The translations under genes were made by a program, and so were the position numbers. From positions 1 to 33,900 of the forward strand of contig JAABSP010000055.1 in assembly GCA_011390345.1 (NCBI GenBank): a stretch of 33,900 nt of DNA, read 5' to 3'. Positions 1-33,900 of this stretch are shown in pieces; positions within the stretch are counted from its first letter, which is position 1; every line of letters starts with the position of its first letter. This DNA comes from Desulfobacteraceae bacterium. GTDB lineage: Bacteria > Desulfobacterota > Desulfobacteria > Desulfobacterales > JAABSP01. Under the pieces are notes generated by a model. It did not search any database and was not told where the DNA came from. It worked only from the letters and a program-made list of their open reading frames with translations.

Positions 1-2
1 CC

Positions 3-34
3 GGTTGATCCCTTTTTTGGTTGATCCCTTTTTT
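3..34. repeat. Two tandem copies of a 16-bp unit
   Basis: The unit GGTTGATCCCTTTTTT occurs twice back to back (3-18 and 19-34), immediately before the lipoprotein gene. It may extend to the left of the window. No function is visible; it could be upstream regulatory sequence or simple slippage. Confidence 0.8.
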
Positions 35-69
35 GATTGTTCAATTCTGATTGTTCCATCGGAGAACCC

Positions 70-2430
70 ATGACCGTTTTTCCGACTGCTCCTAAGCGCC
101 GCATCTCCCCAAAACCCTATCTCTGCCTCATCCTACTGCTGCTGTTGTCCACAATTCTTTCCTCCGGATGCGCCCGGATCTATCAGGATCGGGGCTGGAT
201 GGTGGAGGAGATCTGTATGGTTCAAGAAGAGCAGATCCTTCAGGTCGAAAGCGATCCCCCGGCCTCCCTCTGGCTGAATGGAGAATATGTTGGGGAGACC
301 CCCCTGGAGATCCGGCTGCCCTATGAGATCCAGAAGATCGACCTCTCCCGGAAAGCCTTTAAAAAGACTCCGGGAAAAGCGGAAGCTGAAATTATTTCGG
401 CTGAAAACCGGCAGGAGGATCTTCCTCAACCCTCACTGCATACTCTTCATTTCAAGGCCCCCGGTCATCATGATCGCTTCACCACATTGAATATTCCGCA
501 TCCGGAGACGGTTTTTCATGTCGAACTGAAAGATCGAAACAGCGGATATGGCGTACCGGTGAAGGCGATCATCACCATCCGGACGGACAGAGACCGTTTT
601 CCGGTGGTCGAAGATATTCTGGCCATGCATCAGGCCCCGGGAGAGATCCAAAAAGACCCGCAGAAACCTGTGCAGACCGGCGGCCCTCCTGGCGGTTCCG
701 ACGACTTTCAGCAGACCTTTACCGTTCCTGTGGCAGATCTGCGCGCACTGGACGGCCTTATGGCCGATCTTGTTTCGGCCGCGGGAAGGCGCAACTTCCG
801 TTTTCAGCTCCAAGGCATCCATTTTGCCGCAAAGCTCTTTACCAATCCGGTGCGGGAGTTTCGCGCGGTCTGGGTGAGCTATATCGACTGGCCCGGAACC
901 GAGACCGACCCGGCCCGGCAGAAGGCGATTTGGATCGAGATGCTCGACGCCTTTTCCGATCTCAACATCAATGTGCTCTTTTTTCATGTGCGGGTGGAGG
1001 CGGATGCCCTCTACCGCTCGCGGTATGAGCCCTGGTCCCGGCTGCTCACCGGGATTCCGGGAAGAGATCCGGGATATGATCCCCTGGCCTTTGCCGTTGC
1101 AGAAGCCCATAAACGGGGAATCGAACTTCATGCATGGATGAACCCCTACCGAACCCGCCTTTCCGCTCGCTGCGGGAATTCAAGGACATCGACCGCGGCC
1201 GATCACATCACTCGAACCCATCCCGAATGGGTCATCGACTTTCCCATCGGGGGCCGAGGCTGCTATCAGATGCTCGATCCCGGAATTCCCGAAGTGACCC
1301 AATGGATTGCCCGGATTGCGGCCGATATCGTGGGGCGCTATGATGTGGACGGCATCCATTTCGACGATATGTTCTATCCCTATCCGGGGCCGGGCTATTC
1401 CGGGGCAAAAGGGGAGGATTACCGGACCTATCAGAAATATGGAAAAGGGAAGATCGGTATTCAGGACTGGCGCCGGGAGAACATCAATGGGATGATTGGT
1501 GCCGTCAACAGGAGCATCAAGGCGGTGCGGAAAGATGTCCGGTTCGGCATCAGTCCCTTCGGTATCTGGCGCAGCGGCGTTCCGGAGGGAATCCGCGGAA
1601 TGAGTTCGGTTGACGCCATCTACAGCGACGCGCTGGCCTGGCTTTCAAAAGGGAGCATCGACTATCTCACCCCCCAGCTCTACTGGAAGACCCACGGCTC
1701 CCCCGACTATCAGCGCCTGCTGGAATGGTGGGCGGAAAAAGTCCATGAGGCCGGAAGACATATCTATCCGGGTCAGATCATCTATTATGTGGGAACGGAT
1801 CGGTTTCCGGAGCAGGGAAACAAGCCCCGATCCCCAAAGGAGATCATCGAGCAGGTCAAAAGCAACCGGGAAGCCCGGGACAGAAGCGTTCTGGGAAATG
1901 CCTTCTATCGGGCCTTGAACGGCGAAGATCAGCTTCTGGGCCCCGTAAAGCTTCGGCAGGAATTGGAAAAGGGGCTCTATGCGGCCCCGGCCCTTCCGCC
2001 GATCATGGACTGGCTGCCCGTGGAGCGGCCCCGGTCTCCGATAAATCTGCAGTTCGAGAGGGAAGGCGAAAATCCTAAAGATCATTCTGCCGATGGATTG
2101 AACAAAGAGCCTCCCGGAACTTCGAAGATAATTCGACTGGTCTGGGATGATCCAACCGGGCCGGAAAACGGAAACCGGTGCTGGAAATATGCCCTCTACA
2201 CCGTCAGCCGGGAGGATTATCTGGAAAGGGAGGGGGAGATCCGGAATCTGGGCACGTTAGTCGCGGTGACCGGGGAAAAGAGTGTCCGGCTGAGGATCAA
2301 GGGCCAAAAAGAGGTTGAAAATGGGGCAATTTCCTTGGAGAGGGGGGATCTTCTCTTTGTCACCGCGGTATCGGGCAATAATGTGGAGAGCCTGCCGAGC
2401 GTGCCGCTGGTCTTTGGCATTTCTCCCTGA
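70..2430 (+). CDS. Lipoprotein with PEGA domain and GHL10-type glycoside-hydrolase-like domain
   Basis: Likely a cell-envelope lipoprotein acting on a glycan, possibly peptidoglycan or exopolysaccharide; the substrate cannot be told from sequence. ATG at 70 is preferred over an in-frame TTG at 37 because GGAGAA sits 5 nt upstream. From this start (786 aa), a hydrophobic stretch of about residues 17-30 ends in SSGC, a somewhat degenerate lipobox with Cys34. A PEGA-like segment follows at about 55-155 (DPPASLWLNGEYVGETPLE). The GHL10/YddW-like TIM-barrel domain starts near residue 265 (REFRAVWVSYIDWPG) and contains HVRVEADALY, DGIHFDDMFYPYPGPGY with an acidic pair, FGISPFGIW and YLTPQLYW. The C-terminal ~150 residues look like a fibronectin-like beta domain. 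It is convergent with the lipoate ligase gene, 22 bp away. The family assignment is firm; the enzymatic role is inference. Confidence 0.88.
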   Translation: MTVFPTAPKRRISPKPYLCLILLLLLSTILSSGCARIYQDRGWMVEEICMVQEEQILQVESDPPASLWLNGEYVGETPLEIRLPYEIQKIDLSRKAFKKTPGKAEAEIISAENRQEDLPQPSLHTLHFKAPGHHDRFTTLNIPHPETVFHVELKDRNSGYGVPVKAIITIRTDRDRFPVVEDILAMHQAPGEIQKDPQKPVQTGGPPGGSDDFQQTFTVPVADLRALDGLMADLVSAAGRRNFRFQLQGIHFAAKLFTNPVREFRAVWVSYIDWPGTETDPARQKAIWIEMLDAFSDLNINVLFFHVRVEADALYRSRYEPWSRLLTGIPGRDPGYDPLAFAVAEAHKRGIELHAWMNPYRTRLSARCGNSRTSTAADHITRTHPEWVIDFPIGGRGCYQMLDPGIPEVTQWIARIAADIVGRYDVDGIHFDDMFYPYPGPGYSGAKGEDYRTYQKYGKGKIGIQDWRRENINGMIGAVNRSIKAVRKDVRFGISPFGIWRSGVPEGIRGMSSVDAIYSDALAWLSKGSIDYLTPQLYWKTHGSPDYQRLLEWWAEKVHEAGRHIYPGQIIYYVGTDRFPEQGNKPRSPKEIIEQVKSNREARDRSVLGNAFYRALNGEDQLLGPVKLRQELEKGLYAAPALPPIMDWLPVERPRSPINLQFEREGENPKDHSADGLNKEPPGTSKIIRLVWDDPTGPENGNRCWKYALYTVSREDYLEREGEIRNLGTLVAVTGEKSVRLRIKGQKEVENGAISLERGDLLFVTAVSGNNVESLPSVPLVFGISP

Positions 2431-2452
2431 TGATTTTCATCATGATCCCGCT

Positions 2453-3445
2453 TTATCCCGTCAGATACTCGGCAAAGGCATCCGGCGCAAGATTTCCAAA
2501 ATATTCCGTCAGATCGAGATCCCGCACCGCATCCTGCACCGGATCCCGATCATAGCGGACCCCGCAGAGCCGGGCCTCGACATCTCCCACATCGCCGAAC
2601 CCGAGAAAGTCGCCGTAGATTTTGATTCCGCAGATGATCCCTTTCTCCACCTGAATCCGCGTGTCGATGAGCCCGATGGGAAAACGGTGCTCCCTTCGGA
2701 TATTGAAATCCGGGGATCTTCCGTAGTTCCAGTCCCATGTCCGGTACTTCTCTTCGGCAAGCTTTCTGGCTCCTGCCCAATCGGTATCGGTCAGATCAAG
2801 GGTCTGTACATCGCCATAGGGGGCAAAAATCGCCTCCAGCAGATGCCTCTTGAATCCCTCCATGTCCATGGGCGCACTCAGGAATTCGGTGATGTTAGCC
2901 ACCCGGCTTCGGATCGATTTCAGACCCTTGGATTCGATCTTGTCCATGCGGACGTTCAATGCCTCGACCACGGTCTCCATGTGGGAGTGGAAGAGGAGGG
3001 TTCCGTGGCTGAACATCCGCTTTCCTGCGGCAAACTGAGCATTGCCCGAGATCTTTCTGCCGTCGGCCACGATGTCATTTCGGCCCGTCAGCTCGGCCGG
3101 CACTCCCAGATCCTTCAATGCACCGATCACCGGCTCCGTGAACTTTTTGAAATTCAAAAAATGACTTTTGTCGTAGTCGGTGATGAAGCTGAAGTTGAGA
3201 TTGCCGAGATCATGATACACCGCGCCGCCCCCGGACATCCGGCGCACCACATCGATGTTCCGCTCCCGGATGAAATTGCTGTTGATCTCCTCGATGGTGT
3301 TCTGATTCCGGCCGATGATGATGGATGGCCGGTTGACATAGAAGAGAAGCAGATCGCCCTTTATATCTTTATTGCGCAGGCAGTACTCCTCCAGGGCTAA
3401 ATTGAGATGGGGATCGGTGATGTTTCGATTGTCGATAAAGCGCAT
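2453..3445 (-). CDS. lplA: Lipoate-protein ligase A
   Basis: Attaches lipoate, via lipoyl-AMP, to lipoyl domains of 2-oxoacid dehydrogenases or glycine cleavage H protein in the cytoplasm. The 330-aa product has the family landmarks in order: N-terminal LNLALEEY, RPSIIIGRNQN, the RRMSGGGAVYHDLGNLNFSF block at about 68-87, and the GRKISGNAQ motif with the probable catalytic lysine K131. About 80 C-terminal residues form the accessory domain, so this is a full-length LplA rather than a split archaeal type. AAAGGGTGAAG precedes the ATG. It is the last gene of a minus-strand cluster, 27 bp after the alpha/beta hydrolase. The family call is secure. Confidence 0.93.
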   Translation of the reverse strand: MRFIDNRNITDPHLNLALEEYCLRNKDIKGDLLLFYVNRPSIIIGRNQNTIEEINSNFIRERNIDVVRRMSGGGAVYHDLGNLNFSFITDYDKSHFLNFKKFTEPVIGALKDLGVPAELTGRNDIVADGRKISGNAQFAAGKRMFSHGTLLFHSHMETVVEALNVRMDKIESKGLKSIRSRVANITEFLSAPMDMEGFKRHLLEAIFAPYGDVQTLDLTDTDWAGARKLAEEKYRTWDWNYGRSPDFNIRREHRFPIGLIDTRIQVEKGIICGIKIYGDFLGFGDVGDVEARLCGVRYDRDPVQDAVRDLDLTEYFGNLAPDAFAEYLTG

Positions 3446-3472
3446 GGCTTCACCCTTTCGCGAGCCGATTTT

Positions 3473-4228
3473 TCAGAAAAGAAAACCCCGAATCGCCTTT
3501 ATCATTTCATCGGGCTTTTCCAGGGCCATCATGTGGCCGGCCCCTTCGATTTCAACATGGACTCCGTTATTCAGATGCTCGGCCAGGTATTTCCCGTATT
3601 TGACCGGGGTGAGCCGATCCATGGTGCCGGAGAGGATCAGGGCCGGCAATGAGATTTCTTTCAACTGATCCATGATATCAAAGTTTTCACATGCAAAAAG
3701 ATCGCTGTAGGTGACGAGGGGATCGGTGTACAGGTAGATGTCCCGCACCCGCTGGACTTCTGGGGCCGGCGCATCCAGACCGAAAGCCCAGTCGCAGATG
3801 AGATTGATCGCGGGAATGGGATCATCCGATTTGAGCCCCTCCAGAATCGCCGGCGCGACCCGGAGCCGCGCGCCTGTGCCCACCAGAATGATGGCCGAGA
3901 GCCATTCCAGATTCCGCAGGGCAAGAGTCAGCACAATCGCGCCGCCCAGGGAGTGGCCCGCGGGGACAACATTTTTCAGACCGAGTTCCGACACGAATTT
4001 TTCAATGACATCTGCATACGCATCCACATTGAGCTTTGCCTCACCGCGGGACCGGCCGTGGCCCGGCAGGTCCAGCCCGTAGACATTAACGCCTTCGAGT
4101 TCCCGAAGGGCTTCGGACCAGTGGGTGTGATCCCCGCCCGACCCGTGGATCAGGATCAGGTTTTTCTCCGAGCCGGCGTCATGGTGGCTGTAGTAGATTT
4201 TCTCGCTGTTGACATTGATTTCGGGCAT
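3473..4228 (-). CDS. Alpha/beta-fold hydrolase
   Basis: A 251-aa soluble hydrolase. The start chosen is the ATG at 4228, which has AGGAAA about 8 nt upstream; a longer frame to 4318 would overlap the preceding gene and adds a non-homologous-looking basic stretch. Visible features are the oxyanion-hole HGSGGDHTHW at about 28-37, DLPGHGRS, the nucleophile elbow GHSLGG with Ser93, an acid in GTMDRLTP (about D204) and the histidine in GAGHMMALEKP (about H232). This is a complete catalytic triad. Substrate is unknown; the family includes esterases, C-C hydrolases and haloperoxidase-like enzymes. It begins right after the stop of the upstream small membrane protein, so it is probably co-transcribed and perhaps translationally coupled. 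Confidence 0.88.
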   Translation of the reverse strand: MPEINVNSEKIYYSHHDAGSEKNLILIHGSGGDHTHWSEALRELEGVNVYGLDLPGHGRSRGEAKLNVDAYADVIEKFVSELGLKNVVPAGHSLGGAIVLTLALRNLEWLSAIILVGTGARLRVAPAILEGLKSDDPIPAINLICDWAFGLDAPAPEVQRVRDIYLYTDPLVTYSDLFACENFDIMDQLKEISLPALILSGTMDRLTPVKYGKYLAEHLNNGVHVEIEGAGHMMALEKPDEMIKAIRGFLF

Positions 4229-4229
4229 A

Positions 4230-4580
4230 TCAATTTTCCTGTTGTTGTTTCTGGCGTCGTTTATCTTTTTTGCGTCCCGACTTGGTCCGCTTCCGCTCGG
4301 CGCGGAGATAATTTTCATACTCCCGCTCCCCGCCGTACCAGGTCATGATGCCGATCAATTTTCCAAAGAAGACCCCCGCGATGGGCCACTGGATCAGCCG
4401 CAGGGTCATGTCCGAGGCATACCCCTGGCCGTAGAAGATCCGGCCGATGAGCGGTTCTGCCAGAAAAGCGGCCACGGCAAAGACAGAGCCCATCATCAGC
4501 ACCCCGTAGAGAAGAACATATCGGATGCGGCCTTTGGCCCGAATCCGCTCCCATTTTTTCGGATCGAATTTTTTAAACAT
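4230..4580 (-). CDS. Small membrane protein of unknown function, basic tail
   Basis: I do not recognise a named family. The start is the ATG at 4580 (MFKKFDPKKWERIRAKGR), 13 bp after the stop of the upstream membrane protein; a longer frame to 4712 overlaps that gene and is rejected. The 116-aa product has a positively charged N-terminus, a hydrophobic segment at about 24-44, a second weaker one in the LIQWPIAGVFFGKLIGIMTW region, and a strongly basic C-terminal tail of about 25 residues (RKKDKRRQKQQQ). The tail could contact RNA, nucleoid or acidic lipid. It lies between a membrane protein and a hydrolase in one cluster. Confidence 0.75.
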   Translation of the reverse strand: MFKKFDPKKWERIRAKGRIRYVLLYGVLMMGSVFAVAAFLAEPLIGRIFYGQGYASDMTLRLIQWPIAGVFFGKLIGIMTWYGGEREYENYLRAERKRTKSGRKKDKRRQKQQQEN

Positions 4581-4593
4581 TTCTTTTTCTTTT

Positions 4594-5397
4594 CTATCTT
4601 CCCGTTTGTTTGGCCAGAGTCCGGCTGACGAAACGGAACCCCAGCAGGTAAAGGGTGGCTGCGGCAAAGGAGGCAAGGGTTCCGGCGTAGATCCCGATGG
4701 CCGGATAGACAAAGGAGACAGTTAGGGCATAGGTGATCAGCGCGCCCAGCCCCAGCGGAAAATTCTTGATGATCGTATGGACCTCCCTTGTGCCGTAGGT
4801 GATATGGACGATGAGCATCAGCGGAAAGAGCGTAATCGGAAAAGCGGAGAAGAGCCCGGCCCATCGGGGCCCGACAATCTTTGCAGCCCCTGTAATGATC
4901 ACGATCATAAAGGCCGCGACCGTGGCCCTGACAAAGAGAACTTTTGGATTCAGGCGGATTTTTTTGGCAATGGCCACATTTTCGATCCGCCGGAAGAGAT
5001 AGACAAAGCCGAAGATGGAGGCTACGGGAATCGCGACCGCCAAAGGCCGGTTTAGCGGAATAAGATGCATGGGCCAGATGACCAGAAAATAGCTGGAGAG
5101 TGCCAGAACCGAAGACTTCAGCACCTTCAGCCGTTTAACGGATGCCGAAACCAGGTAATAGACAAAGACAAAGGTCTGGGTGGCCACCAGCCCGGTGAGG
5201 GTGTAGGTTGAACTCTGGGCGGCAAAATCGGGTCCGATCTCCAGCCCAAAGAAGAAGAGCGCGATCGCGGCCCCCAGCGGATATCCCGAAAGAAGCCCCG
5301 CAACCTTTGTGCTGACGTTTTCCGCAATCAGAGAGAGCGTCACCACAAAGACCACCGAGACCATAAGCTTTATGAAAAACAGCGCAAGCGGCATCAC
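4594..5397 (-). CDS. Polytopic membrane protein with internal duplication
   Basis: A 267-aa integral inner-membrane protein with about eight hydrophobic segments. The two halves look like copies of one unit. AGLLSGYP at about 33-40 in the first half is matched by AGLFSAFP at about 180-187 in the second. Each is followed by a hydrophobic helix, a short polar stretch and two more helices. Such repeats are typical of small transporters that arose by duplication and pair halves across the membrane. The arrangement recalls GlpM-like proteins, but I cannot name the family with confidence. The start is at the first ATG pair; the gene lies 51 bp after the upstream membrane protein. Confidence 0.75.
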   Translation of the reverse strand: MMPLALFFIKLMVSVVFVVTLSLIAENVSTKVAGLLSGYPLGAAIALFFFGLEIGPDFAAQSSTYTLTGLVATQTFVFVYYLVSASVKRLKVLKSSVLALSSYFLVIWPMHLIPLNRPLAVAIPVASIFGFVYLFRRIENVAIAKKIRLNPKVLFVRATVAAFMIVIITGAAKIVGPRWAGLFSAFPITLFPLMLIVHITYGTREVHTIIKNFPLGLGALITYALTVSFVYPAIGIYAGTLASFAAATLYLLGFRFVSRTLAKQTGR

Positions 5398-5448
5398 AGG
5401 ATCAATTTGCCATGCTTTGTCGGGAAAGTAAAGCCCAAGATCGGATGG

Positions 5449-5853
5449 TCATCTGAGGAGCCCCCGGAGCACTGCTGCCAGATATGGGGAGAGCGCGGTA
5501 ACGAGGATCACCAGCAGCATCAGGTTGCCCTTGAAGATGTTGAATACCTGTGCAATCTCGGCAAAGGGCTTTTTCATCACAAAATGGCCGAAGCCGAATT
5601 CGAACGCGAGGGTCAGCAATGCCCAAAAGAGGCCGACCAAGAGATAGGGTGTGGGAGTGCGGAGGTTCAAAAAGGGAATCATCAGCCAGACAAGACCGAA
5701 GATAAAAAACGAAAGTGTGATTCCGCTCAGAACAAGGGAAGCCTTGCCACCGATCCACCCATTCAGGATCTTCTCCCGGATACCGGCATTGATAATGGCC
5801 AGGGCCACCATCAACAACCAGATACCAACTGATTTCAAAAAAACGACAATCAT
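5449..5853 (-). CDS. Four-helix membrane protein, unknown function
   Basis: A 134-aa hydrophobic protein starting at the ATG at 5853 (MIVVFLKSVGIWLLMV). It shows about four membrane segments: residues 3-22, 40-60, 70-88 and 110-130. A longer frame to 6342 lies antisense to the CHAT fragment and is rejected. The only strong ribosome-binding site nearby, GGAGG at 5871-5875, is too far from this ATG. It sits instead in front of a tiny frame that ends on this start codon (see the entry at 5850-5864). First gene of the minus-strand cluster running to lplA. I do not recognise the family. Confidence 0.72.
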   Translation of the reverse strand: MIVVFLKSVGIWLLMVALAIINAGIREKILNGWIGGKASLVLSGITLSFFIFGLVWLMIPFLNLRTPTPYLLVGLFWALLTLAFEFGFGHFVMKKPFAEIAQVFNIFKGNLMLLVILVTALSPYLAAVLRGLLR

Positions 5854-5864
5854 TTGTAACCCAT
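5850..5864 (-). promoter_or_regulatory. Possible 4-codon leader mini-ORF coupled to the next gene
   Basis: GGAGG at 5871-5875 is followed, 6 nt later, by ATG GGT TAC AAA TGA (an additional ATG lies 3 nt earlier in the same frame). The TGA overlaps the ATG of the membrane-protein gene as ATGA. This arrangement would give translational coupling from a good ribosome-binding site to a start that lacks one. It may be chance. Confidence 0.3.
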
Positions 5865-5945
5865 CATTGTCCTCCATTCGGATGTTTTTCGAGCGAACGG
5901 CTCGACGCTTCCAAGATCCAACTGGACTATACCGCAAAAGGACAG

Positions 5946-6434
5946 ATGATGAAACGCCAAAAAACTTTTGGGCTCCTGCGGCTGAAGGATGGAAAGACCG
6001 CGTCTCAGTCGGCCCAAATCCCGCCGCCCGATACCTTTCCGGTGAAGGACCGGCCCAACAGCAACCTCGGCCATGAGCTTCGCTGGTATCTGGAGCGGTT
6101 TCTCGATTATCCCTTTCAGCCGGAAACGGATGTGGCCGATCGGGTGCAGGAAAGCTTCCGGCAGTGGGGGGAAGGGGCATTCGACGCGCTCTTCGGGAGC
6201 CGGGAGGGGGGCGGAATGCTGGATGAGGGGACCCGGCAGGGGTATTCCTCCCTGCACCTTCAGATCTCCGGGGATGACCCGAAAATCCTGGCATGGCCCT
6301 GGGAGGCGATCCGGGACCCCAAGGCCGGCTTCTTCTGGACACGGTCCCGCTTTCCGGCGGAAAGGGGAGGGTGCTTCTGGCGGAACGGGGGGAAAGAGGC
6401 GGTGCAGATCAGAATGTCGGATCAAAAGAGTTGA
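5946..6434 (+). pseudogene. N-terminal fragment of a CHAT-domain-type protein
   Basis: The 162-aa frame reads like the N-terminal module that precedes the caspase-like CHAT protease domain in large bacterial CHAT proteins. It contains LRWYLERFLDYPF, a helical stretch ending VQESFRQWGEGAFDALFG, then LHLQISGDDPKILAWPWEAIRDPKAGFF. In full proteins this continues into a CHAT His-Cys protease domain. Here similarity stops about 10 residues after WPWEAIRDP, and the remaining tail (rich in Arg, Gly, Trp) ends at a stop. The start is well supported: AAAAGGACAG directly precedes a double ATG. Either a truncated remnant or a stand-alone adaptor module that has lost its protease. Residue-level homology is from memory of the family, not a search. 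Confidence 0.55.
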
Positions 6435-6470
6435 CAAAGAGAAGCGGAAAGAGTTGACAAAGAGAAGCGG
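6425..6470. repeat. Perfect 23-bp tandem duplication carrying TTGACA
   Basis: The 23-mer at 6425-6447, which begins AAAGAGTTGACAAAG, is repeated exactly at 6448-6470. Each copy contains a consensus -35 hexamer. The duplication straddles the end of the CHAT fragment: its first few bases overlap the stop codon. Confidence 0.9.
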
Positions 6471-6480
6471 GCGGTATAAC
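6454..6480 (+). promoter_or_regulatory. Candidate sigma-70 promoter for the FmdB-like gene
   Basis: TTGACA at 6454-6459 and TATAAC at 6475-6480 are separated by 15 bp, slightly short. A second TTGACA lies 23 bp upstream in the duplicated unit. The start of the zinc-ribbon gene is about 60 bp downstream. Confidence 0.45.
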
Positions 6481-6546
6481 AATATATGGTTAAAAAAGAA
6501 GAGTAGTGTCGGAAAAAAAACCTTGCCAAAGAGGAGATAGAAAACC

Positions 6547-6732
6547 ATGCCGGTATATGAATTCGAATGCACCAAGGAGCATACGGTAACGGAAAAGCTG
6601 GTGAAGATGGGAACCGAGGAGATCGAGTGCCCGGTCTGCAAGAACCCCGCGAAAAAGATCATGTCGGTCTGCACCTTTGAGCTTAAAGGCGGGGGCTGGT
6701 ACGCAGACGGTTATGCCGCAAAAAAGAGCTGA
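6547..6732 (+). CDS. FmdB-family zinc-ribbon protein, variant zinc site
   Basis: A 61-aa protein of the small FmdB/CxxC_CxxC_SSSS zinc-ribbon family, whose members are annotated as putative regulators but whose role is not well established. MPVYEFEC, IECPVCKNPAKKIMSVCTFELKGGGWYADGY match the family from start to end. Usual members carry two CxxC pairs. Here the first pair is replaced by C8-x3-H12, with C28-x2-C31 intact, so the site would be Cys3His or incomplete. GAGGAG lies about 10 nt upstream of the ATG. A TTGACA-type promoter is upstream and a hairpin follows, suggesting a monocistronic gene. Confidence 0.82.
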   Translation: MPVYEFECTKEHTVTEKLVKMGTEEIECPVCKNPAKKIMSVCTFELKGGGWYADGYAAKKS

Positions 6733-6756
6733 GGCGCTGCAAAATCCGTCTTTTGA

Positions 6757-6806
6757 AAACGCCGCTGATGGATAAAAAAAAATAAATTCTTTTATCGGCG
6801 GCGTTT
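6757..6806. terminator. Hairpin between convergent fmdB-like and yqeY genes
   Basis: AAACGCCGC (6757-6765) pairs with GCGGCGTTT (6798-6806). Inner complementarity continues through TGAT/ATCG and an A/T-rich loop. There is no long T run after the stem on the plus strand, so termination is likely but not textbook. Confidence 0.45.
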
Positions 6807-6809
6807 CCC

Positions 6810-6862
6810 GTCCTTGGCTGTTCTCGTCCTTTATGTCCCTTCAGTCCTTTGGGTCCTTTTTT
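6810..6862. repeat. 9-nt-period GTCC/GGAC tandem repeat, copy 1
   Basis: GTCC occurs on the plus strand at 6810, 6826, 6835, 6844 and 6853; the last four are exactly 9 nt apart (GTCCTTTAT, GTCCCTTCA, GTCCTTTGG, GTCCTTTTT). It lies directly 3' of yqeY, in whose transcript it reads as GGAC repeats. Confidence 0.75.
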
Positions 6863-6863
6863 T

Positions 6864-7259
6864 TTACACCCCCTGAAGAACCGTCTTCACCAGATTCCCA
6901 TCCGCGCGTGACCCAAAATGTGTCATAATCGGCCGCATGGCCTGCATCTTGTTTTTGTATTCCGAAAAATCGATATTGGCATCGATCCAGGCCCGGATCT
7001 CCTCTTCTGATGCCATATCCGGAAGATACCCCTCCAGTATCTGAATATACCGGGATTCGGTCTCCCCCTTTTTCTCCAGCACCTCCTGCTCGGACTTGAT
7101 CAGCTTTCTCAACACCCGAACTGCGTCCTCATCAGAGACCTCTTTCTTATCGGTGCGGCCGAATTCGCCCATGACAACCCGCAGGGCATTCTTCTTCTTT
7201 TCGTCTTTGGCCTTCATGGCCCCGGTAAGGTCCTTTTTGATCTGTTCCTGAATGGTCAT
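6864..7259 (-). CDS. yqeY: GatB/YqeY-domain protein
   Basis: A 131-aa member of the YqeY family, which resembles the tail domain of the GatB subunit of Asp/Glu-tRNA amidotransferase and may bind tRNA; the exact role is not established. MTIQEQIKKDLTGAMKAKDEKKKNALRVV at the N-terminus, the central EKKGETE...YLPDMASEEEI segment and FGSRADGNLVKTVLQ near the C-terminus are family hallmarks. It is slightly shorter than the usual ~148 residues, lacking part of the C-terminus. GGGGAAG precedes the ATG. The upstream recombinase gene ends 36 bp before, so they may be co-transcribed, which would be an unusual pairing. Confidence 0.9.
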   Translation of the reverse strand: MTIQEQIKKDLTGAMKAKDEKKKNALRVVMGEFGRTDKKEVSDEDAVRVLRKLIKSEQEVLEKKGETESRYIQILEGYLPDMASEEEIRAWIDANIDFSEYKNKMQAMRPIMTHFGSRADGNLVKTVLQGV

Positions 7260-7295
7260 GGCATCTTCCCCTTTCTGTATATATTTTTTATAAAA

Positions 7296-8264
7296 TCAGT
7301 TACTTTCGTCATGTTTATCATTATTTTCGATTTCCGGAACATCGAGGTTCAATCGAGGGCTGCGATCCACCATCTCCCGCAGATCATCCCAGTTGAAATG
7401 GAGATACCGTTTTGTGGTATTGAGGTTCTCATGACCCAGAAGATATTGAATCATAATCAGATTCTCTCCGGATTGCGCTTTCAGGCTCGCGCCTGAATGG
7501 CGCAGAAGATGGGGCCCCTGTTTCCGTTTTATGATCCCGGCCCGGGCAAGTGCCTGACTGACCACATAATGCGTCTGACGCCGCTTGAGCTGCTTTCCGT
7601 GGCTGGAAAGAAAGACCCAGGGCTGGCTGTCATGACCTTTGTATTGGGGCCGGATCTCATACCATCGCTTGAATTTTTCCACAAGATCGTCATTCAAGGG
7701 GATTTTGTCGGTTTTATCCCGTTTTCGCGTCACCCAGACCTCACGGTTCTCTAATCGGACATCCTTCAACTGAAGGTTGATCACCTCGGAAACCCGCAGG
7801 CATAGATCGGTCATCAACCCAAAGAGGAGAAGGTTTCGATCTACGACCTTTGGGGGGGCATTGAGCGCTTCTGAACGAAAAACCCGTTCCAGTTCTGCAA
7901 AGGTAAGATAATCGGTCTTTGGCAGATAGAATTTCGGCTTTTCAATTGTAGAGGCAATATTATCGAGCATCAGCGCCTCATCCACCAGATAGTCCATGTA
8001 TCCGGTAAGGACATAGAGAATACCGACTTTTGAGGATTTTGCAATATTATTCTCTTTGAGATAGGCGATTACCAGATTTTTATGGATATCACAGGGCTTT
8101 TCCACTTTATGCTTTTTACAAAAGTTTCCAAAGCGGTTGAGTTCATATCGGCGGTTATAGACTGATGTGGGGCTCAATGCAGATATTGCCTCTTTTTCGT
8201 TTAGATACTCTTCTATGGTCTCCAGTATCGTATCATCTCTTTCAGGTGTGAATCTCTGGTTCAT
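7296..8264 (-). CDS. Solitary tyrosine recombinase (XerC/D-like)
   Basis: A site-specific DNA recombinase of 322 aa. Residues about 12-110 form the SAM-like core-binding domain and about 115-295 the catalytic domain. All catalytic positions are present: R157 in LCLRVSEV, a lysine in the RKRDKTDKIPL beta-hairpin (K184 or K187), H252 and R255 in HLLRHSGA, H278 in LLGHENL and nucleophile Y287 in TKRYLHF. The length and lack of an Arm-binding domain resemble Xer or IntI-like solo recombinases rather than phage integrases. It is not beside a tRNA, and no second recombinase or element boundary is visible next to it. A weak AAAGG lies 14 nt upstream of the ATG. Its 5' side faces a gene-poor, hairpin-rich interval that may hold its target. 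Confidence 0.88.
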   Translation of the reverse strand: MNQRFTPERDDTILETIEEYLNEKEAISALSPTSVYNRRYELNRFGNFCKKHKVEKPCDIHKNLVIAYLKENNIAKSSKVGILYVLTGYMDYLVDEALMLDNIASTIEKPKFYLPKTDYLTFAELERVFRSEALNAPPKVVDRNLLLFGLMTDLCLRVSEVINLQLKDVRLENREVWVTRKRDKTDKIPLNDDLVEKFKRWYEIRPQYKGHDSQPWVFLSSHGKQLKRRQTHYVVSQALARAGIIKRKQGPHLLRHSGASLKAQSGENLIMIQYLLGHENLNTTKRYLHFNWDDLREMVDRSPRLNLDVPEIENNDKHDESN

Positions 8265-8334
8265 ATGGGGAATAAAGACCTTTCAAAATCAAAAATTGCA
8301 CAATAGTAAATGGCCTTAAAAAGGAGGTTCCAAG

Positions 8335-8397
8335 ATGCTCAAGAGGTTTGGCTTGGCTCTAAAGGGTAAAAACCGGTTCAAAAACAGCCCAATATGA
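8335..8397 (+). CDS. 20-codon small ORF ending inside a terminator hairpin
   Basis: AAAAAGGAGG at 8318-8327 is an essentially ideal ribosome-binding site, placed 7 nt before ATG at 8335. The frame encodes 20 residues beginning MLKRFGLALKGK, strongly basic with six Lys/Arg. Its TGA stop (8395-8397) falls at the loop of a perfect 16-bp terminator hairpin. It could be an attenuator-type leader peptide, a small membrane or toxic peptide, or a decoy site. It lies in a 470-bp interval (8265-8735) with no large gene. No homology is recognised. Confidence 0.4.
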   Translation: MLKRFGLALKGKNRFKNSPI

Positions 8398-8415
8398 TTA
8401 TATTGGGCTGTTTTT
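8380..8415. terminator. Perfect 16-bp bidirectional terminator hairpin
   Basis: AAAAACAGCCCAATAT (8380-8395) and ATATTGGGCTGTTTTT (8400-8415) pair perfectly around a GATT loop. The A-run and T-run on both flanks allow factor-independent termination in either direction. Confidence 0.85.
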
Positions 8416-8430
8416 GTAAGACCGCGTTCC

Positions 8431-8478
8431 AAAAGCCCCTGAAAATGGGGTTTTTGAGCCATTAAAACCACTGGTTTT
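8431..8478. other. Two further hairpins in the gene-poor interval
   Basis: AAAAGCCCC (8431-8439) pairs with GGGGTTTTT (8447-8455) around TGAAAAT, with one G-T pair. AAAACC (8464-8469) pairs with GGTTTT (8473-8478) around ACT. Together with the terminator at 8380-8415 this gives three stem-loops within 100 bp, possibly a structured RNA. I see nothing else definite between 8479 and 8735. Confidence 0.5.
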
Positions 8479-8735
8479 CCAGAGCCATCTTGGTTCTGTT
8501 TGCCAAATTCCGTATAATCAACATATTCCTCTTTAAACACTCCTTAATCCCTATATCATGGTTTTTATGCTGATGAAAACCATTTCTTCACAAAAAGATC
8601 CTTTGTATTGTTAAAGCCTGCCAAGTATGTTAATGATCATCATGACATTATGAATGATTGATCTGGGTTCGATCCATTGAAAAGCTTTTGATGATCGTAT
8701 TTGAATTGCAAAGAACGCATCGGAGATCTGATAAA

Positions 8736-8951
8736 ATGGCACGATCGAAATTTCACATCACGCCCGAGACCGGCCGGTTGAGTATCACATTGAACAAAAG
8801 GCAGCTCAAGGAGTTCAAGAAGATGTCCATCGAGTTCGAGGTCTCTATGGATGAGATGCTGCAGATTGCAGTGGATGCGTTTATTCGGCGGTATCAGGAG
8901 ATTCCGGCCGATGAGATCGACAAAAAAGGCATTCAGGCGCTGAGCCTGTAA
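8736..8951 (+). CDS. Small ribbon-helix-helix-like protein
   Basis: A 71-aa protein starting at ATG 8736 (MARSKFHITPETGRLSITLN), with GGAG about 10 nt upstream; a longer frame from 8658 adds 26 residues without support. A predicted beta-strand (GRLSITLN, about 14-21) is followed by two helices (KRQLKEFKKMSIEFEV and SMDEMLQIAVDAFIRRYQEI). This is the order of a ribbon-helix-helix DNA-binding fold as found in small repressors and antitoxins. The fold assignment rests on pattern only. No toxin gene adjoins it. It ends in its own terminator hairpin, so it is probably monocistronic. Confidence 0.6.
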   Translation: MARSKFHITPETGRLSITLNKRQLKEFKKMSIEFEVSMDEMLQIAVDAFIRRYQEIPADEIDKKGIQALSL

Positions 8952-8974
8952 AAGATCGGCCGGAATGCCTTTTT
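8923..8974 (+). terminator. Factor-independent terminator overlapping the gene's 3' end
   Basis: AAAAAGGCATTC (8923-8934), within the last codons, pairs perfectly with GAATGCCTTTTT (8963-8974). An inner stem AGGC (8935-8938)/GCCT (8944-8947) shortens the loop. The T run follows the stem on the plus strand. Confidence 0.75.
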
Positions 8975-8984
8975 AATGGAAAAA

Positions 8985-9010
8985 TGACCAAAAGGACATA
9001 AGGGACAAAA
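8985..9010. repeat. 9-nt-period GGAC tandem repeat, copy 2
   Basis: On the plus strand GGAC occurs at 8994 and 9003, 9 nt apart, with a degenerate unit (GACC) before and GAC units after. It shares the core AAAGGACATAAGGGAC with copy 1 read on the yqeY strand (GGGACATAAAGGAC). It lies just after the terminator of the small RHH-like gene. Confidence 0.6.
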
Positions 9011-9053
9011 AAGACAAAAAGACGAGGATTTTGACACGGATGGCCGGTCCGTA

Positions 9054-9890
9054 TCAGATGGACGATCTTCCGGTAAAAAGGGCCTCGATCCGCGCGTGGG
9101 CTTCCGGGGAGATATCTCCTTTTTTCTTTGCAATTTCAAGGGTATAAAGTCCTAATAGCCTGTAAATCCTTGAATTTTCTGGCATCTTTTCATCCATGTC
9201 CTGAAGATGGCCTGCAACCGTTTCAGCATCTCCTCTTGCCACGGGTCCGGTGAGCGCATCGGGAATTCCTGCTGCTTCGATATTGGCCAAGGTTCCCCGG
9301 ATCAGCGGCGATAGGACCCCAAAGGCATCTTCTCTTGAAATTCCAGAGGCTTCCAGAAGATCGAACGAGAGGTTCATCAGCGTGACCAGATAGTTGGATG
9401 CCACCACCGCGGCCGCATGATAGAGCCGCTTTCCACTGGTTTCGATCTCGATGCACTGTGCAGCCCCCAGATCCATTGCCGCGCGTTTTGCCGTCTCCAC
9501 TGCATTTTCATCACCTTCGGCCGCAAAGATGATCCCTTCAAAGGGGTTGCCGGCAAAGGTTTTCGCGGCAAAGCTCTGGAGCGGATGCAGCGATCCCACA
9601 AATGCGCTCTTTTCTCTGGCAGGGGTCAGAATCTCTGAGGAGAGTGCGCCGCTGCAGTGAAGCACCACGGAATTTTTTGGAAAGCCCCTCTGTTCTGCAA
9701 TTTCCGTACAGACCTTTTCGATGATTCCATCAGGTGTGGTGATAAAGATCAGTTCGGCCTTTCGGGTCAATTCCAAAAGCGCATCTCCGATATCTCCGTA
9801 TCCAGCGATGGGATATCCGGCCTTTTCCAGAAATTGTCCGAACGCGCTGCCCACCTTACCATGTCCGATAATTGCAACTCTGGGTTTCAT
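9054..9890 (-). CDS. Rossmann-like/DUF2520 protein, probable PanG-type ketopantoate reductase
   Basis: A 278-aa NAD(P)-binding protein: residues 1-120 are a Rossmann domain with [10 protein letters not shown], and about 130-265 match the helical DUF2520 domain ([21 protein letters not shown]). SLHPLQSF and [13 protein letters not shown] are family hallmarks. Members of this family have been shown in some bacteria (named PanG) to replace PanE as ketopantoate reductase in pantothenate synthesis. The 4-bp ATGA overlap with panB, which makes ketopantoate, supports that role here; no panE or ilvC is in the window. The domain call is firm, the enzymatic role is inferred from family knowledge and context. 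Confidence 0.85.
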
Positions 9891-10681
9891 GGCTTGTAAC
9901 AGTGCTCCTCCGAGGGAAAATCCCCGCTCTGCACCTCTTTGACATATTCTTCCATCGCGGCCAGGGCTGTTTTTCGCAACTGCGCATACTGCTTGACGAA
10001 TTTCGGCAGATGGCCGTCATTGATCCCCACAAGATCATGCAGCACCAGAATCTGGCCGTCGCAGTCGGGCCCCGCGCCGATGCCGATAGTCGGGATCTTA
10101 AGCGCAGATGTGATCTTTGCCGAGATCTGCGGCGGTATCCCCTCCAGAACCACGGAGAATGCCCCGGCCTTTTCCACCTCCAGCGCGTCATTGATTAGCC
10201 TTTCCTCATCCCGTTGAACCTTGAAGCCTCCCATCTGATGAACCGACTGGGGCGTCAGCCCGATGTGCGCCTGAACCGGAATGCTCGCCTTGGTGATCGC
10301 TTTGATGGTTTCCGAAACGGCCGCGCCGCCTTCGAGCTTTACCGCGGACGCGCCAGTTTCTTTCAGGAAACGGCCCGCATTCGCGATCGCATCCCTTTTT
10401 CCGGTCTGATAGGAGAGAAAGGGCATGTCCCCCACAACCATTGCATATTGTGCCGCTTTTGACACAATTCGGGTATGATAGATGGCCTGATCCATTGTCA
10501 CCGGAAGGGTGGTCGATTCGCCCTGCACCATCATTCCCAAGGAATCACCCACCAGAATTATGTGAATGCCGCTCTCATCCACCATTTTGGCAAAGGGATA
10601 ATCATAGGCCGTCAATGCGACAATCTTCTCTTTTTTCTCTTTCATTACAAATAATGAACTGACAGTGACTTTTTTACGCAT
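9887..10681 (-). CDS. panB: 3-methyl-2-oxobutanoate hydroxymethyltransferase
   Basis: Makes ketopantoate from 2-oxoisovalerate and methylene-tetrahydrofolate, the first step of pantothenate and CoA synthesis. The 264-aa length is normal. Signature segments are [58 protein letters not shown] and [20 protein letters not shown]; the metal and substrate residues in GDSLGM, GDMPF and LEG are intact. AAAAGGAG sits a few nt upstream of the ATG. It overlaps the PanG-like gene by 4 bp. A 75-bp gap separates it from the diguanylate cyclase gene upstream, so it could be read from the hydrogenase operon or from its own promoter. Confidence 0.97.
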
Positions 10682-10756
10682 AAAACTCCTTTTCTACGCT
10701 TTTTCTTTGATATACGTTTTTTAAGCTATGAATTACCGATAATGGTATTTTTCGGG

Positions 10757-11677
10757 TTACAGACTGATAAACTTTACCTGATTGCGGCCGCTTCGCTTTG
10801 CATTGAATAGGGCGCCGTCGCTTGCTTTTATAAGATATTCAAGGGTTATCGAGGTATTTGGATAAACCACCGCGGCCCCAAGGCTGATGGTGACGCGAAT
10901 GTCTGCCAGGGATGCGGAATGGGAAATATTGAGTTCTTCGATGTTTTTTCGCATCTGTTCTGCAATATGGAAAGCCCCTTCGATTTCGGTTTTGGGAAGA
11001 ACAGCGGCAAATTCCTCGCCCCCGTATCGGGCAACGAAGTCCGTGGGTCGTTTAACCGAGCCCACAAGTGTCTTTGCGACCTTCTTCAGACAGTCGTCCC
11101 CGGCCACATGATCGTAGGCATTGTTGTATGCGCCGAAATAATCGATGTCGATCATGATCAGGGAGAGGCAGGATTTCTCCCGGATCGCGTTCCTCCATTC
11201 CGCCTGGATGACTTCGTCAAAACGCCGGCGGTTGGGGATTCCGGTCAATCCATCCAGGGAGGAGAGGTGTTCCAGAAAATCCCGGTGGCGCTTCAGCTCC
11301 AGATGGGTCTTTACCCGGGCCTTTACAATGGCCTGGCTGAAAGGTTTGATGATGTAGTCCACCGCGCCCAGCCTCAGCCCCTTGGTCTCATCGGCTTCAT
11401 CCGCGCGGGCCGTGATGAAAATCACAGGAATATTACGGGTTTTCCGATTCTCTTTCAGGGCAAGGCAGACTTCGTAACCGTCCATCTCCGGCATCATTAT
11501 ATCCAACAGGATCAGATCGAACCCGTCCCTTGCCGAAAAGGCGAGATCCAGTGCGGTCCTTCCGTCGGTGGCAAAACTGATCCGGTACTCCTCCCGGAGG
11601 ACCTCCCCGAGCATTTTGATATTCTCCGGAACATCATCGACGATCAGTATTCGCTGTTTTCGGCCAAAAGGGTCCAT
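10757..11677 (-). CDS. REC-GGDEF response regulator, diguanylate cyclase
   Basis: A 306-aa cytoplasmic two-domain protein that makes cyclic di-GMP from two GTP when its receiver is phosphorylated (PleD/WspR logic). The receiver spans about 8-125, with acidic pocket D14-D15, phosphoacceptor D59 in LLLDIMMPEMDG, T89 and K111. The cyclase spans about 135-305 with DGLTGIPNRR and an intact GGEEF at 219-223. An RxxD inhibitory I-site (R210-D213) is placed exactly five residues before GGEEF, so product inhibition is expected. It follows the hybrid kinase gene by 12 bp and is the natural terminal acceptor of its phosphorelay. Activity and I-site are read from motifs; the link to the kinase is inferred from position. 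Confidence 0.94.
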   Translation of the reverse strand: MDPFGRKQRILIVDDVPENIKMLGEVLREEYRISFATDGRTALDLAFSARDGFDLILLDIMMPEMDGYEVCLALKENRKTRNIPVIFITARADEADETKGLRLGAVDYIIKPFSQAIVKARVKTHLELKRHRDFLEHLSSLDGLTGIPNRRRFDEVIQAEWRNAIREKSCLSLIMIDIDYFGAYNNAYDHVAGDDCLKKVAKTLVGSVKRPTDFVARYGGEEFAAVLPKTEIEGAFHIAEQMRKNIEELNISHSASLADIRVTISLGAAVVYPNTSITLEYLIKASDGALFNAKRSGRNQVKFISL

Positions 11678-11689
11678 TCTTCTTCCGTT

Positions 11690-14600
11690 CTAGTGTTCCG
11701 TAAGTTCCAGATTCAGTTTCAATGCCACTGCCTCGAGCGTCTTTCTGGCCTTTTCAAAATCGAGCCCTCTGATCTGAGCGGCCAATCGATCGATGATGGG
11801 TTCGGCTTCCTCTGAACATTTCTGCTGCTGTTCAGGAATTCCCGATATCTGGCGATTCAGCCCCAGTGTTTTCAATTTCGGATAAATGGCTTTAAAGGCC
11901 GCTTCCGCCTCCAGATCATTGTCTGCCAGCATCTGATCCAGCTTGGCAACGGAATCGGACAATTCTTTCTGGGTCAAAATTTCCGCAGGCATATCCCCTG
12001 CCGGCGCTTCTGCTTCCGTTTGATGAACCTTCCTTCCCCGGGACTCCATATAGGCAGCAGCGGCCATCTCCATCTTCCGGAAGGTTTCCTCGAATGCTTT
12101 CAGAAGTTCGTCATCCAGCCGTCTCTTTTCCCGAAGCGCGGCTTCGGCCGCTACACACCTCCGGTTCAGCTCCATCGCCGAAAGGTTTCCGGAAATTCCT
12201 TTCACGGCGTGGATCAGTTCTCCGGCTTTTTCGACTTCGCGGCGGGACATGAGTTTTCGAATCCGGTTTGGGGCATCTTTGAATTTTTCAACAAAAGAGG
12301 TCAGCAGTTCTTCAAACAGGGGCTCATTTCCGTTCAGCCGGCAGAGGGCTTTGGAAAAATCAATATCCAAAGGGGGGTCTGGGAATGCCCCTCCCCTCCC
12401 CTCCCCTTCCGGTTCAGGTTCCGGTTCAAATTTTGGTTCTTCAGGGCAGCATCTGCCGACCCAGTGCGCCAATACTTTCATCAGCGCGGCATTGTCGATG
12501 GGCTTTGTGACATAGTCGTCCATGCCGGCCCCGATGCACCGTTCCCGGTCTCCCTTCATGGCATGTGCGGTCATCGCGATGATCGGCATCCGCGAAAGCT
12601 TTTTTTCCGTCTCGATTCTGCGGATCTCCCGGGTTGCTGTGAGGCCGTCCATCTCCGGCATCTGAACATCCATGAGGACCGCATCGAAATGATCGCCCGA
12701 GAAGCGCTTTTCTAATGCCTCTTTCCCGTTTTCCGCGGTCGCGACCTGCGCACCCGAATCGAACAGGATCTCCGATGCAACCTGGAGATTGATGAAATTG
12801 TCCTCCACCAGAAGCATCCGGATTCCCTCCAACAGACGTTCCCCATTATCCATTTCAGAAGAAGAGAGACCTGCAATCTCCTCGGGACCGGGCCGGCCAA
12901 AGATCTCCATCAGATTGTCGAGAAGCAGAGACTGCTTGATCGGCTTGATGAGAAAACCATTGACCCCGGCAGCCCTGGCCTGAGTCATCACCTGCTCCCG
13001 GCCGAATGCGGTCATGATGATGACCGGAATATCGCCCAGAAGCGGGTCGCTTCGAATATGTTTCAAAGCCGAGATCCCGTCCATCTCCGGCATCATCCAG
13101 TCCATGATAACCAGATCATAATCCCGGTTTCCACAGGCGCTTCGCATCATCTCCACGGCATGAAAGCCCGATTCGGAAACATCGGTCATAAAGCCGAAAC
13201 CGGTGAGGATCTCGGCGATGATCTCCCTTGAGGCTGCGTTGTCATCCACCACAAGAACCCGCTTCCCCTTGAGCGGCTCCGGCAGGCTATGCTTGATTTT
13301 GATTGATTCCTGGTGAATGCCGAAGCGCCCCGTGAAGAAGAAGCTGCTCCCTTTGCCGATTTCGCTGCGCGCGGTGATCTCTCCGTCCATCATCTCTACG
13401 AGCCGCTTGCAGATGGCAAGCCCCAGCCCGGTTCCGCCGTATCGCCGGGTGGTGGAGCCGTCGGCCTGGGTAAAGGGATCAAAGAGGTGCGGAAGGGTAT
13501 CTTCCGCGATGCCGATGCCTGAATCTTTTATGATGAACCTGAGACGGAGATTTCCCTGATCCCGGGTCAAGAGTTCCACACGGATCATCACCTCCCCGGT
13601 CTCGGTGAACTTGATGCTGTTTGCCGTGAGATTGGTCAGGACCTGGGAGAGGCGCAGGGGGTCGCCGATCAGCGCTGTCGGCACATTCCCGGCAACGGAG
13701 ATCACCAGCTCGATCCCCTTTTCCGCGGCCCTTCCGGAGAGCATGTCCGAGATGTTGTCCAGCACCTCAAAAAGATCGAACTTCACTTGCTCGAAGTTCA
13801 TCCGGCCCGCCTCGATCTTGGAGAAATCGAGGATGTCGTTGATGATCCCCAGCAGAGAATGCGCGGAGACATTGATCTTGCTCAGGTAATCCTTCAGCTT
13901 TGGGGTCAGTTGCCCTTTCAGGGCCAGATCGCTCAGGCCGATGATCGCGTTCAGGGGCGTGCGGATCTCATGGCTCATATTAGCCAGAAAATCGCTTTTG
14001 GCCCGGGTGGCGGCCTCGGCCGTCTCCTTTCCGATCTTCAGATCCTCGGCTCTCCGCTTCTGGGTGATATCCTCGATAATCCCTTCGTAATACCGGACAT
14101 TCCCCTGCCGGTCCCGCACTGCATGGGCGCTCAGAGAGATGTGGATAATGCTCTTATCCTTCCGAAAGAAGGGCGTCTCGAAGTTGCGGACCATGTCCTG
14201 CTGCTTCATCAGCTTCTGAAATTGATCCCGCCTCTCCGGCTCTACATAGAGCTGATCCCGGATGCTGGTGACGGTCTCGATCAATTCAGCTTCGGAGTCA
14301 TACCCCAGAATCTTTACAAATGCCGGATTGACCGTCAGCAGCAGCCCCTGGGGGGTGGACTGAAAAATCCCCTCGGTCGCGTTTTCAAAGATGCTGCGAT
14401 ACTTCTCCTCCGATGCCCGGAGCGCGGCTTCGGCCCGTTTCCGGTCTGTGATATCTCTGGAGTTTTCCACCACCAGCTTGGGACGGCCATCCTTGTGCCA
14501 TGCCGTGACGCTGGTGGTACACCAGTAGATGAGGCGCTCCCCGTCAACCGAGATGGCATCGGTCTCATGTTCGTGGATCCGGCCGTCGGCAAAGGTCTTT

Positions 14601-15526
14601 TGGGCCACACAGCTTTGGCAGGGATTTGTGAGCCCCCTGTATGCGCGGTAGCAGGTCTTTCCGATGATGTCCTTTCCAAAGACCCGTCTTGCAATATCAT
14701 TTGCCCAGACAATTGTATAGTTTTCATCGATCATGCTCATCCGGTCCGTGATGGAGTTCATGATGCCTTCGAGCTGCTGCTCGCTCTCCCGCAGGGCCTC
14801 GTCCGCGGTCCGGCGCTCGCTGATCTCGATCTCCAGCTCCTCATTGATCCGGGCCAGATCCCGGGTCCGTTCCAGAACCCGCTGCTCCAGCTCCTCATGG
14901 GTCCGGAGAAGGGCCTCTTCAGCCTCTTTTCGCACCGTAATGTCCATTGCGATGCAGAGAAAGCCGTTCACCTCGTTGCTGTTCGGATCTTTCAGGGCAT
15001 TGATGGTCATCTCCACCGGAAAGGGGGTTTCGTCTTTGCGGATATAGTTCCACTCCCCCTGCTCGGATCGGCCCTGGATCGCATAGGCCATCAGAAGATC
15101 CCCGGCCTCGACATGCCTGCCGCACTGCGCGCTCAATTCCCGGCTGCGCACGGCCAATTCCTTTGGATCATGGAAAAATTCCGGCTTCTTCTTTCCTATC
15201 ACCTCTTTTGCGGAATAGCCAAGCAGGTTCTCCGCGCCCGCATTCATCACAGTGATGATCCCCTGGATATCCGTTGCAATGATGGAGATCTGAGAGGCTG
15301 AATCGAGTACCGCCTTCCGCATCGCGTTGGCGGTCTGGAACCGGTAGAGTATCCGCTCGGTCTCCTCGAACTGCTTTACCACCAGTTCTGCCGTGATCTC
15401 GGCCGCCTCCCGCGCGACGCGGATCTCCTCCCTGAGCCGCTGGTTCTCCGCGATCAGATCCCTGTGGGAATCGGAAAGAGGGAGGCTTTTCAAGATCGGT
15501 TCCGGCTGAAGAAAGAGTCTCGTCAT
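11690..15526 (-). CDS. PAS hybrid histidine kinase with two receivers and Hpt
   Basis: A 1278-aa soluble phosphorelay kinase with no membrane segment. Order: coiled coil (about 20-70), PAS1 (72-200, with LLGYSAKEVIGK), coiled coil (200-250), PAS2 (252-362), PAS3 (370-490), HisKA with H519 in MSHEIRTPLNAIIG, HATPase with NSIKF, DSGIGI and GGTGLGLAI, REC1 with D809, REC2 with D953, and an Hpt with H1106 in LIHAVKGISGNL. About 90 further helical residues end the protein. PAS2 carries C292, C303 and C306 in a CY...NPCQSC pattern seen in many anaerobe PAS domains, possibly redox or metal responsive. It starts 6 bp after the hydrogenase large subunit with no ribosome-binding site of its own, implying translational coupling. 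Probably reads hydrogenase state and drives the REC-GGDEF protein; this is inference. Confidence 0.93.
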   Translation of the reverse strand: MTRLFLQPEPILKSLPLSDSHRDLIAENQRLREEIRVAREAAEITAELVVKQFEETERILYRFQTANAMRKAVLDSASQISIIATDIQGIITVMNAGAENLLGYSAKEVIGKKKPEFFHDPKELAVRSRELSAQCGRHVEAGDLLMAYAIQGRSEQGEWNYIRKDETPFPVEMTINALKDPNSNEVNGFLCIAMDITVRKEAEEALLRTHEELEQRVLERTRDLARINEELEIEISERRTADEALRESEQQLEGIMNSITDRMSMIDENYTIVWANDIARRVFGKDIIGKTCYRAYRGLTNPCQSCVAQKTFADGRIHEHETDAISVDGERLIYWCTTSVTAWHKDGRPKLVVENSRDITDRKRAEAALRASEEKYRSIFENATEGIFQSTPQGLLLTVNPAFVKILGYDSEAELIETVTSIRDQLYVEPERRDQFQKLMKQQDMVRNFETPFFRKDKSIIHISLSAHAVRDRQGNVRYYEGIIEDITQKRRAEDLKIGKETAEAATRAKSDFLANMSHEIRTPLNAIIGLSDLALKGQLTPKLKDYLSKINVSAHSLLGIINDILDFSKIEAGRMNFEQVKFDLFEVLDNISDMLSGRAAEKGIELVISVAGNVPTALIGDPLRLSQVLTNLTANSIKFTETGEVMIRVELLTRDQGNLRLRFIIKDSGIGIAEDTLPHLFDPFTQADGSTTRRYGGTGLGLAICKRLVEMMDGEITARSEIGKGSSFFFTGRFGIHQESIKIKHSLPEPLKGKRVLVVDDNAASREIIAEILTGFGFMTDVSESGFHAVEMMRSACGNRDYDLVIMDWMMPEMDGISALKHIRSDPLLGDIPVIIMTAFGREQVMTQARAAGVNGFLIKPIKQSLLLDNLMEIFGRPGPEEIAGLSSSEMDNGERLLEGIRMLLVEDNFINLQVASEILFDSGAQVATAENGKEALEKRFSGDHFDAVLMDVQMPEMDGLTATREIRRIETEKKLSRMPIIAMTAHAMKGDRERCIGAGMDDYVTKPIDNAALMKVLAHWVGRCCPEEPKFEPEPEPEGEGRGGAFPDPPLDIDFSKALCRLNGNEPLFEELLTSFVEKFKDAPNRIRKLMSRREVEKAGELIHAVKGISGNLSAMELNRRCVAAEAALREKRRLDDELLKAFEETFRKMEMAAAAYMESRGRKVHQTEAEAPAGDMPAEILTQKELSDSVAKLDQMLADNDLEAEAAFKAIYPKLKTLGLNRQISGIPEQQQKCSEEAEPIIDRLAAQIRGLDFEKARKTLEAVALKLNLELTEH

Positions 15527-15532
15527 CTTTTT

Positions 15533-17044
15533 TTATGTTTCAATGGCATGAACCGTACAGACCAGACAGGGGTCAAAGGATCGGATCACCAGCCCCGCTT
15601 CAAAAGGGTCATCCGGGTTTTCAATGGTCGTATTCACAAGGGATGCCTCAATAGGCCCCCGAACCTCCTTCTGATCCCGCGGAGAGGCGTTCCATGCGGT
15701 GGGGGTGATGATCTGGTAGGTTTGGATCTTTTTGTCCCGGATCTTGACCCAGTGCCCCAGGGCGCCCCGTGGCGCCTCTACCAGCCCGAATCCCTCTCCT
15801 TCATTGACCGGGTCATAATTATGAAAGGATTCCCCCTCTCCATCCGCAAGCTCCTGAAGCCAGCCTTCCAGGGCCGGAAGGAGAATCGCGGTTCTGGCCA
15901 ATCTCGCCAGCACCCGGGTGAAGAGAGTTGAGCCGATCGTCTCAGCCAAATCGCCCATGAGCGGATCACCGGCCACAGCCAGTTGGGCCAAGGGGCCGCA
16001 CTCCGCGGGATGTCCGTCATATCGGGGGGCTTTGGCCCAGGAATACCGGTCGCTTTCGCTACCGGTGGCGTAGGGACGGGTTTCGCCGGAAAAGGGGTGC
16101 TGGGTAATGGGGCCACTGTTTTCAAACCAGCAGTGGCTCAGATCCTCGACTATCTTCTCCTGATCCAAAGAGGCTGTTATGCCATCGGCAAGGAAACCGG
16201 CCCCGAGGAATTGATCTTTGTTTCCAAAGGATTTGACACCCGTTTCCCGGGGCATGTCAAATCCGCCGAAGCTAATGAATCGGCCATCCCCCCTCCCCTG
16301 CTCCTCCAGTTTTGCCGCTTCTGAAAACCGCAGAAAAAAGCCGACCGCGCTCTTCTGATGCTCCGGACGTTCCTCAAGCCAATCATCGAGATCCTTCCGG
16401 CTCTGGATTTCCCGCCAGCGCTCGATGGCGCAGCCCAATACCTGCCGCTCATACCAGCGCCGGTAGTGCCGGACCATAAAGCGGCACTGGGAGATATCAT
16501 TGGGGCTCGGAACCGTCACCACGCCGCCGGGAACCATGAAGGAGGAATGGGGCCACTGGCCCCCCAGCAGCGCGATGATCTCGAGAATCCGCCGGCTCTC
16601 CCGGACCGTCTGGACCGCATCGGATCCTTTCATGGGCGTATATCGCCGCTGTGCCTCCTCATACAGGGGATGTTTGCGGAAATGGGGGTGGGTGAAATCG
16701 GCCATGAAAAGAAGAAATGAGTGGCGGGTGTCGTTCTGGATCATCTCGGCCATCCCGGTGATATTTCTGATCCGCAGCCCATTGTCCGGGACCTCGGCGC
16801 CGAAGATGGAATCCAAAGCCTTTGCAGCCGCGGACAGGTGGGAAGTGCTGCAGATGCCGCAGATTCTGGGGGTGATCACCAGCCCGTCCAGGGGGCCTCT
16901 GCCTTTTAAGATGTTTTCGAATCCCCGGTACATGATGCCGGAGCAGCGCGCGTCCGTCACCCGCCCCTCTTCGATATCCAGACGAACCTTGAGATCCCCT
17001 TCCACCCGATTGAATGGAACCACACAAACCGTTTTGGCTGACAT
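15533..17044 (-). CDS. [NiFe] hydrogenase large subunit, sensory-type (group 2-like)
   Basis: A 503-aa nickel-iron catalytic subunit. The N-terminal RVEGDL (E15), L1 motif R60-I-C62-G-I-C65-STSH69 and C-terminal L2 motif D491-P-C493-LV-C496-TVH499 are complete, so all four nickel cysteines are present. The chain stops only four residues after H499 (AIET). Catalytic hydrogenases usually carry a longer C-terminal peptide that a maturation protease removes after this His/Arg; large subunits of H2-sensing hydrogenases (HoxC/HupV type) are known to lack it. The near-absence of a tail therefore favours a sensor. Immediately downstream of the small subunit (12 bp) and upstream of a hybrid kinase (6 bp). 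AGGATC lies about 9 nt before the ATG. Group assignment needs phylogeny. Confidence 0.92.
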   Translation of the reverse strand: MSAKTVCVVPFNRVEGDLKVRLDIEEGRVTDARCSGIMYRGFENILKGRGPLDGLVITPRICGICSTSHLSAAAKALDSIFGAEVPDNGLRIRNITGMAEMIQNDTRHSFLLFMADFTHPHFRKHPLYEEAQRRYTPMKGSDAVQTVRESRRILEIIALLGGQWPHSSFMVPGGVVTVPSPNDISQCRFMVRHYRRWYERQVLGCAIERWREIQSRKDLDDWLEERPEHQKSAVGFFLRFSEAAKLEEQGRGDGRFISFGGFDMPRETGVKSFGNKDQFLGAGFLADGITASLDQEKIVEDLSHCWFENSGPITQHPFSGETRPYATGSESDRYSWAKAPRYDGHPAECGPLAQLAVAGDPLMGDLAETIGSTLFTRVLARLARTAILLPALEGWLQELADGEGESFHNYDPVNEGEGFGLVEAPRGALGHWVKIRDKKIQTYQIITPTAWNASPRDQKEVRGPIEASLVNTTIENPDDPFEAGLVIRSFDPCLVCTVHAIET

Positions 17045-17056
17045 AAATAATTGATC

Positions 17057-17995
17057 CTATATACCGGTTTTTCGTTTTTTCAGCCGCTTGGGTGCGGCGG
17101 CCGCTGCCATCCCCTTGTAGGCCAGATAGTGGGCCCGGCTGACGCCGTCGGGCAGATCGATGGGAATCCCCTCGATGTTCCGGGTCTCGAAAAAGGGGTA
17201 CTGCTGGGGAAAATCAGGACGGGTGCAGCCGAAGCAGGGAACCCCCACCCGGGTCTTTGAGGAGCGGCCGTTCCAGAGGATCTTGTTACAGGGCCCGTTG
17301 ACCAGGGGGCCGTGACACCCGAGATAGAAGAACATGCACCCCTTCTCGCCAAACTGTTTCTCCTCCACCCGATACTCGTGATACTCATTCCGGGTGCAGC
17401 CCTGATGCACCATCATGCCGTACCACTCCAGAGGCATTCCAAAGGCGTTCAGCTCGATCTCCGCTCCGGAAAGGAGCATGGAGAGGGTTCCGATGACCAC
17501 ATCGCAGTGGCAGGGGCAGCCCGGAAGATTGATCACCGGGAGTCCCTTTTTCGAAGAGAAGGATTCTCCGAGAAATCCGCCCTGCTTCCATTTGTGGAAA
17601 TGCAGACCCGTGGCCTCGATCTCTCGGTCCGCGCCGATCCCGCCGTAACTCGCGCAGGTTCCCACCGCCAGAATGTAGTCGGCCTGATGGGCCAGTGCCG
17701 CCACCAGATCCTTTTTGGGACGGCCGTCAGCCTCGTCGAACATCCCGGTTCCCGCAGGCCCCCGGATCACCGAACCCTCGATGCAGAGGATATTCAATGG
17801 CTTTTTTCCGGTGATCAGGGCACTGTTAAGATCCCGAAGCTCTGTAAGTCCCATTACGGAGATGGACGGATGCCACAACAGTTCTATATCGAGAAGGTCG
17901 ATACATTCGGCCAGATCGGGCGATCTCGCATTGAAAAGAGACCATGTATCGCCGCCGCATCCGCCGCATTGGAGCCAGTATAATGTATGTTTCAT
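17057..17995 (-). CDS. [NiFe] hydrogenase small subunit, cytoplasmic, Asp in proximal cluster site
   Basis: The electron-transfer subunit, 312 aa from ATG 17995, chosen because AGAGGA lies 5 nt upstream and MKHTLYWLQ matches the start of HupS/HoxB-type proteins. No Tat RR signal and no membrane anchor: cytoplasmic. Cluster ligands: proximal C13, C114, C160; distal H197, C200, C220, C227; medial C236, C254, C257. In WLQCGGCGGDTWS the residue expected to be the second Cys of the proximal CxxC is D16, and an extra cysteine, C10, lies three residues before C13. Cyanobacterial HupS has Asn at this position, and group 1h enzymes use Asp as ligand. GCTRNEYH, SSKTRVGVPCFGC and GGFLGE resemble group 2 enzymes. 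First gene of the putative H2-sensing operon. Confidence 0.92.
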   Translation of the reverse strand: MKHTLYWLQCGGCGGDTWSLFNARSPDLAECIDLLDIELLWHPSISVMGLTELRDLNSALITGKKPLNILCIEGSVIRGPAGTGMFDEADGRPKKDLVAALAHQADYILAVGTCASYGGIGADREIEATGLHFHKWKQGGFLGESFSSKKGLPVINLPGCPCHCDVVIGTLSMLLSGAEIELNAFGMPLEWYGMMVHQGCTRNEYHEYRVEEKQFGEKGCMFFYLGCHGPLVNGPCNKILWNGRSSKTRVGVPCFGCTRPDFPQQYPFFETRNIEGIPIDLPDGVSRAHYLAYKGMAAAAAPKRLKKRKTGI

Positions 17996-18032
17996 GGATT
18001 CCTCTAAATGACGTTTCAAAAACTGACGTGGA

Positions 18033-18061
18033 ATTATACAACAGAAAAATCCAAAGAACAA
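18033..18061 (-). promoter_or_regulatory. Candidate sigma-70 promoter of the hydrogenase operon
   Basis: On the minus strand TTGTTC (18061-18056) and a perfect TATAAT (18038-18033) are separated by 17 bp, about 30 bp before the AGAGGA and ATG of the small subunit. I see no clear sigma-54 GG-N10-GC element. Confidence 0.5.
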
Positions 18062-18085
18062 TAACGAATCCCTTTCTTTTTCCGC

Positions 18086-18129
18086 TATCGGTTTTTGACT
18101 TTTTAAAGTATTTGGGGTAATAACCGATA
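18086..18129 (+). promoter_or_regulatory. Candidate promoter of the HEAT gene framed by an inverted repeat
   Basis: TTGACT (18095-18100) and TAATAA (18118-18123) are 17 bp apart. An 8-bp inverted repeat, TATCGGTT (18086-18093) and AACCGATA (18122-18129), brackets them; the right arm overlaps the -10. A second small dyad, GATAA-gagat-TTATC, follows at 18126-18140. This looks like an operator, but no regulator can be assigned. Confidence 0.45.
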
Positions 18130-18226
18130 AGAGATTTATCTGTGGGGAGAGGAAAGCAGAAAATGGGTTCTTTTGTCTATTTGAAGAGGACCATACCCGC
18201 TTCTTGATTTAAGGGGAGACGAGCAG

Positions 18227-20056
18227 ATGGAGTGGCGAAAGTGGATAGTTGTGGCGCTGATTCTTTCCGTAATCTTTGCTGGGGCAGTCATCGCCCTGGA
18301 GATGTTTTTTGCCGCAGGAATTTCGGCTTCTGCCGGCGGACTCGGGCCGCTTCTGGGCGGGGGCATCGGTACCCTCTGGCTGCTGTCTGGCATTTTCTTC
18401 TTTATCCGGCGGCCCAAGGAGAACAAGGGGCCTGCGGTTGATGAACTTTCCGCTGTCTTTCTGGATCAGAACCGGCCGGCTTCCGAGCGGACCGATGCCA
18501 TCCATACCCTTGCCCAGTACGGCTCCTTTGCCGAGGAGGGGGTTCCTTTTCTGATCCAGGCCCTTGCTGACCCGGACCGGGAGGTGCGGGAGGCCTCGGC
18601 AAAGGCTTTAAACGAGATCGACCCGGAGTGGATGGAGAGCGAGGCCGCTCACAAGGCGGTGCAGCGGCTGATCACGGCCCTGAGCAGCCGGGATCGGGAG
18701 TCTCGGATCGCATCCGCGGACGCGCTGGGCAGATTCGGCCCTTCGGTGGCCGATGATGTGGTTCCCCAGTTGATCGGCCATATTCGGGATACCGATGGTG
18801 ATGTCCGTGCGGCCGTGGTCCGATCTTTGGGCCGGATGGGGCCGGCCGCGGACCGGGCCGCGCCCAAGCTGGTTGAGATGATCACCGATGCCAACAAGAA
18901 TGTGCGCCAGGCCGTGGGGCAGACCCTGATCGGCATGGGACAGGGCACGATCCCGCCGCTGGTGAAGAAACTCTCTTCCGAGAATGAGAATCAGCGGGCT
19001 ATTGCGGTGAAGATCCTGCAACGGATCGACAAGAACTGGACCCAGCACGAGAGCGCAAAGGAGGTGGTGGACCACTTTCTGAAACAGGCAAAAGATGGTT
19101 TTGGTGATGCACGGGTTTCAGCCATTAAGGCTCTTGGGGTACTCGGTTCCAATGCCCGGGCCGCAATCCCCGATCTGGTGGCCGGACTCATCGACGGCGA
19201 CAGTCAGGTGCGGAGTGCTGCCCTGAAGACCATCAAGGCCGTCGATCCCCAGTGGATCAAGAGCAAGGAGATCAAAGCCGCGGTTCCGGAACTGGTCAAT
19301 GCCCAGGTGGACAGCGACCGGAAGGTTCAGAAGACCGCGGCTAAGATATTGGAACGGGTCGATCCGAACTGGCCGGCCCGGGAGGATACGATCTCGCAGG
19401 TTCCGCTTTTCACCAAGGCGCTCTCAAACAGTCTGGAGACGGTGCGCCAATCTGCGTCACAGGTGCTGGAGAAGATCGGGCCTCCGGCCAAAAGCGCGGT
19501 TCCGGCCCTGATCGAACGGCTGGCCGACGCAGAGAAGGGGGTGCGGGAGCATGCTGCACGGGCACTCAATGCCATCGAGCCGGAATGGCAGAAGCAGGAA
19601 GCTGTGGGGCAGAAGGTGGAGGCGCTGGTAGAAAATCTCGATTCATCGGACTGGCGGGTCCGGCTCGGCGCGGCCGGGGCTCTCGGAGAGCTGGGCCGTG
19701 CGGCCCCTGGCCTTTCCATTACCGCGCTGGTCTCCCATATGGCCGACGGAGACCGGAATGTGCGGGCCGCGATCCAGGAGTCCTTGAAGAAGATCGATCC
19801 GAAGTGGTCTGTAAGCAAGGCAGCGCGGGGCAGTCTGCCCAAGCTGATGGAATCTCTGGGGCACAGCCAGTGGGGGATTCGCGCGGCCGCGGTGGAATCA
19901 CTGGCCTATTTCGGCCCATCCGGGGCAAAGATCACTGCTCCCCGGCTCGTCAAGATGATGAACACCGACAGCGTCACCGATGTCCGCAACACCGCAAAAC
20001 GGATTCTGCAGAAGGTCGATCCCGAGGGGAAGTACGCTGCTACCGGTTCCGGATGA
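18227..20056 (+). CDS. Membrane-anchored HEAT-repeat protein
   Basis: A 609-aa protein. Two hydrophobic segments (about 7-28 and 40-62) form an N-terminal membrane hairpin, ending in RRPKENK. The rest, from about residue 75, is a solenoid of HEAT repeats of 38-45 residues. Recurrent units are of the type GxxAxxAVPxLxxxLxDxDxxVRxxAxxALxxIDPxW, e.g. ADPDREVREASAKALNEIDPEW and LADAEKGVREHAARALNAIEPEW. Such scaffolds bind proteins; no enzymatic motif is seen. The IDPxW ending of repeats is conserved along the whole protein. GGGGAG lies 8 nt before the ATG. It is divergent from the hydrogenase operon (shared 231-bp upstream region), and its last 17 bp overlap the convergent tupB-like gene. The partner is unknown. 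Confidence 0.88.
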   Translation: MEWRKWIVVALILSVIFAGAVIALEMFFAAGISASAGGLGPLLGGGIGTLWLLSGIFFFIRRPKENKGPAVDELSAVFLDQNRPASERTDAIHTLAQYGSFAEEGVPFLIQALADPDREVREASAKALNEIDPEWMESEAAHKAVQRLITALSSRDRESRIASADALGRFGPSVADDVVPQLIGHIRDTDGDVRAAVVRSLGRMGPAADRAAPKLVEMITDANKNVRQAVGQTLIGMGQGTIPPLVKKLSSENENQRAIAVKILQRIDKNWTQHESAKEVVDHFLKQAKDGFGDARVSAIKALGVLGSNARAAIPDLVAGLIDGDSQVRSAALKTIKAVDPQWIKSKEIKAAVPELVNAQVDSDRKVQKTAAKILERVDPNWPAREDTISQVPLFTKALSNSLETVRQSASQVLEKIGPPAKSAVPALIERLADAEKGVREHAARALNAIEPEWQKQEAVGQKVEALVENLDSSDWRVRLGAAGALGELGRAAPGLSITALVSHMADGDRNVRAAIQESLKKIDPKWSVSKAARGSLPKLMESLGHSQWGIRAAAVESLAYFGPSGAKITAPRLVKMMNTDSVTDVRNTAKRILQKVDPEGKYAATGSG

Positions 20057-20726
20057 AAGAGAGGGTGAGATTTGCCCCGAATGCGATCAGCAGCAGCACC
20101 AGCCCCAGCGCGATCCCCATGTCGAACATCCCCTTGTTGGTCTCCAGCGCGATGGCCGTTGTGATGGTCCGGGTGTGCCACTTGATGTTTCCCCCCACCG
20201 TCATGGAGATCCCCACCTCGGTCATGACCCGGCCGTATGCGGCCACCGCGGCCGTCAGCACCCCGTAGCGGACCTCCCAGAGCGTGGAAAAGAGCAACTG
20301 CCGGCGGTTTGCCCCTAGTGAGATGAGGGTAGTCCGGAGGGGCGCGTCCATGCTCTCCACGGCTGAGGCGGTCAGGGCTGTGACCACGGGAATCGCGAGG
20401 ATGGCCTGACCGATCGCGATGCCCCGGAGGGTGAAGAGGAGGTCAAGATCTCCGAGAGGGCCCCGGCGGGAGAGAAAGGCATAGACCAGCAGCCCGATGA
20501 AGACCGTGGGAAGAGAGAGCAGCGTATCCACAATGATCCGGACCTTCCGCTTTCCCCGGAAATCGAAATAGCCCAGGGCGAATCCCGCGGGGATGCCGAC
20601 TGCGAGGCTGACGGACATGGAATAGGCCGTGGCGATCAGGGTTGCGGTGATCGCGGAATAGGTCTCGGGATCTCCGGAAAGGAGCAGGCTGATGGCCCGG
20701 AGAAATCCTTGAAGCAGAAAATCCAT
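20040..20726 (-). CDS. tupB: TupB-type tungstate ABC transporter permease, orphan
   Basis: A 228-aa inner-membrane permease of the BPD_transp_1 class, closest in pattern to TupB of the tungstate importer TupABC. It starts MDFLLQGFLRAISLLLSGDPETYSAI, has about five or six helices, a LGANRRQLLFSTLWEVRYGVLTAAVAAYGRVMTEVG coupling-loop region with the EAA-like signature, and GGNIKWHTRTITTAIALET. Tungstate serves formate dehydrogenases and aldehyde oxidoreductases in anaerobes. Neither the binding protein TupA nor the ATPase TupC is adjacent, so it must borrow them from elsewhere or be a relic. No ribosome-binding site precedes the ATG. The gene begins exactly where a broken regulator gene ends. 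Substrate is inferred from family resemblance. Confidence 0.82.
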   Translation of the reverse strand: MDFLLQGFLRAISLLLSGDPETYSAITATLIATAYSMSVSLAVGIPAGFALGYFDFRGKRKVRIIVDTLLSLPTVFIGLLVYAFLSRRGPLGDLDLLFTLRGIAIGQAILAIPVVTALTASAVESMDAPLRTTLISLGANRRQLLFSTLWEVRYGVLTAAVAAYGRVMTEVGISMTVGGNIKWHTRTITTAIALETNKGMFDMGIALGLVLLLIAFGANLTLSFIRNR

Positions 20727-20836
20727 AAGAGGCTGTAGACCATTTTCTCGTTGATGTCCAGAAGGCTGGCCACCTACCTTGTGGAGAGAAGCCGCTTTGA
20801 GGTATCGATTTCCGATGGATTTTTTGCTTTTGCCAT
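20727..20836 (-). pseudogene. Remnant of a helix-turn-helix (excisionase-type) regulator, amber stop and truncation
   Basis: GGAGGAGAGAGG precedes ATG at 20836. The frame gives 20 residues ending KRLLSTR, then TAG (20776-20774), then continues as VASLLDINEKMVYSLL before running out of frame into the start of tupB. Joining across the stop gives LLSTR-x-VASLLDINEKMVYSLL, the start of an excisionase/MerR-type winged helix where x is normally Glu; GAG to TAG is one substitution. The usual wing and any following ligand-binding domain are deleted. In related bacteria such helix-turn-helix domains are fused to molybdate/tungstate-binding-like domains, which fits the neighbour; that link is inference. 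Confidence 0.65.
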
Positions 20837-20869
20837 CCTCTCTCCTCCAAAGGTTGTTCCGTGTATTTA

Positions 20870-20898
20870 GCCCTATCTTTTTTGGCGGTTTTTGTCAA
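20870..20898 (-). promoter_or_regulatory. Possible promoter for the regulator remnant and tupB
   Basis: A perfect TTGACA (20898-20893) lies just 3' of the 903-codon gene. The 17-bp-spaced -10 would be TAGGGC, a poor match, so this is tentative. A TATAAT on the opposite strand at 20902-20907 leads only into antisense sequence. Confidence 0.28.
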
Positions 20899-20948
20899 CG
20901 CTATAATGACCGCAGAACAGGAGGGCAGAGATGGACCAGAAATTACGC

Positions 20949-23660
20949 TCAGGGGTTAGAAGGGAGGAGGTAGCTGCCGATCCGGCCCCGGGTGGGGATG
21001 AAGACCTGTCCCTCCCGGGAAAAGATCCGGATCTGATGAACCGGCAGGTTCTTTCCGATGGGGATCTGCTGCATGGCATGGGTCCCCTTCTCCATGAAAA
21101 GGAGGGAAACTGTTCTGGTATACCCGCCGGATTCGGATGCAGGGGACTTTTGGACCCCGAGAACGATGCCGGTCTCGTCCTCATGGATCACCGAGACATT
21201 GGCCAGGGGATCGCCGATATCATAGATGGCTCCTGTCTCTCCGCTTCTCTGGTTTAGAAAATGGAGCATGCCGTTTCCGGAAATCAGCACCAGGAGTTCT
21301 TGGGTCAGACAGCCCAAGCTGGCCTCGGCCGGATACTTGAAGAGAAGGGACCCGTCCGTTGCCCGCCTTGCGGCCGATGCGGTGTAGATCACGCCGGATT
21401 CGGAGGTCGGATCTCCGATATGTCCGTTGATGTAGCCATCCTCCGGGGAGAAGGTGTACAGGATCTTCCTCTCCGACAGAAGGATTAGAGACGGAAGGTT
21501 TTCCGCGTCATACATGATCTGATACCCTTTTCCCAGGGGATAGGTGAAGGTTTCCTCCTCTCCCTTCCGCTCCCAGAGAAGATCACCTGTTCTGCGGTTC
21601 AGGCAGAGATATTGAAGCGAATCGTATTCCGCACCCTCTTCAGCCTCTGTGGGAACCCGTTCCACCAGCAGCACGTCTCCGTTTGGAATCAGATTTTCGG
21701 TGTACATTTTATTGACATCCGTTGCATAGGAATATGTCCACAGCACCTCTCCTTCAGGGCTCAGGCGGGAGATCTCCTTTTCACCGGAGTAGAAGATCGA
21801 TTCATTGTCAAAGAAACCGTATCCGGTTGAAAGAGATTTCTGCCAGAGTGTCCGGCCGGTCTTCGGATCGACAAGGGAAATGCGCGCTCGCTCGATCTCG
21901 GTCTGCTGAAAGAGAAAAAGGGGATCTTCTGTCTCGGCGACAGATTGGATAAATCCGTTGGAGAGTTCTTCATTGATCCAGAGAGTCGTTCCGCTACGCA
22001 TGTCGATGGCGGTCAGCCCTTTTTCCGTGGTGATGATATACCGGTCATCTCCGACGATCTGACCCGCATAGAGGTTCTGTTTGCCGAATTCCCGGGTCCA
22101 CCGGGCTTCGAGCGTCACTTCGGGCTCGTATCCGCTAGAGAAAAAAGGCAGAAAGGCCGAAAGATAGGGGGAGAATTTGGGGATGATCACATAGAGAATC
22201 GAAAGCCCGATGAAGCCGATGATGAGGGGCCAGGCCAGCAGTGCCTTTATTTTCGGCCTTCGCGTGATGACGAAGGTCTGCGCGAGCTGGTCGTGGAAGC
22301 CCTGTCTGGCGCGTCGGAACGGAATAACCAGATATCCGATAACCGGGAAGAGAAATAGCCCGGTAAAGATGTGGTAGGCAAATCGGACTGTTGTGGAGAC
22401 CAGGTCCGGGGTGTGACCCTGGTCATCAACGACTTTTAATCCCAGTATTTTCTGGGTCGGGGTTCCGCCGTACCGGTAAACCGGGGCTGTGAAATAGATA
22501 ATCAGAAGGAGGGCCGCGGCAAACTGGGACGCGATGGAAACAATGGACGTAATTGACCCGATGCCGGCCGGATTGTCCGTCAGCAGATTGATGCCGGCCC
22601 GGAGTCCGAAATAAAAGAGCGCTGCCATAAGCCCCAGCAGAAAAAGGTCTCCCAGAAGGGCGGCGGTTCTAATGCCGAGTCCGGCATATCCCATTCCTTC
22701 GACATCGCCCAGCGGAGATCCTTTGGTGGCCGTAATATATATGTTTTCTTCTTCTGAGGGAAGGCATCTGTCACAGAAGGCGTTTCCGTTCTGCACGGTA
22801 TAACAGGATTCACAGAGAGGGGTGCTGCACCGGGAGCAGTTTCTGACGGCTGCGGAGGTCGGATGATGGTAGCAGGTGGAGACCGTGGGAATATTCTTTC
22901 CTTTGAGGAAAAAGTGCCCCTGTTCAATTCCTTTTAAGATGGTGATCCGGTGAATCTGCGCTTCTGCCAGCAGCAGTTGCCGCTGATCCAGCAGGACCGG
23001 ACTTACTGGCCGCCCTTTTAGTTCATCTGAGAATTCTTCATGGATCTCTGACACAGAGGCCCCTGGCCGATGGATGGCCGTAATTTTGGGTTCCAGGGCC
23101 AGCGGCACTGCAGCCGAAACATTATCCACCGAAAGATAGGTGCTGTCCGGAAAGAATCCGAAAAAGGAGACATAGGAGATCCGCCCCCGGGCATTGTTGA
23201 TATATACGGCAGCAAAGACCCGCTGCTGCGGATTTCGATAGACGCGCCGGGAGATCCCCTGACTCAGACTGATGCATTCGTAATCGGCAAGGTGTTCAAA
23301 TCCGTATTCCAGAAGCTCTTTTTCGGTCTTTTCAAAAGGGGCCCGGCGGAGCCCTTTGACCGAATCGATCCGGGTCTCCTCCAGCTTGAGCGCGGTGCTG
23401 TTCAGCACCGTTGCATAGAGGGGTGATTTGAAAGGTTTTTTGAGCCAGTAGAGGATGCTCAATATCGGCAGAAAGAGGAGCGACATCAAAGGCCCCAGGT
23501 TTTTGGCCAGGGCCCGCATCAGTTGAAGATAGGGATACCGGGTCAGGTCGATGTGGACGGCCCCTTGGGGAACGGGCCGATGGACATGGAGAATCTTTTG
23601 ACAGATCCGGCAGGTCTTTTCATCATCCGGGTTTTTGATGCCGCACCAGGGACAGTACAT
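20949..23660 (-). CDS. Zinc-ribbon / B-box / RDD / beta-propeller membrane protein
   Basis: A 903-aa multidomain protein. Order: zinc ribbon C3-C6-C17-C20; a hydrophobic segment at about 55-72; an unassigned alpha/beta region to about 255; a B-box-like cluster (C263, H265/H266, C275, C278, C283, C286, C296, C299); an RDD membrane domain (about 325-467) with RTAALLGDLF, GGTPTQKILGLKVVDDQG and RARQGFHDQLAQTFV; a transmembrane helix at about 474-494; and from about 515 an extracytoplasmic PQQ-like beta-propeller with repeats such as TEKGLTAIDMRSGTTLW and VDPKTGRTLWQ. The first half is cytoplasmic and metal-binding, the second a periplasmic propeller, so it could relay a signal or act as an assembly factor; function is unknown. 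It lies 10 bp after the M50 protease gene, so probably one transcript. Confidence 0.85.
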   Translation of the reverse strand: MYCPWCGIKNPDDEKTCRICQKILHVHRPVPQGAVHIDLTRYPYLQLMRALAKNLGPLMSLLFLPILSILYWLKKPFKSPLYATVLNSTALKLEETRIDSVKGLRRAPFEKTEKELLEYGFEHLADYECISLSQGISRRVYRNPQQRVFAAVYINNARGRISYVSFFGFFPDSTYLSVDNVSAAVPLALEPKITAIHRPGASVSEIHEEFSDELKGRPVSPVLLDQRQLLLAEAQIHRITILKGIEQGHFFLKGKNIPTVSTCYHHPTSAAVRNCSRCSTPLCESCYTVQNGNAFCDRCLPSEEENIYITATKGSPLGDVEGMGYAGLGIRTAALLGDLFLLGLMAALFYFGLRAGINLLTDNPAGIGSITSIVSIASQFAAALLLIIYFTAPVYRYGGTPTQKILGLKVVDDQGHTPDLVSTTVRFAYHIFTGLFLFPVIGYLVIPFRRARQGFHDQLAQTFVITRRPKIKALLAWPLIIGFIGLSILYVIIPKFSPYLSAFLPFFSSGYEPEVTLEARWTREFGKQNLYAGQIVGDDRYIITTEKGLTAIDMRSGTTLWINEELSNGFIQSVAETEDPLFLFQQTEIERARISLVDPKTGRTLWQKSLSTGYGFFDNESIFYSGEKEISRLSPEGEVLWTYSYATDVNKMYTENLIPNGDVLLVERVPTEAEEGAEYDSLQYLCLNRRTGDLLWERKGEEETFTYPLGKGYQIMYDAENLPSLILLSERKILYTFSPEDGYINGHIGDPTSESGVIYTASAARRATDGSLLFKYPAEASLGCLTQELLVLISGNGMLHFLNQRSGETGAIYDIGDPLANVSVIHEDETGIVLGVQKSPASESGGYTRTVSLLFMEKGTHAMQQIPIGKNLPVHQIRIFSREGQVFIPTRGRIGSYLLPSNP

Positions 23661-23670
23661 GGGGATCGGG

Positions 23671-24498
23671 CTACCTCAGACAGATCATGGCGATGCCCTG
23701 GAAGATTCCGAGGACCACCAACATAGGATAGAAGAGAAAGGTGAGCAGGTTGAAATGGAGCGCTAATATCAGCAGGATGAATCCTAATATCTGGATCTTT
23801 CCGGCAAAGGCCGCGGCCTTTTTGGGCAGCAGGGCTTTCAAGAGCCAGAAGCCGTCCAGGGGCGGAAAGGGGATCAGGTTGAAAACGCCTAAGATCGCAT
23901 TGATGAAGATGCCGAAGTTCAGTATCTCCAGCAGAACGAACCAGAAAGGCGCAAAGGGCACATCTCCGATGGGAATGGGGCTGAAGATGTCCCAGTTCAG
24001 GCCGATGGGGGCCTCCGGCGAGAGGCCGTTATAGATCAAGGCTGCGACCAGAAAAAGGGTGAAGCTGATATAGGCGAGGCAGAAGTTGGACAAGGGCCCG
24101 GCAAATGCCAGAAAGACCTGATCCCGGGGATGTTTCCGCAGCCGGATCGGATTGAATGGAACCGGCTTGGCCCATCCCAGCACAACGGATGCGCCCATGA
24201 GATAGAGCCCCAATGGAACGAGAATTGATCCCACAGGGCTCACATGGCGGACCGGATGAAGGGTGATCCTTCCCGCATCCAGCGCGGTGGTGTCGCCGCA
24301 GAAGGCCCCGGCCAGGCCGTGGCTGAGTTCATGGATCACCACCGAAAAGAAGAGGACATAGATGGTGATCGCGATGGCCAGCCACTCCAGGTGCTGCGGA
24401 TTTCCCTTGAGATAGGGATAGAGAAGCACCGCGATTCCGGGCACGATGAACCAGAGGAGCAGGTATCCGGCCTGCTGCCGCGCGGTTCCGGCCGTCAT
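23671..24498 (-). CDS. Site-2-protease-like M50 zinc metallopeptidase
   Basis: A 275-aa polytopic intramembrane protease of the compact M50 class without PDZ domain. The zinc site is HELSH (H56, E57, H60) within a transmembrane helix, and the third ligand lies in NLIPFPPLDGF (D215). About six hydrophobic helices are seen. The family cuts membrane-bound anti-sigma factors or signal peptides; the substrate here is unknown. The gene overlaps aroQ by 4 bp (translational coupling) and is followed after 10 bp by the 903-aa membrane protein, which is a candidate partner or substrate by position only. Confidence 0.92.
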   Translation of the reverse strand: MTAGTARQQAGYLLLWFIVPGIAVLLYPYLKGNPQHLEWLAIAITIYVLFFSVVIHELSHGLAGAFCGDTTALDAGRITLHPVRHVSPVGSILVPLGLYLMGASVVLGWAKPVPFNPIRLRKHPRDQVFLAFAGPLSNFCLAYISFTLFLVAALIYNGLSPEAPIGLNWDIFSPIPIGDVPFAPFWFVLLEILNFGIFINAILGVFNLIPFPPLDGFWLLKALLPKKAAAFAGKIQILGFILLILALHFNLLTFLFYPMLVVLGIFQGIAMICLR

Positions 24499-24959
24499 CC
24501 CATTTTCCCCTTTCCTGTATCCGGCCCCTGCAGGATGTTTGCAACCGCGTCCAGCGCCATGGTATAGCCGTAAACCCCGAACCCGGTGATCTGTCCTGTG
24601 ACCACATCCCGCATATAGGAATGGTGCCGGAAGGGCTCCCGCTTATAGACATTGGAGAGATGGATCTCGACCATCGGGATCTCCAGCAGCAGCAGCGCGT
24701 CCCGGATCGCGACGCTCGTATGGGTATAGGCCGCGGGATTGATCACCAGACCCTGGATATTTCCCATTGCGGCCTGGATCTTCGAGACAATCTCCCCCTC
24801 ATGGTTGGACTGGAAGGTCTCCACCAAAAGGCCGAGTTCGCGGCCCCTGCGCACCAACAGGTCGTCGATCTCGGAAAGAGTGACCCTGCCGTAATGCTCC
24901 GGCTCTCTTTTGCCGAGCATGTTGAGATTGGGACCGTGGATAACGAGAATCTGCTTCAT
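24495..24959 (-). CDS. aroQ: Type II 3-dehydroquinate dehydratase
   Basis: Third step of the shikimate pathway: 3-dehydroquinate to 3-dehydroshikimate. The 154-aa dodecameric-type enzyme shows HGPNLNMLGKREPEHYG with catalytic Tyr23, FQSNHEGEIV, LVINPAAYTHTS with the conserved Asn and His, and EIHLSNVYKREPFRHHS. All expected catalytic residues are visible. It lies 122 bp downstream of rpe and overlaps the M50 protease gene by 4 bp. Confidence 0.97.
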   Translation of the reverse strand: MKQILVIHGPNLNMLGKREPEHYGRVTLSEIDDLLVRRGRELGLLVETFQSNHEGEIVSKIQAAMGNIQGLVINPAAYTHTSVAIRDALLLLEIPMVEIHLSNVYKREPFRHHSYMRDVVTGQITGFGVYGYTMALDAVANILQGPDTGKGKMG

Positions 24960-25045
24960 GCTGCCCTGCCCTTTTGAATCTCAGGTGAATTTTGGATTCG
25001 AAATGAAGATCCCGTCAAAGGTCTTTGGGTTTTAGCCTCCACTCG

Positions 25046-25080
25046 GTCCATTCTGTCCACTCCGTCCATTTCTTTGTCCC
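25046..25080. repeat. 9-nt-period GTCC/GGAC tandem repeat, copy 3
   Basis: GTCC on the plus strand at 25046, 25055, 25064 (9-nt spacing) and 25076 (12 nt further). Units are GTCCATTCT, GTCCACTCC, GTCCATTTC. It lies immediately 3' of rpe, whose transcript reads it as GGAC repeats, the same relative orientation as copies 1 and 2. Confidence 0.7.
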
Positions 25081-25081
25081 T

Positions 25082-25738
25082 CTAATCCCGGATCAGCCGC
25101 TTGAACTCCTCGATGGTCTCCTTGTAGTCCCGGCTGCCGAAGATCGCAGATCCCGCCACAAAGACATCCGCGCCCGCATCGCTGATCCGCTCGATGGTCT
25201 TTCCATTGACGCCGCCGTCCACCTGGATCAGGGTCGAAAGCCCCTTGTTCTCCAGCATCCCCCGCAGCATCCGGATCTTGTCCAGGCTGTTCTCGATAAA
25301 TGCCTGCCCCCCAAAGCCGGGGTTGACGCTCATGATCAGCACAAAGGCCAGATCCTCCAGCACCCATTCTATCGCAGAGAGCGGTGTTCCCGGATTGATG
25401 GCCACCCCCGGCTTTGCCCCGTTCTCCCGGATCAGTTGAACGGTCCGGTGGAGATGGACGCAGGCTTCGGCCTGCACCGCGATGTAGTCGGCCCCGGCCT
25501 TTGCAAAATCGGGAATATATTGGTCCGGGTTTTCGATCATCAGGTGGACATCCAAGGGCAGATTCGTGGATCGCTTTGCCGCCTCAACGGCAATCGGGCC
25601 GAAGGTGATGTTGGGGACGAAATGGCCGTCCATCACATCGATATGAATCCAGTGGGCCCCGGCAGAGGTTACGGCTTCGATCTCCTCACCGAGGCGCGCA
25701 AAGTCTGCCGACAGAATCGAAGGTGCAATCAGTTTCAC
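25082..25738 (-). CDS. rpe: Ribulose-phosphate 3-epimerase
   Basis: Interconverts ribulose-5-phosphate and xylulose-5-phosphate in the pentose phosphate pathway. The 218-aa TIM barrel has [31 protein letters not shown] with metal ligands His and Asp, [21 protein letters not shown] and VDGGVNGKT with the catalytic Asp. Length and motifs are normal. The start overlaps the stop of rsmB by 4 bp, so translation is coupled. A GGAC tandem repeat follows its stop codon. Confidence 0.97.
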
Positions 25739-27105
25739 AGGTATCTCCTTTCGCCCTTTTTCTTGAAAGCGGCGGCAAAAAATCCATCCATCCCGTGGCG
25801 ATGGGGAAAAGTCCGGAAGCAGCCGTCATCGCCGATGAGCTTCCGGGAATCTCCGGGCAGGACACCGGGGCTCGGGTCCAGCACGAAACGGGGGTTATCC
25901 TTTAAAAAATCCTCCACTACGGTCTCATTCTCCTCGGGCTCCATGCTGCAGACCGCATAGACCATCCTTCCCCCCGGCTTTACCAGGGAGGCGAGATTTG
26001 TCAGAAAGCGGACCTGGCGCTGATGATACCGGTCGAAATCCCGCTTGAGCGGGTACCATTTCCCGTCCGGATTTCTCCGCAGCACCCCCAGCCCTGAGCA
26101 GGGGGCATCCACCAGAATCCGGTCAAAGCGGTCCAGCCCCTTTTCCGTGGGCGGCGTGTTGAGGTCATGGGGCACGATATTCACGTTGAATCCCCCCAGC
26201 CGGGCCATCTCATGCTGCAGCTTTCCGAGGCGCATCTCGTTCTGATCCAGGGCCACGATCCGGCCGCTGTTCTCCATCAACTGCGCGATATGGCCAGTCT
26301 TCCCGCCCATGCCCGCGCACGCGTCCATCACCGTCTCCCCTTTCTGCGGGGCCAGCAGGCGGGTGATGAGCTGTGCCCCCTCATCCTGCACCTGAAAATA
26401 GCCCCGGGAGAAGCCCTCCATCTTCGGCACGGGCCCCTTGGGGTGGAACAGGGAGAGCCCCTCTGGCGAATACAGGGTCGGCTCGGTCCGCTCGGCCTCT
26501 TTCTCCAGCAACCGGAGAAGGGATTTTCTCGGGATCTTCAACGAGTTGATCCGAACCGTCATGGGCGGCGGTGTGTTGATCACCTCCCCGAGCTGATCCG
26601 CCTCTGCAGCCCCGAACCGGTCGATCCAGCGCCTGGCCAGCCACTTGGGCAGGGAACGGTTTGCCGAGATCGCGGCCAGGGGATCTTTTTCCAGATCGGG
26701 AAAAGGAACCTTCTCATGGTTTTTGGCGATGTTTCGCAGCAGCCCGTTGGCAAACTTCACCACCCAGGGCTTGCCCGCGGCCTTGGTCATCTCAACCGCG
26801 GTGTTGACCGCGGCCGAGTCTGGAATCCGGTCCAGATGGACGATCTGAAAGACCGCAAGGCGCAGAATCTGCCGGGTCTCCGGCTCGATGTGGCTCATGG
26901 GGGTCCTGGAGAAATGGTTGATGATCCAGTCGAGGCGGGCCCGCCAGCGCATCACCCCGTAAACCAGGGTATAGGCCAGTGCCCGGTCCCGGGCCGCAAG
27001 GGAACTCTTGTCCAGCACCCGATCCATCTCCGCGTCCAGGGTGCGGTGGCCCCGGTCGATATTGTTGAGAATCGTCAGTGCGGTATTTCTGGGGGGATCG
27101 ATCAT
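25735..27105 (-). CDS. rsmB: 16S rRNA (cytosine-967-C5)-methyltransferase
   Basis: Methylates C967 of 16S rRNA using S-adenosylmethionine. The 456-aa protein has an N-terminal NusB-like RNA-binding domain (about 1-140), then the RsmB/Fmu methyltransferase domain with [15 protein letters not shown] (SAM site), [18 protein letters not shown] and [12 protein letters not shown] carrying the two cysteines of the catalytic mechanism. Length and order are those of the family. It overlaps fmt upstream and rpe downstream by 4 bp each. Confidence 0.96.
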
Positions 27106-28052
27106 GTCATCACCGTTTCCGGAGGAATGGGATACCCCCTTAAAAAATCTTCAATGGAAAGCCGCTTTCCCGAAGCGCCCTGAATCTCCTGCAGCAGGAG
27201 AACTCCTTTGCCTGTTGACACCCGAAGCTCGTCCGGAAATCCCTCAAGAACGGTTCCGGGGGCGGCTTTACGCTCTGCCGGATTCTCCTTGATGGCCTGC
27301 GCCTTATAAATCTTGAGCCGTTTGTCTCCTTGAAAAGTGAACGCTCCGGGCCAGGGGGTCATCCCCCGGATCAGGGCCTCGATCTCGAGGGCCGGTTTTC
27401 TCCAGTCGATATGGCCGTCCGATTTTGCCAGCATGGGCGCAATCGTCGCTCTGTCATGATCCTGCGGAACAGGCTTCAGTTTCCCTTTCAAAAGGCCGTC
27501 CAAGGTCTTCAGCAGGGTCTCCGCGCCGAGTCGGGCCAGCTTGTCATGGAGGGTCTGTGCGGTCTCGCCCTTTTCCAGCGGAATGGCATCGGAGATCAAC
27601 GTATCACCGGTATCCATCCCCGCATCCATGAACATGGTGGTGACGCCCGACTCCTTCTCGCGGTTGATCACGGCCCACTGGATCGGGGCCGCGCCCCTGT
27701 ATTTGGGAAGGAGCGAGGCGTGGATGTTGATGGGGCCGATTTTCGGGACATCCAGCAGCTTCTGCGGAAGAAGATGGCCAAAGGCGACCACCACAAAGAG
27801 ATCCGGTGACAGCGCCTTCATCCCTTTGATAAATCGATCGGTCTTTACCGATTCCGGTTGAACCAGATCATAGCCGAGCTTTTGGGCCTCGACTTTCACC
27901 GGCGGCGGGATGAGATTTCGGCCCCGGCCCTTGGGCCGGTCCGGCTGGGTCACCACCTGCAGAATCCGGTGGGGGCTTTTATGGAGGGCATTTAAAGGGG
28001 GCACGGCAAAATCGGGCGTGCCCATAAAGACAATATTATAAGATTTTGTCAT
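27102..28052 (-). CDS. fmt: Methionyl-tRNA formyltransferase
   Basis: Formylates initiator Met-tRNA with 10-formyl-tetrahydrofolate. The 316-aa enzyme has VFMGTPDFAVPPL at the N-terminus, the catalytic NIHASLLPKYRGAAPIQWAVI (Asn and His) and TTMFMDAGMDTGDTL with the catalytic Asp; the C-terminal tRNA-binding beta-barrel occupies about 205-310. It lies 3 bp after def and overlaps rsmB by 4 bp, the classic translation-initiation gene set. Confidence 0.97.
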   Translation of the reverse strand: MTKSYNIVFMGTPDFAVPPLNALHKSPHRILQVVTQPDRPKGRGRNLIPPPVKVEAQKLGYDLVQPESVKTDRFIKGMKALSPDLFVVVAFGHLLPQKLLDVPKIGPINIHASLLPKYRGAAPIQWAVINREKESGVTTMFMDAGMDTGDTLISDAIPLEKGETAQTLHDKLARLGAETLLKTLDGLLKGKLKPVPQDHDRATIAPMLAKSDGHIDWRKPALEIEALIRGMTPWPGAFTFQGDKRLKIYKAQAIKENPAERKAAPGTVLEGFPDELRVSTGKGVLLLQEIQGASGKRLSIEDFLRGYPIPPETVMT

Positions 28053-28055
28053 TAC

Positions 28056-28571
28056 TCACTTTTCTTTTAACTGTTTCATCACTCTTCTCCGGTACATCTC
28101 CCGCTTGAGCTTGCTGATCCGGTCGATGAAGAGGATGCCGTTCAAATGGTCGATCTCATGCTGTAGCACCACCGATAGAAAATCATCCCGCTCTATCCTG
28201 ATCGGCTTTCCCTCCCGGTCCACCCCTTCCACTTCGATGGCCGCACACCTCTTCACATCGGAGCGGAAATCGGGAACGCTGAGGCACCCTTCGTTTTCAG
28301 AGATCACGCTCCCTTCGGTGCAGATGATCTTCGGGTTTATGATCACCTGAAGATCCCGCTTCCCCTCCTCCTGTCCCAGGGCCGTATCGATTATGACGAT
28401 GCTCTTGTCCGCACCCACCTGGATCGCAGCCAGCCCCACGCCCGGGGCTGCATACATGGTCTCGGCCATATTGTCGATCAACTGCTGGATCTCCTCATCG
28501 ATATTCTCGACAGGCTTTGTCGGCTCTTTCAACAGCGGTTCCGGAAAGGTGACTATATCGAGTATGCTCAT
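28056..28571 (-). CDS. def: Peptide deformylase
   Basis: Removes the formyl group from nascent proteins. The 171-aa metalloenzyme shows motif 1 GVGLAAIQVG (about 44-53), motif 2 EGCLSVP with metal ligand C96, and motif 3 QHEIDHLNG with H138, E139 and H142. The C-terminus is basic (KLKREMYRRRVMKQLKEK). Upstream of fmt with a 3-bp gap and 20 bp downstream of the flippase-like gene. Confidence 0.97.
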   Translation of the reverse strand: MSILDIVTFPEPLLKEPTKPVENIDEEIQQLIDNMAETMYAAPGVGLAAIQVGADKSIVIIDTALGQEEGKRDLQVIINPKIICTEGSVISENEGCLSVPDFRSDVKRCAAIEVEGVDREGKPIRIERDDFLSVVLQHEIDHLNGILFIDRISKLKREMYRRRVMKQLKEK

Positions 28572-28591
28572 TTTTCAATCCTTATTATAAA

Positions 28592-29707
28592 TCAACGGCT
28601 CTGCAACGCTTGCGCTTGTGCCCCTTGGGGCGGCGCTGCAGAGGCGCTTTTCATGCTGAACCCGATCAGCCATGCCGAGATCAGACCTGCGACAAAGACC
28701 GGGAACATCTGAACAAAATGGTTGGCAAGGGTATATCCCGCGGCCGGCTCCGGGGCCACCCCGAAAAGGCGCATGGCAAAGATCCCGCCGGCCTCCCAGA
28801 GGCCCCAATATCCGGGAACCGAAGGAAGCGCGATAAAAAAGCAGATGATCACCATCACCGCAGACATTTCAAAAAAAGTCAAATTCACGCCCGGGGAGCC
28901 GTACATCAGCAGCAGGTAGCCGTAGGCGTGCATGGGCCAGATCATCAGCGAGAGGCCGATACAGGCCAGCACTCGCCCGGGCCTTTTCAGCAGCACAAAT
29001 CCGGACGCAATATTATCGGTAAAGCGGATCAATGGCCTGCAGACCCGGTCTTCAATTCTCTTTTTGAAGTGATCCGGTGCAAAAAAGAGCAGAGCGGGCA
29101 GCTTCAATATCAGCCGGTTCCCAAAGCTCCGGACAGGCTCTATGGAAAAGAGGATCATCCCGAAGAGCAGCAGCAGGCTCAATTTTACCATGCCGCCGGC
29201 AATCATCTCCAGTGTCTCCTTGTTAAGCCGGTACTCCCCAAAGGGGATCTCCAGCAGCGGATCGATCTCTACTGTTGCCGCAACAACCAGAAAGAGAAGG
29301 ATCAGCACTCCGGTGTCGAACATTCGCTCCACCGCAACTGTTGCCAGCCCCGTTGAAAAGGGAACCCCCTTCTGATTCTTCAGGATGGCCGGACGCGCCA
29401 CCTCCCCCACCCTTCCCGGCAGGATGGAGTTGAGCATGAAGCCTATCATCAGGGGATGGTACGCATCCTTAAATGAGATCAGCTCTGCGGCATTGACGAT
29501 GATCTGCCAGCGGAGGGAACGAAGCGCAAAGATGACCATCACCAGAATCATTGTCGGAATGATCCATATCCATTCGATAGCGGCAAGATAGGTGAAAAGC
29601 GCCTGGGCCGGAACTTTTCGAAAGGCCAGCCAAAAAGCGGCCCCCGATACGATCCCTCCCGCAATCAGTGAGAGGATCGTCTTTCTGTTAAAGAGCGGAG
29701 AGTCCAT
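28592..29707 (-). CDS. Flippase-like (LPG synthase TM/UPF0104) membrane protein
   Basis: A 371-aa polytopic protein with about eight or nine helices of the lysylphosphatidylglycerol synthase transmembrane (AglD/UPF0104) superfamily. Recognisable segments are LRSLRWQIIVNA, ML(N)SILPGRVGEVARPAIL, a typical motif of the family, STGLATVAVERMFDTGVLI, and PSVPGYWGLWEAG near the C-terminus. Stand-alone members are thought to move lipid-linked substrates across the membrane. No synthase (GNAT-like) domain is attached. It lies between ribF (17 bp) and def (20 bp), so it is part of the long minus-strand run; the substrate is unknown. Confidence 0.87.
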   Translation of the reverse strand: MDSPLFNRKTILSLIAGGIVSGAAFWLAFRKVPAQALFTYLAAIEWIWIIPTMILVMVIFALRSLRWQIIVNAAELISFKDAYHPLMIGFMLNSILPGRVGEVARPAILKNQKGVPFSTGLATVAVERMFDTGVLILLFLVVAATVEIDPLLEIPFGEYRLNKETLEMIAGGMVKLSLLLLFGMILFSIEPVRSFGNRLILKLPALLFFAPDHFKKRIEDRVCRPLIRFTDNIASGFVLLKRPGRVLACIGLSLMIWPMHAYGYLLLMYGSPGVNLTFFEMSAVMVIICFFIALPSVPGYWGLWEAGGIFAMRLFGVAPEPAAGYTLANHFVQMFPVFVAGLISAWLIGFSMKSASAAPPQGAQAQALQSR

Positions 29708-29724
29708 AAAAACCTGTTCTGTCC

Positions 29725-30675
29725 TTACAGGGAGATCATCTGCCGCGCGGCTTCGATATCCCTTCGGATCTGCGCGGTCAGCTCGGAAAGCCCTTCAAAA
29801 CGCCGTTCATCTCTGATCCGCTCGATGAAGTTGACCCGGATCTTCTTGCCGTAGATGTTTTTGTCGAAGTCGAGGATATGGACTTCCACCGTATAGATAT
29901 GGTCGTCAAAAGTGGGGCTGAATCCGATATTGGCCACGCCTTTATATGTTTCTCCGTTATATGTTTCCCCGTCCGTTTCGACGGTCACGGCATAGACACC
30001 GGTCTTGGGGGCCAGCTCATCCACCAGTTTGATGTTGGCCGTGGGAATCCCCAGCAGCCGTCCCCCACGGTTGCGCCCCTTTTCCACATCTCCCCGGATC
30101 TGGTAGGATCGGCCCAGCATCTTCCGGGCATCCTCCATCCGGCCTTCGGTCACATACTCCCGAATCCGGGTGCTGCTGACACGCTCAAACCCGTTCAGGG
30201 GCGGCTGTATCCAGTCCGCGACGATCAGCTCGAAGCCCAGATCATCTGCCCGGCTTCTGAGGTAGTCGAGGTTCCCCTCCCGGTTCTTTCCAAAGGAGTA
30301 GTCTCCGCCCACCACCATCGCCTTCATCCCGATGGTCTTAATCAGGATCTTCTCCACAAAGTCTTTGGCAGTGATGGCGGCAAAATCCTTTGTAAAAGGA
30401 ATGCAGATGAGCGCATCCAGGCCCGAGCGGGAGATCAGCTCGGCCTTCTGTTCGTAGAGGGTGATCAGCGGAGGGCCGCCGTTTCCCGTGATGACCCGGA
30501 TAGGATGGGGTTCGAAGGTCATGGCCACCGAGGTTCCGCCGATCTCGTCGGCCTTTTCGATCATCTCATGAAAGAGGGCCTGGTGGCCCAGGTGAACCCC
30601 GTCGAAATTGCCGATGGTGATCACCGCGTTTTCAAATGGTCTTTCGATATTTTCGATCCCTTGGATAATCTGCAT
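29725..30675 (-). CDS. ribF: Bifunctional riboflavin kinase/FAD synthetase
   Basis: Makes FMN and FAD from riboflavin. The N-terminal adenylyltransferase domain has ITIGNFDGVHLGHQAL with the HxGH motif (H28 to H31) and VSSTRIREYVTEG; the C-terminal riboflavin kinase domain has GRLLGIPTANI and TGVYAVTV. I prefer ATG 30675 (316 aa, MQIIQGIENI) to an in-frame TTG at 30690, since family members begin this way, although AAGGG is only 3 nt before it. Within the kinase domain an in-frame 15-nt near-duplication gives GETYN-GETYK at about 235-244, absent from typical sequences as I recall them. Heads a minus-strand run and is divergent from tRNA-Leu. Confidence 0.95.
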   Translation of the reverse strand: MQIIQGIENIERPFENAVITIGNFDGVHLGHQALFHEMIEKADEIGGTSVAMTFEPHPIRVITGNGGPPLITLYEQKAELISRSGLDALICIPFTKDFAAITAKDFVEKILIKTIGMKAMVVGGDYSFGKNREGNLDYLRSRADDLGFELIVADWIQPPLNGFERVSSTRIREYVTEGRMEDARKMLGRSYQIRGDVEKGRNRGGRLLGIPTANIKLVDELAPKTGVYAVTVETDGETYNGETYKGVANIGFSPTFDDHIYTVEVHILDFDKNIYGKKIRVNFIERIRDERRFEGLSELTAQIRRDIEAARQMISL

Positions 30676-30704
30676 ATGCCCTTTTTCCAACCGTTAAATT
30701 TTTC

Positions 30705-30733
30705 TTGACACCAAATCCAAAACCGTATATATA
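30705..30733 (+). promoter_or_regulatory. Promoter of tRNA-Leu
   Basis: TTGACA (30705-30710) and TATATA (30728-30733) with 17-bp spacing, a strong sigma-70 match, about 85 bp before the mature tRNA. A 10-bp hairpin, AAACATGAAA (30743-30752) with TTTCATGTTT (30762-30771), lies in the transcribed leader. Confidence 0.7.
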
Positions 30734-30817
30734 AGACATTCTAAACATGAAATCAATCGTTTTTCATGTTTGGGAGAAAAAGGGCGGACAGTGCAAGAGA
30801 GCCCTTGAAAAGAGTGT

Positions 30818-30904
30818 GCCGAAGTGGCGGAACTGGTAGACGCGCTAGGTTCAGGGTCTAGTCGGAGTATTCCGGTGGGAGTTCGAATCTCCCCTTCGGC
30901 ACCA
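30818..30904 (+). tRNA. tRNA-Leu (anticodon CAG)
   Basis: An 87-nt tRNA with long variable arm, as in tRNA-Leu. Acceptor GCCGAAG (30818-30824) pairs with CTTCGGC (30894-30900), then discriminator A and encoded CCA (30902-30904). The anticodon stem CTAGG/TCTAG holds the loop TTCAGGG, with CAG at 30852-30854. The T-arm has GTTCGAATC. Its 3' end abuts an integrase gene and is the likely attachment site of the element that follows. Confidence 0.96.
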
Positions 30905-30917
30905 CTTGAAAAATATA

Positions 30918-30953
30918 GGCGTAATCCCAATGGGTTACGCCTTTGGTGTTTTT
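30918..30953. terminator. Terminator shared by tRNA-Leu and the convergent integrase
   Basis: GGCGTAA (30918-30924) pairs with TTACGCC (30935-30941); CCC/GGG extends the stem past one bulged T, with loop AAT. TTTGGTGTTTTT follows. The integrase stop codon lies at the end of this T-rich tract. Confidence 0.75.
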
Positions 30954-32124
30954 ATGGTTGCGTATAGGTTGCGTTTTGGTTGCGGGCCATCCCCTGGTCA
31001 TCCAAGAGATTGACCTCGGCCTGATCCGTCTGGGGGATGTAATCGTTGTAGTTTTTGACGGTGATGTTGATGTTGTGATGCCCGACCTGCTCCTGGACGT
31101 AGGTGAGGGTTGCCCCGGAACTGATCAGATTGCTGACATAGGTATGGCGGATATCATGGAACCGGATCTCTCGCAGGCCCGCCTTCCGGAGAATCCGCTT
31201 GAACCGCTTGCGTATGGTGTTTTGGGGAATGTGCTTTCCGTTACCGTGAAAGATGATCTCCACTGCCCCCCCTCCCCCGCTTTTGAACCCCTCCTTCTTT
31301 CTTTGGGTATGCAGATCCTTCAACACATCGATCAGTTGATCGGTCATATCGACGCGGCGAGAAGTCTTGCTCTTTGTCGGGCTTACGATCCCCCGGTTAA
31401 AGGAGCTTTGCACCATGATAAATTTCCCGTGCCAGTCGATGGTGGACCATTCCAGCGCCAGCAGTTCCCCCAGTCGAAGACCGGTTCGGAAGGCACAGAA
31501 GAAGAAGGAATAATCATCCGGGAAATGTTCCTGGCAGATATTGAGGAAATGTCGGGTTTCCTCCCTGTTGAAGGGATCGAGGTGGCCTCCTTTGTCCCTT
31601 TTGAGATTCAGCCGTTTCAAGAGATTGCTGCAGGGGTTTACTGTCACCACCTCCTCGTCAATGGCCTGGTTGAAGACGCCTGAGATGACGTTGTTGATGG
31701 TCTCAATGGAGCTTTTGGAAAGACCTTTTTTCAAAAGACCCAACAGCAGCTTTTTGATATGGCCGCGATTGATCTCCCGAATATCCATTTTGCCGATGAC
31801 AGGGTTGATGTGATCCCTCAAGAGCTGCTCATATCGTTCATGGGTTGAAGCGGTGCGCAGGGGCTTGATGTAATCCTCCAGCCAGACGGCCGCATAAAAG
31901 CGGAAGGTCATCAGTTCCCGATCTTCTTCGGATGCCTCGCTTCCAGGATCTTCATCCTGGAAAAAGCTGTAATCCCCCATGATGAGTTGGGCTTCAACGA
32001 GCTTTGCCACCTTTTCAGCAATCTTCTTCTTGCCGATCTTCCTGGCCCCCCGCTTTCCCTTATGATGAACATAGATATACCATTCATCAGACCCCTTTTT
32101 CTTCTCCCTGACCTTTACGCCCAT
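30952..32124 (-). CDS. Tyrosine integrase of the tRNA-Leu element
   Basis: A 390-aa phage/ICE-type integrase. The N-terminal ~50 residues are a basic Arm-binding-like domain (KVREKKKGSDEWYIYVHHKGKRGARKIG), then a SAM-like core-binding domain (about 70-165) and the catalytic domain (about 180-365). Catalytic residues: R217 in FRTGLRLGE, K253 in PTKSKTSRR, H323 and R326 in FHDIRHTYV, H349 in VGHHN and nucleophile Y359. The gene ends 48 bp from the tRNA and points toward it, the usual position for an integrase. Its ATG lies one base after the stop of the serine recombinase, so the two are co-translated. Confidence 0.93.
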   Translation of the reverse strand: MGVKVREKKKGSDEWYIYVHHKGKRGARKIGKKKIAEKVAKLVEAQLIMGDYSFFQDEDPGSEASEEDRELMTFRFYAAVWLEDYIKPLRTASTHERYEQLLRDHINPVIGKMDIREINRGHIKKLLLGLLKKGLSKSSIETINNVISGVFNQAIDEEVVTVNPCSNLLKRLNLKRDKGGHLDPFNREETRHFLNICQEHFPDDYSFFFCAFRTGLRLGELLALEWSTIDWHGKFIMVQSSFNRGIVSPTKSKTSRRVDMTDQLIDVLKDLHTQRKKEGFKSGGGGAVEIIFHGNGKHIPQNTIRKRFKRILRKAGLREIRFHDIRHTYVSNLISSGATLTYVQEQVGHHNINITVKNYNDYIPQTDQAEVNLLDDQGMARNQNATYTQP

Positions 32125-32125
32125 T

Positions 32126-32731
32126 CTATTCGATCCCCATCTGACCCATCCAATGATTCAAGGTGGTGACATGGACCCCGAAGCGTTTGGCGATCTTCGT
32201 CTTTGTCAGTCCGATGGCCAGCAGTTCCCGGATCTCCTTCTCGTGGTCATCGAGCTTGCTCTTGCCCTTGCCCTTCGGACGGCCCAGCAGCTTGCCCTCT
32301 TCCCGGGCCCGCTGCAGACCCTCCTTTGTCCGCTGTGAAATCAGGTCCCGCTCGATCTCGGCAAACAGGGAGAACATGGAGACCTGCACCTTTGCGGAGA
32401 TGTCGAGCTTCCCATTCAGCCGGATATTCTCCTTGAGGCAGACCAGCCCCACATTTTTCCGGACCAGCTCGTCAACCAGCATCGCGATCTGACCGACCGA
32501 CCGGCCCAGTCTGGAGAGTTCGGCAACTATGACCCTATCTCCTTTTTCCACCTTTTCCACCAGCTCGTCAATCCTTCTTTGCCGGGCCGACTTCCTGGAT
32601 GAGATCGAGACCTCCATCCATTCGTCTATATCGATGCCCTCCCGGTCCGCAAAATTCTGGATCGCAAGCCGTTGATTCTTTGTGTCCTGGACATCCTTTT
32701 TCGATACTCTCAGATAGGCGATTGTGGTCAT
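32126..32731 (-). CDS. Serine recombinase (resolvase/invertase family)
   Basis: A 201-aa small serine recombinase from ATG 32731, preceded by a purine-rich GGGGGA site. Residues 1-140 are the catalytic domain with nucleophile S10 in AYLRVSKKD, then ELSRLGRS and the long E-helix (SMFSLFAEIERDLISQRTKEGL). A C-terminal helix-turn-helix follows (GLTKTKIAKRFGVHVTTLNHWM), linked by GRPKGKGKSKL. It could resolve dimers, invert a segment, or regulate the integrase. It sits directly before the integrase in the same transcript, an uncommon pairing. Confidence 0.93.
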   Translation of the reverse strand: MTTIAYLRVSKKDVQDTKNQRLAIQNFADREGIDIDEWMEVSISSRKSARQRRIDELVEKVEKGDRVIVAELSRLGRSVGQIAMLVDELVRKNVGLVCLKENIRLNGKLDISAKVQVSMFSLFAEIERDLISQRTKEGLQRAREEGKLLGRPKGKGKSKLDDHEKEIRELLAIGLTKTKIAKRFGVHVTTLNHWMGQMGIE

Positions 32732-32784
32732 GATTTCCCCCTGTTTTTGGGTGGGTTGCAAGAAAACGTCAAAACATGGTTTAA

Positions 32785-32813
32785 TTGCTATCACGACAAA
32801 GGAAACAAGTCAA
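32785..32813 (-). promoter_or_regulatory. Candidate promoter of the two-recombinase operon
   Basis: TTGACT (32813-32808) and TAGCAA (32790-32785) with 17-bp spacing on the minus strand, about 50 bp before the serine recombinase ATG. The -10 is a moderate match. I see nothing else definite between 32732 and 32936. Confidence 0.4.
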
Positions 32814-32936
32814 TGGTTTTCGTGCAAGTTTTCAATTGATGAATTCGTTCGATTTCTTACTATGTCGCAGAGGGGAATATTGAGGGGTGGTTCGGCGAAA
32901 TGTCGGGGGATTTTTATGCACAGGGGAGGGAGGGCT

Positions 32937-33176
32937 TCACCATTCTTCATTCCCCACAGGCCGCCCCATGTCCGACTCGTCATGAAGGTTGTCGGCAGTG
33001 ACATCCTTTAGCAGATCATCAAGGGAATACTCAGGGATTTGAGAATCATCTATAGGATGATCGGGAGGAGCACGGAGAATCCAATTTTTGAAGGCTTCAA
33101 AGCGCTTCTCGTAATCTTTCCAGAAGTCGGGATTCTCCCTTTTCCTTTTATCGATGTATTTCTGAAGATCGCTCAT
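32937..33176 (-). CDS. Antitoxin-like chimera (HigA-type N-terminus, MazE-type C-terminus)
   Basis: A 79-aa protein with AGAGGGA just before its ATG. Residues 1-33 (MSDLQKYIDKRKRENPDFWK...) resemble the N-terminal arm that precedes the helix-turn-helix of HigA-like antitoxins. Residues about 48-79 (EYSLDDLL, ADNLHDESDMGRPVGNEEW) match the C-terminal toxin-binding tail of MazE-type antitoxins. The DNA-binding cores of both families are missing. No mazF- or higB-like gene is adjacent: the 200 bp downstream encode nothing recognisable. Either a deletion fusion or a small protein that neutralises a toxin encoded elsewhere. Resemblance is by recalled motif, not search. Confidence 0.6.
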   Translation of the reverse strand: MSDLQKYIDKRKRENPDFWKDYEKRFEAFKNWILRAPPDHPIDDSQIPEYSLDDLLKDVTADNLHDESDMGRPVGNEEW

Positions 33177-33310
33177 GGTTCCCTCTCTTTTTCAGCATCG
33201 GCATTGAGGTGGGATCATAGTCCGGCATCCGGATCGGGATGAGGAAGAGAAGACAGGAAGGGGATGCCTCCGGCTCTGTTGCATTCAGGAGAGAAGGGTT
33301 CAGAGGGTTG

Positions 33311-33805
33311 TCATCCCGGCCATTTTTCGCCGGTAGTCTGCTCCAATGCCTGTTTTATGACATGATCGCTCAGGCGTAAATTCACCCCCTGCAGTGCCTT
33401 CAGAATGCCCACGGTTGACGTTATCCGCTTCTCATGGAAGGCGAGTATGACCACGCCAAGTGTTCCGATGAAACGAATCCCCAGCATCTTGGCAGCCGTT
33501 CGTGCAGCTCGATCATCAATGACGGCCATAGCGCCCATCTGCTTTGAAAGAGAGAGTACGGCAGTTTCCCCCGCGCCCAGTCCCCATTCGATAACCGTTG
33601 ATTCCAGAGTAACCGGAACCAATTGGTTCTTACCGGCCTGGGCCAGATATTGTCGAGCTGGATCATCGGGCGGCCCGTTCTCGATTTCCACGGATACGGC
33701 ATTCGGTATCAGCACTGTCCGGTTTATGGCATCCAAAAGATCCGGCCGGCCGATCTTGCTCAGGGCAATGAGGGGGGAGGCATTGACGACCCAGATGTTA
33801 TTCAT
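33311..33805 (-). CDS. PIN-like DUF3368 toxin
   Basis: A 164-aa protein of the DUF3368/PIN-domain group, VapC-like RNases acting as toxins. Putative acidic or conserved active-site positions appear in VVNASPLIALSKIG at the N-terminus (Asn where VapC usually has Asp, normal for this subfamily), GAGETAVLSLS with Glu, and VIDDRAARTAAKMLGI with the Asp pair; FIGTLGVVILA follows. Its ATG overlaps the stop of the upstream UPF0175 antitoxin gene by 8 bp, so toxin synthesis depends on antitoxin translation. Part of the cargo beside the recombinases; may stabilise the element. Confidence 0.87.
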   Translation of the reverse strand: MNNIWVVNASPLIALSKIGRPDLLDAINRTVLIPNAVSVEIENGPPDDPARQYLAQAGKNQLVPVTLESTVIEWGLGAGETAVLSLSKQMGAMAVIDDRAARTAAKMLGIRFIGTLGVVILAFHEKRITSTVGILKALQGVNLRLSDHVIKQALEQTTGEKWPG

Positions 33806-33900
33806 CCATTGCCTCTCTGACCTCGTCGATCAGCTCTTCCGCATCCACCTGAAAAGGCGTAACGCCAAAGCGTCCCAGTGCATCGATAAATTCGGCTCTG
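33798..33900 (-). CDS. UPF0175-family antitoxin, C-terminal part (runs off the window)
   Basis: Only the last 33 residues are inside the window. They read RAEFIDALGRFGVTPFQVD followed by AEELIDEVREAMDE and TAA at 33800-33798. The LGRFGVTPFQ...AEEL pattern is the C-terminal signature of UPF0175 proteins, the usual partners of DUF3368 PIN toxins. The stop overlaps the toxin ATG (ATGAATAA). Confidence 0.75.
   Translation of the reverse strand, partial: RAEFIDALGRFGVTPFQVDAEELIDEVREAMDE

Follow-up and report, generated by a model that had tools for sequence, protein, structure and literature searches.

The window analysed here, a stretch of 33,900 nucleotides of contig JAABSP010000055.1 from a Desulfobacteraceae bacterium, contains an operon encoding, in order, the small and large subunits of a [NiFe] hydrogenase, a PAS hybrid histidine kinase and a REC-GGDEF response regulator, separated by gaps of 12, 6 and 12 bases (Table 1). 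The small-subunit gene starts with an ATG at 17995-17993, with AGAGGA directly upstream at 18000-18005 as recognized by eye, and its stop codon is at 17057-17059. The N-terminus of the small subunit reads MKHTLYWLQCGGCGGDTWS (minus strand), and the span of the motif considered below corresponds to WLQCGGCGGDTWS on the reverse strand at 17939-17977. The large subunit stops four residues past the His of its L2 motif (15533-15547, minus strand), a tail that varies from 0 to 32 residues among relatives, and an ORF resembling a maturation protease is present in only some of the relatives' loci. A HEAT-repeat protein (18227-20056, plus strand) and a TupB-like, tungstate-type ABC permease slightly below the model cut-off (20040-20726, minus) are encoded on the other side of the small-subunit gene. 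The window further contains a phage-type integrase (30952-32124, minus) and a XerC/XerD-like recombinase (7296-8264, minus). Rfam revealed no match between 9000 and 21000. A search of the same genome identified one further small subunit, which is distant (36% identity, contig C97).

Table 1. Features of the hydrogenase operon and ligand positions of the small subunit.
Feature	Coordinates	Strand	Basis or remark
[NiFe] hydrogenase small subunit, 312 aa, probable group 2c type	17057..17995	-	Pfam PF01058 + PF14720, tree placement
C10, extra cysteine, not conserved	17966-17968	-	codon TGC
C13, first proximal-cluster ligand	17957-17959	-	codon TGC; Cys in 96/96 rows of Asp/His set
D16, second CxxC ligand position of proximal cluster	17948-17950	-	codon GAT
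C114, proximal ligand	17654..17656	-	Cys in 180/180 rows
C160, proximal ligand	17516..17518	-	Cys in 180/180 rows
H197, distal-cluster His ligand (Gln in group 2a type)	17405..17407	-	H in 97/97 group rows, Q in 20/20 2a-type
K247, fourth medial ligand position	17255..17257	-	K in 97/97 group rows + 20/20 2a-type
[NiFe] hydrogenase large subunit, 503 aa; L1 RICGIC, L2 SFDPCLVCTVH + 4-residue tail	15533..17044	-	Pfam PF00374, motifs
PAS hybrid histidine kinase (HisKA, HATPase_c, two REC stretches, Hpt), 1278 aa	11690..15526	-	Pfam
Conserved kinase N-terminal segment, aa 24-64	15335..15457	-	profile in 70/80 relatives' loci
REC-GGDEF response regulator (diguanylate cyclase type)	10757..11677	-	Pfam

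A first-pass annotation had assigned C13 as the first ligand of the proximal cluster and placed D16 at the second cysteine of the CxxC motif. Alignment with group 2 and group 1h small subunits confirmed this register, in which C13 and D16 match the CxxC ligand pair. In 5aa5, a group 1h enzyme of solved structure, the stretch matching C13-D16 reads CDGD, and the 1h-type locus L038 aligns likewise, in agreement with the annotation's mention of Asp ligation in group 1h, where coordination of the proximal [4Fe4S] cluster by an Asp is presumed (PMC7174314; here and below, literature statements refer to the excerpts of the cited papers that were available). Its statement that cyanobacterial HupS has Asn at this place is likewise matched by the 2a-type sequences, Asn in 20 of 20. 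The HoxB-type proteins to which it also refers carry Cys and not Asp at position 16 (22 of 22 2b-type rows). The remaining Fe-S ligand positions of the window protein are intact, namely C114 and C160 for the proximal cluster, H197, C200, C220 and C227 for the distal cluster and C236, C254 and C257 for the medial cluster. Additional cysteines that are not ligands are encoded at 17504-17512 and 17783-17785 (minus strand); among the 96 small subunits with Asp described below, C164 occurs in 30, C71 in 68 and C162 in 84. In the O2-tolerant, membrane-bound type of enzyme, extra cysteines at positions 15 and 119 (window numbering) complete the six-Cys set of the [4Fe-3S] cluster (PMC5186783). The window protein and all 96 Asp rows have Gly at both positions, and a cluster of that kind was rejected.

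The structure of the small subunit was predicted with AlphaFold2 from 56 sequences and without cofactor (mean pLDDT 75, pTM 0.79). Its quality is good as far as residue 190 or so, whereas much of the C-terminal third is poorly modelled. Its N-terminal segment consists of a strand (residues 3-9), a loop and a helix (residues 15-21), so that C10 and C13 are loop residues and D16 falls at the helix start. HucS (7uur) is the best solved relative of the window small subunit, and a Foldseek search with the predicted fold placed Huc (7utd) at the top, followed by the group 1h enzyme 5aa5. The VIA comparison gave Z 28.9 and rmsd 3.0 over 248 aligned residues for Huc, and Z 23.6 and rmsd 3.2 over 247 for 5aa5, a score shared with group 1 enzymes, so that 5aa5 is not singled out.

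The main relatives, 80 sequences from named genomes, are the best 80 of 294 confirmed and are biased to close kin. Position 16 is Asp in all 80 of these best matches, encoded by GAC in 48 and GAT in 32 of the best 80 of 294, and an artefact of sequencing or assembly was rejected on this basis. Carriers among the best 80 of 294 include Desulfobacteraceae and other Deltaproteobacteria, Planctomycetota, Acidobacteria, Chloroflexi, Nitrospirae, Riflebacteria, Myxococcales, alpha-, beta- and gammaproteobacteria and others, the majority being metagenome-assembled. A broader set of 180 small subunits was compiled from these 80 relatives, loci from five phylum-wide genome draws and 12 named plasmid records (of 124 matching records). 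The first draw gave a match in 215 of 395 genomes, from which 30 loci were taken, and in another draw 30 of 37 places were read. The window itself (L001), a broken copy (L011), a fragment lacking the N-terminus (L014), four further sequences lacking the N-terminus (L139, L140, L142 and L182) and 13 rows identical to others were left out. The 180 rows, 15 of which were themselves seeds, were assigned to seeds according to sequence identity, columns 10, 16, 197 and 247 being hidden. An earlier grouping had used residues 16 and 197 and was hence pure there by construction; the blind sorting repeated it. Position 16 proved to be Asp in 96 of the 97 rows assigned to the group of the window with the ligand columns hidden. 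D16 is thus a hallmark of the family, typical of nearly the whole group and more general than a local oddity, since nearly all close relatives have Asp there.

The residues at the second proximal (16), fourth medial (247) and first distal (197) positions form a ligand code that follows the groups. The 97 rows of the window (2c) type are D/K/H in 96 cases and N/K/H in one, the 2a (Huc/HupS) type is N/K/Q in 20 of 20 and the 2b (HoxB) type C/C/H in 22 of 22. Five sequences (L012, L013, L194, L195 and L196), which form the sister clade of 2b, are all D/C/H, Cys at 247 thus occurring in all five as in the 22 2b-type rows, and the single group 1h type (L038) is also D/C/H. The 35 other hydrogenases are C/C/H (29) or C/P/H (6), one of them (L136) being poorly aligned at C13. 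In the 96 Asp rows all other ligand positions are Cys or His, save the Lys at the fourth medial place. The sole row sorting with 2c that lacks Asp, with the odd code Asn/Lys/His, is from Sulfurimonas paralvinellae (L037:2980-3885, plus strand). Its placement is unsure because it is only 41% identical to the nearest seed and formed a long branch in the first tree.

The hydrogenase of the window is probably a group 2c enzyme and a putative H2 sensor, a label that we infer from its signalling neighbours, separate clade, carrier range and L2 motif, the tree being one without a HydDB-labelled 2c sequence. Group 2c is described with the L2 consensus SFDxCLVCTVH and with H2 sensing only as a proposal (PMC4853749, after Greening et al.). 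The window has SFDPCLVCTVH, a weak test in that the consensus is exact in only 47 of 73 relatives, occurs also in the 2a-type L036 and in L202 of the D/C/H clade and is absent from the Ideonella member. Signalling genes are co-encoded in the window (the hybrid kinase and the REC-GGDEF regulator) and at the Ideonella locus of the same clade, which has a GGDEF-EAL protein. The L2 motif, the adjacent signalling genes and carriers among sulfate reducers and the kin of methylotrophs are shared with the description of group 2c, which, however, stresses diguanylate cyclases and phosphodiesterases where the window has a hybrid histidine kinase with REC-GGDEF (PMC4853749). Group 2 as a whole is described as cytosolic (PMC4853749). 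The locus therewith belongs to a known kind of enzyme. The available literature excerpts that were searched held no statement on the proximal ligand of group 2c, a search that fell short of the main classification (Greening et al.), where it is possibly known.

Comparison with the better known systems gave the following likenesses and differences. The 2b sensor HoxBC of Cupriavidus necator resembles the window in that a hydrogenase heterodimer is encoded beside a kinase gene and the distal His is kept. The kinase in question is HoxJ, annotated as 'ATP-binding protein'. Unlike the window, 2b enzymes have Cys at 16 and 247 in place of Asp and Lys, form a separate clade and have kinases with a different N-terminal segment; membership in 2b was rejected on the grounds of D16 and K247 versus Cys in 22 of 22 2b-type rows and of the position outside the HoxB/HupU clade. 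The 2a enzymes Huc and HupS share with the window K247, a sister-clade relationship and the nearest solved fold, but are uptake enzymes with Asn16 and Gln197, and 2a membership was rejected with D16/H197 in the window versus N/Q in 20 of 20 2a-type rows. Group 1h (5aa5) likewise has Asp at the second proximal position, but has an uptake role and is far from group 2. Kinship with 1h (HofK-type) was rejected on the basis of the 29% identity of L038 and of the group profile, which scores 5aa5 with 114.5 bits versus 339.3 for Huc.

A tree of 58 chosen rows, calculated with columns 10, 16 and 197 excluded, resolved the 2c, 2a, 2b and D/C/H rows each as a single supported clade with the topology ((2a,2c),(2b,D/C/H)), all joins being supported. 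The sister clades 2c and 2a (100/97 and 100/100) join with a support of 99/92, and the window protein lies outside the HoxB/HupU clade, the two clades being separate with supports of 100/97 and 100/100. A single clade of 2c and D/C/H, which would imply one shared origin of the Asp, was rejected by the AU test (p 0.0005), the grouping having been chosen after viewing a first tree. Asp was therefore either gained twice in group 2, or was ancestral and then replaced by Asn in 2a and by Cys in 2b. By our own count three changes are needed for ancestral Asp and three for a double gain, the minimum on the tree being 3. Ancestral Asp in group 2 with loss in 2a and 2b was accordingly not rejected. Besides the group 2 clades, Asp is found in group 1h.

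The first-pass annotation had also read the surroundings as the setting of a sensor, which accords with the hybrid kinase and REC-GGDEF regulator downstream and with a kinase in 70 of 80 relatives' loci (best 80 of 294). The kinases of these 70 loci share the N-terminal segment of residues 24-64, which is without a Pfam match and in which Q52 is found in 70 of 70 and F53 in 69 of 70; it is absent from three 2b kinases examined. Of the 10 loci without a match to the segment, nine end at most 2.14 kb after the small-subunit match. In the tenth (L120) the screen gave no large subunit anywhere in the locus and, within 8 kb downstream, no kinase; a kinase-like ORF is present upstream, on the opposite strand. 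Our guess is that the segment is a candidate docking element for the hydrogenase. The kinases of 2b and D/C/H loci (L034, L035, L042, L201 and L204) seem, by eye, to share another N-terminal segment of about VIxxMDxxYxxLxxxQVELExKN; that of L042 aligns without gaps to the 2c segment with a negligible score of 1.1 bits. In four relatives' loci (L049, L050, L068 and L071) the region upstream of the small subunit contains an additional large-subunit-like ORF and an additional kinase-like one.

In the D/C/H clade a kinase adjoins the hydrogenase in all three loci with enough DNA, so that two clades contain kinase-linked hydrogenases with Asp. Sensing neither requires Asp nor follows from its presence, since 2b sensors have Cys and 1h uptake enzymes have Asp. 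At one 2c-type locus (L205:10616-13603, plus strand), the only such case among 205 loci scanned by motif, the partner protein begins with a Rieske [2Fe-2S] domain, to which PAS-GGDEF-EAL is fused, a hint that hydrogenase electrons may flow directly into the signalling protein. A search for the Rieske-bearing segment in 3 genomes of one family revealed the known copy only.

Cluster types were predicted from the ligand code as calibrated on studied enzymes (the 2b sensor, Huc, HupS and 1h). Huc, with Asn/Lys/Gln, contains three [3Fe-4S] clusters as indicated by density maps and EPR (PMC10017518). For cyanobacterial HupS a proximal [4Fe-4S] cluster with Asn ligation and a Gln-ligated distal cluster are described in a review (PMC6616624). 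The sensor of C. necator, which by sequence has four Cys each at the proximal and medial clusters and a His at the distal cluster, gave spectra that fit three [4Fe-4S] clusters; its proximal cluster was not visibly reduced by H2, and an unusually low potential of this cluster has been proposed to matter (PMC5665086). On balance we consider it probable that the window encodes a group 2c-type hydrogenase, likely a sensor of H2, in which D16, in place of the second CxxC cysteine, would serve as the fourth, oxygen-donating ligand of a [4Fe-4S](Cys3Asp) proximal cluster by analogy with that reported for 1h. For the medial cluster, whose fourth position is Lys like that of Huc, the code predicts [3Fe-4S], and for the distal cluster a His-ligated [4Fe-4S], C10 being optional. 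The small and large subunits would together sense H2 for the downstream histidine kinase and REC-GGDEF regulator, and electrons or the redox state may pass from the hydrogenase to the kinase.

A residue other than Cys at position 16 need not bind iron, since Huc with Asn there is reported as [3Fe-4S]. The main alternative is therefore that D16 lies near the proximal cluster and is not bound to iron, the cluster being [3Fe-4S] like that of Huc, which would give the sensor a high-potential proximal cluster. The sister relationship of 2a and 2c, the three [3Fe-4S] clusters reported for the nearest solved relative (PMC10017518) and the Asn of L037, which sorts with the 2c group, speak for this alternative. 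The residue in question is, however, Asp, which unlike the Asn of Huc is reported as a cluster ligand in 1h (PMC7174314), and Asn occurs in only 1 of 97 group rows. Even Asn may ligate, as HupS is reported with an Asn-ligated [4Fe-4S] (PMC6616624), and the distal His that is lost in 2a is kept in 2c. We regard an unligated D16 as somewhat unlikely, though worth serious consideration.

The first-pass annotation had pointed to C10 as an extra cysteine near the cluster and had counted it with D16 in a special set of ligands. C10 is indeed present in the window, and its membership in such a set did not hold. Where present, C10 might replace D16 as the fourth ligand in the register C10-x-x-C13, leaving D16 a bystander, or the two might swap depending on redox state. 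The CxxC spacing in C10-G-G-C13 would fit, and position 10 is most often Cys, in 54 of the 97 group rows (G 17, S 11, A 9, T 2, L 2, N 2) and in 49 of the 80 relatives (best 80 of 294; Gly 12, Ser 9, Ala 7, Leu 2, Thr 1). Against this, 43 of 97 rows are without C10, D16 is kept in rows with and without it, including all 54 that have it, and a tree of the Asp rows (101, of which 54 have C10) requires at least 18 changes of C10, a larger tree at least 19. In addition, three of the 35 other hydrogenases, with all four proximal cysteines (L021, L028 and L191), combine Cys at 10 with a complete CxxC. In other groups the position is Ser or Ala (2b) or Gly (2a). C10 is therefore not a required ligand, a role that was rejected, and a part for it as an occasional or redox-dependent ligand appears improbable.

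A partner residue for C10 was also sought. The best association was with small-subunit position 98 (Fisher p 2.5e-8 in 1365 tests); only 7 independent pairs lay on supported branches, usually too few to reach 0.05, none reached 0.05 among the results listed and the comparison had little power. We take C10 to be a tolerated, optional residue beside the predicted cluster, and where present its side chain could tune it. It is scarcely to be expected that D16 is a second-shell or proton-relay residue and that the cluster is completed by C162 (GCPC), which lies two residues past the ligand C160, is Cys in 84 of 96 Asp rows and is replaced in 2b-type rows by Thr (21) or Ile (1), since 12 of the 96 Asp rows have D16 without C162.

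The results bear on the question of how a regulatory hydrogenase converts the binding of H2 into a signal for a kinase. The widespread, sensor-like 2c group with Asp, beside a sister uptake group with Asn, provides a natural series of mutants at one position, and the residue code at 16, 197 and 247 is a simple means of sorting group 2 small subunits in genomes. Tentatively, and with rather less confidence than we attach to the ligand itself, kinase-coupled H2 sensors may have at least two proximal-cluster chemistries, all-Cys in 2b and Asp in 2c and the unnamed sister clade of 2b. The Asp cluster might then act as a tuned gate, determining when the sensor is in its signalling redox state, and the C/D/N series with its coupled states at 197 and 247 might be a natural code separating sensor from uptake groups.
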